Origin: Hyphomicrobiales bacterium
GTDB lineage: Bacteria; Pseudomonadota; Alphaproteobacteria; Rhizobiales; Rhizobiaceae
Direction: 5' to 3'
Assembly: GCA_900466575.1 (NCBI GenBank)
Contig: UBMP01000009.1
Coordinates: 248,001 to 312,000, forward strand
DNA length: 64,000 bases
Shown here: positions 1-64,000 of the stretch, in pieces
Layout of the letters: each line of letters starts with the position of its first letter
How positions within the stretch are numbered: position 1 is the stretch's first letter
Translations under genes and position numbers: made by a program
The notes under the pieces: generated by a model
Seen by the model: only the letters and a program-made list of their open reading frames with translations
Databases searched by the model: none
Told to the model about the DNA's origin: nothing

Positions 1-579
1 ATTGCCGCGCGCCAGCGTATCGAAGAGCAGGAAGCCGGTGATTGGCTGGAAACCGGAGCCATCGGAAAGGCGGCCGGCGACGGGGAAGAGCGGCACGAAA
101 TAGGCCAGCAGCAGCATGAGGATGACCGCCCAGACGAAGCTCGGAGCAGAAACGCCGAGCAGCGTGACGAGGCGGATGGTGTGGTCGATCCAGGTGCCGC
201 GATAACGCGCCGACAGGACGCCGAGCGGAATGCCGAGCAGGACCATCATCAGGCCCGACACAAAGACCAGCTCCAGCGTCGCTGGGAGAAAGTCTGCAAT
301 GTCGCGGGTGACGGGCCGGTTCGTGTAGAGCGAGATGCCGAGATCGCCGTGGAAGAGATCGGAGACGAAATAGCCGTATTGGACGACGATGCTGTCATTC
401 AGATGCAGCTTGTCACGCAGCACCGCCACGGCATCCGCTGTCGCGTTCGGGCCGAGCGCGATGCGGGCCGGGTCGCCGGGAATGATCCGGGCGATGGCGA
501 AGATGAGGATCGAGACGCCGATCAGAACGACAAGCGACGTCGCGAGCCGCTTCGCGAGGATGCGGACGAGTGCGGGCAT
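1..579 (-). CDS. Peptide-type ABC transporter inner-membrane permease (DppB/OppB family), partial
   Basis: The reading frame runs leftward from an ATG at 577-579 and leaves the window at base 1, giving 193 residues. It opens with a hydrophobic segment ending in IIPGDPA, the N-terminal signature of DppB/OppB/GsiC permeases. Further membrane segments follow (ELVFVSGLMMVLLGIPLGV and a later VWAVILMLLLAYFVPLF stretch). It would form one half of the membrane channel of a dipeptide/oligopeptide-type importer. It lies just downstream of the family-5 binding protein, so the two form one operon. The partner permease and ATPases should lie left of the window. The exact substrate is unknown. Confidence 0.9.
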   Translation of the reverse strand, partial: MPALVRILAKRLATSLVVLIGVSILIFAIARIIPGDPARIALGPNATADAVAVLRDKLHLNDSIVVQYGYFVSDLFHGDLGISLYTNRPVTRDIADFLPATLELVFVSGLMMVLLGIPLGVLSARYRGTWIDHTIRLVTLLGVSAPSFVWAVILMLLLAYFVPLFPVAGRLSDGSGFQPITGFLLFDTLARGN

Positions 580-606
580 TTATGCTGTTTCCGGTTCAGG
601 TTTGTG

Positions 607-632
607 CCGGGCCGGCATCAGGGCCGGCCCGG
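607..632 (-). terminator. Intercistronic hairpin between binding-protein and permease genes
   Basis: CCGGGCCGGC and GCCGGCCCGG form a perfect 10-bp stem around a 6-nt loop in the short gap between the binding-protein stop and the permease start. There is no U-tract. It is therefore more likely an mRNA-stabilising or partial-termination structure that keeps binding-protein output above permease output than a full terminator. Confidence 0.55.
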
Positions 633-648
633 TCGAGAATGCTGCTTG

Positions 649-2232
649 TCAGTCTTTCATTTCCATGAGGCGGAAGGAGAAGGCGAAGCCGGCGAGACCG
701 AAGGCCTTCTTCGGGTCGGTCAGCGCCGGTGCGGTCACCCGCTTGCTGGCAGCAAACACGGCTGTCTGGTCCTGCGCGAAGATGGTCGGAGCGATTTCCT
801 TCAGGCGCTTGTTCAGCTCCTGATAGATCGCGGCGCGATCCGCCTCCGGTGCTGCGCGGCCCTTGTCGAGCAGCTCGTCCACCTTGGCGTCCTTCAGATA
901 TTCGGGCGACATCCAGGTGCCGGCGGCGCTGGAATGATACATGCCGTAAAGCAGCGTATCCGGGTCGCCGGTGACCGAGTTCACAAAGACCTGCGAGACG
1001 TTCGGGGTGTTTTCGGGCTTCGTCACCATTTCGGTAAACAGCGCCCACGGAACCTTCTTCACCTCGGCCTTGATGCCGATCTGCGAGAGATTGGCCTGAA
1101 GCAGCAGCGCGAAACGTTCCTCCAGCGGCACTTCGCCGATCCACGACAGTTCGACCTTCATGTCGGCCGGCTTGTACTTGCACTTGGCAAGATGTTCCTT
1201 GGCCTTGGCGAGGTCCTGCTTGATCACGTCGCTTTCCGGCAGCGAACCGAGCATGCCGACCGGCAGCGCGCCGGTGGAGGGGCTGCCCTGAGACACCTTG
1301 TCCTTGATCGCCACCATCTTGATGCCGGCGGAATAATCGAAGGCATAGGAGACGGCGAGGCGGCATTCCGGGTCATCAAACGGCGCCTTGGCCGTATTGA
1401 GCTTGATGTAGAATTCCGACGTGCCCTTTTCGGTGAAGAGCTGTGCGCCATCAGCGGCGAGCGCCTTCAGCACTTCCGGCGGCAGCCATTGTGAGGAAAT
1501 GTCATGCTTGCCCTGCGTGATGAGCGTGCGGACGGTTGCAGCTTCCAGGCCGTATTTGAAGTCGACCTCGTCGGGTGCTGCGGCAGGAATGCCCAGGAAA
1601 TAGGCCGGGTTCTTCTTCATCACCGTTTCAGACTGCGGGTTGTGCGAAACGACCGAATAGGCACCGCTGCCGGCGGCATGGGTGTCGAGCCAGGCCTGTC
1701 CCCAGTCCTTCATCTCGCCATCGCCCTTGTCGAGATGCTCCATGACGAGCTTCTTGTCGACGATCGGCAGGCGCACGAGTGACGCGACGAAAGGAGCGGA
1801 CGGCTTTTTCAGCGTGAACTTCACCGTGGCGGCATCGACCGCTTCGGCCTTGTCGACATCGGTAAAGAGATAGGAGAGGCCCTGGCCGATCGCCTTCATG
1901 CGGTTGAGCGAGAAGACGACATCGTCGGCCGTCATCGGATTGCCGCTCTGGAACTTCACGTCCTTGCGCAGCTTGAATGTGTAGGTGCTGCCTTCCGAGG
2001 TCCAGCTTTCGGCCAGCATCGGATCGAAACCTGTCGCGCCCTGCTTCGGCATGACCAGGGTGTCGTACATGTTGAACATGAGAATGGAGTCGGCATAGTC
2101 GGTCGCCTTGGCGGGATCGAGTTCACCGATCGGAGATTCGTCGAGCCTCAGCACGCCGCCGGCGGCGGCGTAACCGTGAATGGAGGCAGCGGCAAGCAGA
2201 GCCGCCGCAAGTGTGGTCAGGCGCTTATTCAT
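649..2232 (-). CDS. Extracellular solute-binding protein, family 5 (peptide/Dpp type)
   Basis: This 527-residue periplasmic binding protein starts with a Sec signal peptide (about residues 1-24, ending in an Ala-rich AAA motif). The SBP_bac_5 fold follows, with LAESWTSEGSTYTFKLRKDVKFQSG-like and TADDVVFSLNRM segments typical of DppA/OppA-class receptors. Length fits the family. It delivers its ligand to the DppB-like permease gene downstream. Its start overlaps the end of the XRE-cupin regulator gene by 8 bases, so regulator and receptor are co-transcribed and probably translationally coupled. Family 5 also includes nickel, opine and glutathione receptors, so peptide is only the default guess. 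Confidence 0.92.
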   Translation of the reverse strand: MNKRLTTLAAALLAAASIHGYAAAGGVLRLDESPIGELDPAKATDYADSILMFNMYDTLVMPKQGATGFDPMLAESWTSEGSTYTFKLRKDVKFQSGNPMTADDVVFSLNRMKAIGQGLSYLFTDVDKAEAVDAATVKFTLKKPSAPFVASLVRLPIVDKKLVMEHLDKGDGEMKDWGQAWLDTHAAGSGAYSVVSHNPQSETVMKKNPAYFLGIPAAAPDEVDFKYGLEAATVRTLITQGKHDISSQWLPPEVLKALAADGAQLFTEKGTSEFYIKLNTAKAPFDDPECRLAVSYAFDYSAGIKMVAIKDKVSQGSPSTGALPVGMLGSLPESDVIKQDLAKAKEHLAKCKYKPADMKVELSWIGEVPLEERFALLLQANLSQIGIKAEVKKVPWALFTEMVTKPENTPNVSQVFVNSVTGDPDTLLYGMYHSSAAGTWMSPEYLKDAKVDELLDKGRAAPEADRAAIYQELNKRLKEIAPTIFAQDQTAVFAASKRVTAPALTDPKKAFGLAGFAFSFRLMEMKD

Positions 2233-2929
2233 TGTCGGTTCCCTTTTTGGTTTTTGGAGGTTTCGGCGCTTTTCGCCGGTCTGCAGCCCTTGTTATGACC
2301 AGGCTGATATTGGGTTCGCCCGAGGGCTCTCCGTCGCCGAAGACATCCATCGTGCAGGTATGAAAGATCAGCGTCGGTTCCGTCGTGTGGTTCCAGGTGG
2401 CGTGAACGACGGTGGAGGGGAAGTGGGCAGTGTCGCCGGGCTTCAGGATGGTGCGTTCGCCATCAAGCTCGATGGTCAGTTCGCCTTCCAGAATGAAGTA
2501 GATTTCCTCGCCCTCATGCGACATCGGCTCGCTGCGGAAGCCGGGCGGCTCGTGGATGAGGGTGCTGCGCAGGACATTGCCGGGAAACGACGCCGAAAGG
2601 CGCTCATAGGTGAGCTTCTTCTCGCCAATCCCTGAGATGCCGAAGGCTTGACGGCTTTGCTTGCGGGTGATCGGCTGCTCGTTCTTCGGCGGACTGAAGA
2701 AGGAGCCGGCATCCATTTTCAGAACGCGGCAGACGGAGATCAGGGAGGTCAGCGACGGAACGGTGATCCCGCGTTCGATTTGCGAGATGAAACCGACCGA
2801 AAATCCGGACGCATTGGCCACTTCCTGAAGCGTCAACTTCAAAGCTTTGCGGCGATTGCGCAAACGGATACCCATCGGGCTGAGTCCATCATCGGACCCG
2901 CCCGTTTCAGCGAGCGTCTTGGGGGTCAT
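2225..2929 (-). CDS. XRE-family transcriptional regulator with C-terminal cupin domain
   Basis: The protein has 234 residues. An N-terminal XRE helix-turn-helix (about residues 20-75) carries the typical VGFISQIERG and PSLTSLISVC motifs. A cupin_2 sensor follows (about 125-195, with HEGEEIYFILEGE, KPGDTAHFPSTVVHATWNH). Such proteins, for example PuuR, usually repress transport or catabolic operons and release DNA when a small ligand binds the cupin. It is the first gene of the peptide-importer operon, and two inverted repeats lie just upstream (2947-2963 and 2991-3007). Autoregulation together with the importer is the simplest reading. Confidence 0.9.
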   Translation of the reverse strand: MTPKTLAETGGSDDGLSPMGIRLRNRRKALKLTLQEVANASGFSVGFISQIERGITVPSLTSLISVCRVLKMDAGSFFSPPKNEQPITRKQSRQAFGISGIGEKKLTYERLSASFPGNVLRSTLIHEPPGFRSEPMSHEGEEIYFILEGELTIELDGERTILKPGDTAHFPSTVVHATWNHTTEPTLIFHTCTMDVFGDGEPSGEPNISLVITRAADRRKAPKPPKTKKGTDNE

Positions 2930-2946
2930 TATTGTTCCCGTTTTTT

Positions 2947-3007
2947 AGTATTACTTCAATACTGCACGTTTGGGCGCAGCCGTCAACGATTTTTAGTATT
3001 GCTAAAA
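2947..3007 (-). promoter_or_regulatory. Paired inverted repeats before the XRE-cupin/importer operon
   Basis: Two AT-rich palindromes stand in tandem upstream of the regulator start. AGTATT-N5-AATACT lies at 2947-2963 and TTTTAG-N5-CTAAAA at 2991-3007. Both contain the string TTTTAGTATT and share a 5-nt spacer. Their position, 18-78 bases before the ATG, suggests binding sites for the XRE-cupin protein itself. Confidence 0.6.
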
Positions 3008-3143
3008 TCGGAAGCTAAAATTCGAGCGGCAAACGGTGCGACGACCCTCTCGCCGGCATTGCGCAAGAGATCGGGTGGGCCGAATAGGTCAGCAGTGGCC
3101 AACGATGCCCATGGCTTCTTTGCAGCCATCCGCCGTCAGGTCG

Positions 3144-3632
3144 TTACCGGACCGGCGCTGCCCAGAGTTCGATATAGACGTGGTCGTCGTCGCCGGCTTC
3201 GGCGAGTGCCGTGCCGAAATAGACGGCATGGCCGAGAGGGCTGTGGGGACCTTCGGGGACCTCGAGCTCGGCGCGGGTGCGGCCGAGGAAACTGCCATCG
3301 GCTTGCGCGACCATGCGCCCCGCATTGGTGACCATGACCGGCGTTCCGTCTTCCAGTTCCAGGCAATAGCGCGCTTCGATCGCATAGGATCCATCGGGAA
3401 GGGCGATCGCGAAATCCGCGCCGCCCGGCAGGATCCGCCCGCTCCAGCCGTTGCCCACCGCCTCGCCGCCGATGATCGGGAAAACGGCACGGGTCGTGCC
3501 TTGCGTCGTCCTGAATTCCAGCGCCGGGCCGATATCGGCGCGGATGACGCAGGCTTTCTCGAGCATCGGTGCACCCAGCGTGCGGGAGGCGCCCAACGTC
3601 GTCATGTCGGCGGAAAGCGTTTCAGGCTTCAT
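3144..3632 (-). CDS. DUF3237 family protein
   Basis: This 162-residue protein matches the DUF3237 (UPF0311) family, a small beta-barrel fold of unknown function. Recognisable elements are the GGEAVGNGWSGRILPGGADF block and the ARYCLELEDG and GTALAEAGDDDHVYIELW segments. Its start lies 11 bases inside the preceding amidohydrolase gene, so it is the third gene of the TetR-amidohydrolase-DUF3237 operon. No catalytic residues can be assigned. Its partner suggests a role alongside hydrolysis of a small amide or ester compound. Confidence 0.8.
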   Translation of the reverse strand: MKPETLSADMTTLGASRTLGAPMLEKACVIRADIGPALEFRTTQGTTRAVFPIIGGEAVGNGWSGRILPGGADFAIALPDGSYAIEARYCLELEDGTPVMVTNAGRMVAQADGSFLGRTRAELEVPEGPHSPLGHAVYFGTALAEAGDDDHVYIELWAAPVR

Positions 3633-5271
3633 GGGTAATCCGTCCGTCGCAGACCGTCATCCTGACGCCGATGTCGGCAATCGCCTCCACCGGGGCCCAC
3701 TCGATGTCGGCGGAAAGCAGCACCAGATCGGCCAGCATGCCGGGGCGAAGCGCGCCGGTCTTGTCTTCCATATGGCCGGCATAGGCGCCGTTGCAGGTGA
3801 AGGCCTTGAGCACTTCATTCAACGGCAGGCGATGGTCGGGCAGGCCCGGCAAATGCGGGTTCCGCGTCATGGCGGCCTGGATGCCGAGAAGCGGATCGAT
3901 GGGCACGATCGGCCAATCGGAAGAGAAGGCGATTTTCGCGCCGGCCTCGTGGAGGAGGCGCCAGGCATAGGCATAAGGGGCGCGTGTCGCGCCGATGCTG
4001 CGCGTGGTGGGCGTATCGCCCACGGGTGCGTGGAGCGGCTGGACCGAGGCGATAACGCCGAGTTCGGCAAAGCGCGGGATATCGGCTGGGTCGATCATCT
4101 CGACATGCTCGATGCGGTGGCGGCTGTCGCGCCGGCCGTTCCTCTTGCGGGCAGCCTCGTAACCATCGAGCGCGATCCGTACAGCGGCGTCGCCGATGGC
4201 GTGCACGGCGATCTGCAGGCCGCGCCTGTCGATCTCGATGGCGGCTTCCGTGAAGGAAGCAACATCGAAGATCGGGTCGCCGCGCAGGCCGGGCTTGTCG
4301 GCATAGTCGTCGAGCATCGCCGCCGTGCCGCTTTCGATGACGCCGTCGATGAAGATCTTGACGCGGCCGCAGGTCAGCTTGTCGCCGGTGAAGTCGCGCG
4401 TCATGGCCGTTGCGCGGTCGAGTTCGCTAAGCGGCATGTCGCGGGTGAAGTGGAACGGCACGGAGATGCGCGAGAGCAGACCGCCCTCGGCCTCGACATC
4501 GCGCAGCAGTTCCAGAAGGTGGCGGTTGCCGTCCATGTTGTGCATGGAGGTGATGCCCTTGGACGCGGCGAATTTCATGCCGGCTTTCAGGATTTCCACA
4601 TCGTCGCGCCATTCGGCCTGTGTCGGCGGCACGGGCGGCTCGATGCCGGACATGCCCAGCATTTCGCGGCCGCCGGTGGTGCGCAGATCAAGGACCGGCA
4701 GCATGGCGAATTTTTCACGCAGTTCACCGGTTGCCAGACCGTCAGCGCCCCTCACGACCTCGTTGCCGACGGGAAGCTCGCGACCTTTCAGGAGGCCGGC
4801 GGCCTTCAGCGCGGCGGTGTTGGCGAAGAGTGTGTGGAAATCGTAGGCCATGACCGCCATCGGCCGGTCCGGGCAGATGCGATCGAGCACATGGCGGTCG
4901 AGCCGGGTGTTCCTGCCGAGAATTTCGTAATCCGCACCCTGCGCCAGAAGCAGGCCTTCCTCGGGCCGCGCGGCGATGAACGACTGGAAAGCGGTATTCA
5001 GCGCCTCGAACCCTTTCACCCCCGGAAGCTGCAGAAGCGTCTGGCCATAGGCGCCGGAAAAAAGGTGCAGGTGGCTCTCCACGAAGCCTGGCATCAAGGT
5101 TGCGCCCTCGGCGTCGACGATGCGCGTTTCAGGTCCCGCATGAGCCAGAACCGTCTCTTTCTCGCCCACCGCGACAATCCGGTTGCCGGCAACCGCCAGC
5201 GCCTCCGCCCGCGGCGCGCTGCCGTCCATGGTCAGCACGCGGGCGTTGACGAAGATCAGCGAGGCATTCAT
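3622..5271 (-). CDS. Amidohydrolase family protein (YtcJ-like, amidohydrolase_3)
   Basis: The protein has 549 residues and no signal peptide. Metal-binding features of the YtcJ/amidohydrolase_3 group are visible: the N-terminal PGFVESHLHLFSG loop (HxH), an internal IAVHAIGDAAVR His, a DSRHRIEHVEM His and the C-terminal FSSDWPIVPIDPL Asp. It should hydrolyse a C-N bond in a cytoplasmic substrate, which is not identifiable. It overlaps the TetR gene upstream by 4 bases and the DUF3237 gene downstream by 11. The divergent polyamine-type importer may supply its substrate. Confidence 0.88.
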   Translation of the reverse strand: MNASLIFVNARVLTMDGSAPRAEALAVAGNRIVAVGEKETVLAHAGPETRIVDAEGATLMPGFVESHLHLFSGAYGQTLLQLPGVKGFEALNTAFQSFIAARPEEGLLLAQGADYEILGRNTRLDRHVLDRICPDRPMAVMAYDFHTLFANTAALKAAGLLKGRELPVGNEVVRGADGLATGELREKFAMLPVLDLRTTGGREMLGMSGIEPPVPPTQAEWRDDVEILKAGMKFAASKGITSMHNMDGNRHLLELLRDVEAEGGLLSRISVPFHFTRDMPLSELDRATAMTRDFTGDKLTCGRVKIFIDGVIESGTAAMLDDYADKPGLRGDPIFDVASFTEAAIEIDRRGLQIAVHAIGDAAVRIALDGYEAARKRNGRRDSRHRIEHVEMIDPADIPRFAELGVIASVQPLHAPVGDTPTTRSIGATRAPYAYAWRLLHEAGAKIAFSSDWPIVPIDPLLGIQAAMTRNPHLPGLPDHRLPLNEVLKAFTCNGAYAGHMEDKTGALRPGMLADLVLLSADIEWAPVEAIADIGVRMTVCDGRITHEA

Positions 5272-5975
5272 TGCGGCATACCTTCAGGGGTGGGGCCTTT
5301 ACGGACCGGGGAGGCGATGCAGGCATCCTCGAAAATCATGTGGACAAGCGGCAGGATGCGGGCGCGGAGATGCATCTCGTGCTCGGCCAGCGTCTGCTCC
5401 TCGGTGGAGATGAGACTGAGGAAGGAAGGCATCCAGACGTCGTGAAACAGGCGGGCGAGAAAGTCGGCGCTCGCCGGCGTGCCCGATCTGGTCTGCAGCG
5501 AAAGTCCGTCGAAGAATTCGCTCACCACGGCAATCAGCGCCTCGGTGACACCGCGGTATTGCGAGGCCAACTCGGTTTCGGGATGGCGGATGGGCGCGGC
5601 TTCCGCATAGCGCCACACGCGCTTGTCGGCAATTTCCAGCGTCCGGCGCGAGACACGCAGGAACAGTTCGAGAATAAGCGTGCCGAGATCGGTATTCTCC
5701 CTCCAGTGAAGCGGGCGGTCGTGATCGCGCGCCTCCATGGTCCCTTCGCTGATCAGGGCGATGAGAACGCCGTCTTTCGAACCGAAATAGTTGAACACCG
5801 TGGGCGCCGAGATGCCGACGGCGGCGGCGATATCGGCCATGGTGGTGGCATCGATCCCCTGCGTTTCGAAGAGCCGCCGCGCCGCCGCCACGATCTCGTC
5901 GCGGCGCTTCGCCTTCTTGCGGCTGCGCAAGCCTGGTTCCGCTGCCTGTGGGGACTGCCGGAGAGGAGATGCCAT
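5268..5975 (-). CDS. TetR/AcrR-family transcriptional regulator
   Basis: The protein has 235 residues with a TetR N-terminal helix-turn-helix at about residues 25-70 (TTMADIAAAVGISAPTVFNYFGSKDGVL). The C-terminal ligand domain matches no specific subfamily by eye. A purine-rich ribosome site (GAGAGGAG region on the opposite strand) is absent, and the ATG at 5973-5975 was chosen because the HTH follows it at normal distance. It heads the amidohydrolase operon and is divergent from the polyamine-type importer. The palindrome at 6020-6041 is its likely operator. Confidence 0.88.
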   Translation of the reverse strand: MASPLRQSPQAAEPGLRSRKKAKRRDEIVAAARRLFETQGIDATTMADIAAAVGISAPTVFNYFGSKDGVLIALISEGTMEARDHDRPLHWRENTDLGTLILELFLRVSRRTLEIADKRVWRYAEAAPIRHPETELASQYRGVTEALIAVVSEFFDGLSLQTRSGTPASADFLARLFHDVWMPSFLSLISTEEQTLAEHEMHLRARILPLVHMIFEDACIASPVRKGPTPEGMPQ

Positions 5976-6019
5976 GTTTTCTTTTCGCTCTCAAATTTTT
6001 GTGTCGATAAAAAATTTGG

Positions 6020-6041
6020 TTGACTAAATGTATTTTGTCAA
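6020..6041. promoter_or_regulatory. TetR-type operator between the regulator and the polyamine-type importer
   Basis: TTGACTAAAT and ATTTTGTCAA form 10-bp arms (one mismatch) around a 2-nt centre in the 102-bp divergent intergenic region. Size and symmetry match TetR dimers. TTGAC doubles as a possible -35 box for the rightward genes. Confidence 0.65.
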
Positions 6042-6077
6042 TACGCATATTGAAAACCTATAAGGGAACGAAAGCAG

Positions 6078-7142
6078 ATGCTCGACATACGGGGGCTGTC
6101 CAAGCGGTTCGGCTATGGCAAGGGCGAGGTCACCGCCTTGCACGAGGTATCTTTCCAGATCGCTGAGAGGGAGTTTTTCACGCTGCTCGGCCCGTCCGGC
6201 TGCGGCAAAACCACGCTTCTGAGGCTGATTGCAGGTTTCACCGGGCCCAGCGGCGGCTCGATCGTGCTGGACGGCAAGGACATTGCGGCGATGCCGCCGA
6301 ACAGGCGGCCGGTCAACACCGTATTTCAGTCTTACGCGCTCTTTCCGCACATGACGGTCGGCCAGAATGTCGCCTTCGCGCTGGAAGCGCAGGGTCGGCC
6401 AAAGTCGGAAATCGACCCTGCCATCGACGAGATGCTTACGCTGGTGCAGCTTCTGCATCTGAAGCACCGCAAGAGTTCCGAGCTTTCCGGCGGCCAGCAG
6501 CAGCGCGTGGCGCTGGCCCGCGCGCTTGTCGCGAGACCCCGCATCCTGCTTCTCGACGAGCCGCTCTCCGCGCTCGACATGAAGCTGCGCAAGGACATGC
6601 AGATCGAATTGAAGCGCCTGCAGCGCGAGACCGGACTGACCTTCATCTTCGTCACCCACGACCAGGAAGAAGCGCTCACCATGTCCGACCGCATTGCGGT
6701 GATGAGCGGCGGCCGCGTTCAGCAGATCGCCACGCCGCGCGAGCTTTACGACCGCCCGGCCAACCGCTTCGTGGCGGGCTTCATCGGTGAGTCCAATTTC
6801 CTGTCCGCCATGGCAAGCGGCGGCGTTGTCGAGGTCGGTGACGGCAAGGTTCATCTCGCGGATGCGCCGGACGGGGCGCTGACGCTGATGATCCGCCCGG
6901 AACATGTTGTGCTTTCCGCGAAGGCGCCCGATGCGCTGCAATTGGAGGCGACGGTCAACCAACTGGTCTTCTTCGGAACCGACACGCATGTCCATCTGTT
7001 GCTCAACGACGGCACAAAGATCGTCGCCCGTGTCCAGAACGCGCTTCATGCGGGCCAGAGCTTCCATGAGGGCGAGAGGATCTTCCTGTCGCTGCCTTCA
7101 AACGCGCTCCGCGTCGTCAATGAGGCGGAGGCTGAAGCATGA
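6078..7142 (+). CDS. Polyamine-type ABC transporter ATP-binding protein (PotA-like)
   Basis: The protein has 354 residues. Walker A is GPSGCGKTT (residues 38-46), the signature is LSGGQQQR, Walker B is [12 protein letters not shown], and the switch His lies in [10 protein letters not shown]-terminal TOBE_2 domain (about 270-345) is present as in PotA/FbpC ATPases. It energises import by the two permeases downstream. Its TGA overlaps the next ATG (ATGA). With the binding protein it forms a four-gene polyamine/opine/thiamin-type (POPT) importer operon. Confidence 0.93.
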
Positions 7143-8032
7143 ACGGCTCCGACACAGGGCGCCGCTGGGCGCTTGCGCTGCCCGCCGTGGCGGTCATCAT
7201 GCTTTTCTCGATCCTGCCGCTGGGCGTGGTCCTTGTCTACTCGTTCCTGACGCCCGGCGATTTCGGCAACGTCAAGTGGATCTTCTCCACGGAGGGCTGG
7301 TTCTCGGTTCTCTTCGAGCGCAGCATCTTCGACGACACGATCTCCATTTCCGGCGCCAATATCACGATCCTGCTGCGGTCCGTCATTCTTGCGATCGCCA
7401 CCACCCTGATTACGCTGATCTTCGGCCTGCCGACCGCCTGGTTCATCGCAACGCGAGCCCCGGCACAAAGAAATCTCTGGCTCTTCCTGATCACGATCCC
7501 GTTCTGGACCAACCTCCTCGTGCGCACCATCGCTGTGCAGGAGATGATCCGCTCCGAAGGCGTGTTCAACCGCATCCTTCTGGCGCTCGGCATCATCGAT
7601 GCGCCGATCCAGATGATGTTCACCGATTTCGCCGTGCTGCTTGGCATGACCTATGTCTACCTGCCGCTCATGGTTCTGCCGGTCTATGCGGCCATCGAGA
7701 AGTTCGATTTCCGCCTCGCGGAGGCGAGCTACGATCTCTATGCCTCGCGCTTTTTCTGCCTCCGCCGGGTGATCCTGCCGCTGATCCGGCCGGGCATCAT
7801 CGCCGGCTCGATCCTCGTTTTCGTCCCCGCGCTTGGCGCTTACATCACCCCGCGCATCATGGGTGGCGGCAAGTCGATGATGCTGGGCAACCTCATCGAC
7901 CTGCAATTCGGGCAGGGTCGAAACTGGCCGCTGGGCGCGGCGCTGTCGATCACGCTCACGGTTCTCGTTCTGCTCGCGCTCATCTGGTACACGCGCCTTA
8001 CCTCCGGGCGGAAGGAGCGCGACCATGTCTAA
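7139..8032 (+). CDS. Polyamine-type ABC transporter permease 1 (PotB-like)
   Basis: The protein has 297 residues with about six membrane spans. It opens with a hydrophobic signal-anchor ([25 protein letters not shown]). The EAA loop, [26 protein letters not shown], sits where BPD permeases contact the ATPase. It starts 4 bases inside the ATPase gene and its own end overlaps the next permease by 8 bases, indicating tight translational coupling. Confidence 0.92.
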
Positions 8033-8828
8033 GCGCAGCTTCGACGTCACACGGCTACCTGGAACGGCGGTCATCGCGATGGCCTGCTTCGTCGTCCTCT
8101 ATATCCCGATGGTGATCCTGGTCGGCTATTCCTTCAACGCCGGCAAGGTGATCGGCAACTGGGAGGGGTTCTCCCTCAAGTGGTATGGCGCCGCCCTGCA
8201 GAACGAGGCTTTCCTCAATGCCGCGCTGAACTCGCTGATCCTGGCCACCACTGCCTCCGTCATTGCCACGCTGTTTGCGACGATGGCGGCGCTTGCCACC
8301 ACGCGGACGGAAAAGTTTCGCGGCGAGGGAGCGATCCACATCATCCTCAACCAGCCGCTGATGGTGCCCGAAATCGTGCTGGCCATCGCGCTGGTGATCA
8401 TCATCGGCCAGATCAAGCAGATGACGGTTTATACGGGCCTCGGCTTCCTGATCGCGGCCCACACGACGTTCTGCATTCCCTTTGCCTATCTGCCCATCCG
8501 GGCGCGTCTCGAGGGGATGGACCTCAGCCTCGAGACGGCAGCGGCCGATCTTTACGCCAGCCGCTTCTATGCCTTCCGGCGCGTCACGCTGCCGCTTCTC
8601 GCTCCGGGGATTCTCTCGGGCTTCATGCTCGCCTTCGTCGTATCGCTCGATGACCTGATCATCAGCGATTTCCTGAAGTCGCCCGGGCAGGACACGCTGC
8701 CGACCTATTTGATGGGCGAGCTGAAACGCAATCTCACCTCCGAAATCTATGCCATTTCCTCGCTTCTACTTCTGCTCAGCGTGCTGATCGTTGCGGGGTC
8801 ATGGGTAGCAACACGCAAGAAAGACTGA
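8025..8828 (+). CDS. Polyamine-type ABC transporter permease 2 (PotC-like)
   Basis: The protein has 267 residues with six predicted spans. The conserved cytoplasmic EAA motif is ETAAADLYASRFYAFRRVTLPLLAPGI, followed by the PotC-like SLDDLIISDFL segment. It pairs with the preceding permease to form the channel. The binding-protein gene follows after a 27-base gap with a good ribosome site. Confidence 0.92.
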   Translation: MSKRSFDVTRLPGTAVIAMACFVVLYIPMVILVGYSFNAGKVIGNWEGFSLKWYGAALQNEAFLNAALNSLILATTASVIATLFATMAALATTRTEKFRGEGAIHIILNQPLMVPEIVLAIALVIIIGQIKQMTVYTGLGFLIAAHTTFCIPFAYLPIRARLEGMDLSLETAAADLYASRFYAFRRVTLPLLAPGILSGFMLAFVVSLDDLIISDFLKSPGQDTLPTYLMGELKRNLTSEIYAISSLLLLLSVLIVAGSWVATRKKD

Positions 8829-8855
8829 AAACCAAGGTCCCAGAGGAGAATGACA

Positions 8856-9890
8856 ATGAAACTCGCATCCCGCATGGCGGCCACCGCCGCCTTACTGATG
8901 ACCACGGCTCTTCCGGCACTCGCCGCCGGCCAGCTCAATATCTACAATTTCGGCCTCTATACGCCGCCGGACCTGATCGCCAAGTTCGAGAAGGCCTATG
9001 ACGTGAAGGTGACCGTTACCGAATACGACAGCAACGAGACGGCGCTTGCCAAGATCCAGGCCGGCGGCCATGGCTTCGACGTCGTCGTTCCTTCCGCCTA
9101 TATTGTCCCCGCCTATATCCAGGCCGGTCTGCTGATGAAGAGCGAGCCGTCGCAGATGTCGAACTTCAAGAACGTGAAGTCCGAATGGGTGGACGTCACC
9201 TGGGACAAGGGCCGGCATTACACCGTGCCTTACGTCTGGGGCACGACCGGCGTGATGGTCAACACCAAGGTCTACAAGGGCGATATCAACACCGCAGCCA
9301 TCATCTTCGATACGCCGCCGGAGCTGAAGGGCAAGGTCAATGTCGTGCCCTCGATGAACGAAGTCATCGACATGGCGATCAACTATGTCGGCGGCGAGGC
9401 CTGCACGACCGATAAGGCGGTGCTGAAGAAGGCACATGACAAGCTGATGGCGGCAAAGGCCTCCTGGGCTTCCATCGACTACCCGAGCTTCGAGAAGTTC
9501 ATCAAGGAAGACCTCAACGCCTCGATCTTCTGGAACGGTGCCGCCATGCGCATTCGCGCTGAAAATCCCGGCTTCGCCTATGGACTGCCGAAGACGGGAT
9601 TTCCGCTCTGGCAGGACAACGTCGCCATTCTCGCCGATGCCAAGAATGTCGAGAACGCCAAGCTCTTCCTCAACTTCCTGATGGATCCTGAAAATGCCGG
9701 CCTCGTCTCGAACTACACGCGCTATGGCAATGCCATCACCGGGTCTGAAAAGTTCATGGACGCCGACGTTCTCAAGGCTCCGGAACTCACCATTCCGGAA
9801 GACCTGAAGTCTTCCGCGCATTTCCTGTCCTCCTGCCCGCCGGATGTCCAGCAGCTCTACACCCGCATCTGGACCGATCTGACCAAATAA
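8856..9890 (+). CDS. Periplasmic spermidine/putrescine-type binding protein (PotD/PotF family)
   Basis: The ATG at 8856 is preferred because AGGAG lies 7 nt before it. An ATG at 8850 would be almost on top of that site. The 344-residue product has a Sec signal peptide ending ALPALAA, then LNIYNFGLYTPPDLIAKFEK and the FDVVVPSAYIV segment of the PotD/PotF fold. Length matches the family. It is the last gene of the importer operon, and a strong terminator follows at 9916-9950. Whether the ligand is a polyamine or another cation cannot be told from sequence. Confidence 0.9.
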   Translation: MKLASRMAATAALLMTTALPALAAGQLNIYNFGLYTPPDLIAKFEKAYDVKVTVTEYDSNETALAKIQAGGHGFDVVVPSAYIVPAYIQAGLLMKSEPSQMSNFKNVKSEWVDVTWDKGRHYTVPYVWGTTGVMVNTKVYKGDINTAAIIFDTPPELKGKVNVVPSMNEVIDMAINYVGGEACTTDKAVLKKAHDKLMAAKASWASIDYPSFEKFIKEDLNASIFWNGAAMRIRAENPGFAYGLPKTGFPLWQDNVAILADAKNVENAKLFLNFLMDPENAGLVSNYTRYGNAITGSEKFMDADVLKAPELTIPEDLKSSAHFLSSCPPDVQQLYTRIWTDLTK

Positions 9891-9915
9891 GCCCGGGCCG
9901 GTCTGATAAACGAAG

Positions 9916-9950
9916 AGACGGCGGCCATCCTCGTAATGGCTGCCGTCTTT
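9916..9950 (+). terminator. Rho-independent terminator after the polyamine-type importer
   Basis: AGACGGCGGCCAT pairs with ATGGCTGCCGTCT (13 bp, one G-U) around a 7-nt loop and is followed by TTT. It lies 25 bases after the binding-protein stop codon. Confidence 0.75.
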
Positions 9951-9990
9951 GCGCGCGTGCTGCAGGGGTGGGCGCGGACATCGAGCGAAT

Positions 9991-10021
9991 AAAAAGAGCG
10001 CTTCCGGTGGGCCGGAAGTGC
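9991..10021 (-). terminator. Rho-independent terminator after the esterase gene
   Basis: Read on the minus strand, GCACTTCCGG and CCGGAAGCGC form a 10-bp stem (one wobble pair) with a 4-nt loop, followed by a run of five T residues. It lies 60 bases downstream of the esterase stop. Together with the hairpin at 9916 it closes two converging operons. Confidence 0.8.
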
Positions 10022-10082
10022 TCCTGTCGTCGCTGATCTGTCGCCGGCTCAAACCGTATCGAGATCGAGCCGATAGTTCTGT

Positions 10083-10685
10083 TCAGGCGCTGAAGAACGC
10101 CGCAAGCGCCTGCAATTCGCCCTGGCGGATTTCGTGACCGCCGGGATGGACCGATGTCCGGACGCGGCTGCCCTGTTGCCCGAAATACGTCACCAGGCGC
10201 TCGGTGAGGGGAAGCGGGCAGATCGGGTCGCGCTCTCCCGCCGTGATCAGCACGTCCTTGCCTTTGAGTCCCTCGTTGGCTTCAGGCTGCCAGGGGATCA
10301 GAGGGTGGAGCAGGGCCGCCTTTTCGACGAGATCGGGATGCTGAAACAGGACGGAGGCGAGAATGTTGGCCCCGTTCGAGTAGCCGAGAGCATAAGCCGG
10401 GTGGCCAGGATACCGGGCCTTGCAGTCGGCCATGTAGGCTGCCATCTGTTCGGTCCGAACCTTGAGATCGTCCATGTCATAGACGCCTTCACCCGTGCGG
10501 CGGAAAAAGCGGAGAGCGCCGTGTTCGCTGACATCGCCACGCGGCGCGACAATGCCTGCGTCCGGCCGGATCTGCTCGATTAGTTCATTGAACTGGAACT
10601 CGTTTCCGCCTGTGCCGTGAAAGGCGAAGACCAGGGGAGCGCCGGGCGAGGGCGCTTTTGTGAATGCGTGATACGTGTTGGTCAT
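10083..10685 (-). CDS. Alpha/beta-hydrolase, phospholipase/carboxylesterase family (MhqD-like)
   Basis: The start at 10685 (MTNTYHAF) was chosen because GGAGATGATGAA precedes it. A further upstream in-frame start would add nine residues. The 200-residue product has the GYSNGAN nucleophile elbow, a TAGERDPICP Asp loop and a C-terminal HPGGHEI His, the full Ser-Asp-His triad of small cytoplasmic esterases. It lies just downstream of a glyoxalase-fold dioxygenase, the arrangement of mhqO-mhqD in Bacillus, where the pair removes quinone-like electrophiles. That role is an inference from neighbourhood. Confidence 0.82.
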   Translation of the reverse strand: MTNTYHAFTKAPSPGAPLVFAFHGTGGNEFQFNELIEQIRPDAGIVAPRGDVSEHGALRFFRRTGEGVYDMDDLKVRTEQMAAYMADCKARYPGHPAYALGYSNGANILASVLFQHPDLVEKAALLHPLIPWQPEANEGLKGKDVLITAGERDPICPLPLTERLVTYFGQQGSRVRTSVHPGGHEIRQGELQALAAFFSA

Positions 10686-10697
10686 TTCATCATCTCC

Positions 10698-10727
10698 GGC
10701 AGGCGGGACCAAAAAGGTCCCGCTGCC
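10698..10727 (-). terminator. Intercistronic hairpin between dioxygenase and esterase genes
   Basis: GCGGGACC-AAAAA-GGTCCCGC forms a perfect 8-bp stem, extendable by GGCAG/CTGCC with one bulge. On the minus strand no U-run follows and the esterase ribosome site begins right after it. It probably modulates esterase expression or mRNA stability rather than ending transcription. Confidence 0.5.
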
Positions 10728-10746
10728 TTTCGGTTGAAAGTCGGCC

Positions 10747-11679
10747 TCAGTCGGTAATCGGCTGCAACAGGCCCTCGATCTGCTGGCGATGGGGCTCGTA
10801 GCGCGTCGGCAGCTTCAGAGCCTCGCCGAGATGGGCCGTATCCTCGTCGCGATCGAAGCCGGGTTCGTTGGTCGCGATCTCGAAGAGAACGCCGCCCGGC
10901 GTGCGGAAGTAGATCGCCCAGAAGTAATCGCGGTCGATGACAGGGGTGACGTGATACCCGGTATCAAGGAGCGCCTTGCGGACTTCCAGCTGAGCAGCCC
11001 TGTCTTCCACCGCAAAGGCGATGTGGTGAACCGAACCGGCCCCCTGGCGGGCAAAGCCTGCGCTGGGAAGCGTTTCGATGTCGATGAAATCGGCACCGTT
11101 GCCGCCGGGGATGGCGTAACGCGACCATTCGTTCTTCTCATCGACCTTCTGGTATCCCATGAAGCCGAGTAGTTCGCGGGTGGCGCCGGCATCCTTCAGG
11201 CGCATGCTTGCGCCGTGAAAACCCTTGATCGCTTCCGCAGCGCCGATCTCGTCCTGCAGCCAGCCGTTGCGCTCGTCATTGTCGACTTCGATCAGCGAGA
11301 AGCCGTCATTGTCCGGTCCTGCGAACCGCAGGCGCTTTTCGCCAAAGGCTTCCGTCTCTGCAAGGCCCTGAACTCCAAGCTTCGAAAGACGCTCACGCCA
11401 GTAACCGAGCGAACCTTTCGGAACAGCGAAATAGGTCTCGCCGACTTCGCCAACACCAGCCTTGCCGGCGGCGATGTGCGGGAAGGGGAAGTATGTCATG
11501 ACCGAGCCGGGGGTACCGACTTCATCGCCGTAATAGAGGTGATAGACCTCCGGCGCGTCAAAGTTGACGGTCTTCTTGACCCGGCGCAGACCCAGCTTCT
11601 TGGTGAAGAAATCGCTGTTGACCTGCGCATCCGCGGCCATCGAGGTCACATGGTGCAATCCTTTGATCTGTGTGAGCAT
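10747..11679 (-). CDS. Glyoxalase-fold ring-cleaving dioxygenase (MhqO-like)
   Basis: The start is placed at the ATG at 11677-11679 (MLTQIKGLHHV), which has AAGGACC just upstream. Longer in-frame starts lack such a site. The 310-residue protein has two vicinal-oxygen-chelate modules. The first opens with GLHHVTSMAADAQ and the second contains SVHHIAFAVEDRA, with a final GGVLFEIATNEPGF. The His/His/Glu metal set of type-I extradiol dioxygenases is thus visible. Family members such as MhqO and LinE act on hydroquinone-like compounds. It is divergent from a LysR gene and followed by the esterase. Confidence 0.87.
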   Translation of the reverse strand: MLTQIKGLHHVTSMAADAQVNSDFFTKKLGLRRVKKTVNFDAPEVYHLYYGDEVGTPGSVMTYFPFPHIAAGKAGVGEVGETYFAVPKGSLGYWRERLSKLGVQGLAETEAFGEKRLRFAGPDNDGFSLIEVDNDERNGWLQDEIGAAEAIKGFHGASMRLKDAGATRELLGFMGYQKVDEKNEWSRYAIPGGNGADFIDIETLPSAGFARQGAGSVHHIAFAVEDRAAQLEVRKALLDTGYHVTPVIDRDYFWAIYFRTPGGVLFEIATNEPGFDRDEDTAHLGEALKLPTRYEPHRQQIEGLLQPITD

Positions 11680-11768
11680 TGCCTTGGTCCTTTCTGTTGG
11701 GACGCTCGCTGCGTCCTTCGATGGACAGAAGATGGCGTAAGGCTCTCGCTTTGTGAATAGAAATAAAG

Positions 11769-11786
11769 TTGACAATATTATTGCAA
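11769..11786. promoter_or_regulatory. Promoter/LysR-box-like repeat between dioxygenase and LysR genes
   Basis: An AT-rich imperfect palindrome beginning TTGACAAT and ending ATTGCAA lies 18 bases before the LysR ATG, in the 124-bp divergent region. It contains a TTGACA -35-like hexamer reading rightward. A LysR dimer site controlling both directions is plausible. Confidence 0.4.
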
Positions 11787-11803
11787 AAAGTGAAATTATC
11801 GTC

Positions 11804-12703
11804 ATGAGCGATTTGACCACGATCCGCATTTTTCTGGCGGTTGCCAGACAACGCAGCTTTGTTGCTGCGGCGCGACAATTGTCGATGACCGCGCCTACGG
11901 TGACGCGTGCCGTCAGTGCTCTGGAGGCGGATCTCGGCGTACAGCTTCTGCTGCGCACCACGCGGCAGGTCTCATTGACCTCCGCCGGCGCGGTTTATGC
12001 GGCCCGTATTTCGCCGCTCCTTGAGCAGTTCGAGGCCGTCGCCGACGACGTGCGTGCGCAAGGCGACCAGGTGTCCGGGCATATCCGCCTGAACGCGCCG
12101 CTTTCGCTGGGACAACGCATCCTGCCGGATGTCGTCTCAGGTTTGCGCGTTGAAAGCCCGGACATCACGATATCGCTGTCGCTGACCGACAATTTCATCG
12201 ACATTGTCTCGGGAGAGTTCGACCTTGCAATCCGCATTTCGAGGGCGCCACAGGACAAGTCCACGATATGGCGCAAGATCTGTCCGGTCCGTCGGCTTCT
12301 GGTCGCATCGCCGGGCTATTTGGCGATCAACGGGACGCCGCGCGATCCCGAAGATCTGACGGACGCACACTGCATCGCATTTGACGAGGAGTCCCGATCA
12401 GAACATTGGGAATTGTCCCACGCTGGGCGGACACGGAAGGTGCTTGCCGGAAAGGCTCTTGCGACCAACAATGGGGAGGTCTCGGCGCGGCTCGCGGAAA
12501 ACGGGGAGGGGATCGCCTTGTTACCGCATTTCATCGTGGAAGAGGCACTCACATCCGGCAATCTCGTCCCGGTTCTTCCTGCGTGGGAACCCACGGCGCT
12601 CTGGCTCACGCTCTATTATCCCCCCTACGAAAAGCTTCCGATGCGCGTGGCCAGGTTCTCCGACTTTTTCGAAAAATACGTCACTCACGTCCGGCCCGTC
12701 TGA
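11804..12703 (+). CDS. LysR-family transcriptional regulator
   Basis: The ATG at 11804 (MSDLTTIRIFLAVARQ) gives a standard LysR start. An in-frame start at 11753 would add an atypical 17-residue tail. The 299-residue protein has the winged HTH at residues 1-60 (SFVAAARQLSMTAPTVTRAVSALEADLGVQLLLRTTRQ) and a LysR substrate-binding domain of the small-aromatic/CrgA-like group. It is divergent from the MhqO/MhqD-like genes and is their probable activator or repressor. Confidence 0.88.
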   Translation: MSDLTTIRIFLAVARQRSFVAAARQLSMTAPTVTRAVSALEADLGVQLLLRTTRQVSLTSAGAVYAARISPLLEQFEAVADDVRAQGDQVSGHIRLNAPLSLGQRILPDVVSGLRVESPDITISLSLTDNFIDIVSGEFDLAIRISRAPQDKSTIWRKICPVRRLLVASPGYLAINGTPRDPEDLTDAHCIAFDEESRSEHWELSHAGRTRKVLAGKALATNNGEVSARLAENGEGIALLPHFIVEEALTSGNLVPVLPAWEPTALWLTLYYPPYEKLPMRVARFSDFFEKYVTHVRPV

Positions 12704-13005
12704 GCGAGCGGTCAGGTATGCAGCGCGTTGAGACTATCGTCGACTGGCGCTCTCTCCGAGTGCGGCGCTGCGTCTCCATCGCCTTGACGACACGAGGATA
12801 CGGTCGTCTTTTGTCTGACGACCCGGCCCCTGTAGGAAGATCTTCATTCCGCAGGCTTTGTCTTCCCCTCCTCAATCCCACGCCAAAACATTATCAAATT
12901 CTAAATGTTTCGATGCAAGATTTCGGCTCGTGAGGCAACGATCCATCTCGAGCCGTGGGGGCGTTGGACGTTTCTTCATGAAAAGCGGGTCTATTGGGGG
13001 ATGTC
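12704..13005. other. Non-coding interval between LysR and chemoreceptor genes
   Basis: About 300 bases show no credible gene. The only clear element is the GGGGGA ribosome site right before the chemoreceptor ATG. I see no terminator with a U-tract. Confidence 0.5.
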
Positions 13006-14928
13006 ATGGCCGGGCTGAAAATCAAGGTCATATTGCCGTTATTGATCGCCATGCTGGTCGGTATTGGCATTATTCAAAGTTCCATCACTGGTTTTGAAGT
13101 TCTTGAGATCGGCAAACAGGTCATCGAAGTCGGACGAAACCGGTTGCCGCGAGCCATTGCGCTCGGAGAAATGCGCCTGGCGCATCTGGAAGCGCAACGT
13201 GCCTACGCACTGATCCTTGGCGCGAGCAACGAGCCGGAATTGAATGCGTCCACTGCGCTTCTGATGAAGGCCCGCGAAGAGCGGAACGCCGCTTTTTCGG
13301 CTTACGAGAAGTTCATAACGCTGCCCAAAACGCGTGAACTGTTCAATGTTCTGACCGGCCATATCGGCGAGTTCCGCACCCTCGGCGATCAGGTGCTTGC
13401 ACTTGCCAAGGAGGGCAAGCACGAGGAGGCGAACGCAATCTATAATGGGAAGATGCGCGACGTGGCGCTGAAGGCCGATGCCGATTTGACCGATCTGATT
13501 GCGTTCAACAGCGAAATTACGGCGCATTCGCTTGAAAACGCCGATCGCATCGTGAGCACGACCGAGCTGTCAACGATCGCCTTGGGAGCCCTAAGCATAC
13601 TTCTTGGCGTCTTTGCCGCTTATATTTCGTCCGTTCGTGTCGCCCGCCCGATCACCCGGATCACCGCCGCCATGGGTGGCCTGGCGCGCGGCGATAGCGC
13701 TTCGCCCGTTCCCTACGCTGAACGCCGTGACGAAGTGGGCGAAATGGCCGCTGCCGTGGAAGTCTTCCGTCAGAATGCGATCGAACGTGCCAGACTGGAA
13801 AGGGAAGCGGCGGAAAGCCGCTCCATGAGCGAGCAGGAGCGGCGCCTCCGTGAGGAGCAGAGGGCAAGCGAAGCGGCGGAAGTGCAATTCGCGGTGGACC
13901 AGCTGGCTCAGGGCCTTGAGGCGCTTTCCGATGGCAACCTCGAGATGCGCATCCAGTCTGCTTTCGCGGCGCGTCTTGACAGGCTGCGCGAAAATTTCAA
14001 CGCATCCGCTGCAAAGCTGCAAAAGGCGCTGCGTGAGGTGGGAGCAAATGCCCGAAACATCGATGCTGGCGCGCGGGAAATTCTGTCTGCTGCCAACGAC
14101 CTTTCCAAACGCACGGAACAGCAGGCTGCTTCCGTCGAGGAAACGGCGGCCGCGCTTGAGGAAGTGACGACCGCGGTCAAGGATTCTTCGCAACGCGCCG
14201 AAGAGGCCGGTCAGCTGGTCGCGCAGGCGCGCCGAAGTGCGGAACAGTCCGGCGAGATCGTCAGCCGGGCCATAGACGCCATGTCACAGATCGACCGCTC
14301 CTCGGGGGAGATCGCCAATATTATCGGTGTGATCGACGAGATCGCCTTCCAGACAAACCTGTTGGCCCTCAACGCAGGCGTCGAGGCAGCGCGGGCCGGC
14401 GATGCCGGCAAGGGCTTTGCGGTGGTGGCACAGGAGGTGCGCGAACTGGCGCAGCGTTCTGCTCAGGCCGCCAAGGAGATCAAGGCTCTGATCGGGGCCT
14501 CGGGAGATCATGTGCGCAATGGTGTTGATCTCGTCAGCAAGACGGGTGCCGCGCTCAACGAAATTGTGACGCAGGTGCAGCAGATCAACCGGAATGTCGG
14601 CGCGATCGTGACCTCGGCGCGTGAGCAGGCAACGGGCCTTGCCGAAATCAATGTCGCGGTCAACCAGATGGATCAGGGAACGCAGCAAAATGCGGCGATG
14701 GTTGAGCAATCGACGGCTGCAAGCCACGGCCTTGCCGAACAGGCTGCCTCGCTGAACGCGCTGCTGGCGCAGTTCAGGCTGGGGAACGACAGCTACAAGG
14801 CAGTCCAGCCGGCGCGTGCCACGAGCACCCCGGTCGCTTCGCCCGCTCGAGCGCTTGGCAGAAGCCTTGCTTCCGCCTTTGGCGGCGCTGCCACCGCCCG
14901 CAAGGAAGAAGAATGGGCCGAGTTCTGA
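13006..14928 (+). CDS. Methyl-accepting chemotaxis protein
   Basis: The ATG at 13006 follows GGGGGA by a few bases. The TTG four codons upstream is less likely. The 640-residue receptor has a first membrane span (about 4-24), a four-helix-bundle periplasmic domain, a second span (about 190-212), HAMP, and the MA signalling hairpin with its EIAFQTNLLALNAGVEAARAG tip. The sequence ends in EEWAEF, matching the aromatic-x-x-aromatic pentapeptide that tethers CheR/CheB on full-length receptors. The ligand is unknown and the gene stands alone. Confidence 0.93.
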   Translation: MAGLKIKVILPLLIAMLVGIGIIQSSITGFEVLEIGKQVIEVGRNRLPRAIALGEMRLAHLEAQRAYALILGASNEPELNASTALLMKAREERNAAFSAYEKFITLPKTRELFNVLTGHIGEFRTLGDQVLALAKEGKHEEANAIYNGKMRDVALKADADLTDLIAFNSEITAHSLENADRIVSTTELSTIALGALSILLGVFAAYISSVRVARPITRITAAMGGLARGDSASPVPYAERRDEVGEMAAAVEVFRQNAIERARLEREAAESRSMSEQERRLREEQRASEAAEVQFAVDQLAQGLEALSDGNLEMRIQSAFAARLDRLRENFNASAAKLQKALREVGANARNIDAGAREILSAANDLSKRTEQQAASVEETAAALEEVTTAVKDSSQRAEEAGQLVAQARRSAEQSGEIVSRAIDAMSQIDRSSGEIANIIGVIDEIAFQTNLLALNAGVEAARAGDAGKGFAVVAQEVRELAQRSAQAAKEIKALIGASGDHVRNGVDLVSKTGAALNEIVTQVQQINRNVGAIVTSAREQATGLAEINVAVNQMDQGTQQNAAMVEQSTAASHGLAEQAASLNALLAQFRLGNDSYKAVQPARATSTPVASPARALGRSLASAFGGAATARKEEEWAEF

Positions 14929-15020
14929 TCGCTGCCCGGATTACCGGACTGCATGGATCGGGATTGCATCTTGCATGACCTGAGGATGGTCGATGCTGGT
15001 CCGAGAGACCCGCAAAGACA

Positions 15021-15060
15021 ATCCGCGCCGCGTTTCCGGGAGGGATAACGCGACGCGGAT
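15021..15060 (-). terminator. Hairpin terminator after the arabinoside importer operon
   Basis: ATCCGCGCCGCGTT pairs with AACGCGACGCGGAT (14 bp, one wobble) around a 12-nt loop. On the minus strand TTGTCTTTG follows, a weak U-tract. It lies 27 bases downstream of the binding-protein stop. Confidence 0.6.
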
Positions 15061-15086
15061 GCGGGCAGGCTTAGAAACCCGGCCGA

Positions 15087-16406
15087 TCAGAGATTGGCGA
15101 GCAATTCGTTGACGCGGCTTTCCATGTCGGCAAGGGCCTTGTCGACCGGCTTCTGGCCGGAAATCGCGGCGCTCATTTCTTCACCCACGATGTCCTGGAT
15201 GGCGAACTGGCGCTGAACTTCGGACGGCAGCGGCTTGCCGAGCGTAGCGATCGCGGAGATCGTGTCACGATGCGGCAGGGCCTTGAACTTGGCAGAGTCG
15301 ATGACCGCCTTGTAAGCCGGCAGGTGGCCGGTGCGCGACCATTCGAAGTCGTTGTCGGCGAAGAACTTCAGGAACTTGCCGATGGCAGCCGTCTGCTCGG
15401 GCGTGCGGTCCTTCTTGGAAACAGCCCAGGTGTGGCCGTCAGCATACTGAGCCTTGGCGCCGGAGAAGAGCTGCGGATAGGGGTAAACCGCATAGCCGCC
15501 CTTGTTGAGCGCCGTGCCTGCCTTTTCCGACTGGGCGTTGTAGTCGCCGACGACCCAGGTGCCGTTTAGCTGAACGCCGCCTTCGCCTGCGAGGAACGCG
15601 TTGATGGCACCCGCATAGTCAAGGTTCTTGGTCGTGTAGTCCTTGTCGTAGATCGCCTTGTACATCTCGACGACCTTCTTGGCTTCCGGCGTGTTGAACT
15701 TCACCTTCTTCGGATCGGCAAAGAAGTCGGAATTCTGCTGGAAGAGATAGGTATAGAGATTGCGCGTGAAGAGGGCCGTTTCGTTGGCGAGGTTCTGCAC
15801 GAAATAGGGCTTGCCGGTCTTCTGCTTGAACTGCTCGGCCTGCGCCAGCACTTCTTCGGGCGACTTCGGCAGGATCGGCGTGCCGTCGGCATTGACGAGG
15901 CCGGCCTTTTTGAAAAGGTCCATGTTGATGTGGTAGAGCATGGTCCAGTTGTCGATCGGAAGACCGTAGATCTTGCCGTCCTTCGTCGCGCCTTCCTTGG
16001 CGGCGTCCGTGAACTGGTCCGGCGTTACGCCGACCGTCTTCAAGAGATCGTCGAGCGGCAGCAGCAGGCCCTTCGACTGATAGTCGGAGAGCGCGGATTC
16101 ATGGATGGTGACGATGTCCGGCGCATCTCCTGAGGCGAACTGCGCGGTGAGCTGGTCGTAGCCCGGCCATTCGACCGTCGTGACATTGACCTTGATGTCC
16201 GGATTGTCGGCAGCGAACTTGTTGATCAGCGACGTGATGATGCCGCATTCGCCGACGGCCTTGCTGACGTCGGTGTTCTTGCCGAAATCGGCGTCGCAGG
16301 CGCCAAAGAAGCGCTGTACCTGCAGTTCGGTCGCTGCAAAGCTCGGCGATGCCATCATGACCGCCGCGGCGGAGATGGTCGCCAGAAACAGTTTCCTCAG
16401 TGTCAT
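15087..16406 (-). CDS. Sugar ABC transporter binding protein, family 1 (arabinoside locus)
   Basis: The start at 16404-16406 (MTLRKLF) is fixed by an excellent CCAGGAGGAAATGAC ribosome site. The in-frame upstream extension has none. The 439-residue protein carries a Sec signal peptide (residues 1-25, ending SPSFA) and the SBP_bac_1 fold (VTTVEWPGYDQLTAQFASGDAPDIV). It is the last gene of an operon with two permeases, an ATPase and a GH51 arabinofuranosidase. An arabinose-containing oligosaccharide is therefore the likely ligand. Confidence 0.9.
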   Translation of the reverse strand: MTLRKLFLATISAAAVMMASPSFAATELQVQRFFGACDADFGKNTDVSKAVGECGIITSLINKFAADNPDIKVNVTTVEWPGYDQLTAQFASGDAPDIVTIHESALSDYQSKGLLLPLDDLLKTVGVTPDQFTDAAKEGATKDGKIYGLPIDNWTMLYHINMDLFKKAGLVNADGTPILPKSPEEVLAQAEQFKQKTGKPYFVQNLANETALFTRNLYTYLFQQNSDFFADPKKVKFNTPEAKKVVEMYKAIYDKDYTTKNLDYAGAINAFLAGEGGVQLNGTWVVGDYNAQSEKAGTALNKGGYAVYPYPQLFSGAKAQYADGHTWAVSKKDRTPEQTAAIGKFLKFFADNDFEWSRTGHLPAYKAVIDSAKFKALPHRDTISAIATLGKPLPSEVQRQFAIQDIVGEEMSAAISGQKPVDKALADMESRVNELLANL

Positions 16407-16430
16407 GTCATTTCCTCCTGGTTGGTTTTC

Positions 16431-16450
16431 GCCGTTCGTCTTCGAACGGC
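16431..16450 (-). other. Intercistronic hairpin before the binding-protein gene
   Basis: GCCGTTCG-TCTT-CGAACGGC, an 8-bp perfect stem with a 4-nt loop, lies between the permease stop and the binding-protein ribosome site. It may protect the downstream message 5' end and so raise binding-protein levels. Confidence 0.45.
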
Positions 16451-16493
16451 GCCGTTCCCTCAATCACCGGGCATTGTCGCCCAGTGCATTGCC

Positions 16494-17342
16494 TCACCGG
16501 ACCGCCGCTCCCGACACGGCGGTGACGATATATTTCTGGAAAAACAGATAGATGATCAGAATGGGCGCGCCGGCGAAGACGGCCTGCGCCATCAGGAAGC
16601 CGATGCCTTGCGATTGCGCAAAGTTCTGCTGCGTCGAGGCGATGCCGACCGTCAGCGTGAACATTTCCTTCTTCGTCGCTGAAATCAGCGGCCAGAAGTA
16701 ATCATTCCACGCACCGAGGAAGGTGAAGATGCCCAGCGTTGCCTGCGCGGGCACGGTCAGCGGCAGAAGCACCTTCCAGAACACCCGGAAACGGCTGGCA
16801 TTGTCGAGGATCGCGGCCTCATCCAGTTCCTTGGGGATGGCGCGGAAATATTGCGTCATCAGGAAGACGCCGAAGGCGCTCGAAAGACCCGGCAGGATCA
16901 GGCCCGGATAGGTGTTGTGCAGCCCAAGCCAGCTGAAAATCTGGTGGCGGGCGATCAGCACGGCCTGTTCAGGCACGGCGAGCCCGAGAAGTACGATGAC
17001 GAAGAGCACATCGCGACCCGGAAAGTTCAGCCGCGCGAAGCCGTAGCCTGCAAGCGAGGACAGGACCAGCGTCAGCACGGTCAGCCCGCCGGCGACGATG
17101 AAGCTGTTCAGGACCCAGGAGAACACGTTCGACGTGCCGACCGTGTCGATATAGTTCTTGATCGTGTAGGGCAGATGGAAGACCGAGTGCGGATCGACCA
17201 TCAGCTCCTTGTTGTCCTTGAGCGACAGGGCGATGACGTAGAGCACCGGTCCGGCCATGGCGAGCGCCAGAAGGATCACGAGGCCGAAGAGCACCCGATC
17301 GCCGAAGGATCTGCCGCGAATTTCAGAATTGTGGGTGGCCAT
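16494..17342 (-). CDS. Sugar ABC transporter permease 2 (MalG/AraQ family)
   Basis: The ATG at 17340-17342 (MATHNSEIRG) overlaps the preceding permease's TGA. An upstream in-frame extension would merely read through that gene out of frame. The 282-residue product has six spans and the EAA loop DEAAILDNASRFRVFWKVLLPLTVPAQA. A C-terminal FFQKYIVTAVSGAAVR segment is typical of CUT1 permeases. It partners the product of the next upstream gene. Confidence 0.92.
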   Translation of the reverse strand: MATHNSEIRGRSFGDRVLFGLVILLALAMAGPVLYVIALSLKDNKELMVDPHSVFHLPYTIKNYIDTVGTSNVFSWVLNSFIVAGGLTVLTLVLSSLAGYGFARLNFPGRDVLFVIVLLGLAVPEQAVLIARHQIFSWLGLHNTYPGLILPGLSSAFGVFLMTQYFRAIPKELDEAAILDNASRFRVFWKVLLPLTVPAQATLGIFTFLGAWNDYFWPLISATKKEMFTLTVGIASTQQNFAQSQGIGFLMAQAVFAGAPILIIYLFFQKYIVTAVSGAAVR

Positions 17343-18253
17343 CACGCATCTGCCTTTCTGCGGGTGAGGAGAAACTGCGCCATCGCGGCAACCAGGATCA
17401 GCAGGAACAGGATTTCCGAGGCCGCAGCACCCAGCCCGATATCCCAGCGCTGGAACGCCGTGTTGTAGATATAGAGCACGATCGGCTTGGTCAGGTTGTT
17501 GGGACCGCCCTTGGTCATCAGAAACGCCTGACCGAAGAGCTGGAACTGGAAGACGATCTGGATGATGACCACCAGTACAAAGGTGCGTTTGATGGACGGC
17601 AGCGTAATGGAGCGCAACGTCTGCCAGCGATTGGCATTGTCGAGCGCCGCTGCCTCGTAGATATCCTGCGGGATCTGCTGCAGGGCCGAGAGAAAGAGCA
17701 TCATGGGAAGGCCGATGCACCACCAGATGGTGGCAATCGCGATGCCGATCATTGCAATATCGGGGTCCGACAGGAAGGCCGGTGCCTTTGCCCCGAAGAA
17801 CCCGTAGATCATCGACAGCAGGCCCATGTCCGGAATGTAGACGATGCGCCAGATGAGCGTGACGATGGTGACCGACAGAACCGAGGACGAGAAGAACAGC
17901 GTGCGTAGCACCGCCGCACTGCGCGTCTGCCGATTGAGGCAAAGCGCCAGAAAGAGGCCGATCAGCGCCAGCGCCGGAACGGTGAGGAACACGAAATAGA
18001 AGGTGTTCCAGATCGACTGCAGGAAAATGCCGTCGCGAAACAGCCGCGCATAATTGCCGAAACCGATAAAGGGGCCGGACGAGAAAGTGTCGGCTTTGTG
18101 AAACGACAGCCAGATGCCCCAGAAGAGGGGAAACACCAGAAACGCGACGAAGATGAACAGATAGGGCGCAACGAAGAGGAAATTGCGCCACTGCGAGGCG
18201 TAGATATCGACGCTTTTGGCGCGCCGCACAGTGCCATTGACAGCGTCAGCCAT
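17342..18253 (-). CDS. Sugar ABC transporter permease 1 (MalF/AraP family)
   Basis: The start at 18251-18253 (MADAVNGTV) gives 303 residues. A longer reading frame to 18529 overlaps the ATPase gene and is rejected. Six membrane segments begin with NFLFVAPYLFIFVAFLVFPL, and the EAA motif is YEAAALDNANRWQTLRSITLPSI. It overlaps the ATPase gene by 8 bases upstream and the second permease by 1 base downstream. Confidence 0.92.
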   Translation of the reverse strand: MADAVNGTVRRAKSVDIYASQWRNFLFVAPYLFIFVAFLVFPLFWGIWLSFHKADTFSSGPFIGFGNYARLFRDGIFLQSIWNTFYFVFLTVPALALIGLFLALCLNRQTRSAAVLRTLFFSSSVLSVTIVTLIWRIVYIPDMGLLSMIYGFFGAKAPAFLSDPDIAMIGIAIATIWWCIGLPMMLFLSALQQIPQDIYEAAALDNANRWQTLRSITLPSIKRTFVLVVIIQIVFQFQLFGQAFLMTKGGPNNLTKPIVLYIYNTAFQRWDIGLGAAASEILFLLILVAAMAQFLLTRRKADA

Positions 18254-19346
18254 GGCCACCCTCCCCGCCGTGCCAGGCGCGGCCTGATGCATCGAAGAGA
18301 TGCGCCTTGGCGGCTTCGAAGGCGAGACCGACGCGGTCGCCGACCGCGACGCGGCTGTCGCCGCTGTCCGAGCCGACAATCTGGTGGCCGTCGCTGAGGC
18401 GGACATACACAAGTGTACGCTCGCCGAGCCGCTCGAGCACATCGACAACGCCCTCGGCGGCATCGCCGGCCGGCTGCGTGATGCGGACATGCTCGGAGCG
18501 CAGACCGAGTTCATAATCGCCGGCTGCAAGTCCTTCCGACGGAATTGCAGTCTTGATGCTTAGACCCGCATCCGTCGCAGCGGTGACGAGCCCGCCCTCG
18601 GCCCTGATCTTCACGGGGAGGAAATTCATCGCCGGAGCGCCGACAAAGCCAGCGACGAAACGCGTGGCGGGCCGGTTGTAGATCTCCATCGGCGCGCCGA
18701 TCTGCTCGATCTTGCGGTTGTTCATCACGACGATCCGATCGGCCAGCGTCATGGCCTCGATCTGGTCGTGGGTGACGAAGATCATGGTCGACTTCAGCCG
18801 CTGATGAAGCTGGGCAAGCTCGATGCGGGTGCGGGTGCGGAGTGCTGCGTCAAGGTTGGAAAGCGGCTCATCGAAAAGAAAGGCCTTGGGCTCCTTGACC
18901 ACCGCGCGGCCGATGGCGACGCGCTGGCGCTGGCCGCCGGAGAGCTGCCCCGGCTTGCGGTCGAGCAGGTGGCCGATTTCCAGCATGCGGGCCGCTTCCG
19001 CGATCCGCGCGTCGATGACGGAGCGCTCGACCGAGATGTTCTTCAAGCCGAAGGCCATGTTCTCGCGTACGGTCATATGCGGATAAAGCGCGTAGGACTG
19101 GAACACCATCGCCACGCCGCGCTGGCCCGGCGGCTGGTCGTCGATGCGCTCGCCATTGATGAGGATTTCGCCGGAATCGACGCTTTCGAGTCCGGCAATC
19201 ATGCGCAGCAGCGTGGACTTGCCGCAACCGGAAGGTCCGAGGAACACCACGAACTCATTGGCCGGAATGGCAAGCGACAGCTCGTCCAGCACGGTGAGCG
19301 AACCGAAACGCTTGGTTACTTGTCTGATGTCGATGCTGGCCGTCAT
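18246..19346 (-). CDS. Sugar ABC transporter ATP-binding protein (UgpC/MsmX family, CUT1)
   Basis: GGAGGAG 5 nt before the ATG at 19344-19346 (MTASIDIRQ) fixes the start. The 366-residue ATPase has Walker A GPSGCGKST, the LSGGQRQR signature, Walker B AFLFDEPLSNLD and a C-terminal TOBE/MalK-type regulatory domain. This class usually serves one or several CUT1 importers. It directly follows the arabinofuranosidase gene. Confidence 0.92.
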   Translation of the reverse strand: MTASIDIRQVTKRFGSLTVLDELSLAIPANEFVVFLGPSGCGKSTLLRMIAGLESVDSGEILINGERIDDQPPGQRGVAMVFQSYALYPHMTVRENMAFGLKNISVERSVIDARIAEAARMLEIGHLLDRKPGQLSGGQRQRVAIGRAVVKEPKAFLFDEPLSNLDAALRTRTRIELAQLHQRLKSTMIFVTHDQIEAMTLADRIVVMNNRKIEQIGAPMEIYNRPATRFVAGFVGAPAMNFLPVKIRAEGGLVTAATDAGLSIKTAIPSEGLAAGDYELGLRSEHVRITQPAGDAAEGVVDVLERLGERTLVYVRLSDGHQIVGSDSGDSRVAVGDRVGLAFEAAKAHLFDASGRAWHGGEGGHG

Positions 19347-19373
19347 TGTCTCTCCTCCCATGACCTGTCCGGG

Positions 19374-19400
19374 GATCCGGATCAGGTCTTGATCCGGATC
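19374..19400 (-). other. Hairpin at the abfA/ATPase junction
   Basis: GATCCGGATCA and TGATCCGGATC form an 11-bp perfect stem with a 5-nt loop. It spans the last codons and stop of the arabinofuranosidase gene. No U-run follows, so it is probably an mRNA-processing or stability element separating enzyme and transporter levels. Confidence 0.5.
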
Positions 19401-20893
19401 ATCTGGTAGGAATAGGGAGCGAACTTGGCCGACAGGCTGCCATTCGCGAGAGAGGCCGTATCGGCCTTCTTCGGGGCAACATTCATCATGTCGGCTTCGG
19501 TGTTGACCGCCTTGAGATCGGCATGCGTCATGACCTGGTGGTCGATGATGCTGGCATTCTTGCCGAAGGCGGCGATGTCGAATTCCGCTTCAACATCCTT
19601 GTCCGAACGGTTGACGATGAAGAAGCTGACGGCACCAGCCTTCTCATCGTGGACGGCCGACACGTCGAGGCAGGAGACGTCGCCTGCCACATCGCTCTTG
19701 TAGGTCGGGCCGGCCACCTTGAGATCGAGCGCCTTGCCGCGGCCATAGCGCGAGGCAAACATGTAAGGATAGAAAATCGTCTGCCGCCAGGCCGCGCCAT
19801 TCGGCGAGGTCATGATCGGCGCAATCACGTTGACGAGCTGCGCCAGGCAGGCAATCCGCACGACATGAGAGCGGCGGATGAAGGTGTTGAGGATCAGGCC
19901 GACCTGCAGGACATCCTCGAAATTGTAGATGTCTTCGAGAAGCGGCGGAGCAAACGGCCAGCCATCGGCGCCTTCGAGGATCTTCTTGTCCTGCTCCTTG
20001 GAATGATACCAGACGTTCCATTCGTCGAACGAGATATAGACCTGCTTGGACGAGCGCTTCTTCGCCTTGATGTAGTCGATGACGCCGGCGACCGACATGA
20101 TGTAGTCATCGAGCTTCTCGTTCATCGCCAGATAGTTCGGCGTATGGTTGGCATGGTTGTCGAAATACATGTGCAGCGAGATGTAATCGACCTCGTTATA
20201 GGTGTGGTCGAGAACGGTCGCTTCCCATTCCGGATAGGTCGGCATCTTGGCATTCGACGAGCCGCAGACGACAAGCTCCAGGGACTTGTCGAAGGCGCGC
20301 ATGGCCTTGGCGGTTTCGTGGGCAAGGCGACCATATTCATCAGCCGTCTTGTGACCGATCTGCCAGGGGCCGTCCATCTCGTTGCCGAGGCACCAGAGCT
20401 TGACGTCGAAGGGCTCCTTGCGGCCATTGGCGATGCGCTTGTCGCTCCATTCGGAGCCGCCGGGATGGTTGGCATATTCGAGGAGATTGCGCGCTTCATC
20501 GAGACCGCGCGAGCCGAGGTTCACGGCGAGCATCATCTCGGTATTGGCGGAAACGCACCAATCGGCGAATTCATGCAGGCCGACTTCGTTGCTTTCGGAT
20601 GTGTGCCAGGCGAGATCGAGGCGAACGGGGCGCTCTTCCTTCGGGCCAACGCCGTCTTCCCAATTGTAAGCAGACACGAAGTTGCCACCGGGATAACGCA
20701 CGATCGGAACGTCGATTTCCTTGACGAGATCGATCACGTCCTTGCGCATGCCGCTTTCGTCGGCAGTGGCATGATCGGGCTCATAGATGCCCGTATAGAC
20801 TGCGCGGCCCAGATGCTCGATGAACGAGCCATAAAGCCTCGGGTCGATATCCGCGACAACAAACTGCGGATGCGCCACGACGGACACCTTCAT
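19382..20893 (-). CDS. abfA: Alpha-L-arabinofuranosidase, GH51
   Basis: This 503-residue cytoplasmic enzyme has no signal peptide. GH51 hallmarks are visible: YGSFIEHLGRAVYTGIYEP near the N-terminus, IVRYPGGNFVSAYNWEDGVGP, the acid/base Glu172 in WCLGNEMDG, and the nucleophile Glu291 in ISFDEWNVWY. It releases terminal arabinofuranose from short arabino-oligosaccharides after import. It is the first gene of the importer operon, downstream of an ArsR-headed regulator on the same strand. Two inverted repeats lie in its upstream region. Confidence 0.93.
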   Translation of the reverse strand: MKVSVVAHPQFVVADIDPRLYGSFIEHLGRAVYTGIYEPDHATADESGMRKDVIDLVKEIDVPIVRYPGGNFVSAYNWEDGVGPKEERPVRLDLAWHTSESNEVGLHEFADWCVSANTEMMLAVNLGSRGLDEARNLLEYANHPGGSEWSDKRIANGRKEPFDVKLWCLGNEMDGPWQIGHKTADEYGRLAHETAKAMRAFDKSLELVVCGSSNAKMPTYPEWEATVLDHTYNEVDYISLHMYFDNHANHTPNYLAMNEKLDDYIMSVAGVIDYIKAKKRSSKQVYISFDEWNVWYHSKEQDKKILEGADGWPFAPPLLEDIYNFEDVLQVGLILNTFIRRSHVVRIACLAQLVNVIAPIMTSPNGAAWRQTIFYPYMFASRYGRGKALDLKVAGPTYKSDVAGDVSCLDVSAVHDEKAGAVSFFIVNRSDKDVEAEFDIAAFGKNASIIDHQVMTHADLKAVNTEADMMNVAPKKADTASLANGSLSAKFAPYSYQMIRIKT

Positions 20894-20919
20894 GCATTCC
20901 TCCCATAAATATCATAAAA

Positions 20920-20935
20920 GACGATATGGATCGTC
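20920..20935 (-). promoter_or_regulatory. Inverted repeat in the abfA leader
   Basis: GACGAT-ATGG-ATCGTC lies 27-42 bases before the abfA ATG. On the minus strand it is followed by TTTT. It could be an operator or a short attenuator hairpin. Confidence 0.4.
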
Positions 20936-21046
20936 ATTACGGATACTAAATCGAAAAATTGGATGAAGGTCAAGACATAGGGGCCGAAACGCGCCCGTGA
21001 AAATCTTTCGAGATTGTCAATACACTGAAATCATGACACTATTTAA

Positions 21047-21067
21047 AATATCAAGATAATTGATATT
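21047..21067. promoter_or_regulatory. Perfect palindrome at the end of the ArsR-type regulator gene, upstream of abfA
   Basis: AATATCAA-GATAA-TTGATATT has 8-bp perfect arms and a 5-nt spacer. It overlaps the regulator's stop codon, about 155 bases before abfA. Its AT-rich symmetric form is what a dimeric winged-helix repressor would bind, so it is a candidate operator of the abfA importer operon. Confidence 0.55.
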
Positions 21068-21992
21068 ATTCGATCTTCAGGCGCAGAACGATGTCCTGAT
21101 CGTAATTGCCGAAGCCCTTGCCGAAGATGTTGATGCCGCCGGGATGGGTGGCGTCGTCATCGATACCGATGCGCACGCGGATCGAATGGTGATTGGCAAG
21201 ATCGAGATCCGCGAGCGTCACATTGGAGATCTGGACGCCATCGACAAAGGTGCCATCAGGGCCAACGCGCCAGTTCTTCAGCTTGCCATATTGCGAGCCC
21301 TTGAGTTTCCACCAATCGGGCGTATAGACGCCGCGCTTGTCACCGAAATCGCCCGGCGAGGTCCACACCCCGACCTTCTTGCCGTTGATGGTGAGCGTGA
21401 TATCGGAGGGCCAGTCGGCGCTGGTGCCGGGGACTTCCGAACTCAGCTCCACCGCGACTTCCAACTCCTGGATCGCCGTGTTGGAGAGCTTGGCATTGTT
21501 GGGGAACTGATACTCCACATAGCCCCGTGTGAACCAGATAAGCCCCGCTTTCATGCGGTCCGGGTCCAGAAGCGCGTTGGGCACATCCAGCAGACCGATG
21601 ATGCCATCGGGGGAACAGAGACCACAGGGCGCGGTGACCTCGAAACTCGTGTAGAGCCCGACCGGCATCGAGACTTCGATCAGATCCTTGCGCGGTTCGC
21701 GAACCTCGCTCTTGAAGACGACAACGACTTCTTCCACCGTGGCGCGGCAGATTTTCTGGTTGCCCTTGCGCGCTTTCTGCGCCTCGCTCTGCACGAGACC
21801 GGCATCTTCAAGAATCTGGATATGCGTCGAGATCGTGGACTGCGGCTGCTTCAGAAGGGCGGCTATGTCGTTGACATTCATCGGTCCGTGTTCGTTCAAC
21901 AGCTTGAGCACGGCCGCGCGCGCAGGCGAGGCGATTCCCTTGAGAACCGCTTGATCGACCTCGGGGTCGATGATGAGAAAGCTTTTCGTCAT
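21066..21992 (-). CDS. ArsR-type winged-helix regulator with large C-terminal domain
   Basis: The protein has 308 residues. The first 80 form an ArsR-like winged HTH (VLKGIASPARAAVLKLL, LLKQPQSTISTHIQILEDAGLV). The remaining roughly 210 residues are not the short ArsR effector region. They include a Cys pair (CGLCSPDG), Trp-rich stretches (WWKLKGSQYG, WRVGPDGTFVDG) and alternating beta-like segments, consistent with a carbohydrate-binding-like sensor domain. I do not recognise a named family. It lies upstream of abfA on the same strand and is probably its sugar-responsive repressor. Confidence 0.75.
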   Translation of the reverse strand: MTKSFLIIDPEVDQAVLKGIASPARAAVLKLLNEHGPMNVNDIAALLKQPQSTISTHIQILEDAGLVQSEAQKARKGNQKICRATVEEVVVVFKSEVREPRKDLIEVSMPVGLYTSFEVTAPCGLCSPDGIIGLLDVPNALLDPDRMKAGLIWFTRGYVEYQFPNNAKLSNTAIQELEVAVELSSEVPGTSADWPSDITLTINGKKVGVWTSPGDFGDKRGVYTPDWWKLKGSQYGKLKNWRVGPDGTFVDGVQISNVTLADLDLANHHSIRVRIGIDDDATHPGGINIFGKGFGNYDQDIVLRLKIE

Positions 21993-22271
21993 GACACTCT
22001 TGCATTACCGATTTCTGGATTTGTATCCTGATTTCTGATTTTTGCAAATCCTACATGGCGCGGTCTCATTGACCGGGGGACGGCCGAATAGCCGACACGT
22101 CACGAGGAACGCCCGCTTGAGGCGTGCCACGCGCGTGAGGGTCATGAATGCTGATCAGGGCAAGGTGTATTGGACGGCATCATAGCATGCCGCCCCATCA
22201 CGACTAAATCCACTGCCTACACGCTGCGTTTCGAGCGGGCTGAAGGCATGTTGAGCACAGCCTCGGGCAGT

Positions 22272-23093
22272 CTACCACAGGCGGGCATGACGATTGACGT
22301 CCTTGTAGAGCAGATACCGGAAGCGGCCGGGTCCACCGGCATAGCAGGCCTGCGGGCAGAACGCCCGCAGCCACATGAAGTCACCGGCCTCGACCTCCAC
22401 CCAGTCGTCGTTCAGGCGGTAGACGGCTTTGCCCTCCAGCACATAGAGCCCATGCTCCATCACATGCGTCTCCATGAAGGGAATAATGCCGCCGGGCTGA
22501 AAGGTGACGATGTTGAGGTGAAAATCGTAGCGGATATCGTTGGGATCGATAAAGCGCGTCGTGCCCCAGGCCCCCTCGGTGTTCGGCATCATCGCGATGT
22601 CGTGTTCGTCTTCATGGGTGAAGATCGCAGGGGGCGGCTCGATGCCTTCGACGGGCTGGAAGGCCTTTCTGACCCAATGAAACTTCGCGACAGCGTCGCC
22701 CGTATTGTGGAGGGACCAGGCGGAACCGGCAGGCAGAAATGCAAAGGAACCGGCTCGCAGAGCACGCGCGACCCCATCAAGCGTGACCGTAAGCACACCT
22801 TCGATAACAAAGATCGCTCCCTGCGCCCGGGCATCGGGCTCCGGCCTTGCGCTTCCTCCTCCTGCGGCCACTTCCATGACATATTGCGAGAAAGTCTCGG
22901 AAAACCCCGTCATCGGCCGGGCGATGATCCACGCGCGGGTCTTATCCCAGTGCGGAAGCAGGCTGGTGACGATGTCGCTCATCACACCCTTGGGGATGAC
23001 CGCGTAGGCAGTCTTGAAAACGGCCTTGCCGGACAGCAATTGCGTTTGCGGGGGCAGGCCACCATAGGCGGTGAAATACTGATTCTGGCTCAT
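22272..23093 (-). CDS. allE: (S)-ureidoglycine aminohydrolase (bicupin)
   Basis: The start at 23091-23093 (MSQNQYFTAYGG) matches the family N-terminus. A longer frame adds an implausible leader. The 273-residue protein is a double cupin. The C-terminal half contains the metal-ligand set in the ETHVMEHGLYVLEG block, followed by a VEAGDFMWLRAFCPQACYAGG region. It releases ammonia from (S)-ureidoglycine in purine/allantoin degradation. No other allantoin gene lies in the window, so it is an isolated copy. Confidence 0.85.
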   Translation of the reverse strand: MSQNQYFTAYGGLPPQTQLLSGKAVFKTAYAVIPKGVMSDIVTSLLPHWDKTRAWIIARPMTGFSETFSQYVMEVAAGGGSARPEPDARAQGAIFVIEGVLTVTLDGVARALRAGSFAFLPAGSAWSLHNTGDAVAKFHWVRKAFQPVEGIEPPPAIFTHEDEHDIAMMPNTEGAWGTTRFIDPNDIRYDFHLNIVTFQPGGIIPFMETHVMEHGLYVLEGKAVYRLNDDWVEVEAGDFMWLRAFCPQACYAGGPGRFRYLLYKDVNRHARLW

Positions 23094-23749
23094 GTGATCC
23101 GGACTGTTCTTCAAGAAATCGAATCGTATCGTCAGCCTGTGTCGCCGAAATGATCGGCAAATTTGCGCAACAGGCTGAAACACGAAGGGAAACGGTGTCC
23201 ATCGAATCCGCGGGGACCCGGAGAACACATCACTCTTTAGCGTATAACTGCGAAGATCGGAATCGTTTAGCGTTGAAATGGGGCTCGCAATTTTTCTGGG
23301 TTAACCCGGTCTCGGCTTCCAGCTTCCCATGCCGGCCTTCCGCCTGCTGCGATCGCTCCCGAAGATAGACGGTGAGCTCGCGCTATTGAGGACCTGGTGC
23401 TCCATGACGCCCGTCGGGACATCCACGCTAGATCCGTGAGCTGACGATTGCCCGTGGCGTGTCGCGCAGCCGTCGGCGGATCGCGAGCCAGCCCTTAGGA
23501 TGGGCAATGAGCCCGGATGACCCATGTCAGGCGGCGCCTTGAGCCTGTGTGGATCCCGCCTGCGGTCTTCACCCTCTCCGGCAAGCTGTTAGGTGTCTTC
23601 GGCATGACCGAGACCTGTTCAGTCTATGTCACCAACCCGCCGGCGCGTTCGCGAGCCTGTTGCCCCGATCTCGCTGGAGGCGAACTGCCTCCGCGATACC
23701 ACCGAGGTAGATAAGCCGGCGGGCTTGAGCCGCCGGCCGGACTGTCGAC
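23094..23749. other. Long non-coding interval between allE and the beta-galactosidase
   Basis: About 650 bases carry no convincing gene; the short open frames have neither ribosome sites nor recognisable products. The octamer TTTAGCGT occurs twice, 30 bases apart (23236 and 23266). A hairpin stands at the right end. Promoter sequences for allE presumably lie in the left part. A decayed gene cannot be excluded. Confidence 0.4.
23715..23737 (-). terminator. Hairpin after the beta-galactosidase gene
   Basis: GCCGGCGG-N7-CCGCCGGC, an 8-bp perfect stem, lies 13 bases past the gene's stop on the minus strand. It is followed only by TTAT, so termination strength is doubtful. Confidence 0.5.
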
Positions 23750-25885
23750 CTATACTCTGACAACCAGAACGCCGTAGGCGGCCAGGCGTGTGTCGCCTTC
23801 GACCCCGTTGTCTGTCAAAAGGTCTGCTCCTTTCGGCAGCTTGACCGTCTTTTCCTCATGCGTCGTGTTGAGCACAAAAAGAAGCTTGCGGTCCTCGGCC
23901 TCGCGCATTGAGACCTCGACACCTGCCGGCAGATCCTCCACCAGAGGGACCGCCACGCCGTCAGCCATCAGCAAGCCGCGCAGCGCATCCGCCAGCGGGG
24001 CGGTGAGGTAGGTGCCGAGGTAGTAGACCTGGCCCTTGCCGTGGCTGCGACGCGTCAGCATCGGCGAACCTTCGAGGAAGCGGTTGGACCAGGTGCCGAC
24101 TGCCTGAACATCGGCTTCCGTTTCCAGCTTCTCGTAAAGATGACCGGCCTCGAACTGACGGTTGCCGATCGTGTAGGTGTAGGTGCGCGACGCCGAGCTT
24201 GCGGCCGGTCGGGGCGAGGGCTGGTAGCTGCCGATGCCGCCCTCGCGGAAGCCGGCAAAGAGACCGTCAGCGCCGGGGGCTGCCAGCGGACCGAATTCGT
24301 AAACGCGTACGCCGGTCAGTTTCGAGAGTGCGGTGCCAGGCGCCTGCGTCCGGATGATGTGGTTGTTCTCATCGCGCGTTCCGGTCATGGCCGAAACGAT
24401 AAGCGTACCGCCTTCGGCCACAAACTTTTCAACCGCCGCCGACCATTCTTCCTTCCACATGACCCAGTGGGGCACGTAGAGCGCCTTGACGCGGGAAAGG
24501 TCGTCTTCCGGATGGATGAAGCCGCAGGCGATCCCGCTCTCGTAGCAGGCCTTGTGAAGAAGTGCTGCGTCCTGCATCGGGCTCGGCAGGCCGATGGCAT
24601 AGGTCTTGTAGGCTTCCTGATTGTCGAAATCGGCGCCCGCGATGGCAACGTCCATGCGGACCGTCGTGCCGAGCAGCTTGTCCTTGATCTTCGCGATGTC
24701 GGAGGCGAACTGCTTGGCCTCTTCGTAGCGCCGACGCGGAACGTTGTCGTGATCGATGACGCCGTTCCAGTAGATTTCCGCGCCGAAATGGGCCGGACGC
24801 CAGCGGAAGAACATGAGGCCATCCGCGCCGCGCGACACGGAGGTCATGGCCATGCGGCGCATTTCGCCGGGCTCGGGCACGGAGGAGGAAAAGCCCGGCT
24901 GGCTGCCGAGACCGGAAGCCTGTTCCGGGACGATGAAGTTGCCGGCATAGGAGCGGCACTGGTCGAGATGAAGCGCCTGCGCGATCGTGTGGCCACCATT
25001 GCGGCGCATCTCGTCATACAGGAACGGATAGATGTCGAAGCCGATGAAATCGAGGTCCTGTCCGAATTCGCCCCGGAAGTCGATGTCGGCGAGATTGCCG
25101 AGATTGTGGAAGATGAACCAGCCTGCGTTGGTCGCTCGCAGGATTTCCACCTGGTCGTGCTGGAAGCGCGCCGTCGCGAAGGCGAGGAAGCGATGATAGT
25201 CCTGCATATGACCGGGGCTCAGATAGGACGGGTTCGAAGGCAGCGGCAGCACGATCTGGTCGAAGGTCTGGTAGGCCGTTGCCCAGAAATCGCCGCCCCA
25301 GGCGAAGTTCAGCGCGTCTATGGTCTGATATTTCGCCCGGCAGAATTTCTGGAACTCGATCAGCGTCGAAGCCGAGTAGCTTTCCGACGTCGTCGTGTTC
25401 AGCTCGTTGTCGGTCTGCCAGCCAATGACATGCGGATTGTTCTTGTAGTGCTCGGCCATAGCGCGGGTAATCCGCTGGCTATGTGTGCGCAGGACCGGGC
25501 TCGTCGTGTCGCAATGCTGGCGCGAACCATGGCTCGCCTGCCGGCCATGGGCATCGACGCGCAGCACTTCCGGATACTTGTCTGTCAGCCAGCGCGGTGG
25601 TGTCGCGGTCGGCGTGCACAGGATCGTCTTGATGCCGTGCCTGGCCAGACCCTCGATGGCCTCATCAAAGAGCGAGAAATCGAAATGGTCCTCATGCGGC
25701 TCCATGATGTGCCAGGCAAATTCCGCCATGCGCACGACATTGAAGCCGGCTTCGGCCATGCGTTTGGCATCGAGATCCCAATAGCTGCGGTCGACATGCT
25801 CGGGATAATGCGGCACGCCCATGAGGAAATCATCGAGATTGAGCGTCCGCCAGACGGAGAGCGGCTTGCGGGGAGAAAGTTTCAT
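23750..25885 (-). CDS. Beta-galactosidase, GH42
   Basis: This 711-residue enzyme has no signal peptide. The N-terminal barrel shows MGVPHYPEH, FNVVRMAEFAWHIMEP, the acid/base Glu161 in GWQTDNEL and a likely nucleophile Glu321 in IVPEQASG. A glutamine-amidotransferase-like trimerisation domain and a small C-terminal beta domain follow, as in GH42. It hydrolyses beta-galactosides in the cytoplasm. It is the last gene of the second sugar-importer operon, 15 bases after the ATPase, which implies import of galacto-oligosaccharides. Confidence 0.93.
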   Translation of the reverse strand: MKLSPRKPLSVWRTLNLDDFLMGVPHYPEHVDRSYWDLDAKRMAEAGFNVVRMAEFAWHIMEPHEDHFDFSLFDEAIEGLARHGIKTILCTPTATPPRWLTDKYPEVLRVDAHGRQASHGSRQHCDTTSPVLRTHSQRITRAMAEHYKNNPHVIGWQTDNELNTTTSESYSASTLIEFQKFCRAKYQTIDALNFAWGGDFWATAYQTFDQIVLPLPSNPSYLSPGHMQDYHRFLAFATARFQHDQVEILRATNAGWFIFHNLGNLADIDFRGEFGQDLDFIGFDIYPFLYDEMRRNGGHTIAQALHLDQCRSYAGNFIVPEQASGLGSQPGFSSSVPEPGEMRRMAMTSVSRGADGLMFFRWRPAHFGAEIYWNGVIDHDNVPRRRYEEAKQFASDIAKIKDKLLGTTVRMDVAIAGADFDNQEAYKTYAIGLPSPMQDAALLHKACYESGIACGFIHPEDDLSRVKALYVPHWVMWKEEWSAAVEKFVAEGGTLIVSAMTGTRDENNHIIRTQAPGTALSKLTGVRVYEFGPLAAPGADGLFAGFREGGIGSYQPSPRPAASSASRTYTYTIGNRQFEAGHLYEKLETEADVQAVGTWSNRFLEGSPMLTRRSHGKGQVYYLGTYLTAPLADALRGLLMADGVAVPLVEDLPAGVEVSMREAEDRKLLFVLNTTHEEKTVKLPKGADLLTDNGVEGDTRLAAYGVLVVRV

Positions 25886-25900
25886 AGTGTCAGGCTTTCC

Positions 25901-27046
25901 TTACAGGGAGGCGGCGATGAGTTTAGGACGATTGACGGCCTTGCCGTCGGGCGCGAAGAGGTAGAGATCGGCGGCGCGCGCCGAGACTTTGATGGACTGG
26001 CCGGCGGCATAAGGTGCGGCCGTGCCGAGCTGGACGGTGAAATTGTGCGTCCCGCTTTCGGAGCCGATGGCGGCAAGCGGGCCGGCATCGACATAAAGGA
26101 CCGTTTCGCGACCCAGCTGTTCGACGAGGCGCACCTGGGCATCGAAGGAGAGCGCTGCATCGGGGACGTCGCCAATCTTCAGTGCTTCGGGGCGAACACC
26201 CAGCGTGAGCTTCGCGCCGTTCGTCAGGCCGGCCGTATCGGCAACGGGAACATGGACAGTGGAGGCACCTTCGAGTGCAACTTCGGCTACGCCATCGCGC
26301 AGATTCACGAGCGTGGCGGCGACGAAATTGATGCGTGGCGCGCCGAGGAAGCCGGCGACGAACTGGTTGACCGGGTTGTGATAAAGCTCGAGCGGTGCGC
26401 CCTGTTGCTCGATGACGCCCTTGTTGAACACGACGATGCGGCTGGCCATCGTCATGGCCTCGACCTGGTCATGCGTCACGTAGATCATGGTCGAGCCGAG
26501 CTGCTGGTGCAGCGTCGTCAGTTCCACGCGCATCTGCGTGCGCAGCGCGGCGTCGAGGTTCGACAGCGGTTCGTCGAAGAGAAACACCTCCGGCGAGCGC
26601 GTGATGGCGCGGCCGATGGCAACGCGCTGCCGCTGGCCGCCTGACAGTTCCTTCGGGCGCTTGTCGAGCTGGTCGGTGATGCGCAGGATCTCGGCGGCAC
26701 GCTTGACCGCGACGTCGATCTCAGCCTGCGGGCGTTTGGCCATCTTCAGGCCGAAGCCCATGTTTTCGGCGACCGTCATGTGCGGGTAGAGCGCGTAGGA
26801 CTGGAACACCATCGCAATGCCGCGATCACCCGGCTCCTCGCGCGTGACGTTGCGGCCATTGATCCAGATTTCGCCGGAGCTGATCGCCTCAAGACCAGCA
26901 ATGCTCTTCAGCGTCGTGGACTTGCCGCAGCCGGAGGGTCCGACCATGACGATGAACTCGCCCTTGTCGACCGTGAGGTTCACGGATTTCAGGGCATGAT
27001 AGCTGCCGTAATATTTGTCGATGTCGATCAGTCGGACATGGCTCAT
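25901..27046 (-). CDS. Sugar ABC transporter ATP-binding protein (UgpC/MsmX family)
   Basis: The protein has 381 residues. Walker A is GPSGCGKST, the signature LSGGQRQR and Walker B VFLFDEPLSNLD, with VTHDQVEAM as the switch region. C-terminal OB-fold/TOBE segments follow. It closely parallels the ATPase of the arabinoside operon, so the two could be partly exchangeable. It sits between the second permease and the beta-galactosidase. Confidence 0.92.
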   Translation of the reverse strand: MSHVRLIDIDKYYGSYHALKSVNLTVDKGEFIVMVGPSGCGKSTTLKSIAGLEAISSGEIWINGRNVTREEPGDRGIAMVFQSYALYPHMTVAENMGFGLKMAKRPQAEIDVAVKRAAEILRITDQLDKRPKELSGGQRQRVAIGRAITRSPEVFLFDEPLSNLDAALRTQMRVELTTLHQQLGSTMIYVTHDQVEAMTMASRIVVFNKGVIEQQGAPLELYHNPVNQFVAGFLGAPRINFVAATLVNLRDGVAEVALEGASTVHVPVADTAGLTNGAKLTLGVRPEALKIGDVPDAALSFDAQVRLVEQLGRETVLYVDAGPLAAIGSESGTHNFTVQLGTAAPYAAGQSIKVSARAADLYLFAPDGKAVNRPKLIAASL

Positions 27047-27088
27047 TTTCGATACTCCGATCGGCGTTTTCCGCCGTCAACGTCAGGG

Positions 27089-27940
27089 TCAGCCCTTTAC
27101 GGCGCCCATGGTGAGGCCGGCGATAAAGTGTTTCTGCATCAGGAAGAACATGGTCACCGGCGGCACAGCGACGAAGAGCGTGGCGGCGGCCACGATGTTC
27201 CAGGCCGAGGTCCATTCGCCCCTCAGATTGTTGAGGCCGGCCGTCACCGGTTTCACCGCATCGCTCTGTGTGAGCACGATGGCCCAGAAATAGTCGTTCC
27301 AGACGAAGGTGAAGGTGAGGATAGCCAGGGCCGCCAGCGCCGGGCGCATGAGCGGGATGACGACATGGCGTAGCGTCTGCCACGGCGAAGCGCCCTCGGC
27401 GCGCGCGGCCTGAAAGAGTTCATCCGGCAGGGCGGCAATGAAGTTGCGCATGAACAGCGTCGCAAACCCGGTCTGGAAGGCGACATGGAAGATGATCAGC
27501 GCGAGATAGGTGTCGTAGAGGCCAACGGACACCATGAGGTCGCGAACCGGGATCATCATGATCTGCGCGGGAAGGAAGTTGCCGCCGACGAAGAGCGCGA
27601 AGACCAGCGCATTGCCCTTGAAATTGTAACGCGCCAGCACGTAGCCCGTCAGCGTCGAGAAGACGAGGACCAGCAGGACCGAGGGCAGGGTGATGATGAG
27701 GCTGTTGATGAAATAGCCCCACATGTTCGTCTGTGCAAAGACAGCCTGGAAGTTCTCGATCAGGTTGAAGTGCTTCGGCCAGGTCCAGTATTGGCCGGCC
27801 ATGATCTCGTCCGCCGTCTTCGAAGCCGTGAGCATGACGGCGAAGAGCGGCAGCAGCCAGAGGATGAGGATCAGGGCGACGAAGCCGACATAAAGGCCGC
27901 GCTGGAGCGGCTTTTCTTCAGGGAGCGGTCGCGGAAACAT
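27089..27940 (-). CDS. Sugar ABC transporter permease 2 (galactoside locus)
   Basis: The protein has 283 residues and six spans. The first is YVGFVALILILWLLPLFAVMLTAS. The EAA-type loop reads QAARAEGASPWQTLRHVVIPLMRPALAA, and the C-terminus HFIAGLTMGAVKG is the usual end of CUT1 MalG-like permeases. Its ATG overlaps the TGA of permease 1 (ATGA). Confidence 0.92.
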   Translation of the reverse strand: MFPRPLPEEKPLQRGLYVGFVALILILWLLPLFAVMLTASKTADEIMAGQYWTWPKHFNLIENFQAVFAQTNMWGYFINSLIITLPSVLLVLVFSTLTGYVLARYNFKGNALVFALFVGGNFLPAQIMMIPVRDLMVSVGLYDTYLALIIFHVAFQTGFATLFMRNFIAALPDELFQAARAEGASPWQTLRHVVIPLMRPALAALAILTFTFVWNDYFWAIVLTQSDAVKPVTAGLNNLRGEWTSAWNIVAAATLFVAVPPVTMFFLMQKHFIAGLTMGAVKG

Positions 27941-28824
27941 CAGCGCGTCTCCTTTTCGAGGCGCACCATCATGCGCAGATACCAGGTGATGAAGACGATC
28001 ATGATGGCGAAGAGCACGGTCGCGATCGCCGCGCCATAGCCGAAGCGGTAGGAGAAGATGGACTGCTCATACATCTGGTAGGCCAGAACTTCGGAAGAGC
28101 CGAACGGACCGCCGGAGGTCATGACGGCAATCATGTCGAAGGAGCGGAGCGCGCCCACGACGGTCACCGCCAGCGCGATGAAACCGACCTGACGCAGCTG
28201 CGGCAGCACGACATGCCAGAGCATGTTCCAGCCGCGCGCGCCGTCGACGCGCCCCGCGCCGATGATGTCGGGGCTCAGATTGTTGAGGCCGGCGAGGAAG
28301 AGCACCATGCAGAAGGCGATCTGCGGCCAGAGGGCGGCAACGACGACCGCAAAGGTCACGGCGTGTTCGTCCGCGAGAAGGGCGGGCGCCGTCGCGCCGA
28401 AGAGGTTGAAAATCAGGGCGAGCAGTCCGTAATTGGGATCATAGACCCAGCCGAAAACGACGCCGACCGTGACGGTTGCCAGAACCAACGGAATGAAGAA
28501 GAGCGACTTCAGGAAGCGCATCCCGGCGACCTGCTGATTGACCAGCAGCGCCAGCGCAAGTCCGAGCGGCGGGGCCGCCATGAACATGACCAGCCAGATG
28601 ACGTTGTTCTTCAACGAGACATAGAATTGCGGGTCGGCGAAGAGCTCACGATAGTTGGCGAGCCCCGCCCATGTCTTGGGTCCGACGCCGTCCCAGTCGA
28701 AGAAGGAAATCCAGACGGATTCGAAGGACGAGGCGATGATGATCGTCCCGAAGAGCAGCGCGCCCGGCGCAATGAACAGGAGCGGCGCCAGCCAATTCCG
28801 GTGTCTTTTCCAGAGTTCCGACAT
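27940..28824 (-). CDS. Sugar ABC transporter permease 1 (galactoside locus)
   Basis: The protein has 294 residues and six spans. It starts in WLAPLLFIAPGALLFGTIIIAS. The cytoplasmic loop GAGRVDGARGWNMLWHVVLPQLRQVG corresponds to the EAA motif. It is separated from the binding-protein gene by about 110 bases holding a strong hairpin and overlaps permease 2 by one base. Confidence 0.92.
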   Translation of the reverse strand: MSELWKRHRNWLAPLLFIAPGALLFGTIIIASSFESVWISFFDWDGVGPKTWAGLANYRELFADPQFYVSLKNNVIWLVMFMAAPPLGLALALLVNQQVAGMRFLKSLFFIPLVLATVTVGVVFGWVYDPNYGLLALIFNLFGATAPALLADEHAVTFAVVVAALWPQIAFCMVLFLAGLNNLSPDIIGAGRVDGARGWNMLWHVVLPQLRQVGFIALAVTVVGALRSFDMIAVMTSGGPFGSSEVLAYQMYEQSIFSYRFGYGAAIATVLFAIMIVFITWYLRMMVRLEKETR

Positions 28825-28883
28825 GATGCGTCATTTCGTTGGGGGAGGGTGGATATCGGTCGCGTCACAGCCGCGAAGCGGTC

Positions 28884-28920
28884 TGCGGCGGGGCGGGTCC
28901 GAAGACTGCACCCCGCCGCA
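28884..28920 (-). terminator. Hairpin between binding-protein and permease genes (galactoside locus)
   Basis: TGCGGCGGGG and CCCCGCCGCA pair perfectly over 10 bp around a 17-nt loop, just after the binding-protein stop. No U-run follows. As at 607-632, it probably sets binding protein above permease in the same transcript. Confidence 0.55.
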
Positions 28921-28934
28921 TCAGCCGGGAGGGC

Positions 28935-30212
28935 TTATTTGAAGATGCGGGCGCGCGTCTTTTCGAGACGCGCGAGGATCTGGTCGCGACGGTCGGGCTT
29001 GAGCATGAATTCCTGGAAGCCCTTCATGCCGTCCTGCGCCATGTCGGGATCGGTGTCGCGGTCATAGTACTGCGACGTTCCCTTGACGGTTTTCAGCGAT
29101 TCCACGGCCGCGTTGACCATCGGATCCTTGCTCGGCGGGCAATCGTTGCGCGGCGGGATCGTACCTTCGGCTTCGAGGAACGCGCCGAGGTTTTCGGGCT
29201 GGTACATATAGGCGAAGAAGTCGCGCGCGCCCTGCTTGTTCTTGGCCTTGGCCGGAATGTGGACCGAGTTGACCGAGAAATCCTCGTAGCGCTCGACGCC
29301 GGGCACGATTTCCGGGAAGGGTGCGAAGGCCAGCTGTGCCTGGTCTGCGGCCGGGAAGGCGTATTTGATGAAGCTGCCGAGGTCCATCATGGCGGCCTTC
29401 TTCTGCGCGAGCGCGGCGCCTGCCTGCTCCCAGCCGAAGGACGGGCCATTCGGCGAGAAGAAGTCGGCCTTGATCAGCTCTTCCCACTTGTCGAAGACGG
29501 GCTTGAGCATCGGGTCCGTGTAGGAAATCTTGCCCTCCATCAGCGCCATGTGCTTTTCAAGGCCGTTGATGCGCAGGTTCATGTGGTCGAACCAGCCGCC
29601 GGTCGGCCAGGTTTCCTTGGTGCCCATGCTGACCGGGATCATGCCGGCGGACTTGGCCGCAGCACCCAGCTTCATGAAGTCGTCCCAGGTTTTCGGGGCT
29701 GTCCAACCCTTGTCGTCGAAGACATCCTTGCGATAGAAGAGGCCCCAGAGAATACCGCCGAGCGGCAGGCCGTATTGCTTGCCGCCGACGGTGACGGCGC
29801 CCTTGGTGACGCCGAGCTTTTCGGAATAGCCTTCCTTTTGGAAGAGATCGGAGATGTCGTCGAAGAGGCCGCGATCGACAAAGGCCTTCATGCGATTGCC
29901 CGAGAACCAGAAGCAGATGTCCGGAGCGCCGACGACAAGATAGCTGCGGATCGCGGTCTTGTGGGCCTCATGGTCCATGTTGTTGATGGTGACCTTGGTG
30001 CCGGTCTTCTTGGTGAATTCACCGGCAAGGCGCTCCAGAACGGCACGCTGGTCGGCATTGCCCAAGTCGGATATGATGGTGACTTCACCGCCGGCAGCGA
30101 TTGCCGGGCGGGACAAGGCGGTTCCGGCGAGCGCTGCACCCGTTCCGATGAGGAACTGGCGGCGCGAAGCCTTGATTGCATCGATCAACGAGAGTTCGGT
30201 CTTCAGTGTCAT
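28935..30212 (-). CDS. Sugar ABC transporter binding protein, family 1, Tat-exported (galactoside locus)
   Basis: The ATG at 30210-30212 (MTLKTELS) has GGGAGG 6 nt upstream and is preferred over ATGs two and eight codons earlier. The 425-residue protein begins with a twin-arginine signal (SRRQFLIGTGAALAG, ending PAIAA), so it is exported folded through Tat, unlike the Sec-type receptor of the arabinoside locus. The SBP_bac_1 fold follows (VTIISDLGNADQRAVLERLAGEF). It is the first gene of the operon that ends with the GH42 enzyme. Confidence 0.9.
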   Translation of the reverse strand: MTLKTELSLIDAIKASRRQFLIGTGAALAGTALSRPAIAAGGEVTIISDLGNADQRAVLERLAGEFTKKTGTKVTINNMDHEAHKTAIRSYLVVGAPDICFWFSGNRMKAFVDRGLFDDISDLFQKEGYSEKLGVTKGAVTVGGKQYGLPLGGILWGLFYRKDVFDDKGWTAPKTWDDFMKLGAAAKSAGMIPVSMGTKETWPTGGWFDHMNLRINGLEKHMALMEGKISYTDPMLKPVFDKWEELIKADFFSPNGPSFGWEQAGAALAQKKAAMMDLGSFIKYAFPAADQAQLAFAPFPEIVPGVERYEDFSVNSVHIPAKAKNKQGARDFFAYMYQPENLGAFLEAEGTIPPRNDCPPSKDPMVNAAVESLKTVKGTSQYYDRDTDPDMAQDGMKGFQEFMLKPDRRDQILARLEKTRARIFK

Positions 30213-30380
30213 TTGCATCCTCCCAAGGCGCACAAATCCTGGCCCGTCCAGTTCGATGGACAGCCGATAAGGTTCAGAAAATATTCAACAATCAGTGCCT
30301 CCGTCGACGAGCGTCGCCGACGGGCAATCCTCCATTGCCTTGCCGGATTTCATACCGTAGGGTGGGGCTCCCCGCAATAC

Positions 30381-30397
30381 TTAATTTACAAAATTAA
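30381..30397. promoter_or_regulatory. Perfect palindrome, likely ROK repressor operator
   Basis: TTAATTT-ACA-AAATTAA has 7-bp perfect arms. It lies 13 bases before the ROK start, within the 198-bp region between the ROK gene and the divergent galactoside operon. Its AT-rich form resembles NagC/XylR-type operators. Confidence 0.65.
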
Positions 30398-30410
30398 TAA
30401 AGGGAAGACA

Positions 30411-31562
30411 GTGCGCGGCAATCCCAGTACATCGCGAGCCCTGAACCGCCGGCTGATCCTCAATCTGCTGCGCAATCGCGGGCCGCTGTCACGCGCCGAA
30501 ATAGCAACCGTGACGGGATTGAGCCCTGCTGCGGTAACATTCGTTGTGACCGAACTGATCGAGGAAAAACTGGTCATCGAGGGCATGGCACAGGCGGGCG
30601 CGACAGGACGTCGTCCGGTTCCCGTCGATATCAACTATGATGGTCATATGGCGGTCGGATTCAAGCTGCGACATGACAGGATAGATTGCATCCTGACGGA
30701 TTTGGCCACTACGCCCCTGGCATCCTTTGACGTCCCGGTCCCCGATACGCGGCCCGAAACCATGGTCGAGACCATTGTCGCTGCCATTCCGAAATTGCTG
30801 GATGTAGCCGGGCGCACGGGCCTTCCGGTGCTCGGTATAGGCGTGGCAATTCCAGGCGAGGTGGATGCGGTCAACGGCATCTGCGTTCAGAGCCCGCGCT
30901 TCGGCTGGTATAATCTGGATTTTCCGAAGCTTCTGGGCGAGCAGGTGCATGTTCCCGTCTGGATCGATGACGATATCAGCGCCTTTACCGTGGCCCAGCG
31001 TCTGTTCGGGGCAGGCCGCAATCATCGGAATTTCGCAACCGTCGCCGTCGGGACGGGTGTCGGAGCTTCGCTGGTTATCGCTGGCGAGATCTACCACGGC
31101 AGTCATGGACTGGCGGGAAAGATGGGCCACATCATCAGCGTGCCAGAGGGTCGTCTGTGCGAGTGCGGACGCAGAGGCTGTCTTCAGGCTCATACCAACG
31201 AGGCGGCGATGATGGACGCCTGGAGCGCAAGGCGCGGCGTTGCATCGGTCTCACGCGAACAGTTCGCGGCGGCAATCGAGGCCGGCGATGATGATGCGCT
31301 CCGCGTCATGGCCGATGCCGGCGCGTTGATCGGTCGCCACCTTGCCGATCTGGTCAATCTCTTCGATCCTGAAGTGCTCATCGCCGGCGGGGAAGCGATG
31401 CAATTCGGGGATGCCATACTCGAGCCGATCCGCCAATCCATGGCGAGATATGTGTTCCTGAATACGCCGGAGGTTCTTCCCGACTGGGTGCCGGGGTCCT
31501 GGGCAAGGGGTGCGGCAGCCCTTGCGACACAGCACTTCTTTGAGCTTGATGTTGGTAGCTGA
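30411..31562 (+). CDS. ROK-family transcriptional repressor (NagC/XylR type)
   Basis: A GTG at 30411 with AAAGGGAA upstream starts a 383-residue protein. A much longer open frame to the left overlaps the binding-protein gene antisense and is not coding. The N-terminal winged HTH (PLSRAEIATVTGLSPAAVTFVVTELIEE) precedes a ROK domain with GIGVAIPGEVD, TVAVGTGVGASLVI and the zinc motif CECGRRGC. It is divergent from the galactoside importer/GH42 operon and is its probable sugar-sensing repressor. Confidence 0.92.
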   Translation: MRGNPSTSRALNRRLILNLLRNRGPLSRAEIATVTGLSPAAVTFVVTELIEEKLVIEGMAQAGATGRRPVPVDINYDGHMAVGFKLRHDRIDCILTDLATTPLASFDVPVPDTRPETMVETIVAAIPKLLDVAGRTGLPVLGIGVAIPGEVDAVNGICVQSPRFGWYNLDFPKLLGEQVHVPVWIDDDISAFTVAQRLFGAGRNHRNFATVAVGTGVGASLVIAGEIYHGSHGLAGKMGHIISVPEGRLCECGRRGCLQAHTNEAAMMDAWSARRGVASVSREQFAAAIEAGDDDALRVMADAGALIGRHLADLVNLFDPEVLIAGGEAMQFGDAILEPIRQSMARYVFLNTPEVLPDWVPGSWARGAAALATQHFFELDVGS

Positions 31563-31716
31563 GAAGTGGGATTCCGCGCCACTTGCGCCTCCTGAAAGTT
31601 CATGTCTGCCGTCTGGATCGACGCCCCAAGAACAATGAGACGATGCGACGAGACTTAGCCGCGCTCGGGATGCGAATCTCGATCCCTTCAGCGCATGTTT
31701 CTTTCGACCGCCTCAA

Positions 31717-32622
31717 TCACCTGGCACTCCGACCATAGGCCTCCCTGAATTGCCCAGGCGTGACTCCCGCCGATCTCTTGAATGCTCGGGTAAAACTTGC
31801 CTGCGTCGCGAACCCTACATCGGCCGAGATCTGAGACAGGGAGCGGTCCGACGACATCAGCGCCGCCCTGGCTTTTTCGATCCGCCTTTCGGTCACATAC
31901 TGGAATGGCGAAAGACCGGTCGTATTGTGGAATGCGCGCGAGAAATGGAACGGGCTGAGGCAGGCCTCGTCGGCAAGTTCGCGCAGCGAGAAATCGGCCT
32001 GTGGATTGGCTTCCACCATATCGAGCACGCGCTGCAGGCGTTTCATGTCGATTTTGCCGTGGAGAGTATGCGCCGACCGAGTCCGCTGTTCCGGGGATGA
32101 TAGGTAATTACGTAAGAGATGCGCGGCCAGCGTCACGCGCAAGCTGTCTGACATCAATCTGTTCAGAGCGTCGCCTGGGCGCTCGCGCATCGCCTGAAAA
32201 GACAAGGCGATTTGGTTTAGCAGCGGATCGTGAGCGCCGCCGGCATAATCCAGCGCGATGTTCGAAGGATCGATCTCGTATTCCTCGAGCGCCGTGCGAC
32301 ACAGAAGGTCCGGCGGCAGAAAGATGTGAACCGTCTCCTCCATGGCCCCCGATAGCGAAATATCGGTCTCGTACGTTCCCGCCGGACAGAGCCAGAAGGT
32401 TCCCGGTTGCGCCACGCTACGCTGGTATCGGCCATTTCCCTTGCGCTCGACGCTGAGGCGCCCGGCGAGAAGCACGGCAACTTCGGTGGCCTGAAGATGC
32501 AGATCGGGGAGGCGGCCTGCCTCATGCCGCCACATCTCCACCTGCATTTGATCGGTTGCGTGGCTCACTGCAAGACGCGACCCCGTCGTGTATTTCATCA
32601 CGCTGTGACATTCGATCGTCAT
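31717..32622 (-). CDS. AraC-family transcriptional regulator
   Basis: The start at 32620-32622 (MTIECHSV) was chosen over one nine codons upstream because the cupin follows directly. The 301-residue protein has an N-terminal AraC-type cupin. Two C-terminal HTH motifs follow (FSLRELADEACLSPFHFSRAFHNTTGLSPFQYV and LSQISADVGFATQASFTRAFKRSAGVTP). It is divergent from the aldoxime dehydratase gene across 189 bases. Control of that gene by an aldoxime or nitrile signal is inferred, as AraC/XylS regulators accompany several known oxd genes. Confidence 0.87.
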   Translation of the reverse strand: MTIECHSVMKYTTGSRLAVSHATDQMQVEMWRHEAGRLPDLHLQATEVAVLLAGRLSVERKGNGRYQRSVAQPGTFWLCPAGTYETDISLSGAMEETVHIFLPPDLLCRTALEEYEIDPSNIALDYAGGAHDPLLNQIALSFQAMRERPGDALNRLMSDSLRVTLAAHLLRNYLSSPEQRTRSAHTLHGKIDMKRLQRVLDMVEANPQADFSLRELADEACLSPFHFSRAFHNTTGLSPFQYVTERRIEKARAALMSSDRSLSQISADVGFATQASFTRAFKRSAGVTPGQFREAYGRSAR

Positions 32623-32811
32623 GGCACCCGTTCTCCGCTGAATGCGCAATTTCGGTCAACAGAACCGCAATCCCCGGTAATACGACGGGGGCTGCCGGTG
32701 ACATTCTTCTCTGCGAGCCCGAAGCCGGCTTTCGCCTCTTCGTGGCCTCGAAACCACCGCCGCCGGCCGAATTTCGGCCGGACGAGACGGCAGGCAAGAA
32801 AGAGAGGAACT

Positions 32812-33870
32812 ATGGAATCCGCAATCGACACCCACCTCAAATGCCCCCGGAGCCTGACGCGGCGTATTGCCGACGACTATCAGCCGCCGTTTCCGATGTT
32901 CGTCGCGCGCGCCGGGCAGGACATGCGCCAGGTGGTCATGGGATATCTCGGTGTGCAGTACGTGGGAGAGGACAACAAGCCGAAGGCGCTCGCCGCGCTC
33001 CGCCGCATCGTTGCCGACTTCGCGCTGCCAGACGGTCCCGGCGAACATGACCTGACCCATCACACGGACGCGCAAGGCTACGACAATCTGATTGCCGTCG
33101 GCTACTGGCGCGATCAGGACACCTACACGCGCTGGCTCGCCACGCCGCAGGTCCAGGAATGGTGGCAGTCCGACGAGCGGCTTTCGGACGGGCTCGGCTA
33201 TTTCCGCGAAGTCGTCTGTCCCCGCGCCGACCAGTTCGAAACGCTCTATGCCTTCACCGAAAAGCTTCCCGGTGTCGGCGCCATCATGGATGGCATCAGC
33301 GGCGAGATTCAGGAGCACGGCTACTGGGGTTCGATGCGCGACCGTTTTCCCGCCTCGCAGACCGACCGCATGGCCGCCAGCGGCCAGCTCGAAATCGTGG
33401 AAGGCACGCCCGGCAAGACGGGCCGGGTCGTCGTCAAGGCGCATGACAATATCGCGCTCATCCGCTCCGGTCAGGACTGGGTCGATGCCGACACCCAGGA
33501 GCGCAAGCTCTATCTCGACGAAATCGAGCCGACGCTGCGGGACGGGATGACCTTCCTGCGCGACAACGGGCAGGCTGTCGGCTGTTACAGCAACCGCTAC
33601 GTCCGCTATATCGACGCCAACGGCAATTTCCTCGATAAAAGCTACAATATCGGCCATTGGCGCTCTCTCGACCTCCTCGAGCGATGGGCGGAATCCCACC
33701 CCACCCATCTGCGGATCTTCGTGACTTTCTTCCGCGTCGTCACCGGCCTTCAGAAACTGCGCCTCTATCATGAGGTCTCCGTCTTCGATGCGGGGAACCA
33801 GCTCTATGAATACATCAACTGCCATGCCCAGACGGGCATGATGCGCGACGCGGTGCCCTCCCAAGGCTGA
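32812..33870 (+). CDS. oxd: Aldoxime dehydratase (heme enzyme)
   Basis: The ATG at 32812 has AGAGAGGAA just upstream and gives 352 residues, the usual length. The enzyme dehydrates aliphatic or aryl-aliphatic aldoximes to nitriles with substrate bound directly to heme iron. Residues known from OxdRE are found at identical numbers: proximal heme ligand His299 (SHPTHLRIF), catalytic His320 (LRLYHEVSVF), Ser219, Arg178 and Glu143. It opens the nitrile pathway whose later steps (nitrile hydratase, amidase) follow on the same strand. A hairpin and a separate promoter region stand between them. Confidence 0.95.
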   Translation: MESAIDTHLKCPRSLTRRIADDYQPPFPMFVARAGQDMRQVVMGYLGVQYVGEDNKPKALAALRRIVADFALPDGPGEHDLTHHTDAQGYDNLIAVGYWRDQDTYTRWLATPQVQEWWQSDERLSDGLGYFREVVCPRADQFETLYAFTEKLPGVGAIMDGISGEIQEHGYWGSMRDRFPASQTDRMAASGQLEIVEGTPGKTGRVVVKAHDNIALIRSGQDWVDADTQERKLYLDEIEPTLRDGMTFLRDNGQAVGCYSNRYVRYIDANGNFLDKSYNIGHWRSLDLLERWAESHPTHLRIFVTFFRVVTGLQKLRLYHEVSVFDAGNQLYEYINCHAQTGMMRDAVPSQG

Positions 33871-33881
33871 TACGCCACCAC

Positions 33882-33921
33882 CCCTCGCCGTCGCCTCAGC
33901 GAGCTGGGACGACGGCGAGGG
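33882..33921 (+). terminator. Hairpin after the aldoxime dehydratase gene
   Basis: CCCTCGCCGTCG and CGACGGCGAGGG form a perfect 12-bp stem with a 16-nt loop, 11 bases past the stop codon. It is followed by AGTTTGGTAGCGTTTTC, a weak T-tract. It likely separates the oxd transcript from the amidase-hydratase operon. Confidence 0.6.
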
Positions 33922-34024
33922 AGTTTGGTAGCGTTTTCAATCAACGTCAATGAAAAAAGACGGAACAAAGCCCGGAAAAACGCCTGCATGCACCGCGTTT
34001 CAATTCTAAAAATAATAGCCTTTA

Positions 34025-34051
34025 CAACTATTGTCTTTTCGTGAATAGTTG
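34025..34051. promoter_or_regulatory. Inverted repeat upstream of the amidase-nitrile hydratase operon
   Basis: CAACTATT-N11-AATAGTTG has perfect 8-bp arms and lies 23 bases before the small reading frame at 34074. It sits just downstream of an AT-rich promoter-like tract. It is a candidate operator for the locus MarR protein or the AraC protein. Confidence 0.5.
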
Positions 34052-34073
34052 AGAAAACAAGGGGAACCAGACA

Positions 34074-34187
34074 ATGACAACAGCTTCTTTGTTCACCATC
34101 GCGCCACGCCGCCCAATGCTGGGAGGTATGACCTCCAACACCACGAGGCGCTGCCATCGCAGCTGCCGCCGGCGGCCTGTCCATTGA
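34074..34187 (+). CDS. Possible 37-residue leader peptide or remnant of a frameshifted gene
   Basis: An ATG with AAGGGGAAC upstream begins a 37-codon frame rich in Arg and Thr toward its end. The two following frames encode protein-like sequence: one ends LSIDPITHK, the next contains SDDEAAVRSEAPDAR and a Cys-rich CRYAPVCKGCFEGC segment ending near 34408. Two frameshifts would join them into one protein of about 110 residues. I recognise no family. It could be a translated leader, a pseudogene, or chance. Confidence 0.3.
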   Translation: MTTASLFTIAPRRPMLGGMTSNTTRRCHRSCRRRPVH

Positions 34188-34443
34188 TCCCATAACTCAC
34201 AAGTGACGATGAGGCCGCAGTTCGGTCCGAGGCGCCAGATGCCCGGACAGCGCGAGCGGTTCTGATCGCGATCTGTAACGGCGAACTGTCTTCGGAAACG
34301 CGCATGCGCATTTCCGGATCGGCTGACTGCGTCTGCAGATACGCGCCCGTTTGCAAAGGGTGTTTCGAGGGATGCCCGGAAAGCTCATCCCATAAACCCA
34401 CCCAATAAACCCGAATGTCCACGCGTTGCATAAAGGAAAATCC

Positions 34444-35958
34444 ATGTCGATTACCCGTCCCACCGTTGCCGATGTCGCCAAGCTGGCAGCGGATCTGCAT
34501 ATGAACATGTCGCTCCAGGAGGCGTCGGAATATCACGCTCTGATGGGCGGTATTTTCGATGCCTACGACGTTGTCGATAACCACCCCAACCCGGTTCCGA
34601 CCGTGAAATACCCCCGCACGCCCGGTTACCGTCCCATGGGCGATGAAAACCGTTTCGGGGCCTGGGCGCAGAAAAGCACGGTCAAGGGCGCCGAAAGCGG
34701 AAAGCTCGCGGGAAAGACTGTCGTCCTGAAAGACAATGTCGCTCTGGCGGGCGTTCCGATGATGAACGGGGCGCAGACGCTGGAAGGTTTCATTCCGGGC
34801 GCTGACGCCACGGTCGTGACGCGCATTCTCGACGCCGGCGGCACGATCCTTGGCAAGGCGACCTGCGAACAGTTCTGCCTTTCCGGCGGCAGCCACACGT
34901 CCGATCCCGGCCCGGTGCACAATCCGAACCGCATGGGCTATGCGGCGGGCGGTTCGTCCTCCGGTTCGGCAGCGCTGGTCGCCGCCGGCGAGGCCGACAT
35001 GGCCATCGGCGGGGACCAAGGCGGTTCCATTCGCATCCCCTCCGCCTATTGCGGCGTCTACGGCATGAAGGCCACGCATGGCCTCGTCCCCTATACCGGC
35101 GTGATGCCGATCGAGGCGACGATCGACCATACCGGTCCGATCACCGCGACCGTTGCCGACAACGCACTGCTTCTGGAGGTTCTCGCAGGTGCCGATGGCC
35201 TCGACCCACGCCAGTATGCCCCGGTTGTGTCGAACTATACCGAGGCGCTCGGCAAGGGCGTGAAGGGCCTGAAGATCGGCATTCTGAAGGAGGGCTTCTC
35301 CTTTGAAAACATGCAGGACGGCGTTCAGCACAAGGTGCGTGCGGGCGCCGACCGGTTTGCGGCGATGGGGGCGGATGTTTCCGAAGTGTCCGTGCCCGAG
35401 TTCCTGACTGCGCTCTGCGCCTGGAACCCGATCACACTGGAAGGCTTCATGGCCCAGATGATGCACGGCAACGGCATGGGCTTCAACTGGAGGGGCCTCT
35501 ACGATGTGGCCCTGCTGGACGCCCATTCCGCATGGCGGCAGAAGGCGGATGACCTGTCGGTCACGCTGAAGCTCTGCATGCTGGTCGGACAATGGGGTCT
35601 CAGCCATTACCGTGGCCGCTACTATGCCAAGTCGCACAACATCGTGCTGAGCATCCGCAAGACGTTCGACGCACTCTTCGCCAAATACGACCTGCTGCTG
35701 ATGCCCACGGTTCCGTGTGTGGCCTCGCCGCTGCCTGGCAAGGACGCCTCCATTGCCGAAATCGTCGCGCGCGGGTTCGAGATGACCGCCACCACGGCGG
35801 CCTTCGACGTCACCGGTCATCCCGCCATGTCCATCCCCTGCGGCCTTTCCGACGGTCTACCCGTCGGCCTGATGCTGATCGGCAAGGACTATGCCGAGGC
35901 GACCATCTACCAGGCCGCCAGCGCCTTCGAGGCCGACGGCGACTGGCGCAAGTTCTGA
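34444..35958 (+). CDS. Amidase of the amidase-signature family (nitrile pathway)
   Basis: The ATG at 34444 follows AAAGGAAAATCC. A TTG six codons earlier is rejected. The 504-residue enzyme hydrolyses the amide made by nitrile hydratase to carboxylate and ammonia. The Ser-cisSer-Lys triad falls at Lys96 (VVLKDNV), Ser171 (AAGGSSSGS) and Ser195 ([10 protein letters not shown]), the same numbers as in the Rhodococcus N-771 nitrile-pathway amidase. An N-terminal helical extension (about 1-75) is also shared with that group. It lies 66 bases before the hydratase alpha gene. Confidence 0.94.
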
Positions 35959-36024
35959 CATTGCCAATGCCGTCGCCCGCGACGGCCTTCAGACAACTCC
36001 AAGCATGACATGAAAGGAGATACC

Positions 36025-36639
36025 ATGTCGCACGATCACGATCACACAGCACCCCCGGCCGATATCGAGCTGAGGGTCAAGGCACTGGAATCGCTTCTGA
36101 CCGAAAAGGGTCTGATCGATCCCTCCGCACTCGACGAGCTTGTCGATACCTATGAAAACCGCATCGGCCCGCGCAACGGCGCCCTCGTCGTCGCCAAGGC
36201 CTGGGCGGATCCCGAATACAAGAAACGCCTGCTGGAAGATGGCACGGCCGCGATTGCCGAACTCGGCTATTCCGGCGTTCAGGGCGAAGACATGGTCGTC
36301 GTCGAGAACACGCCGACCATTCACAACATGACCGTCTGCACACTGTGCTCCTGCTATCCGTGGCCGACGCTCGGCCTGCCGCCGGTCTGGTACAAGTCCG
36401 CACCCTACCGCTCCAAGGTCGTGATCGACCCCCGCGGTGTGCTTGCCGAATTCGGCGTCAGCGTGCCGGACAGCAAGGAGGTTCGGGTTTGGGACAGCAG
36501 CGCCGAGCTTCGCTATCTCGTTCTGCCCGAGCGCCCGGCGGGCACCGAAGGCTGGAGCGAAGAAAAGCTCGCCGATCTCGTCACCCGCGATTCGATGATC
36601 GGAACCGGCTTCCCGAAGAGCCCTTCCGAAATCCAGTAA
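36025..36639 (+). CDS. nthA: Nitrile hydratase alpha subunit, cobalt type
   Basis: AAGGAGATACC precedes the ATG at 36025, giving 204 residues. The metal-binding claw is VCTLCSC (Cys105, Cys108, Ser109, Cys110). Thr in the third position, rather than Ser, marks cobalt-type enzymes. Two of these cysteines are normally oxidised to sulfinic and sulfenic acids. The N-terminus MSHDHDH is His-rich. The enzyme hydrates nitriles to amides in the cytoplasm. Unusually, its beta partner is encoded by two downstream genes. Confidence 0.95.
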
Positions 36640-36673
36640 CCCAAAAAGGCAAGAACCGCAGAGGAGAACAGAT

Positions 36674-36982
36674 ATGAACGGAGTACACGATCTTGGTGGC
36701 ATGCACGGACTGGGTCCGATCGCGCCGCCCGCGCAGGAACCGGTTTTCGCCCATGAGTGGGAGCGGCGCGCTTTCGCGATGTTTGTGCCGCTTTTCGGCG
36801 CCGGCTGCTTCAATGTCGACGAGTTTCGTCACGCCATCGAACGCATGACGCCCACGCATTACCTCGAAGGCTCCTATTACGAGCACTGGCTGCATGCCTT
36901 CGAAACCCTCCTCGTCGAGAAGGGCTATATGGGGCCGAACGAGCTCGACGACTACATCGCCAAGTTCAAGGAGAAAATGTGA
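36674..36982 (+). CDS. nthB: Nitrile hydratase beta subunit, N-terminal half (separate polypeptide)
   Basis: This 102-residue protein equals the N-terminal half of a normal, roughly 220-residue nitrile hydratase beta subunit. It carries MNGVHDLGGMHG at the start, a WERRAFAMFVP segment and the conserved IERMTPTHYLEGSYYEHWL block. Arg57 there is the expected contact to the oxidised metal cysteines. It ends in KEKM followed by TGA, whose last base is the first of the next gene's ATG. The AAGGAG inside its last codons is the ribosome site for that gene. A split beta subunit is known in toyocamycin nitrile hydratase (ToyJKL) and thiocyanate hydrolase. Confidence 0.9.
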   Translation: MNGVHDLGGMHGLGPIAPPAQEPVFAHEWERRAFAMFVPLFGAGCFNVDEFRHAIERMTPTHYLEGSYYEHWLHAFETLLVEKGYMGPNELDDYIAKFKEKM

Positions 36983-37338
36983 TGCCTCTGGTTACGAAAG
37001 ATCTGGTCCCGGTCATCGTCAAGACCGGAGCATCCGCCCGCATCGCCGAGGACGTCGCACCGAGCTTCAATGTCGGCGACAAGGTGCGCGCGAAGAATAT
37101 CAACCCGCTGACGCATACGCGCCTCCCGCGCTATGTTCGCGGCAAGGTCGGAACGGTCGTTCTGGATCACGGCGTGTTCGTGACGCCGGACACGGTGGCC
37201 CACGGCCAGGGCGAACATCCGCAGCATGTCTATAACGTCGCCTTTGGCGGCGACGAGTTGTGGGGCGGCGGCGCTTCCTCCAAGGACAAGGTCTATATCG
37301 ACCTGTGGGACGACTATCTTGAAAAGGTCGAGGCATGA
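36982..37338 (+). CDS. Nitrile hydratase beta subunit, C-terminal half (separate polypeptide)
   Basis: An ATG at 36982 in a TGATG overlap, with AAGGAG 8 nt upstream, starts a 118-residue protein matching the C-terminal SH3-like barrel of NHase beta. Visible blocks are FNVGDKVRAKNINP and HTRLPRYVRGKVG, with the second conserved Arg pair at 50/53. VYNVAFGGDELWG and the final KVYIDLWDDYLE follow. Added to the preceding gene the length is 220 residues, a normal beta subunit, so nothing is missing at the junction. The enzyme should be an alpha-beta-gamma heterotrimer. Confidence 0.9.
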   Translation: MPLVTKDLVPVIVKTGASARIAEDVAPSFNVGDKVRAKNINPLTHTRLPRYVRGKVGTVVLDHGVFVTPDTVAHGQGEHPQHVYNVAFGGDELWGGGASSKDKVYIDLWDDYLEKVEA

Positions 37339-37838
37339 CCGAACTCCTCGCCCTTGAACCCCTGAACCTGCCCCGCGACGAAGGTGGGCCGGTCTTCGAG
37401 CGTCCCTGGCAGGCCCAGGCCTTCGCGCTTGTCGTCGAACTCTACAAGGCCGGCAAGTTTCGCTGGCCGGAATGGGTCGAGGTCTTCAGCCAGGAGATCA
37501 AGGCCTCCCCGGCGCTGCCGGGGGAGAGCGCCAACGACACCTATTACCGCCAATGGCTTACCGCACTCGAAACCATGGTCTCCAGTCGGAAGCTTGTCAT
37601 GGGCGCGGAAGTGTCCGACCGGCAGGAGGAATGGCGCCAAGCCTACCTCAACACGCCGCACGGACAGCCGATCCTGCTCGCCAACGCGCATTGCCGGCCG
37701 GCGAGCGGGCATAGTCATGACCATGATCACGACGATGACGATGATGATCACCATCATCACCACCACCATCATCATCATGGGCATCATCACAGCGTGTCGC
37801 GCCAGCCCGTCGCGGTCGCAGCCCCCTTGTCGAAGTAG
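37335..37838 (+). CDS. Nitrile hydratase accessory protein (P14K/NhlE-like) with long His/Asp tail
   Basis: The protein has 167 residues. Residues 1-115 are related to the N-terminal half of NHase beta (PVFERPWQAQAFALVVELYKAGKF, YYRQWLTALETMV), as in the activator/cobalt-exchange proteins that insert metal into alpha. The C-terminus is unusual: a run at about 124-151 has alternating HxH steps, six Asp, ten consecutive His and a further His triplet. This is a likely Co(II)-binding reservoir. Its ATG overlaps the stop of the preceding gene by 4 bases, and a CbiM-type cobalt permease follows. Confidence 0.9.
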   Translation: MTELLALEPLNLPRDEGGPVFERPWQAQAFALVVELYKAGKFRWPEWVEVFSQEIKASPALPGESANDTYYRQWLTALETMVSSRKLVMGAEVSDRQEEWRQAYLNTPHGQPILLANAHCRPASGHSHDHDHDDDDDDHHHHHHHHHHGHHHSVSRQPVAVAAPLSK

Positions 37839-37855
37839 AACCCAGGAGAATCGTC

Positions 37856-38533
37856 ATGCATATCGAACCCGGCGTCGTCGATGGCGCCAAGATCGTTCTG
37901 AGCTACGCAACCGGCCTTGTCGCATTGGGCGGTGCCGTCAAGATGTCCTACGACACCATCCGCGCCAGCGGCATTCCGGCCTTCGCGGTCAGAAGCGTCA
38001 TCACCACATCGCTGGTGCTCTGCTTCTTCCAGGTGCTGCCGCATCAGGCGGTCGGCGTCTCGGAAGTGCACCTGATCCTCGGATCGACCTTGCTGCTGAT
38101 GTTCGGTGCAGGGCCGGCCGCCGTGGGTCTTGCCCTTGGCCTGCTGACGCAGGGCCTCTTCTTCGCGCCGTTCGACCTGCCGCAATACGGCATGAACGTC
38201 ACCACGCTGATCGTGCCGCTGTTTGCGATCAGCAAGCTGGCCGAGCGCGTCGTGCCGAAGGCAACGCCCTATGTCGATCTGCAATACAAGCAGGCACTGG
38301 CGCTTTCGACGGCGTTCCAGGCGGGGATTGTCGCCTGGGTGGCTTTCTGGGCGCTTTACGGCCAGGGCTTCACGGTGGCCAATCTCTCCAATGTCGCCAC
38401 CTTCGGCCTTGCCTATATGAGCGTCATCCTCATCGAGCCGCTGGTTGATCTCGCGGTTCTCGGTGCGGCCAAGTCGCTGCGCAAATATGCTGACGGTCCC
38501 GTCTTCGTCAGACGGCTCTATCGCGCCGCGTAA
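37856..38533 (+). CDS. CbiM-type cobalt/nickel ECF transporter substrate-binding permease
   Basis: The 225-residue membrane protein begins MHIEPGVVDG. The exposed Met-His-Ile N-terminus coordinates Co/Ni in CbiM and NikM. Several membrane spans follow, including LGSTLLLMFGAGPAAVGLALGLL. No CbiN, CbiQ or CbiO gene is adjacent, so it either recruits a distant ATPase module or works alone. Placement 18 bases after the His-tailed chaperone strongly implies cobalt supply to the nitrile hydratase, a job done by the unrelated NiCoT protein NhlF in Rhodococcus. Confidence 0.87.
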   Translation: MHIEPGVVDGAKIVLSYATGLVALGGAVKMSYDTIRASGIPAFAVRSVITTSLVLCFFQVLPHQAVGVSEVHLILGSTLLLMFGAGPAAVGLALGLLTQGLFFAPFDLPQYGMNVTTLIVPLFAISKLAERVVPKATPYVDLQYKQALALSTAFQAGIVAWVAFWALYGQGFTVANLSNVATFGLAYMSVILIEPLVDLAVLGAAKSLRKYADGPVFVRRLYRAA

Positions 38534-38542
38534 ATATCAAAC

Positions 38543-38572
38543 GGCCGCCCGGTCTGTTCGGTGCGGGCGGCC
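38543..38572 (+). terminator. Hairpin after the nitrile hydratase operon
   Basis: GGCCGCCCG and CGGGCGGCC form a perfect 9-bp stem with a 12-nt loop, 9 bases after the cobalt permease stop. No U-run follows, so it may be Rho-assisted or a 3' stabiliser. Confidence 0.5.
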
Positions 38573-38706
38573 TCCGATGTCGGCGCCATGACGTATAAAC
38601 CGTCAGGCGCCTTCATCTTTGCACATAAATTGGTCATCTGTGCCTGTTAAAGATTGTAATCACGACTATCGAAGATTATAGTTTTTCTGTCCCCGGAAGC
38701 GGACGA

Positions 38707-39147
38707 ATGAAATGGATTTTGGCTGTGACCGGCGATACCAGCATGCAAGACAAACTCGCTTACCTGATTGCGAGCATCAGTCGTCAACTCGAAGAAGAGT
38801 TGAGCGAAATTCTCAAGCCGCAAGGCATTGCGATCGAGCAGTTCCGGATTTTGACCGCGCTGTCCGACATGGACCGCAGGCCGATGCGTGATCTGGCGGG
38901 CGTGGTGCTCGTCGACCCGGCCTCCCTGACCAAAATCGTCGATCGCATGGTGGCTGAGGCGCTGGTCTTCCGCGCACCCGCACCCGATGATCGCCGCAAG
39001 GTGCTGATCTGCCTGGCCAGCAAGGGAAAGGCGCTTTACGAGCGGCTCAAGATCCTCCACGACGCCCAGCAGCGCAAGCTCGTCAATCGCCTGTCCGAGC
39101 GCAAGGCGGATCAGCTCGCCGACATCCTGCGCGGTCTGATGAACTAA
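38707..39147 (+). CDS. MarR-family transcriptional regulator
   Basis: The protein has 146 residues from the ATG at 38707. An ATG at 38743 would remove 12 residues and is an equally possible start. The winged HTH (MRDLAGVVLVDPASLTKIVDRMVAEALV) and wing (RAPAPDDRRKVLICLASKG) are clear. It follows the nitrile operon and is convergent with an AmiC-like sensor gene. As I recall, Rhodococcus J1 nitrile hydratase loci also pair an AmiC-like protein with a small repressor, so control of this operon is likely. Confidence 0.85.
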   Translation: MKWILAVTGDTSMQDKLAYLIASISRQLEEELSEILKPQGIAIEQFRILTALSDMDRRPMRDLAGVVLVDPASLTKIVDRMVAEALVFRAPAPDDRRKVLICLASKGKALYERLKILHDAQQRKLVNRLSERKADQLADILRGLMN

Positions 39148-39186
39148 GTGGATATCTCGCTCACCGGTCGCGAAGACAGGTCGGGC

Positions 39187-40242
39187 CTATTTCGTTGCCA
39201 GAACCCGAAAATCATAGCCATCGACCGCCGCGATATGGACCGGATGGCGATTGCCCGTGGCCACGGCTGTTTCAAAGCCGCGCGCCGTCTTCTTCTGCGG
39301 CGACGCGCCCAATTGCCTGATGATGGCGCTGGAATGCAGGCTTTGCGCCGCATCCGCTAGCCCGCCCAAGCAATGAACGCCTTCATAAAGCGACTCGCCG
39401 AAGGCGTTGGGCGGGGGAGGGCAGAGGTCGAAATACTGATGGTATTTTTCGAGAAACGCGTCGTTGTTCCTGGAGCGTAGTCCCGCAAAATAGGCTGAAG
39501 AGACGAAAAGATTTTCCGTTGCATCCTCCCCGATCCCGTAAAGCACCGTTTCATCCACCGAGGTGCTGAAACGCAGAATGCGGGCTGCGAGACCGGATTC
39601 CGAAAAGGCCCGGTTGAAGACCACCGCCTCATGCCCCAGAAGCCACGACAGGACGGCATGGGGTCTAGCCTTGCGGATTTGCGACAGCAGGCGGTCGTGA
39701 TCCTCGAAATCGAACGGTATTTCGACGTCGCCAACGACCTGGCCGCCGCTATCGGCAATCAGTTGACGCGCCTCCGCCATCGACTTTTGCGGCCAGAGAT
39801 AATCGTTGCCCAGAAGAAAGAAGCGGGAGGCCCGCTTCTCATGAACCAGCCAGTCAATCCCTGGCTTCAGCAGCTCAGACGCCGTCTCTCCGATGGTAAT
39901 AATGCCGGGATGCCGCTCCGATCCCTCGAATTGCGGTGTATAGATGAAGGGGATGCCTGAAGGAATGGATTGCCGAACGGGCTGACGGGCGGAACTCGGC
40001 ACCATGGCCACGAGGGCTTCAACACCATCAAGCGCGACGGCACTGGACGCAGCTTCGGCCGCGGCCCTCACGGTCGATCCGGAATCGCGTAAGACGACTT
40101 CCAGCTCGCGCCCGAGAACGCCCCCCGTCGCGTTGATCTCTGCAGCAGCCAGCAGGGCACTTGCCTCACAGGAGGGCGCCCAGATACCGGCCGGCCCGCT
40201 TCTGGGTATCAAGACTCCGATCTTCAGGCGTTTGCTTGCCAT
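39187..40242 (-). CDS. AmiC-like cytoplasmic amide sensor (branched-chain/amide-binding fold)
   Basis: The ATG at 40240-40242 (MASKRLKIGVLIP) gives 351 residues without any signal peptide, beginning directly in the first Rossmann strand. The type-I binding-protein fold resembles Pseudomonas AmiC in phase and motifs: YTPQFEGSERHPGIITIG, FFLLGNDYLWPQKSMAEARQLI, and ARPHAVLSWLLGHEAVVFNRAF. AmiC senses short amides and restrains its partner regulator. Here no AmiR is present; the convergent MarR gene may be the DNA-binding arm. A stray cytoplasmic relative of urea/amide receptors is the alternative. Confidence 0.8.
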   Translation of the reverse strand: MASKRLKIGVLIPRSGPAGIWAPSCEASALLAAAEINATGGVLGRELEVVLRDSGSTVRAAAEAASSAVALDGVEALVAMVPSSARQPVRQSIPSGIPFIYTPQFEGSERHPGIITIGETASELLKPGIDWLVHEKRASRFFLLGNDYLWPQKSMAEARQLIADSGGQVVGDVEIPFDFEDHDRLLSQIRKARPHAVLSWLLGHEAVVFNRAFSESGLAARILRFSTSVDETVLYGIGEDATENLFVSSAYFAGLRSRNNDAFLEKYHQYFDLCPPPPNAFGESLYEGVHCLGGLADAAQSLHSSAIIRQLGASPQKKTARGFETAVATGNRHPVHIAAVDGYDFRVLATK

Positions 40243-40731
40243 GATCCCCAACACCGTCTCACGCGGAAACGATAGCAAACCTTGGACCCTTACGCATCCT
40301 TAAAAGTCTGCGTCTCGAGAATCTCGTCAGGTGCCGAACAGCAATCAGGAACATAAACGGCGCTCGCATCCGGTTTGATGAAACCTGAGGTGCCAAAGGC
40401 TTGATTGAGCGAGAATCGGGCCGCAGCCAGCATCGCACGATGCCTTCCGGTTCATGCAAAGCGCGATGATGCTCTGATTTCCGTCCGGAAGGGTCGGGGT
40501 CGCCGACTTCGCGCATATCCACATCGCCGTCGGCCTCATTTTCCCGCTCTGTCCTGCAAGTGAAGTTCTGCCGAACTCGTCCTCTCACATTGGAAAGCCC
40601 CGGGGAGGGGCATCCACTTCATCATTTCTCCGCTTCAGAGATCTGCGGGAGAGCCACAGCACCTGCCACAAAGTTGACTTTTTTTGTCTTATTTCTTGCA
40701 TCATTCCCTCCACCGGCGGTATGACGCTGAC
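40243..40731. other. Non-coding interval before the iron-uptake operon
   Basis: About 490 bases with no convincing gene. A minus-strand frame of about 100 codons lacks a ribosome site and family resemblance. At the right end TTGACT at 40674-40679 is a candidate -35 box for the efe operon, with only a poor -10 match. I cannot identify a Fur, RirA or Irr site with confidence. Confidence 0.4.
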
Positions 40732-41574
40732 ATGCTTACACCTTTTCTAATTATGTTCCGCGAAGGCGTCGAGGCGGCGCTCATTGTCGGGATTATCGCC
40801 AGCTACTTGAAGCAGACCGGGCGCGGCATGTGGATGCCGGTCGTCTGGATCGGGATTTTGCTCGCGATCGCGCTATCCCTTTTCGTCGGTGCGGGCTTGC
40901 AGGTCATCAGCGCGGAGTTTCCCCAGAAGGCGCAGGAATTGTTCGAGGCGGTGATCGGCCTCGTGGCAGTCATCGTGCTGACCTCGATGGTGTTCTGGAT
41001 GCGCAAGGCCGCACGCTCCATCAAGGCGGAACTGCATCACTCCATCGATGAAGCTCTGGCATCTCATTCCGGCGGCTTGGGGCTCGCCGCCATGGCTTTT
41101 CTGGCTGTGGTACGCGAAGGGCTGGAATCGGTTTTCTTTCTTCTGGCGACCTTCCAGCAATCCGACAGCGTGCTCGCTCCGCTGGGTGCGCTTCTTGGCG
41201 TGCTTCTCGCCGTTGTCGTTGGCTACGGTATCTATGTCGGCGGTCTGAAGCTCAATCTGCGCCGCTTCTTCCGCTGGACCGGCGTCTTCATCCTGGTCGT
41301 CGCGGCCGGCATTCTGGCCAATGCGGTCAAGGCCCTGCACGAGGCAGGTCTCTGGAACCACTTCCAGGCCGTGGTCTTCGATTTCAGCGCCCGATTGCCG
41401 CTCGACAGCCCGCTGGGATCGGCCCTGGGCGGCATTCTCGGCTATATCGACGCGCCGACGGTCAGTGAAGTGACGGTCTACATCGCCTTCCTGGCTCTCT
41501 CACTGTTTCTCTTCCTTGCGCCGCATTCGCCCGCGCCGGAGGTCAAAACTTCCCATTCTGCCCGCAAGACCTGA
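40732..41574 (+). CDS. efeU: FTR1-family iron permease EfeU
   Basis: The start at 40732 (MLTPFLIMFREGVE) matches the family. An upstream start would add 16 polar residues. The 280-residue protein has seven predicted spans and both iron-binding REGxE motifs, REGVE (10-14) and REGLE (128-132). It moves ferric iron across the inner membrane after EfeO/EfeB handling. It is the first gene of efeUOB. Confidence 0.93.
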   Translation: MLTPFLIMFREGVEAALIVGIIASYLKQTGRGMWMPVVWIGILLAIALSLFVGAGLQVISAEFPQKAQELFEAVIGLVAVIVLTSMVFWMRKAARSIKAELHHSIDEALASHSGGLGLAAMAFLAVVREGLESVFFLLATFQQSDSVLAPLGALLGVLLAVVVGYGIYVGGLKLNLRRFFRWTGVFILVVAAGILANAVKALHEAGLWNHFQAVVFDFSARLPLDSPLGSALGGILGYIDAPTVSEVTVYIAFLALSLFLFLAPHSPAPEVKTSHSARKT

Positions 41575-41588
41575 GAAGACAGATTCTG

Positions 41589-42779
41589 ATGAACACCACG
41601 CCTCCCAAGGATATTCTTCCCCGCAAGCTCGTGACGGCTGGCATCGTGCTGTCTGCCGCGCTGGTGGTCGCAGCGGGGGCGGCCTTCTACTATGCCTCAC
41701 GCTTTTCGCAGGCTGAACGAAAGGCCTCCGCGGATGGAGCGGTCACGGTCACGATTGCCGGCAAGAGTTGTGACCCGAACGAACTGACTGTGCCGGCAGG
41801 CCGCACGGTTTTCCAGATCGTCAACAAGTCGGACCGCGCCGTCGAATGGGAAATCCTTGATGGCGTCATGGTGCTGGAAGAGCGGGAAAACATTGCCCCC
41901 GGCTTCACGCAAAGTCTGGCGGCAACACTCGAACCCGGCGAGTACCAGATCACCTGCGGCCTGCTTTCGAACCCGCACGGGACACTGCACGTCTCTCCAG
42001 CCGCCGCAGGAGCGCAAACTGCAGGGCAACCTTCGATGAAGGCCTTTATCGGCGCGATGGCGGAATACAAGGTGTATCTTGCCGGCGAGACGGACGGTTT
42101 CGTCACCGCCGCCAGCGATCTTGCAGCCGCCATCAAGGCCGGCGATCTCGCCAAGGCCCGTTTGCTTTACCAACCGGCACGCGTGGCCTACGCACATTTG
42201 CTGCCCATCGCCGGCCAGATTTCCGATCTCGACAGCGCCATCGATGCGCGCGCGGATTATTTTGAGAAGAAGGAGCAGGACCCGGCCTTCGGCGGCCTGC
42301 ACCGCGTCGAATATGGGCTGTTTGCTCAGAATAGTCTCGACGGCCTGGCGCCCGTGGCTGACAAGCTCGTTGCTGATGCGCAAACGCTCGCCGCTCGCAT
42401 CCACGATCTGCGGATCATGCCGGCGCAGATGATCAGCGGCGGCGCTGCCGTCATGGATCGGTTTGCCACCGCAGGCCCCGGGCTTGATGAAGACCGCTAC
42501 GCCCATACCGATCTGGCCTCTTTGCAGGCATCGCTTCTTGGCGTGCAGAAGGTCACCGATCTGCTTGCACCGGTTGCTGCCAAGGCCCATTCCGCGCTGA
42601 TCGAGCAGATCGGCAAAGACATCGTGGTCCTCCAGACCACGCTCGACACGTATCGCCGCACGGACGCCTACGTCTCCTATTCAACCCTGACCGAAGACGA
42701 CAAGTCCGACCTGAAAAAACAGGCCGCAGCGCTTGCCGCCGACCTCGGCAAGCTTCTTGAAACCTTGAGGTTAAGCTGA
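41589..42779 (+). CDS. efeO: Iron-uptake periplasmic protein EfeO (cupredoxin + M75)
   Basis: The protein has 396 residues with an N-terminal signal/anchor (residues 17-37). A cupredoxin-like domain follows (about 45-135, VTVTIAGKSCDPNELTVPAG). The M75 peptidase-like domain comes next with its HxxE motif in GLHRVEYGLF and a DEDRYAHTDLASLQ block. It binds ferric or ferrous iron for transfer to EfeU. Its last codon overlaps the efeB start (TGATG). Confidence 0.92.
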   Translation: MNTTPPKDILPRKLVTAGIVLSAALVVAAGAAFYYASRFSQAERKASADGAVTVTIAGKSCDPNELTVPAGRTVFQIVNKSDRAVEWEILDGVMVLEERENIAPGFTQSLAATLEPGEYQITCGLLSNPHGTLHVSPAAAGAQTAGQPSMKAFIGAMAEYKVYLAGETDGFVTAASDLAAAIKAGDLAKARLLYQPARVAYAHLLPIAGQISDLDSAIDARADYFEKKEQDPAFGGLHRVEYGLFAQNSLDGLAPVADKLVADAQTLAARIHDLRIMPAQMISGGAAVMDRFATAGPGLDEDRYAHTDLASLQASLLGVQKVTDLLAPVAAKAHSALIEQIGKDIVVLQTTLDTYRRTDAYVSYSTLTEDDKSDLKKQAAALAADLGKLLETLRLS

Positions 42780-44101
42780 TGACAAACCCGAAAAACACAA
42801 CGGATGAGGATATCCTTGTTTCGCCAGCGCGCCGCCGACTGCTCGTGGGCGCAGGCATGGGCGCCGCCGGCATGATCGCCAGCGCGACATCCGCCCCCGC
42901 CGCCGAGACCATGGCGCCGAGTGCCGTGACGAATGCGCCGGAAAGCGACAAGCTGGACGAGCGCCAGCCCTTTTATGGGCTGCACCAGTCCGGCATCGTT
43001 ACGCCTCGTCCGGCAGCGGGTCTGGTCGTTGCGTTCGACGTGCTGGCGCAGAACCGCACCGATCTCGAGCGGCTGTTCCGGTCACTCACGGAACGCGCCG
43101 CCTTTCTGATGAAGGGCGGACCGGTTCAGCAACTCGACCCCAAGTTCCCCCCACCCGATTCCGGCATTCTCGGTCCGGTCGTGACACCGGACAACCTGAC
43201 GATCACCGTTTCGGTGGGTGACAGCCTCTTCGACGGTCGCTTCGGTCTCGGCCAGGCCAAGCCGACGCGCCTTCAGCCGATGAAAGATTTCCCCAACGAC
43301 GCGCTCCAGCACGAGCTTTGCCACGGCGACCTTCTGATCCAGTTCTGCTCCAACACGCCGGACACCAACATTCACGCGCTGCGCGACATCATCAAGAACA
43401 TGCCGGATTTGTTGATGGTCCGCTGGAAACAGGAAGGCAGCGTGCCGGTTCAGCCGCCGCATTCGGAAAAGGCGAAGGAAAGTGCGCGCAATTTCCTCGG
43501 TTTCCGGGATGGTAGCGCCAATCCGAATTCGTCCGATACGGCACTCATGGACAGGATCGTCTGGGTGCAGCCGGAAGGCGGGGAACCCGCCTGGGCCGCT
43601 CACGGCAGCTATCAGGCCGTACGCATCATCCGCAATTTCGTCGAGCGTTGGGACCGGACGCCCCTGCAGGAGCAGCAGACAATCATCGGCCGACAGAAGG
43701 ACAGCGGCGCACCCTTCAGCGGCAAGGTCGAGGCCGATATCCCTGAATACGCCAATGATCCAGATGGCAAGGTCACGCCGCTCACCTCCCATATTCGCCT
43801 TGCCAACGCGCGCGACAAGGACGCTGACGCGCATCTCATCCTGCGCCGGCCGTTCAACTATTCGAATGGAGTCACCAAGGCGGGCCAGCTGGAGATGGGT
43901 CTTCTCTTCATCGCCTATCAGGCCGATCTCGAAAAGGGGTTCATCCACGTCCAGAACAGGCTGAACGGTGAGCCGCTGGAGGAATATCTCAAGCCCATCG
44001 GGGGTGGATATTTCTTCGTCCTGCCGGGCGTGAAGGACGAGCGGGATTTTCTAGGCCGCAGTCTTCTCGAGGCAACCGGACCGGTGAATGTACGTGGCTG
44101 A
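42779..44101 (+). CDS. efeB: Dye-decolorizing-type heme peroxidase EfeB, Tat-exported
   Basis: The protein has 440 residues. A twin-arginine signal (ARRRLLVGAGMGAAGMI, about 17-42) leads to a DyP domain with the catalytic GFRDGSANP loop (Asp244). The SHIRLANARD segment carries the proximal heme His, and the distal region is VRIIRNFVERWD. EfeB oxidises ferrous iron or deferrochelates heme in the periplasm. It is translationally coupled to efeO. Confidence 0.93.
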   Translation: MTNPKNTTDEDILVSPARRRLLVGAGMGAAGMIASATSAPAAETMAPSAVTNAPESDKLDERQPFYGLHQSGIVTPRPAAGLVVAFDVLAQNRTDLERLFRSLTERAAFLMKGGPVQQLDPKFPPPDSGILGPVVTPDNLTITVSVGDSLFDGRFGLGQAKPTRLQPMKDFPNDALQHELCHGDLLIQFCSNTPDTNIHALRDIIKNMPDLLMVRWKQEGSVPVQPPHSEKAKESARNFLGFRDGSANPNSSDTALMDRIVWVQPEGGEPAWAAHGSYQAVRIIRNFVERWDRTPLQEQQTIIGRQKDSGAPFSGKVEADIPEYANDPDGKVTPLTSHIRLANARDKDADAHLILRRPFNYSNGVTKAGQLEMGLLFIAYQADLEKGFIHVQNRLNGEPLEEYLKPIGGGYFFVLPGVKDERDFLGRSLLEATGPVNVRG

Positions 44102-44164
44102 ACCGAATTCTTCCGAGCCCCACTGTCCCCCATCCTTCATGTATCCAAGCAAGGAACACGCCTC

Positions 44165-44992
44165 ATGATACGTCGTACTACGCTCTTGTCTGCCGCTTCC
44201 GCACTCGTTCTCCTGACCGGGTCGGGCATTGCCCAGGCCAAGGTGGCCCCGGAAGACCTCGTACAGCCGATCGCCGACTACAAGATCTATGTCGAGAAAA
44301 ACCTCGGCACGCTGGTCAAGGATACGAAGGCCTTCACCGATGCGGTCAAGGCCGGCGATCTGGAAAAGGCCAAGAAACTCTATGCGCCGACGCGTGTGAC
44401 CTATGAAAAGATCGAGCCTGTAGCTGAACTCTTCTCCGATCTCGACGCCGCGATCGACTCGCGCGCCGACGATCACGAACAGAAGGAAAAGTCTGCCGAC
44501 TTCGTCGGCTTCCACCGTATCGAATACGGTCTCTTCCATGAGAATTCGACCAAGGATCTCGGCCCGCTCGCCGACAAGCTGAATGCCGACGTGACCGACC
44601 TGCAGACGCGCGTGAAGGGGCTGACCTTCCCGCCGGAAAAGGTTGTCGGTGGGGCGGCGGCGCTGATCGAGGAGGTCGCGGCCACCAAGATCACAGGCGA
44701 GGAAGACCGCTACAGCCACACCGATCTCTACGACTTCCAGGGCAACGTCGATGGCGCCAAGAAGATCGTCGATCTGCTGACACCGCTGATCAAGAACGAA
44801 GACCCGGCGCTGCTGAAGAAGGTCGATGAGAATTTTGCCACCGTCGACGGCATTCTCGCCAAGTACAAGATCAAGGACGGTTTCGAAACCTATGACAAGC
44901 TGACCGACGCCGATCGCAAGGCGCTTGCGGGGCCGATCACGACGCTGGCCGAAGATCTCTCCAAGTTGCGCGGCACGCTCGGGCTGAATTAA
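44165..44992 (+). CDS. Second M75-domain periplasmic iron-binding protein (EfeM-like)
   Basis: The protein has 275 residues with a Sec signal peptide (1-25, ending IAQA). It consists of an M75 domain only, without the cupredoxin module. The HRIEYGLF (HxxE) motif and [22 protein letters not shown] are shared with the EfeO upstream. Such short EfeO-type proteins (EfeM) are metal-binding components of Efe systems. AAGGAACACGCCTC precedes the ATG, and the gene lies 63 bases after efeB, so it is likely the fourth gene of the operon. Confidence 0.88.
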
Positions 44993-45147
44993 CCGGTCCG
45001 CAGCTACAGCACGTCCGGCCGACTTGAGGGCGCCGGACGTGCTCCAGCGACAGAATTGCCTTGCCCTTGGCAGATGCGCTCACGTTGCATGAGATAGATG
45101 GGAAAGAAGGACCGATCCGTTTCTCTTTCGTTTGCGGATAGGATTAT

Positions 45148-46098
45148 TCATCCCGCTAACGCGTTATCAGCAGTACGAGGTCCGCCCTCGGTCGCAAGAG
45201 CGTATGCCGCGATGTTCAATTTTTCCCGCACCCAGATCAAAGCCGGATCGCGCGAGCGATAACTGTGCCATTGCACCGACTGTTGGAGACGCGGCAGGTC
45301 CAGAGGCGGATCGACTATCGTCAGGCCACCAGTCTTGATCATTTCTCTCGCGAGACTTCGTTGAACCAGCGCAAGGCGGTCGCTTCCTCTGACCAGCACG
45401 GGAAGTGTGGAAAAGGCGAACGTCGATACGTCCACCCGGATGGTCAAGCCGACGTCGCGACAGGCGCGTTCTGCGAAACTTTCCCCGCCATTCGGCGGAC
45501 GCATCACCACATGGCCGCATGTCTCGAACTGCTCACGGGTCATCCTGGCCTCCGTGACAAAACGGCTGGAGGAATCTGTGACGCAACAGATTTCATCCTC
45601 GAACAGGAGATCCGCGGGATGTTGGGTGGAGCAAAAGACCGATGGCGCGATCAGAAGATCGGCCTCGCCTTTCTCCAGCAGGAGATGCGGGAAATTCTGC
45701 TGAGGCTTGAAATCGAAATGGAGGCCCGGGGCTTCGGCGGCAGCGATTGCCAGGAAGATCGGCATCAGCGTATGCAAGGTGTAATCGGAGACTACCATTC
45801 CAATGACGCGCCGGGAGTCCGCGGGATTGAAGGATGGCGTCGAGACGACGGCGCTGTCGATGCGCACGATGATGTCTCTCAATGGCTGCTCGAGAGAACC
45901 TGCAAGAGGCGACAGTTCCATCGTGCGCCCCACCTGGATCAGCAATGGATCATCGAAATACTCTCTGAGACGCCCAAGCGCATTGCTCATCGCCGATTGA
46001 GTAATGAACATTTCATCGGCGGCGCGGCTGACATTGCGCAGCCGGATAAGCGCATCGAGCGCCACCAGCAGGTTCAGATCGAGATTTTTGAAACGCAT
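45148..46098 (-). CDS. LysR-family regulator, NodD/NahR-like
   Basis: The protein has 316 residues. MRFKNLDLNLLVALDALIRLRNVSRAADEMFITQSAMSNALGRLREYFDDPLL is the NodD-type N-terminus and HTH in order. The effector domain (about 90-300) contains the NodD-like DYTLHTLMPIFL and DLLIAPSVFCSTQHP segments. Inducers in this group are often aromatic. No nod gene or nod box is visible nearby, so NodD function should not be assumed. It has no obvious divergent target. Confidence 0.88.
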   Translation of the reverse strand: MRFKNLDLNLLVALDALIRLRNVSRAADEMFITQSAMSNALGRLREYFDDPLLIQVGRTMELSPLAGSLEQPLRDIIVRIDSAVVSTPSFNPADSRRVIGMVVSDYTLHTLMPIFLAIAAAEAPGLHFDFKPQQNFPHLLLEKGEADLLIAPSVFCSTQHPADLLFEDEICCVTDSSSRFVTEARMTREQFETCGHVVMRPPNGGESFAERACRDVGLTIRVDVSTFAFSTLPVLVRGSDRLALVQRSLAREMIKTGGLTIVDPPLDLPRLQQSVQWHSYRSRDPALIWVREKLNIAAYALATEGGPRTADNALAG

Positions 46099-46229
46099 GG
46101 CTCCTCCGTCTATTCAGGATATCAATAGACCTCGTCGAAACAACCAGTTTCATAAACGCTTTGATTCTTTAGGTGCGTGGCAGGGGGAGTTGCCTTCGGA
46201 TGGCGCGTGTCGCCGCGCGCGATGGTGCC

Positions 46230-47933
46230 TTAGCCCCGGTCGGGTGTGTGGGTGACCTTGTCCGAAGCGCCGATGAGCTTGCTCATACCCTCGATCTGAT
46301 CGGCCTGCTTCCGGAAATCGTCGAGCAAGCGGCCGGAAAGGACTGTTCCTGCGGGCAGGGGATTGGCCGTTGGGTCGAGATAACGATTATCTTTGCGCAG
46401 TTCGTAATAGAGATGCGGACCCGTGGAAAGTCCGCTTGATCCGACATAGGCGATGATTTGCCCCTGTGTGACCCGCTGGCCAACCGCGAGACCTTTTGCG
46501 GCTTTGGATATGTGGGCATAGGTGGTGAAATAGCCCTGGTCGTGGCGCACGCGGACATAGCGCCCGTAGCCAGGCTGCCAGGCGATGAGTTCGACCGTCC
46601 CGTCGCCGGCGGCGAGGATGGGCGAACCCATGGGACCGGCATAGTCGACACCATCGTGATGCTTGCGCACGCGCAGGATCGGGTGGATCCGCCAGGCAAA
46701 GCCATCGCCAAGACGCCCGCCCGGCACCGGATTGGCAAGCAGCAGCTTCGACACCGAATGGCCCTCGGCGTCGAAGAACTCCGCCGGTTCGGTCCTGTCG
46801 AACTTGTAGCGATAGAACTTCCTCTCGCCGTCCTTCGTGTTGAAACCGACGGAGATCAGCTCGCGCTTGCCCCGACCTTCGCGGAAGACCAGGTTGATCT
46901 TCTTCGTCAGATCGTCGTGGCTGGCCGCGCTGATCCCGTTCTTCTTAGCGAGATCGATGACCTCGACGATGATCTTTGCCGGTACGTGCGCATCGAGCAT
47001 CTTCTTTACGAGAAGCGGGGCGAAAGCGGTTTCCGCCTTTAGATCCGGAGCCGCATCAGCCTCCACGGTCACCGCATTTTCCGGTTCGCTTGCCGTCGCC
47101 TCACGCTTCAGGCGCTCATAGAGCGCTGGTTTGGTAATGCGCTGGAAGCTCTGGTCTTCGACGCGCGCGAGGATCGTATCCTCGCCGGATCGCTTTTGAA
47201 GGCGGGCCATGAGGATATGCTTCCCGTCTTTACGATCAGCCAGAATGACTTCGAAGGCGTCGCCGAAATGCAAAATCGAGGTGGCAAGACCCGCCGTCAG
47301 ACGCCGGCGCTCGGCGGCGGGCACCTGAAGACCGCCAAGCGCGTCCTCAATCACCTCGTCAGCCTTCGGCATCAGGGCGACACGGGAGATCGGTTCTGCC
47401 TGCTGCTTGACGGAAAGGCTGACATTGACAGGTTTTCCGACATGGCTGCCCGCGCTGAAATCGGCATACGCCAACGGCATGCCCGCGATCCGGCTGGACC
47501 GTACAGGCTTGACGTCTCTCAGCACCGCCGCGAAGACATCTTCCGGACCGCTCCGCTCAGTCCGTTCGGCGAAGGCCTGTTGCGGCGCATGTTCCGGTTT
47601 TCTCGCGTCGATGTCCGCCGGCGTTTCCAGATCGATGTCGGTGCGGAAGTATGTGTATTCCGCAAAGGACCCATCCATGCGGGCCTCCAGCATGTCGATC
47701 CGGGCCAGCTCGGACCTGGCCTCCGGCGGCAGCGGCAGACGTGCCTGTTTTGGGCTGGCGGGGTTGGACGGACCATCCGGCGCGGCGCTCACGAGAACAG
47801 GCTGTGCAACATTCGCCACCGATTGCCGAGGCCCGGTCGCCAGCGCTTCCCAGCCGCAGGCTACACCCGCGGCACCCAGCAGGACGATGGCGCCGAAGAG
47901 CCGGCTATGTGTCCGCATGCGAAAGGGAATCAT
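46230..47933 (-). CDS. M23-family (LytM/MepM-like) envelope peptidase, one zinc ligand missing
   Basis: The start is uncertain: ATGs at 47933 and 47918 both precede a single membrane segment (SRLFGAIVLLGAAGVACGW). The roughly 567-residue protein has a long linker and LysM/OapA-like middle part. The M23 barrel follows with HHDGVDYAGP (first zinc His and Asp) and the catalytic YAHIS. The final motif is GPHLYYEL where active enzymes have HxH, so the third zinc ligand is Tyr. It either has weakened activity or acts as an EnvC/ActS-like amidase activator. Confidence 0.85.
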   Translation of the reverse strand: MIPFRMRTHSRLFGAIVLLGAAGVACGWEALATGPRQSVANVAQPVLVSAAPDGPSNPASPKQARLPLPPEARSELARIDMLEARMDGSFAEYTYFRTDIDLETPADIDARKPEHAPQQAFAERTERSGPEDVFAAVLRDVKPVRSSRIAGMPLAYADFSAGSHVGKPVNVSLSVKQQAEPISRVALMPKADEVIEDALGGLQVPAAERRRLTAGLATSILHFGDAFEVILADRKDGKHILMARLQKRSGEDTILARVEDQSFQRITKPALYERLKREATASEPENAVTVEADAAPDLKAETAFAPLLVKKMLDAHVPAKIIVEVIDLAKKNGISAASHDDLTKKINLVFREGRGKRELISVGFNTKDGERKFYRYKFDRTEPAEFFDAEGHSVSKLLLANPVPGGRLGDGFAWRIHPILRVRKHHDGVDYAGPMGSPILAAGDGTVELIAWQPGYGRYVRVRHDQGYFTTYAHISKAAKGLAVGQRVTQGQIIAYVGSSGLSTGPHLYYELRKDNRYLDPTANPLPAGTVLSGRLLDDFRKQADQIEGMSKLIGASDKVTHTPDRG

Positions 47934-48244
47934 GCCGTGGCTGAAATGAAGTCTGCCCAAAATCTTGTCGTTCCCAGCGAAAAAATATCTCTTTTCAGAG
48001 AGTTAGACGAAGTTGAGGGCATCCCATCATGGCGCGGCATGCCGACGGTTGCTATAAGCAGACCGGCCCGGAGCGACAAGTTAAAACTCTGTTAGGTTAT
48101 TTTGTGGCGACGCTTTGAAGCCGCGCCTGTGAATTAAGTGGACAACTCTGCCGCCCTGCTTGGCAGACACCGATTTGCCGCATCGTTGTCGTCGGCAGGT
48201 GGCCGTTTCCGCAAAGCCAGCCTGGGGCCGTGCGTGACCGGCCC

Positions 48245-49402
48245 TCAGGTGACCACGCGTGCCACCCTGCCGTTTCTCCGATCCTCGTCATGATAATATG
48301 TTGCGGCCTGCGCCACGGAGCGATGCTGCGATTGCTGCATGGCATGCTGCAGCGGAACTCCGAGATTGGCGGCGTCCGCCAGATACCCGGCGCGCAAGCC
48401 ATGGGCGGAGAACCTGGCCGGATCGAGCCCCGCCTTCTCACAGCGCGCCTTGAGGATCAGGTTGACAGACTGCGGGGTGAGCGCCCGGCGGTCGACATTG
48501 CCCCACTGGTCTATGCGACGAAAGACAGGGCCGGTCTCGATGCCCGCTGCCGCCAGCCAGGCTTTCAGTGACGCAACCGGCCGTCCGACCATCACCACGC
48601 GTGCATCGTCTTCCGCCGTTGTCGTCCCAATGGAGCCAAGTCGCAGGATCATGCAAGGCACCTGTCGCGAGTTTGGATCGGCCGGGTTCTCGCGCATCGG
48701 CTCGTCATCCACAAGGTCTTCGACGGAGAGGGCCGCCAGTTCGGAACGGCGGCGACCACCGGAGGCAAAGGCGGTCAGCAGCAGTGCGCGGTCGCGGATA
48801 TCGGCAAGCCGGTTGCTGTTGCAGGTCGCCAGAAGCCTGGACAGGACGTCCCCCGTCACGGCGGATTCGCTCTTGCGGGTGCGGGGTCTGGCATGGGCGC
48901 GCACCGCAAGCCGAAGCGCTGCCTTCACCGCCGCCGCTGCAAACTCACCTTCCAAGCCCCGCCATTTTGTGAGCGCGGACCAGGAGGCGAGCCGCCGCTT
49001 GACGGTCGCCTGTGCATGCGGTCCGCTCGCGCGCAACAGGCCTCCGCCACGCAGCTGCGCCTCGACATCCACCGGCATGCCATGCGCCGGGTCAATCTCG
49101 CGCCGCGCAGGATCCCAAAGATGATGGGCGATATATTTCAGGATAAGGCCCTGGGGCGCGGGCCAGGGAAGCGGCCCTTCTGTCGCCGCCATGCACCACG
49201 CCTCCAGATAGCCAAGATCGGAGGCGAAGGCGCGCAGTGTGTTCTCACGCGTGCCTTGGTCGGCCAGATGCGTCAGTGTCGCGACATCCTCATCCGTCAG
49301 CAGGGCGGCCAACTGGTCGCGGCGGTCGAAAGGCAGGATTGCATCCAGTGCGTCAAGCTGTTCGGCCCGCGCCAGAACGGGGCCGGAGAGGGGATTGCTC
49401 AT
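48245..49402 (-). CDS. Tyrosine-type site-specific recombinase/integrase
   Basis: The protein has 385 residues. An N-terminal SAM-like core-binding domain (GTRENTLRAFASDLGYLEAWC) precedes the catalytic domain. The conserved set is the box-I Arg in FASGGRRRSEL, HGLR (H-x-x-R), the second His in SQHRSV and the nucleophile Tyr in ATYYHDE. It resembles stand-alone integrases of alphaproteobacterial replicons. No attachment repeats, tRNA or other mobile genes are visible beside it. Confidence 0.88.
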   Translation of the reverse strand: MSNPLSGPVLARAEQLDALDAILPFDRRDQLAALLTDEDVATLTHLADQGTRENTLRAFASDLGYLEAWCMAATEGPLPWPAPQGLILKYIAHHLWDPARREIDPAHGMPVDVEAQLRGGGLLRASGPHAQATVKRRLASWSALTKWRGLEGEFAAAAVKAALRLAVRAHARPRTRKSESAVTGDVLSRLLATCNSNRLADIRDRALLLTAFASGGRRRSELAALSVEDLVDDEPMRENPADPNSRQVPCMILRLGSIGTTTAEDDARVVMVGRPVASLKAWLAAAGIETGPVFRRIDQWGNVDRRALTPQSVNLILKARCEKAGLDPARFSAHGLRAGYLADAANLGVPLQHAMQQSQHRSVAQAATYYHDEDRRNGRVARVVT

Positions 49403-49561
49403 CGATATACCGCCTTGTTGTTATCCGGGCTGGCCCGTCAGGGTCAGCAGACGCCAAGGACGACGCAGCCGGGAATCAGGTTTCAGATTACCTGAGGGGC
49501 TGTGATCGAGGCAAGTTTCAAGCGAAACCCTCCACGGGCGGTACGCCCTGTCAACTTGTGT

Positions 49562-50134
49562 CTAGGTGGCCTTCATTCCGTCCAGAAAGATATCGACGAG
49601 CCGAAGCACATGAGCCTTCCACTCCGGACCGGGCGCGCGCGCATAGCCTACCGCGTAGACGGTAGAGAGCAGGTCATCGACCGTGATGTCGGAGCGGATC
49701 TCTCCCGTCTTGACCGCCTGCGTGACCAGCCGGCCCACTGCCTCCTGCATCCGCCCCGAGAGCTCGGCATACATGGCCTTGGAGCCTTCGGTCGGCACCA
49801 GCGATAGCGTGCCGAGGAGCCCGCGCTTCGTCTCCACGAGATCGACCAGCGCATGGACCCAGTTTCTTAGCGCTTCGAGCACTGGCGATTGAACTTCCAG
49901 CGCGTTCGCGAGTTCTATGAGTTGTTCGACCTCGCGCCGGTAGACCGCCTGGAACAGCGCCTCGCGCGTCGGGAAATGGCGGTAAAGCGTGCCGATGCCG
50001 ACATCGGCCTCGCGCGCCACGGCCTCAAGGCTGGCGCCCGGACCGCCGCCCGCGAGTACGGTCTTGGCGGCTTCGATCAGGCGTTCGCGGTTGCGCGTCG
50101 CGTCGGATCTCGGTTTGCGCCCGGCTGATTCCAT
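49562..50134 (-). CDS. TetR-family regulator of the aldehyde oxidase operon
   Basis: The protein has 190 residues with an N-terminal HTH (ASLEAVAREADVGIGTLYRHFPTREALFQAVY). The C-terminal TetR domain has the typical VPTEGSKAMYAELSGRM region of SbtR-like members. It is divergent from the three-gene molybdenum oxidase. The palindrome at 50160-50176, 26 bases before its ATG, is its likely operator, so it probably represses both itself and the oxidase genes. Confidence 0.9.
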   Translation of the reverse strand: MESAGRKPRSDATRNRERLIEAAKTVLAGGGPGASLEAVAREADVGIGTLYRHFPTREALFQAVYRREVEQLIELANALEVQSPVLEALRNWVHALVDLVETKRGLLGTLSLVPTEGSKAMYAELSGRMQEAVGRLVTQAVKTGEIRSDITVDDLLSTVYAVGYARAPGPEWKAHVLRLVDIFLDGMKAT

Positions 50135-50159
50135 AATTCTCGAATGTCTCTCTTGATAA

Positions 50160-50176
50160 ACGGAGGGTGCCTCCGT
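50160..50176. promoter_or_regulatory. TetR operator between regulator and aldehyde oxidase genes
   Basis: ACGGAGG-GTG-CCTCCGT, a perfect 7-bp inverted repeat with a 3-nt centre, is flanked by AT-rich DNA (TAAA and ATATTA). It lies in the 155-bp divergent intergenic region. Confidence 0.7.
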
Positions 50177-50289
50177 ATATTACTACTGGCGGTGGGGAGA
50201 AGTATGAACCGTCACATGCCCCGTGCCAAGGGTCTCTCCCGTTCATCCCTGAATTGCCCTTTCAATGATTATCGAAACATGGAGATTGC

Positions 50290-50787
50290 ATGTCCTACTC
50301 CATCAGCCTGACCGTCAACGGCGATCAGCGCCGGGTCGAACTTGACGATCCGCGCGTGACGCTGCTCGACCTGCTCCGAGAACGCCTCGACCTGACCGGC
50401 ACCAAGAAAGGCTGCGATCGCGGCCAGTGCGGCGCCTGCACCGTTCTGGTCGACGGGCGGCGCGTCAATTCCTGTCTGTCGCTGGCCGTCACGCTCGACG
50501 GCGCCGACATCACCACCATCGAAGGCCTCGCCAATGGCGACACGCTGCACCCGGTGCAGGCGGCCTTCATCGAACATGACGGCTTCCAGTGCGGCTATTG
50601 CACGCCCGGCCAGATCATGAGCGCCGTCGGCCTCATCGCCGAGGGCCATGCCGGGGATGATCCCGAGCGTGTGCGTGAGGGCATGAGCGGCAATCTCTGT
50701 CGCTGCGCCGCCTATCACGGCATCACCGAGGCCGTCGTCGACGCTACCCGTCGCATGACTGAGACCACGGAAAGGAAATCGGCATGA
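50290..50787 (+). CDS. Aldehyde oxidase/dehydrogenase 2Fe-2S subunit (PaoA/XdhA-small type)
   Basis: The protein has 165 residues. The plant-ferredoxin-like cluster is GCDRGQCGACTV plus a distal Cys in VNSCLSL. The C-terminal helical cluster domain has CGYCTPGQ and NLCRC. Electrons pass through these two 2Fe-2S centres from molybdenum to FAD. Unlike E. coli PaoA it has no Tat signal, so the complex should be cytoplasmic. Its end overlaps the FAD subunit gene by 4 bases. Confidence 0.92.
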   Translation: MSYSISLTVNGDQRRVELDDPRVTLLDLLRERLDLTGTKKGCDRGQCGACTVLVDGRRVNSCLSLAVTLDGADITTIEGLANGDTLHPVQAAFIEHDGFQCGYCTPGQIMSAVGLIAEGHAGDDPERVREGMSGNLCRCAAYHGITEAVVDATRRMTETTERKSA

Positions 50788-51830
50788 AGCGCTTCGACTA
50801 TATGCGGCCCCTTTCGGTGGCCGATGCAGTTTCCGCCTACAAGCCTGGTGCTGCCTATCTGGGCGGCGGGACCAACCTGCTTGACCTGATGAAGATCGGG
50901 GTCATGCAGCCGGAAACGCTGATCGATCTCGGCCGGATCGCTGAACTCGAGGCCATCGAAATGCTGCCGGATGGCGGCGCGCGGATTGGCGCACTCGTCA
51001 AGAACAGCGATCTCGCCTACGACCGCGCCTTTGCTGCCGCCTTCCCGATGGTGGCGGAAGCGATCCTTGCCGGTGCCTCGGGACAGTTGCGCAATGCCGC
51101 CACTGTTGGCGGAAACCTGATGCAGAAGACGCGCTGCACCTATTTCCAGGACCCGCATTCGCCCTGCAATCGTCGGGAACCCGGAACGGGCTGCGCGGCG
51201 CGCGAGGGCGATAATGCCAATCTCGCCGTGCTCGGCTGGAGCGATGCCTGCATTGCTACCAACCCCTCCGACATGTGCGTGCCGCTTGCGGCCCTTGGCG
51301 CTGTCATTGAGGTTCAGGGGCCGGCCGGAAAGCGTGACATTCCGATCGCTAACTTCCATTTTCTGCCGGGAGACCAGCCGGAAAACGAGACCGCGCTGCA
51401 GCCGGGCGAACTCGTGGTGGCGATCCGCCTGCCGGCGGAGGCTGCGGCGTTCGCCAGGAATGCGCGGTATCTCAAGGTTCGCGAGCGCACATCCTTTGCC
51501 TTTGCTCTGGTCTCCGTGGCCGCAGCCTTGCAGATCGAGGGTGGCAGGATCACGGAAGCACGGCTGGCGCTGGGCGCGGTTGCGGCCAAGCCCTGGCGCG
51601 TGACGGCGGCCGAAGAGCTGCTTGCCGGGCAGGCGCCGACGGCAGAAGCCTTTGCCCGTGCGGCGGATGCGCTTCTCCAAGGGGCCCGGCCGTCCGGCGA
51701 AAATGGCTACAAGATCGAGCTGGCGCGCCGTGCCATCGTGCGCGCCCTCCAGATGAGCGCTGCCGGCACGCCCAAGCGCATGCCCGCACTTCCCGCATCT
51801 TCCTTTGCCGAGGAGGTCTCCCATGTCTGA
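50784..51830 (+). CDS. Aldehyde oxidase/dehydrogenase FAD subunit (PaoB type)
   Basis: The protein has 348 residues. FAD-binding motifs YLGGGTNLLDL (about 25-35) and ATVGGNL (106-112) are present. The Cys-rich insertion (Cys118, Cys128, Cys137 in KTRC, SPCNRREPGTGC, then further Cys) matches the extra 4Fe-4S site of PaoB, which plain xanthine-dehydrogenase FAD subunits lack. It overlaps the molybdenum subunit gene by 8 bases. Confidence 0.92.
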   Translation: MKRFDYMRPLSVADAVSAYKPGAAYLGGGTNLLDLMKIGVMQPETLIDLGRIAELEAIEMLPDGGARIGALVKNSDLAYDRAFAAAFPMVAEAILAGASGQLRNAATVGGNLMQKTRCTYFQDPHSPCNRREPGTGCAAREGDNANLAVLGWSDACIATNPSDMCVPLAALGAVIEVQGPAGKRDIPIANFHFLPGDQPENETALQPGELVVAIRLPAEAAAFARNARYLKVRERTSFAFALVSVAAALQIEGGRITEARLALGAVAAKPWRVTAAEELLAGQAPTAEAFARAADALLQGARPSGENGYKIELARRAIVRALQMSAAGTPKRMPALPASSFAEEVSHV

Positions 51831-54075
51831 GACAGTCACCATGCCCATGCGCTTTGGCTCGAATTCGGGCCAGTCCGTCACCCGCCGCGATGGCATCGCC
51901 AAGGTGACCGGCCGCGCAACCTATGCGGCCGACAACCATCCGGACGGCATGCTCTATGCGGTCTATGTTCCGGCGACGATCGCACGCGGCCGCGTGACCC
52001 ATCTCGATACCGCTGCGGCCGAGGCTCATCCGGGCGTTGTCGAGGTTTTCACGCCGAAGAACCGGCCGCCTGTCGTCGGTGATCCCGACAAGAAGCCGTT
52101 CATGTTCGCGATCCCGATCGAGGTTCTGCAGGATGATACGGTGCGCTACGCCATGCAGCCGATCGCGCTGGTCGTTGGCGAGACGCTGGAGGCGGCAACG
52201 GAAGGCGCGCGGCTGCTCAACCCTCAATATGAGATCGAGCCGGCCCGAACCGGTTTTGACGCAGAACCCGCCAGACGCGCCGCGAGCGGCCCCTTCGGCC
52301 GTCCTGCGGAGGTCGTGCACGGCGATACGGAGGCGGGACTTTCCAGGGCGAAGCAGACGCTGGACGTGACCTATGACACGCCCGCGCAGTATCACAACGC
52401 CATGGAGCCGCATGCGATCGTGGCGAAGTGGGACGGCGACAGGCTTGAGATCGATACGCCCAACCAGGCCATCGTTCTCTCGCGCGGTTTCTATGCCTAT
52501 TACTTCGGAATCCCGGCCGAGAACATCCTGATCCGCAGCCCCTATCTCGGCGGCGGCTTCGGCTCGAAGGCGGTGCCTTACAGTCCGCTGGTTCTGGCGA
52601 TTGCTGCAGCCCGCAAGCTCGACCGTCCCGTCAAGCTGGCGATGACCCGCGCACAGATGTTCGGCCCCGTCGGCCATCGCGGCGCCACCCGCCAGCGTTT
52701 GCGCATCGGCATTGACGGTGATGCGCAGATGACGGCGCTCGATCACGTCTCGACGGCGATTGTCGACAGTTTCGACAGCAGCTTCCCCGAGCCCGCAGCC
52801 AATGCGTCGCAGGGCCTCTATAACGCGTCCTCGCTGCATTCCCTCATGATGATCGTCCACAACGACATCGGGGTCCCGGGCGCCATGCGCGCGCCGGGCG
52901 AGGCCTCGGGCTCGGCGGCTCTGGAATGCGCCATCGACGAGATGGCGGAAAAGGCCGGGATCGATCCGCTCGAGTTCCGCCTCAAGAACTATGCCGATGT
53001 CGAGCCGGGGACGGGCAAGCCCTATTCCTCAAAGGCGCTGCGCGAATGTTATGCCGAAGGTGCCAAGCGTTTCGGCTGGGCCGGGCGGCCGATCGCACCC
53101 CGCCAGATGGTGGATGACAAGGGTTTCCTCACAGGCTGGGGCATGGGCACGGCACTCTTCGGCGCGCCGATGTTTGCAGCCCAAGCCCGCGCTATCTTGC
53201 GGCCGGACGGGACTGGTCTCGTTGAGACCGCGGCGGCCGACATGGGGCAGGGAGCCTGGACGGCACTTGCCCAGATCGCCGCCGACAGCCTCGGCCTGCC
53301 GCTCGACAAGGTGGAGTTCCGCTCCGGGTCTTCCGACCTGCCCGATGGTGGTGTTGCCGGCGGCTCGGGCCACACGGCAACGGCCGGCGGTGCGCTGCAT
53401 GCGGCGGGCACGGATGCGATCCGAAGGCTCGGCGAGATTGCCGCCGCAGATCCGCAATCACCGCTCTTCGGCACCGGCAACCAGGGCTTCGTCGCCCGTG
53501 ACGGCCGCCTCTATGCGGCGCGCGATGAAAGCAGAAGCGAAGCCTATGCGGATATCATTGCCCGCGCTGGCGGTCAGGAAATCGAAGGCAAGGGCAGTGC
53601 TGCGCGTCCGCCGGAAGATGCAGAGCGTCATGCGATGTATTCGCATGGGGCGGTGTTTGCGGAGGTGAAGATCGACCCGGTCCTCTTCCAGATGCGGGTA
53701 ACGCGCCTCGTCGGGGCTTTCGCCGCCGGGCGGATCATCAACCCGAAGCTGGCTGAAAGCCAGCTCATGGGCGGGATGATCTGGGGCATTTCCTTCGCCC
53801 TTCATGAGGAGGCCCGCTTCGACAAGCGCACCGGCCGCATCATGAACACCGACCTTGCCGGCTATCACATCCCGGTCAATGCCGATGTGCAGCGGCTGGA
53901 GGTGATCACGGTTCACGAGGATGATCCTTACGTGAACCCGCTGGGCATCAAGGGCGTCGGCGAGATCGGCGTTACCGGTACGGTCGGTGCCATCGCAAAC
54001 GCCATCTGGCATGCGACGGGCCGCCGCGTCCGGCGTTTCCCGATCCGCATCGAGGATCTGCTGCTTCAACAGTAA
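51823..54075 (+). CDS. Aldehyde oxidase/dehydrogenase molybdenum-binding subunit (PaoC type)
   Basis: The ATG at 51823 (MSETVTMP) has GAGGAGG 8 nt upstream. An ATG six codons earlier is rejected. The 750-residue subunit shows the cofactor-binding GGGFGSK segment (about 246-252), GAMRAPGEASG, and the catalytic Glu near the end in KGVGEIGVTG. It oxidises aldehydes or aromatic heterocycles using molybdopterin cytosine dinucleotide. No XdhC/PaoD maturation gene is adjacent, so the insertion chaperone must be encoded elsewhere. Confidence 0.92.
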   Translation: MSETVTMPMRFGSNSGQSVTRRDGIAKVTGRATYAADNHPDGMLYAVYVPATIARGRVTHLDTAAAEAHPGVVEVFTPKNRPPVVGDPDKKPFMFAIPIEVLQDDTVRYAMQPIALVVGETLEAATEGARLLNPQYEIEPARTGFDAEPARRAASGPFGRPAEVVHGDTEAGLSRAKQTLDVTYDTPAQYHNAMEPHAIVAKWDGDRLEIDTPNQAIVLSRGFYAYYFGIPAENILIRSPYLGGGFGSKAVPYSPLVLAIAAARKLDRPVKLAMTRAQMFGPVGHRGATRQRLRIGIDGDAQMTALDHVSTAIVDSFDSSFPEPAANASQGLYNASSLHSLMMIVHNDIGVPGAMRAPGEASGSAALECAIDEMAEKAGIDPLEFRLKNYADVEPGTGKPYSSKALRECYAEGAKRFGWAGRPIAPRQMVDDKGFLTGWGMGTALFGAPMFAAQARAILRPDGTGLVETAAADMGQGAWTALAQIAADSLGLPLDKVEFRSGSSDLPDGGVAGGSGHTATAGGALHAAGTDAIRRLGEIAAADPQSPLFGTGNQGFVARDGRLYAARDESRSEAYADIIARAGGQEIEGKGSAARPPEDAERHAMYSHGAVFAEVKIDPVLFQMRVTRLVGAFAAGRIINPKLAESQLMGGMIWGISFALHEEARFDKRTGRIMNTDLAGYHIPVNADVQRLEVITVHEDDPYVNPLGIKGVGEIGVTGTVGAIANAIWHATGRRVRRFPIRIEDLLLQQ

Positions 54076-54083
54076 GAAGCAGC

Positions 54084-54599
54084 TTACGCTTTCGCCGTCA
54101 GGTTCGCCTGACGGCGGGCGACAAATTTCAGGGTTACCTTTTCCAGATTTTCATCCAGCCAGCGCGCCATGTCGAGTTCTTCGTGCAGGCTCTTGCGCAG
54201 CACCTCCACGGCGGACGAATAGCCGCCACGGGCCGCGACCGTGATCAGCGACTGATAGGCGGCAATTTCGTAGTTCTCGAAGGCGAAGTTGGCGAAGCTG
54301 TTTTTCAGGATTTCGTCGCCGGCGATCGCATGTCCCATCGCCGCAAGGCTTCCCGTGATGGAGAGTGCGGCATCCTTGAGCGTAGAATTGCCTTCGCCGA
54401 GCCCTTCGAGAATGGTGGCAAGGCGTTCGAGCTGACCCTCCGTTTCGCGAATGTGGATTTCGAGACGCTGAGCCACCTCGGGGTAATTCTCGATCCGCGA
54501 ATGCTGTGCTTTCATGATCGACAGCGCCTGGTTTTCCATCGCATGGGCGTTCTTGAGCCCTGTCACGAAGATGTCGCGGATTTCCGAGTTCTGGGACAT
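54084..54599 (-). CDS. DUF892 ferritin-like protein (YciE/YciF family)
   Basis: AAGGAAGG lies 9 nt before the ATG at 54599 (MSQNSEIRDIF), so this start is chosen over one three codons upstream. The 171-residue all-helical protein has the DUF892 pattern: ALSIMKAQHSRIENYPEVAQRLEIHIRET with Glu/His metal-site candidates, FENYEIAAYQSLITVA, and LHEELDMARWL. Family members are stress-induced ferritin-like dimers of unclear function. It converges on the aldehyde oxidase operon with an 8-base gap. Confidence 0.9.
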   Translation of the reverse strand: MSQNSEIRDIFVTGLKNAHAMENQALSIMKAQHSRIENYPEVAQRLEIHIRETEGQLERLATILEGLGEGNSTLKDAALSITGSLAAMGHAIAGDEILKNSFANFAFENYEIAAYQSLITVAARGGYSSAVEVLRKSLHEELDMARWLDENLEKVTLKFVARRQANLTAKA

Positions 54600-54678
54600 C
54601 GATGTCATCCTTCCTTTTACATTCGGCGCATCTAACCCGGCATGCGGGGCTCTGTTCCGACAGGAAGGATAAAGGGGT

Positions 54679-54712
54679 GCCCCACTCCCCGGCAAAGGAT
54701 GAGGAGTGGGGC
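54679..54712 (-). terminator. Terminator hairpin after the RND efflux operon
   Basis: GCCCCACTCC and GGAGTGGGGC pair perfectly over 10 bp with a 14-nt loop. On the minus strand ACCCCTTTATCC follows. It lies about 40 bases downstream of the RND pump stop. Confidence 0.55.
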
Positions 54713-54750
54713 GGGCCGACCGGCTTTGGGGGGCTCCGGTCGGTTTCTCG

Positions 54751-57700
54751 TTATGGCGCGTCGGCAGGAGTTGCCGGCGGCGCCGAATGATGTCCCGGAA
54801 CGGTATCCAGATCGGGCCGCTTCGTCCGGAAGAGCCGAAGCACGAAGACGAAGAAGGCCGGTACGAAGATGACGGCGAGCAATGTCGCCGAGATCATGCC
54901 ACCGAGAACCGTGATCCCGATGGCGTTCTGGCTGGCCGCGCTGGCTCCGGTGGCGACGGCGAGCGGCACCACGCCAAGCGTGAAGGCGAGCGATGTCATG
55001 ACGATCGGGCGGAATCGCAGGCGCGCCGCTTCTACCGCCGAATCAAGAAGGGTCATGCCTTCGGCATAATGATCCTTGGCGAATTCGATGATCAGGATGG
55101 CGTTCTTCGCCGAGAGACCGATGATCGCGATGAGACCGACCTTGAAGTAGATGTCGTTCGGCATGTGCAAGCCGGTGACGGCAAGCACGGATCCGATGAG
55201 GCCGAGCGGCACGACGAGCATCACCGAGAGCGGGATCGACCAGCTTTCGTAAAGCCCTGCCAGCAGCAGGAAGACGAAGAGAAGGCTGATGCCGAAGAGG
55301 AACGGCGCCTGCGATCCCGACTTGATTTCTTCCAGTGTCTGGCCGGTCCATTCATAGCCGATGCCGCTCGGCAGCGTCGCGGCAAGCGCCTGCATTTCGG
55401 CAATCGCATCGCCGGAAGACACGCCCGGAGCCGGTTCGCCCGAAATGCGGACGGTCGGGTAACCGTTATAGCCGACGATCTGTGGCGAACCCTTCTGCCA
55501 CTGCGCAATGGCGAAGGAGGACAGCGGGACCATGCCGCCGCTGGCGTTGCGCACATTCAGTTTCAGGAGATCCTCGACCTGCAGACGGTTGTTGTCGCGG
55601 GCCTGCACGATGACGCGCTGCATGCGCCCTGCATTCGGAAAGTCGTTGATATAGGACGAACCGAGATTGGCCGTGATCGTGTTGTTGATGTCGGCGAAGC
55701 TCACGCCGAAGGTGTTGGCCTTTTCGCGGTCGATGACCAGAAGCACCTGGGCGGCGTCCGGCAGCCCCTCGATGCGCATGTTCTTCAGGAGCTTGCTTGC
55801 GCCCGCCTTCTGCATGAGATCCGCCGAGGCGGCGGAAAGCGCAGCCTGGCCAAGGCCATTGCGATCCTGCAGGCGGAAGGAGAAGCCGCCCGTGGCGCCA
55901 AAGCCCGGAATAGGCGGCAGCGACAACGCGAAGCTGGTGGCGTCCTTGAGACCAAAGAGTTTCATGTTGACCCGGTTGGCGATGTCCTGCGCCGCATTGT
56001 TTGCGCCGCGCTCGCTCCAGTCCTTCAGCGTCACGAACATCAGCGCCGCGTTCGGACCCGTTCCCGAGAAGCTGAAGCCCTGGATGGCGATAACGTCCCT
56101 CACGGCCGCCTCCGCCTTCAGCATCTTTTCAATCTGCTCGACGGTCGCCTTCGTGCGGTTGGCGCTCGCTTCCGGGGGGCCTTCGATATTGACGAGAAGA
56201 TTACCCTGGTCTTCAGCGGGCACGAAGCCTGAGGGCAGCTGGACGTAAAGATAGCCAAGGCCGGCCACCAGCGCGAGATAGATGACCATCATTCGCCCGG
56301 CGCGACGTGTGAAGCCGCTCGTCGTCCTGACATAGCCTCTGGTCAGTCTGCTGAAACCGCGATTGAACCAGCCGGCCAGCCCCTTCTTCTCGTGATGCCC
56401 CTTGGCGATGGGCTTGAGGAATGTCGCGCAGAGGGCGGGCGTTAGCGACAGCGCCAGGAACGCCGAGAACAGGATCGAGACAACCATGGTCAGCGAGAAC
56501 TGGCGATAGATGATGCCGGTCGAACCGGGGAAGAAGGCCATGGGCACGAAGACGCAGGTGAGAACCAGCGTGATGCCGAGAATGGCACCCGTGATCTGCG
56601 ACATGGCCTTGCGCGTCGCCTGCTTCGGGGGGAGCCCTTCCTCCGCCATGATGCGTTCGACGTTCTCGACCACGACGATGGCATCGTCGACGAGGATGCC
56701 AATGGCCAGAACCATGGCGAACATGGTCAGCACGTTGATCGAGAAACCGGTCGCGTACATGATCGACAGGGTTCCGAGCAGGGCCACCGGCACCACGATC
56801 GTGGGGATCAGCGTGTACCGGAAGTTCTGCAGGAAGATCAGCATCACCACGAAGACGAGTGCGACGGCTTCGATCAGCGTGTGGAGCACCTTCTCGATGG
56901 AGGCCTTCACGAAGGGGCTGGTGTCATAGGGAATGGAATAGGCGACGCCCTTGGGGAAGAATTTCGACAAGTCTTCCATCTTCGCCTTGACGGCGGAAGA
57001 GGTCGCAACCGCGTTACCCGTGGTGGAGAGCTGGATGCCGACGGCCGCACTCGGCTGGCCGTTGACGCGGCTCGAGAAATTGTAGGATTCGGCACCGAGT
57101 TCGATGCGCGCGACGTCCTTCAGCCGCACCGTGCTGCCGTCGGAATTCGCGCGCAGGATGATGTCGCCGAAGGCGGCAGGGTCGGTCAGCTGGCCCTGGA
57201 CGATGACCGACGCCGTCAGGTCCTGGGTCACCGGGTTCGGGGCTGCGCCGATCTGCCCGGCGGCGACCTGCGCGTTCTGCGCCCTGATGGCGTTGCTGAT
57301 ATCCGTGGCTGTCAGATTGAGGCCGACCATCTTGTCCGGATTGATCCAGACGCGCAGCGCCCGCTGTGCGGCGAAGAGCTGTGCGCGGCCGACGCCCGGA
57401 ATACGCCGGATTTCGCCGAGAACGTTACGGTTCAGGTAGTCGCCCAGCGCCACGTCGTCCATGCTGCCGTCCGCCGAGGAAAGCGTCACGACCATCAGGA
57501 AGCCGGACGAGGCCTCCTCAACAGTGATGCCTTGCGAAACCACGGCTGCCGGCAACCGTGGTTCGACGCGGCGGATTGCGTTCTGCACATCCACGGAGGC
57601 CTGGTTGATGTTCGTCCCGGCCTGAAAGGTCGTGTTGATGGAGATCATGCCTGCCGTGTCCGACGTGGACTCGAAATACATGATCCCCTGGACACCATTC

Positions 57701-57906
57701 AGCTCATCTTCGATGAGCCGCGTCACGCCCTGATAGATTTCCTGCGGCGAAGCCCCGGGATAGGATGTGGAGATCGACAACTGCGGCGGCGCGACTGCCG
57801 GATACTGCGCGATCGGCAGGTAGGGCAGGGCGATCAGGCCGGCGATCGAGATGAAAAGTGCGAAGACCCAGGCTAGAACCGGCCTGTTGATGAATATCTG
57901 TGCCAT
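54751..57906 (-). CDS. RND multidrug efflux pump, inner-membrane transporter (HAE1, AcrB/MexB family)
   Basis: The start at 57904-57906 (MAQIFINRPVLAWVFALFISIAG) is the canonical HAE1 N-terminus. The longer frame reads through the adaptor gene. The 1051-residue protein has 12 membrane spans and two periplasmic porter domains. The proton-relay Asp pair is in GILVDDAIVVVENVERIM (TM4). It exports amphiphilic drugs with the adaptor encoded 10 bases upstream. No outer-membrane channel gene is present, so a shared TolC is required. Confidence 0.94.
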   Translation of the reverse strand: MAQIFINRPVLAWVFALFISIAGLIALPYLPIAQYPAVAPPQLSISTSYPGASPQEIYQGVTRLIEDELNGVQGIMYFESTSDTAGMISINTTFQAGTNINQASVDVQNAIRRVEPRLPAAVVSQGITVEEASSGFLMVVTLSSADGSMDDVALGDYLNRNVLGEIRRIPGVGRAQLFAAQRALRVWINPDKMVGLNLTATDISNAIRAQNAQVAAGQIGAAPNPVTQDLTASVIVQGQLTDPAAFGDIILRANSDGSTVRLKDVARIELGAESYNFSSRVNGQPSAAVGIQLSTTGNAVATSSAVKAKMEDLSKFFPKGVAYSIPYDTSPFVKASIEKVLHTLIEAVALVFVVMLIFLQNFRYTLIPTIVVPVALLGTLSIMYATGFSINVLTMFAMVLAIGILVDDAIVVVENVERIMAEEGLPPKQATRKAMSQITGAILGITLVLTCVFVPMAFFPGSTGIIYRQFSLTMVVSILFSAFLALSLTPALCATFLKPIAKGHHEKKGLAGWFNRGFSRLTRGYVRTTSGFTRRAGRMMVIYLALVAGLGYLYVQLPSGFVPAEDQGNLLVNIEGPPEASANRTKATVEQIEKMLKAEAAVRDVIAIQGFSFSGTGPNAALMFVTLKDWSERGANNAAQDIANRVNMKLFGLKDATSFALSLPPIPGFGATGGFSFRLQDRNGLGQAALSAASADLMQKAGASKLLKNMRIEGLPDAAQVLLVIDREKANTFGVSFADINNTITANLGSSYINDFPNAGRMQRVIVQARDNNRLQVEDLLKLNVRNASGGMVPLSSFAIAQWQKGSPQIVGYNGYPTVRISGEPAPGVSSGDAIAEMQALAATLPSGIGYEWTGQTLEEIKSGSQAPFLFGISLLFVFLLLAGLYESWSIPLSVMLVVPLGLIGSVLAVTGLHMPNDIYFKVGLIAIIGLSAKNAILIIEFAKDHYAEGMTLLDSAVEAARLRFRPIVMTSLAFTLGVVPLAVATGASAASQNAIGITVLGGMISATLLAVIFVPAFFVFVLRLFRTKRPDLDTVPGHHSAPPATPADAP

Positions 57907-57916
57907 GATCCCGCCC

Positions 57917-59149
57917 TTACTTCGCCTGGGTCGCGGTCGACGTGTCCGCAGGCTTGTCGGCCGACTTTTCGGGCGGCTTTCCGCCATCGGTCTGCGATGA
58001 TGTCTCGGGGCTCCAGGGCTGCGGAACAACCTTTGTATCGGGGCGCACCTTCTGCACGCCGTCCACGACGAGCTTCTCGCCCTCCTTCAGACCCGATTCG
58101 ACGACCCAGTCCTGATCCAGCGACTGGCCGAGCTTAACGTCGCGCAGCCGGGCAGTACCGTCGGCATCCACCACATAGACCTGGGGTCGGCCGTCCTGTG
58201 TTCTGAGAACCGCGCGCTGGGGCACGGTGATCGCGCCCTGCTGCACGGCCTGTTCGATGCGGATGCGGACATACATGCCGGGAAGAAGATCGGTGCGAGG
58301 ATTGGGGAATTCAGCACGCAGGGTTACCTGACCGGTCGTCGGATCGACGCTGGCGCTGGAGAACAGAAGCTTGCCCTTTTCAGGATATGTGTCGCCGCCG
58401 TCGAAGACCAGCGTGACGCTTGCTTCTCCGGGCTTGGGGCTTTCCAGCTTGCCTTGGCTGACAGCGCGGCGAAGCGCGATGAGATCCTGCGCGGACTGCG
58501 TGAAGTCGACATAGACGGGATCGATCTGCTGGATCAGCGCGAGATTTGCGGTCCCGTCTGCAGTGACAAGGCCGCCTTCGGTGACGAGCGCAGCGCCGAT
58601 GATGCCGGTGATCGGGGCGCGAACTTCCGTGTAGTCGAGATTGATCTTCGCCTCGTCGAGCGCTGCCTGTGCCAGGGCAACATCAGCCTCCGACTGCGCC
58701 AGCGCTACCGACGCGTTGTCGAAATCGATGCCGCTCGCCACGTTGCGCTCACGCAATGTCTTCTGCCGCTCGAACTGGACCTTGGCATTGTCCTGAGTTG
58801 CCTGCGCACGACGAAGCGAAGCTTCGGCGCTCTCGACGCGCACGCGGAACAGGCGCGGATCGATCCGGTAGAGCACGTCGCCCTGCTTGACCAGGGTTCC
58901 CTGCTGGAACACACGCTCCTGCAGGATGCCGGAGACGCGGGCGCGGACTTCCGACGTCCGGGTCGCGGCCACGCGGCCCGGAAGCTCGCTGATGACCGGG
59001 ACAGCATGCGCCTTCAGGTCCAGCACGCCTACGGCTGGCGGCGGCATCTGCATCGCGCCCTGAGCGAATGCGCCTGAGGCCGATATCGCAACGATGGAAG
59101 CGGCAAAAATACACGCCTTCAGGCGCCGGAGGTGCTGAGCGTGATGCAT
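57917..59149 (-). CDS. RND efflux periplasmic adaptor (membrane-fusion protein, AcrA/MexA family)
   Basis: The ATG at 59147-59149 (MHHAQHLRRLK) is preferred for the signal peptide that follows (IFAASIVAISASGAFAQ) and GGGGAA upstream. The 410-residue protein has the AcrA architecture: biotinyl-lipoyl half-motif (ELPGRVAATRTSEVRARVSG), helical hairpin (about 100-170), second lipoyl half (YTEVRAPITGIIG), and a beta-barrel end. It has an unusually hydrophilic Lys/Thr-rich tail. It lies between its TetR regulator and the pump. Confidence 0.93.
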   Translation of the reverse strand: MHHAQHLRRLKACIFAASIVAISASGAFAQGAMQMPPPAVGVLDLKAHAVPVISELPGRVAATRTSEVRARVSGILQERVFQQGTLVKQGDVLYRIDPRLFRVRVESAEASLRRAQATQDNAKVQFERQKTLRERNVASGIDFDNASVALAQSEADVALAQAALDEAKINLDYTEVRAPITGIIGAALVTEGGLVTADGTANLALIQQIDPVYVDFTQSAQDLIALRRAVSQGKLESPKPGEASVTLVFDGGDTYPEKGKLLFSSASVDPTTGQVTLRAEFPNPRTDLLPGMYVRIRIEQAVQQGAITVPQRAVLRTQDGRPQVYVVDADGTARLRDVKLGQSLDQDWVVESGLKEGEKLVVDGVQKVRPDTKVVPQPWSPETSSQTDGGKPPEKSADKPADTSTATQAK

Positions 59150-59193
59150 GACGATGTTCCCCAATGTGCGGATCGACCCTGTCGGCATTGATA

Positions 59194-59748
59194 CTATGTC
59201 TCTGGATAGGTGGCGTACAGCGTCCGGATACTGTCCAAGATCCGGGCTTGCTCCTCCGGTTCCCACTGGTGAAAACCGAAGAACATGTTGCATTGGAAGC
59301 CTGCCAACGCGAGATAGGCGAGAAGAGCCGCCTGTGGCTTGGGACCTGCGGCCATGGCCTCAAGATCCGTTGTCGTCCATTCGCGCATTTGCCGGTGAAG
59401 TGCCTCTTCGCGTGACACCGATGCGCCGATGGCCAGGGCAACCGCGCGGTCGACATCGTCGATTTCGCGCTCAGCAGCCTTGAGCCGGCCAAAGAGCTCC
59501 GGATGCGGCGTGTCTTTGGATTGCAGGATCGCCTGCTCCTGCCGCTCCTGTTCAGCGCTCAGCCGGCGATCGATCAGCGCGCACAGCAGCGCGCCCTTGG
59601 ACTTGTGGTCGTAAACCACCGTCGACTTGCTGACGCCCGCCTCCTGCGCCACCGCGTCGATCGAAAGTCCGGCGGCGCCGAGCTTGATCACCACGCGTTC
59701 GGCGGCGTCCAGGATGTCGTCCTTCATGATCTTGCGGATACGGCCCAC
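59194..59748 (-). CDS. TetR-family repressor of the RND efflux operon
   Basis: A GTG at 59748 with GGAGAGC upstream gives 184 residues. A later in-frame ATG (MKDDIL) is possible. The HTH is LSIDAVAQEAGVSKSTVVYDHKSKGALLCALI, with Tyr-Asp-His-Lys in place of the usual YYHF. It is the first gene of the TetR-adaptor-pump unit, and two palindromes stand upstream (59777-59790, 59813-59822). Drug-released autorepression is the expected mode. Confidence 0.9.
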   Translation of the reverse strand: MGRIRKIMKDDILDAAERVVIKLGAAGLSIDAVAQEAGVSKSTVVYDHKSKGALLCALIDRRLSAEQERQEQAILQSKDTPHPELFGRLKAAEREIDDVDRAVALAIGASVSREEALHRQMREWTTTDLEAMAAGPKPQAALLAYLALAGFQCNMFFGFHQWEPEEQARILDSIRTLYATYPET

Positions 59749-59776
59749 AACGCTCTCCAGATTGTGCCAGCGTATT

Positions 59777-59822
59777 TACGAACGTTCGTATTTTCGCGCA
59801 AGTATAAAAAAACGAACGTTCG
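59777..59822. promoter_or_regulatory. Two CGAACGTTCG palindromes upstream of the efflux regulator
   Basis: TACGAACGTTCGTA (59777-59790, 14-bp perfect) and CGAACGTTCG (59813-59822) share the same core with centres 34 bases apart. They lie 29 and 65 bases before the TetR GTG, flanking an AT-rich promoter-like tract (TATAAAAA). They form a clear double operator for the TetR protein. Confidence 0.75.
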
Positions 59823-59949
59823 AGAAAAAATTGTCGATCGCCAAGATGGCTCACCCGACCCGCAACAGGGCATGATCCTTTGCGTGGCCCCCTTGAACAT
59901 CGCCGTCTGCAATGCGATGACAGCGAGCGCTGCCTTGAAGGGTAAAATC

Positions 59950-60843
59950 ATGCTCACCGATCTGATCGACTATGGGCCGGGGATGCGGACTGTTTCGCTC
60001 CTGCGCTCGCGCGTCACCCTGCATACGATGCCGACCAGCGCCGGCTATGAAATCCGCGAGAATACAATCTATTCCTGGGACGGCCGCCTGCGCGGCAACA
60101 CGCCCTTCACGGTGCTGCAGCACACGATTTCGGGGCGCGGATCGCTGCGTTATGAAAACCGAAACATGAAAATTCATGCTGGCGAGACGCTGCTCGTGAT
60201 CATTCCACACAATCATCGCTACTGGCTCGAGCAGGGTGACCGCTGGGAATATTTCTGGATCTCGATGAACGGGATCGACGCGCTTCGAATCCACGAAATG
60301 GTGCTGAATGCGCAGGGGCCGGTTCTCAAGCTCAAGCCGCAGACCATCGACCGACTGGCGGACTGCACGCTGCGGCTGATGAAGGGGGAGGGCGAGGCCC
60401 CGGGCTTTGCGTCCGCCATCGCTTACGAAGCGGCCATGCATCTCTATGACGATGTGTTCGGTCCCTCCGATCGTATCCTGCGTGAACAGAACGCCATCAC
60501 GCGGACACTTCAATACATTGCGGAGAACCTCAGCGGCGATCTCAATGTCGAGCGCTTGGCCGAAGTAGCGGGCCTGAGCCGCGCGCATTTCTCCCGCAGC
60601 TTCGCCACCATGGCAGGACTGCCGCCGGCTGAATACGTGCAGGAGCAGCGCATGCGTCGCGCCGCGCGCCTGCTGATCGCCAATCGCGACATGAGCGTGA
60701 AGGAGATCGCTGCGCGCTGCGGCATGTCGGAGAACAATTATTTCTCCAAGGTCTTCCGCAAGGCCTACGGCGTGAGCCCGACCGAGTTCCGCACGTCGGG
60801 CATGTATGCCTCCGTCGGGGGTCAGGACAGTTCCAGCCGTTGA
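59950..60843 (+). CDS. AraC-family transcriptional regulator upstream of the hydrogenase genes
   Basis: The ATG at 59950 (MLTDLIDYG) with GAAGGG upstream gives 297 residues. Earlier in-frame starts overlap the TetR gene. An AraC-binding cupin (about 25-125, with HAGETLLVIIPHNHRYWLEQGD) precedes two HTHs (LNVERLAEVAGLSRAHFSRSFATMAGL and MSVKEIAARCGMSENNYFSKVFRKAYGVSP). It is followed after 31 bases by hupU on the same strand. The operator pair at 59777-59822 also lies in its upstream region. An AraC gene is not a usual hup component, so its target is open. Confidence 0.87.
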   Translation: MLTDLIDYGPGMRTVSLLRSRVTLHTMPTSAGYEIRENTIYSWDGRLRGNTPFTVLQHTISGRGSLRYENRNMKIHAGETLLVIIPHNHRYWLEQGDRWEYFWISMNGIDALRIHEMVLNAQGPVLKLKPQTIDRLADCTLRLMKGEGEAPGFASAIAYEAAMHLYDDVFGPSDRILREQNAITRTLQYIAENLSGDLNVERLAEVAGLSRAHFSRSFATMAGLPPAEYVQEQRMRRAARLLIANRDMSVKEIAARCGMSENNYFSKVFRKAYGVSPTEFRTSGMYASVGGQDSSSR

Positions 60844-60874
60844 CGCCGTTCCGGACCGGTGCGACAAAGACGGC

Positions 60875-61897
60875 ATGAACGCAATCACTCCATCCGGCGC
60901 GAAAAAGACCCTGCTCTGGCTTCAGGCCGGAAGCTGCGGCGGCTGCACCATGTCCGTGCTGGAGGTCGGTGCGAAGGGCTTTACCCGCGAGCTGGAGGCC
61001 TTCGGAATTGACCTTCTCTGGCATCCGTCGCTGAGCGAGGAATCGGGGAGCGAGGCCATCGAGATTTTCGAGGATGTGGCTGAAGGCCGCCGGCCGCTCG
61101 ATATTCTCTGCATCGAAGGCTCGATCATGATGGGGCCGGATGGAACGGGGCTCTATAGCCGCATGGCGGGCACGGGCAAGACGACACTTGATTGGGTCCG
61201 CCGGCTCGCGCCGCGCGCTAATTATTGCGTCGCGGTCGGCACCTGCGCGGCTTTTGGCGGCATCCCCGCCGCCATGCCGTATTCGGACGATGTCAGCGGC
61301 CTGCAATACGGCGACGGGCTTGAGGGCGGGGCGCTGGGACGGGATTTCCGATCCCTGTCCGGCATGCCGGTCATCAACATCTCGGGCTGCGCGCCGCATC
61401 CGGGCTGGATCATGGAAACGCTGGGAGCGATTGCCTTCGATGAGTTCACAACCGCCGATCTCGACAAGCTCGGCCGCCCGCGTTTCTACGCCAAGACGCT
61501 GGCCCATCACGGCTGCGACCGCAACGAATATTACGAGTTCAAGGCGAGTGCCGAAAAGCTGTCCGATCTTGGCTGCATGATGGAACATCTCGGCTGCAAG
61601 GCGACGCAGGCGGTTGGCGATTGCAACCAGCGCGCCTGGAATGGCGGCGGCTCCTGCACCCATGGCGGCTTTTCCTGCATTGCCTGCACCTCGCCCGGCT
61701 TCGAGGCGGCAAACGGCTTCTTGAAGACACCGAAGGTCGCCGGCATTCCGGTCGGTCTGCCGCTCGACATGCCCAAGGCATGGTTCGTGGCACTCGCCGC
61801 GCTTTCCAAATCCGCAACACCGGAGCGGGTGCGCAAGAATGCCACATCCGACCGGGTGACGACCGACCCGCAACGGGGCAAGGCGGGCCGCGAATGA
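60875..61897 (+). CDS. hupU: Regulatory (H2-sensing) hydrogenase small subunit HupU/HoxB
   Basis: The ATG at 60875 (MNAITPSGAKK) gives 340 residues with no twin-arginine signal. This distinguishes sensor hydrogenases from exported uptake enzymes. The proximal Fe-S site is SCGGCT (Cys21, Cys24). VGTCAAFGGIP, ISGCAPHPGW and a C-terminal cluster region with CMMEHLGC, GDCNQRAWNGGGSC and CIACTSPGF follow. With HupV it detects H2 and signals through a HupT/HoxJ kinase to the NtrC-type regulator HupR/HoxA. Its stop overlaps the hupV start. Confidence 0.94.
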   Translation: MNAITPSGAKKTLLWLQAGSCGGCTMSVLEVGAKGFTRELEAFGIDLLWHPSLSEESGSEAIEIFEDVAEGRRPLDILCIEGSIMMGPDGTGLYSRMAGTGKTTLDWVRRLAPRANYCVAVGTCAAFGGIPAAMPYSDDVSGLQYGDGLEGGALGRDFRSLSGMPVINISGCAPHPGWIMETLGAIAFDEFTTADLDKLGRPRFYAKTLAHHGCDRNEYYEFKASAEKLSDLGCMMEHLGCKATQAVGDCNQRAWNGGGSCTHGGFSCIACTSPGFEAANGFLKTPKVAGIPVGLPLDMPKAWFVALAALSKSATPERVRKNATSDRVTTDPQRGKAGRE

Positions 61898-63333
61898 CGC
61901 GCGTCATTGCCGGCCCGTTCAACCGCGTCGAGGGCGATCTGGAAGTCGCACTCGACATTCAGGATGGCGTGATCGCCCGCGCCGAGGTGACGACGACGCT
62001 CTATCGCGGCTTCGAGGCAATTCTTGCCGGACGCCCGCCCTCGGACGCGCTCGTCATTGCGCCGCGCATCTGCGGCATCTGTTCGGTCTCGCAGTCGATT
62101 GCCGCGGCCACGGCGCTGCGCAATCTCGCCGGCGGTCGCGCCGCACCAAACGGCTATCTGGCAGCCAATCTGGCGCATGCGGCGGAGAATATCGCCGACC
62201 ATCTGACGCATTTCTATCTCTTCTTTATGCCGGATTTCGCCCGTGCAGAATATGCCGGGCGCGCATGGTTCGAGCCGACCGTGGAGCGCTTCAAGGCGGT
62301 GAGCGGCAATGCCTCCGCTGAGTATCTCCCCGCCCGCCGCCGGTTGCTGGAAATCATGGGCATCATTGCCGGCAAGTGGCCGCATTCCCTGGCCTTTCAG
62401 CCCGGCGGGGTGACGAAGGCCATCGATATTGGCCAGCGGGTGCGGCTCGCCGCCATCCTTGCCGACACGCAGGTGTTTCTCGAGCAGACGCTCTTCGGCG
62501 TCTCGCTGGACGACATCTTGTCCATGCAGACGGAAGAGGATCTGGAGGCGCTACGCGCCAGAAGCGGCGGAGATTTCGGCGCCTTTCTCGACATCGCGGA
62601 CGATCTCTCGCTGCGAAATCTCGGCCGCGGGCCCGGCCTGCTTCTGTCATACGGCGCTTACCATGAGGCCGAGACTTCGCTCCTTCCGGCGGGCATCGCC
62701 GGGCTCGGTGGCGTGACGCCATTCGATGGCAGCGCAATTTCGGAGGATGTCGCTTTCTCCTGGTTCAGTGACACGGCTGTAACGCCGTATGAGGCCGAAA
62801 CGAAGCCGGACGCGCTGAAGGAGGGGGCTTACTCTTGGGCGAAGGCCCCGCGCATCGACGGTAAGCCGATGGAAACCGGCGCGGCGGCGCGACTGACCGT
62901 CGCCGGCCACCCGCTCATCACGGCACTGATCGCCCGCGACGGCGGAACTTCGGTGCGCACCCGCGTCCTCGCCCGCCTTGTCGAGACCGCCATTCTCGTT
63001 CATGCGATGCAGGGCTGGCTGCGGGAATTACGCCTCAAGGAGGCCTTCTCGACCCATTTCGCCCTGCCGGACGATGCCCGCGCGGCGGGTCTCGTCGAGG
63101 CGGCACGCGGGGCGCTCGGCCATTGGGTCACGCTTTCCGGCGGCAAGATCGAGCGCTATCAGATCATTGCGCCCACCACCTGGAATTTCTCGCCCCGCGA
63201 CCGCACGGGTTTGGCCGGCCCACTGGAACAGGCGCTGGTGGGCGTGGAAACCGGCGCGCTCGGGGCGAAATCGGCAGCCCTCCAGCATGTCATCCGCTCC
63301 TTCGACCCCTGCATGGTTTGCACCGCGCATTGA
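61894..63333 (+). CDS. hupV: Regulatory (H2-sensing) hydrogenase large subunit HupV/HoxC
   Basis: The protein has 479 residues, starting in an ATGA overlap with hupU. The Ni-Fe site ligands are RICGIC (Cys60, Cys63) near the N-terminus and DPCMVC (Cys473, Cys476) at the C-terminus. The protein stops right after TAH, exactly where catalytic large subunits are cleaved. It therefore needs no maturation protease, a hallmark of the sensor class. It accompanies hupU and precedes hupS, as in Bradyrhizobium-type clusters. Confidence 0.94.
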   Translation: MTRVIAGPFNRVEGDLEVALDIQDGVIARAEVTTTLYRGFEAILAGRPPSDALVIAPRICGICSVSQSIAAATALRNLAGGRAAPNGYLAANLAHAAENIADHLTHFYLFFMPDFARAEYAGRAWFEPTVERFKAVSGNASAEYLPARRRLLEIMGIIAGKWPHSLAFQPGGVTKAIDIGQRVRLAAILADTQVFLEQTLFGVSLDDILSMQTEEDLEALRARSGGDFGAFLDIADDLSLRNLGRGPGLLLSYGAYHEAETSLLPAGIAGLGGVTPFDGSAISEDVAFSWFSDTAVTPYEAETKPDALKEGAYSWAKAPRIDGKPMETGAAARLTVAGHPLITALIARDGGTSVRTRVLARLVETAILVHAMQGWLRELRLKEAFSTHFALPDDARAAGLVEAARGALGHWVTLSGGKIERYQIIAPTTWNFSPRDRTGLAGPLEQALVGVETGALGAKSAALQHVIRSFDPCMVCTAH

Positions 63334-63501
63334 GCGAACTTCGCTGACAATCCCCTTTCCATCATCCGGTCACCGGCTTTCCATCCGGTCGGGATATTGT
63401 CTGTCGCACTTCTTCCCCTTCCATCGCTCTCGCCTGCGGAAGCACAGAATAAATCCTTAAAATTCAATCTGTTTTTAGTGGCTCGGCACGCGCGCGCGAA
63501 A

Positions 63502-63518
63502 CTGGTCCGGTTTTTGCT
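63502..63518 (+). promoter_or_regulatory. Sigma-54 (-24/-12) promoter of the hydrogenase structural operon
   Basis: CTGGTCCGGTTTTTGCT fits the YTGGCACGRNNNTTGCW consensus at all defined positions but two, with the invariant GG and GC exactly 10 bases apart. It lies 68 bases before the hupS ATG. The AT-rich tract at about 63448-63478 just upstream could be bent by IHF. HupR/HoxA-dependent transcription is the expected use. Confidence 0.8.
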
Positions 63519-63586
63519 GTGTTCTCGATCATGTCTGCCGAAGGGTCGGCGGGGACAGAATAAACTTGAAAATGCCGGAGGAGAGC

Positions 63587-64000
63587 ATGGCTGCAACCGA
63601 AACCTTTTACGATGTCATTCGCCGTCAGGGGATCACCCGGCGAAGCTTCACGAAATTCTGCAGCCTGACGGCAGCGAGCCTCGGTTTCGGACCTGCGGGC
63701 GCCAAGGCCATGGAGCAGGCGCTGGAAACCAAAGAGCGCGTGCCGGTCATCTGGATGCATGGTCTGGAATGCACCTGCTGTTCGGAAAGCTTCATCCGGT
63801 CCGCGCATCCGCTGGTCAAGGACGTGATCCTCTCCATGATCTCGCTCGACTATGACGACACGATCATGGCGGCAGCCGGCAAGCAGGCCGAGGCGATCCT
63901 CGAAGAGACCAAGCAGAAATACAAGGGCAAGTACATTCTAGCCGTCGAGGGCAATCCGCCGCTCAACGAAGACGGCATGTTCTGCATCGACGGCGGCCGT
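63587..64000 (+). CDS. hupS: Uptake [NiFe] hydrogenase small subunit HupS/HyaA, partial
   Basis: The ATG at 63587 follows CCGGAGGAGAGC. The frame runs off the right edge after 138 residues. A twin-arginine signal is present ([18 protein letters not shown], residues 18-35), followed by [21 protein letters not shown], whose cysteines bind the proximal Fe-S cluster. The mature enzyme faces the periplasm and feeds H2 electrons to the respiratory chain. HupL and maturation genes should follow outside the window. Confidence 0.95.

Follow-up and report, generated by a model that had tools for sequence, protein, structure and literature searches.

A cobalt-type nitrile hydratase (NHase) encoded by three genes, two of which share out the beta subunit between them, lies in a stretch of 64,000 nucleotides, hereafter the window, from a Hyphomicrobiales bacterium of the family Rhizobiaceae (contig UBMP01000009.1, positions 248,001 to 312,000). 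The locus is best read as a real and conserved three-gene Co-NHase within an aldoxime-nitrile-amide pathway, and the products of the three genes are predicted to form a complex.

Gene anatomy and family identity

The genes and sequence elements of the locus are given below in window positions.

32806..33870, + strand: oxd, aliphatic aldoxime dehydratase, a haem enzyme (NF050090 668.8 bits, cut-off 600; PF13816 E 6.7e-96)
34444..35958, + strand: amidase, amide to acid step (NF005565 811.6 bits, cut-off 545; PF01425 E 3.3e-86)
36025..36639, + strand: NHase alpha, cobalt type, with the CTLCSC claw (TIGR01323 319.8 bits; PF02979 E 5.8e-90; nearest solved chain 3QXE_A)
36674..36982, + strand: betaN, a separate gene for the N-terminal half of NHase beta, with claw Arg52 (PF21006; 3QXE_B 1–91)
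36968..36973, + strand: AAGGAG, Shine-Dalgarno site for betaC within the last betaN codons (sequence)
36980..36984, + strand: TGATG, stop-start overlap of betaN and betaC (sequence)
36982..37338, + strand: betaC, the C-terminal SH3-like half of NHase beta, with the second claw arginine, R47 (PF02211; 3QXE_B 104–218)
37335..37838, + strand: NHase accessory (activator) protein (TIGR03889 88.5 bits, cut-off 46)
37856..38533, + strand: CbiM-like cobalt uptake membrane protein (PF01891 E 1.5e-15)

The NHase genes follow the order alpha-betaN-betaC-activator, and gene position together with the profile search marks oxd as the upstream pathway partner of the enzyme. Alpha comprises 204 aa (22.42 kDa) and contains VCTLCSC, while betaN and betaC comprise 102 aa (11.74 kDa) and 118 aa (12.82 kDa), respectively. 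At the junction of the two beta genes, AAGGAG (36968–36973) is followed by AAAATGTG and the betaC start codon ATG (36982–36984), which begins 8 nt after the end of AAGGAG and has one base in common with the betaN stop TGA (36980–36982). Since betaC and the accessory gene overlap as well (ATGA, 37335–37338), three genes in a row overlap. The sequence agrees in all these points with the anatomy described by the first-pass annotation, that is, a cobalt-type alpha gene followed by genes of 102 and 118 codons which meet in TGATG, the second preceded by AAGGAG at 8 nt.

Further features of the neighborhood concern cobalt supply and regulation (L numbers denote the related loci compared; L112, L114, and L113 lie on plasmids of A. 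vitis, A. tumefaciens, and Rhizobium sp. NIBRBAC000502774, and L001 belongs to Rhizobium sp. CG5). The accessory protein (37335–37838) ends in a long His/Asp-rich stretch, possibly a cobalt store; among 15 accessory tails compared, the longest of these stretches belong to the window, L001, L112, and L114, and elsewhere they are shorter or there are few His residues. ORFs at 38707–39147 and 39187–40278 lie where the plasmid relatives carry a MarR regulator and a substrate-binding protein and are possible pathway sensors. A “transporter” gene is located between amidase and alpha in L112, L113, and L114 and is absent from the window (35959–36024), and CbtB/CbtA is found in L112 and L114 at the site occupied by a CbiM-like or cobalt transporter in the window (37856–38533) and in L113.

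Profile searches and alignments identify the encoded proteins as the parts of an NHase. Alpha passes the curated NHase model (TIGR01323, 319.8 bits against a cut-off of 249.85), betaN matches positions 1–99 of 115 of the Pfam domain NHase_beta_N (PF21006; E 7.9e-39), and betaC matches positions 3–98 of 98 of NHase_beta_C (PF02211; E 4.1e-35). On TIGR03888, a model of the single beta subunit with 226 positions, betaN takes up positions 1–96 and betaC positions 117–226, and each scores below the cut-off of 152.2 bits (133.6 and 138.4, respectively) while spanning about half of the model. For alpha, betaN, and betaC alike, the closest relative with a solved structure is the Co-NHase of Pseudomonas putida (3QXE), whose beta subunit is one chain of 219 residues, in contrast to the two genes of the window; betaN aligns to its residues 1–91 and betaC to 104–218, and beyond residue 104 the 3QXE beta sequence is in agreement with L034, a fused locus in the tree described below. 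With the halves covering one TIGR03888 model and one 3QXE beta chain, the earlier proposal that the two genes together equal one beta subunit is borne out. The division falls between the domains, as in three-subunit NHases, leaving the two beta domains and both claw arginines present on two chains. CTLCSC is found in all 65 split and all 135 fused loci with an alpha-first order.

A similar division is known from thiocyanate hydrolase (PDB 2DD4), an enzyme with a different substrate in which beta is divided at roughly the same point and its two chains resemble betaN and betaC. In sequence, the resemblance to the thiocyanate hydrolase chains is weak for betaN (E 0.0082) and clearer for betaC (E 3.2e-8), and both halves match by fold, the AlphaFold models reaching TM 0.71 (E 4.3e-3) for betaN and TM 0.67 (E 1.6e-7) for betaC against the separate chains. 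However, alpha obtains 192.6 bits under the thiocyanate hydrolase gamma model (TIGR03887), well short of the cut-off of 291.45, and passes the NHase model; moreover, the neighboring genes are oxd and an amidase, and the nearest solved relative is the P. putida Co-NHase. It is therefore very unlikely that the locus encodes a thiocyanate hydrolase or another member of the NHase family in place of a nitrile hydratase.

Conservation of the split and of the buried restart site

The 80 nearest alpha relatives (L001–L080) include 77 classifiable loci, of which 47 are split and 30 fused; left out were L025 and L073, where beta is cut by a contig end, and L052, which has a beta-like ORF with an accessory-like front. 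All 47 split relatives come from records other than that of the window, and the four nearest rows of the tree (L001, L112, L114, and L113) are split without exception, so that the question whether close relatives all carry a fused beta subunit is answered in the negative. Together with the three plasmid loci and the window itself they amount to 51 split loci, whose junctions read TGATG in 37 cases, TAATG in seven, and otherwise in seven. A Shine-Dalgarno core (GGAG, GAGG, or AGGA at 5–15 nt before the betaC start) is present in 44 of the 51, as opposed to 1 of 59 fused genes at the equivalent position and a background of 120 in 1530 same-phase windows inside betaN. The seven loci without a scored core are L024, L053, L055, L058, L114 (a close relative), L035, and L043, the last two having been scored from a later ATG while their true ATG has GGAG 8 nt upstream. 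The recurrence of the split in so many relatives, together with a ribosome site buried in the same manner, goes beyond chance.

Judging from codon comparisons, both betaN and betaC are under purifying selection. Between the window and six split relatives (L001, L112, L114, L113, L002, and L008), dN/dS ranges over 0.055–0.165 for betaN, 0.090–0.176 for betaC, and 0.033–0.158 for alpha, values which are rough in detail as they are Nei-Gojobori estimates at high synonymous divergence (pS 0.52–0.73); the comparison with the fused locus L003 is saturated and gives no betaN value. A conserved junction combined with low dN/dS is unlike what a dead gene would show. In one split locus, L060 (6901–7545), betaC carries a Lys/Ala/Arg-rich tail of roughly 95 residues.

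The gene tables of the three plasmid records contain nthA and the accessory protein with nothing between them, and one locus tag is skipped in each (H1Y61_RS22850/RS22840, NIBR502774_15090/15100, and G6L16_RS26175/RS26185). A betaC product is absent from all five plasmid records matched at 74 percent identity or more, and four less similar records (H26, H27, H28, and H37), which need not be split, also list nothing under the match. Since the PLSDB table omits pseudogenes and exactly one tag is skipped, betaN and betaC have likely been called one frameshifted pseudogene. The PLSDB tables are also incomplete; a missing product is a weak sign when taken alone, the single skipped locus tag being the better one. 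Two SH3-like domain proteins are annotated for the same gene order in Aminobacter MSH1 and the cyanobacterium Gloeocapsopsis dulcis, and in Aminobacter MSH1 one tag number is missing, the pair bearing later numbers instead.

The skipped tag and absent product in the three plasmid relatives are what would be expected if an ordinary fused beta gene had been broken by a sequencing or assembly indel or had recently become a frameshift pseudogene, and two loci of the class-level survey below (L131 and L167) do look frame-broken. This explanation is hardly credible, however, given that the same break stands in 47 of 77 near relatives and in all four nearest tree rows, that the Shine-Dalgarno core marks split genes and not fused ones (44/51 vs. 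1/59), and that dN/dS is low on both halves; the view of the first-pass annotation, which took the third gene as a genuine extra subunit gene and not as a sequencing indel, thus holds. Programmed ribosomal frameshifting, which would join betaN and betaC into a fusion, either alone or alongside the separate products, is likewise improbable. BetaC keeps one relative frame in 50 of the 51 split loci, but descent alone would also predict a constant frame, and L060 uses the other one. Furthermore, the spacing at the junction varies from a 1-base overlap through gaps of 1 or 2 bases to an overlap of 13 bases (L035 and L043), the Shine-Dalgarno core is placed at initiation distance, and no slippery heptamer is seen by eye at 36960–36984.

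Distribution, genomic context, and history of the split

A class-level survey based on an even draw of 385 genomes, 141 of them with an alpha match, yielded 129 loci in addition to that of the window, taken from the best-scoring places listed; a second place in genome G601 and the end of the list lie outside this set. The 128 classified loci comprise 76 alpha-first and six beta-first fused loci, 14 split loci of the order alpha-betaN-betaC (12 clean ones without L131 and L167), and 32 split loci of the order betaN-betaC-alpha. Split beta subunits are therefore not rare, and with 47 of 77 near relatives in addition to these two class-level groups, the data do not support the view that the arrangement as such is uncommon. 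Within aldoxime-nitrile operons, where the first-pass annotation called it uncommon, split loci are the minority beside oxd: among L001–L080, oxd lies in the fetched flank (up to 6 kb, shorter at contig ends) of 5/47 split loci compared with 17/30 fused loci.

The 32 betaN-betaC-alpha loci (within L218–L252) lie on one side of a tree branch with support 100, and all 32 contain CTLCSC. Their gene order is that of the Streptomyces canus NHase, and an accessory-type ORF was not found in their flanks of approximately 2 kb. Other variants were observed in single loci. L131 apparently has two tandem betaN-type ORFs and a broken betaC, and in L167 betaC extends over two frames. In L176, L182, L190, L197, and L198, the split beta is followed by an ORF that joins an accessory-like front to a second betaC-like domain, and the beta of L052 is an ORF similar to this one.

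The window is probably located on a repABC replicon, as a RepA partition protein above the family cut-off, which none of 14 control genomes reached, is encoded on the same contig (C17:94286-95476). Searches with betaC gave no match in the five same-genus genomes listed and a betaC-like match in 178 of 394 family genomes (own genome included). Because the family matches listed, apart from the window's own, show at most 58 percent identity and the 29 family loci compared besides that of the window are all fused, the NHase of the window is not the usual one of its family. It is likely an accessory acquisition, and the nearest named relatives for the gene are Rhizobiaceae.

The tree of 110 rows calls for two split/fused changes, and a fused clade of 24 rows, which includes the P. 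putida-type gene, is drawn within a split clade, other fused genes lying outside it. The suggestion of the first-pass annotation that the split may mark a distinct NHase lineage is supported insofar as the window locus is a member of a distinguishable NHase group. An AU test did not reject the placement of all split rows in one clade (log-likelihood difference 4.50, p 0.396), the tested group having been chosen with the tree already in view. The linkers of the fused genes (EL..G, then often a Pro-rich stretch) look alike by eye inside and outside the nested clade, which favors a single split. No fossil start or Shine-Dalgarno site was seen by eye in the fused genes, with the core present in 1/59 at the matching site as noted above. 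Trees that contain both split architectures show six split/fused changes with 157 rows and five with 148 rows, the latter without L167, L131, L204, L214, L223, L224, L213, L211, and L210. These trees, which include 30 class-level fused alpha-first rows, 10 of the 29 family fused rows, and 14 of the 24 nested fused rows but leave out six near-duplicate split rows, have several long branches and unsure deep forks. Here, too, one clade of all 89 split rows was not rejected (difference 8.21, p 0.435).

As neither AU test rejects a single split clade, the trees allow more than one number and direction of changes. Separate origins of the alpha-first and the betaN-betaC-alpha split were accordingly dropped as a claim (p 0.435), as was re-fusion in any firm form (p 0.396, with the linkers alike). 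A weaker version, in which the split beta is the older state in this proteobacterial Co-NHase group and the P. putida-type fused beta arose later through re-fusion at the linker, fits the tree as drawn with its two changes, but neither the AU test nor the look of the linkers favors it, and we regard it as doubtful. If it were true, the split and fused forms would constitute a natural series for testing what is gained by subunit fusion, and the free betaN may have gained a chaperone role.

Predicted assembly and relation to known three-subunit enzymes

Domain content and conservation make it highly probable that the locus encodes a functional three-subunit Co-NHase with a beta subunit derived from two genes, betaC being made by coupled initiation. 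In the proposed mechanism, betaN would provide the helical domain and betaC the SH3-like domain of one beta subunit, and ribosomes would initiate betaC by coupling at the TGATG overlap through its own buried Shine-Dalgarno site. We infer that the three polypeptides join in one complex. The most likely assembly predicted for betaN, betaC, and alpha is (alpha-betaN-betaC)2, built overall like an (alpha-beta)2 NHase, since the break lies in the linker that connects the domains of beta. The accessory protein would load the cobalt, supplied by the CbiM-like importer, and the enzyme would act between the aldoxime dehydratase, which is expected to make the nitriles, and the amidase, which would finish the pathway after NHase has hydrated them.

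Structure models agree with this division of labor. AlphaFold predictions based on 46-row alignments have a mean pLDDT of 80.0 for betaN (residues 1–5 and 7–9 under 50) and 83.9 for betaC, each model matches its own half of NHase beta in structure comparison, and the betaN tail, at the position of the fused genes' linker, is predicted as a helix (90–101). In the alignment of 49 split homologues (the 51 split loci minus L022 and L060), R52 of betaN and R47 of betaC are both invariant (49/49 each). By alignment offset they fall on Arg52 and Arg157 of P. thermophila beta, the positions which according to the entry titles are mutated in PDB 9D65/9D6J and 9D6K/9D6M, respectively. In a fused enzyme, such arginines are described as stabilizing the claw (PMC12646544). 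BetaN Arg52 and betaC Arg47 would together hold the Co(III) cysteine claw on alpha, giving a full active site built from three chains; with the two arginines on different chains, a complete site should need all three proteins. This need is not certain, since alpha of the toyocamycin NHase is reported to be active alone and self-maturing (cited in PMC7329996). Counting in favor of a need for betaC, S. canus AnhD and AnhA are reported not to transform acetamiprid without AnhE, the betaC homologue (PMC7329996).

The S. canus enzyme also raises the possibility that betaN additionally serves as a cobalt or subunit-swapping chaperone and that the split has a role in maturation, which would be compatible with the three-subunit reading. 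There, AnhD, a betaN homologue, is reported to form AnhD2A and to activate the apo-enzyme (PMC7329996), and betaN of the window scores just above the cut-off of the accessory model TIGR03889 (47.9 vs. 46). Yet this score may only mirror the relatedness, already known, between accessory proteins and the N-domains of beta, and the window locus keeps a dedicated accessory gene which S. canus does not have, making such an extra role of betaN unlikely on present indications.

Among known systems, the toyocamycin NHase (TNH) of Streptomyces rimosus is reported as an (alpha-beta-gamma)2 assembly whose subunits measure 21.2, 10, and 11.4 kDa (PMC8574189), and thus has three subunits like the window locus, to which it is likened by description. 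Together with the two thiocyanate hydrolase chains of 2DD4, these three subunits are in line with the earlier statement that split beta subunits are established for both enzymes. In the S. canus NHase (ScNHase), the homologues of the N- and C-terminal beta halves are AnhD and AnhE, respectively, but the order is betaN-betaC-alpha and the genome reportedly has no activator gene (PMC7329996). The window locus falls outside this narrow kind in its gene order and in having an activator (TIGR03889 88.5 bits). PnhF of Microvirga flocculans is a plasmid-encoded three-subunit NHase in which alpha reportedly lies between the two beta genes (PMC11573777), whereas both beta genes follow alpha in the window; this likeness, too, is one of description and not of sequence. 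A 2020 review distinguishes six NHase gene organizations and assigns three subunit genes plus activator to thiocyanate hydrolase (PMC7193024), and in a review of plant-associated bacteria the aldoxime-nitrile clusters are described as having two NHase subunits (PMC8955678). Searches of open-licence literature brought up no NHase with the arrangement alpha-betaN-betaC-activator, and passages of six further papers gave nothing informative on a split beta (PMC9297474, PMC7321127, PMC10098168, PMC11568032, PMC8278588, PMC3323583).

The interest of the finding lies in a three-gene Co-NHase that is widespread and apparently hidden by annotation. NHases are industrial catalysts. A pseudogene call on their beta genes would hide working enzymes from gene mining. 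Three-subunit NHases have so far been reported one by one, and the split form is seen here to be widespread among proteobacterial relatives, where closely related fused and split genes provide a natural test of the effects of subunit fission on assembly, cobalt loading, and stability.
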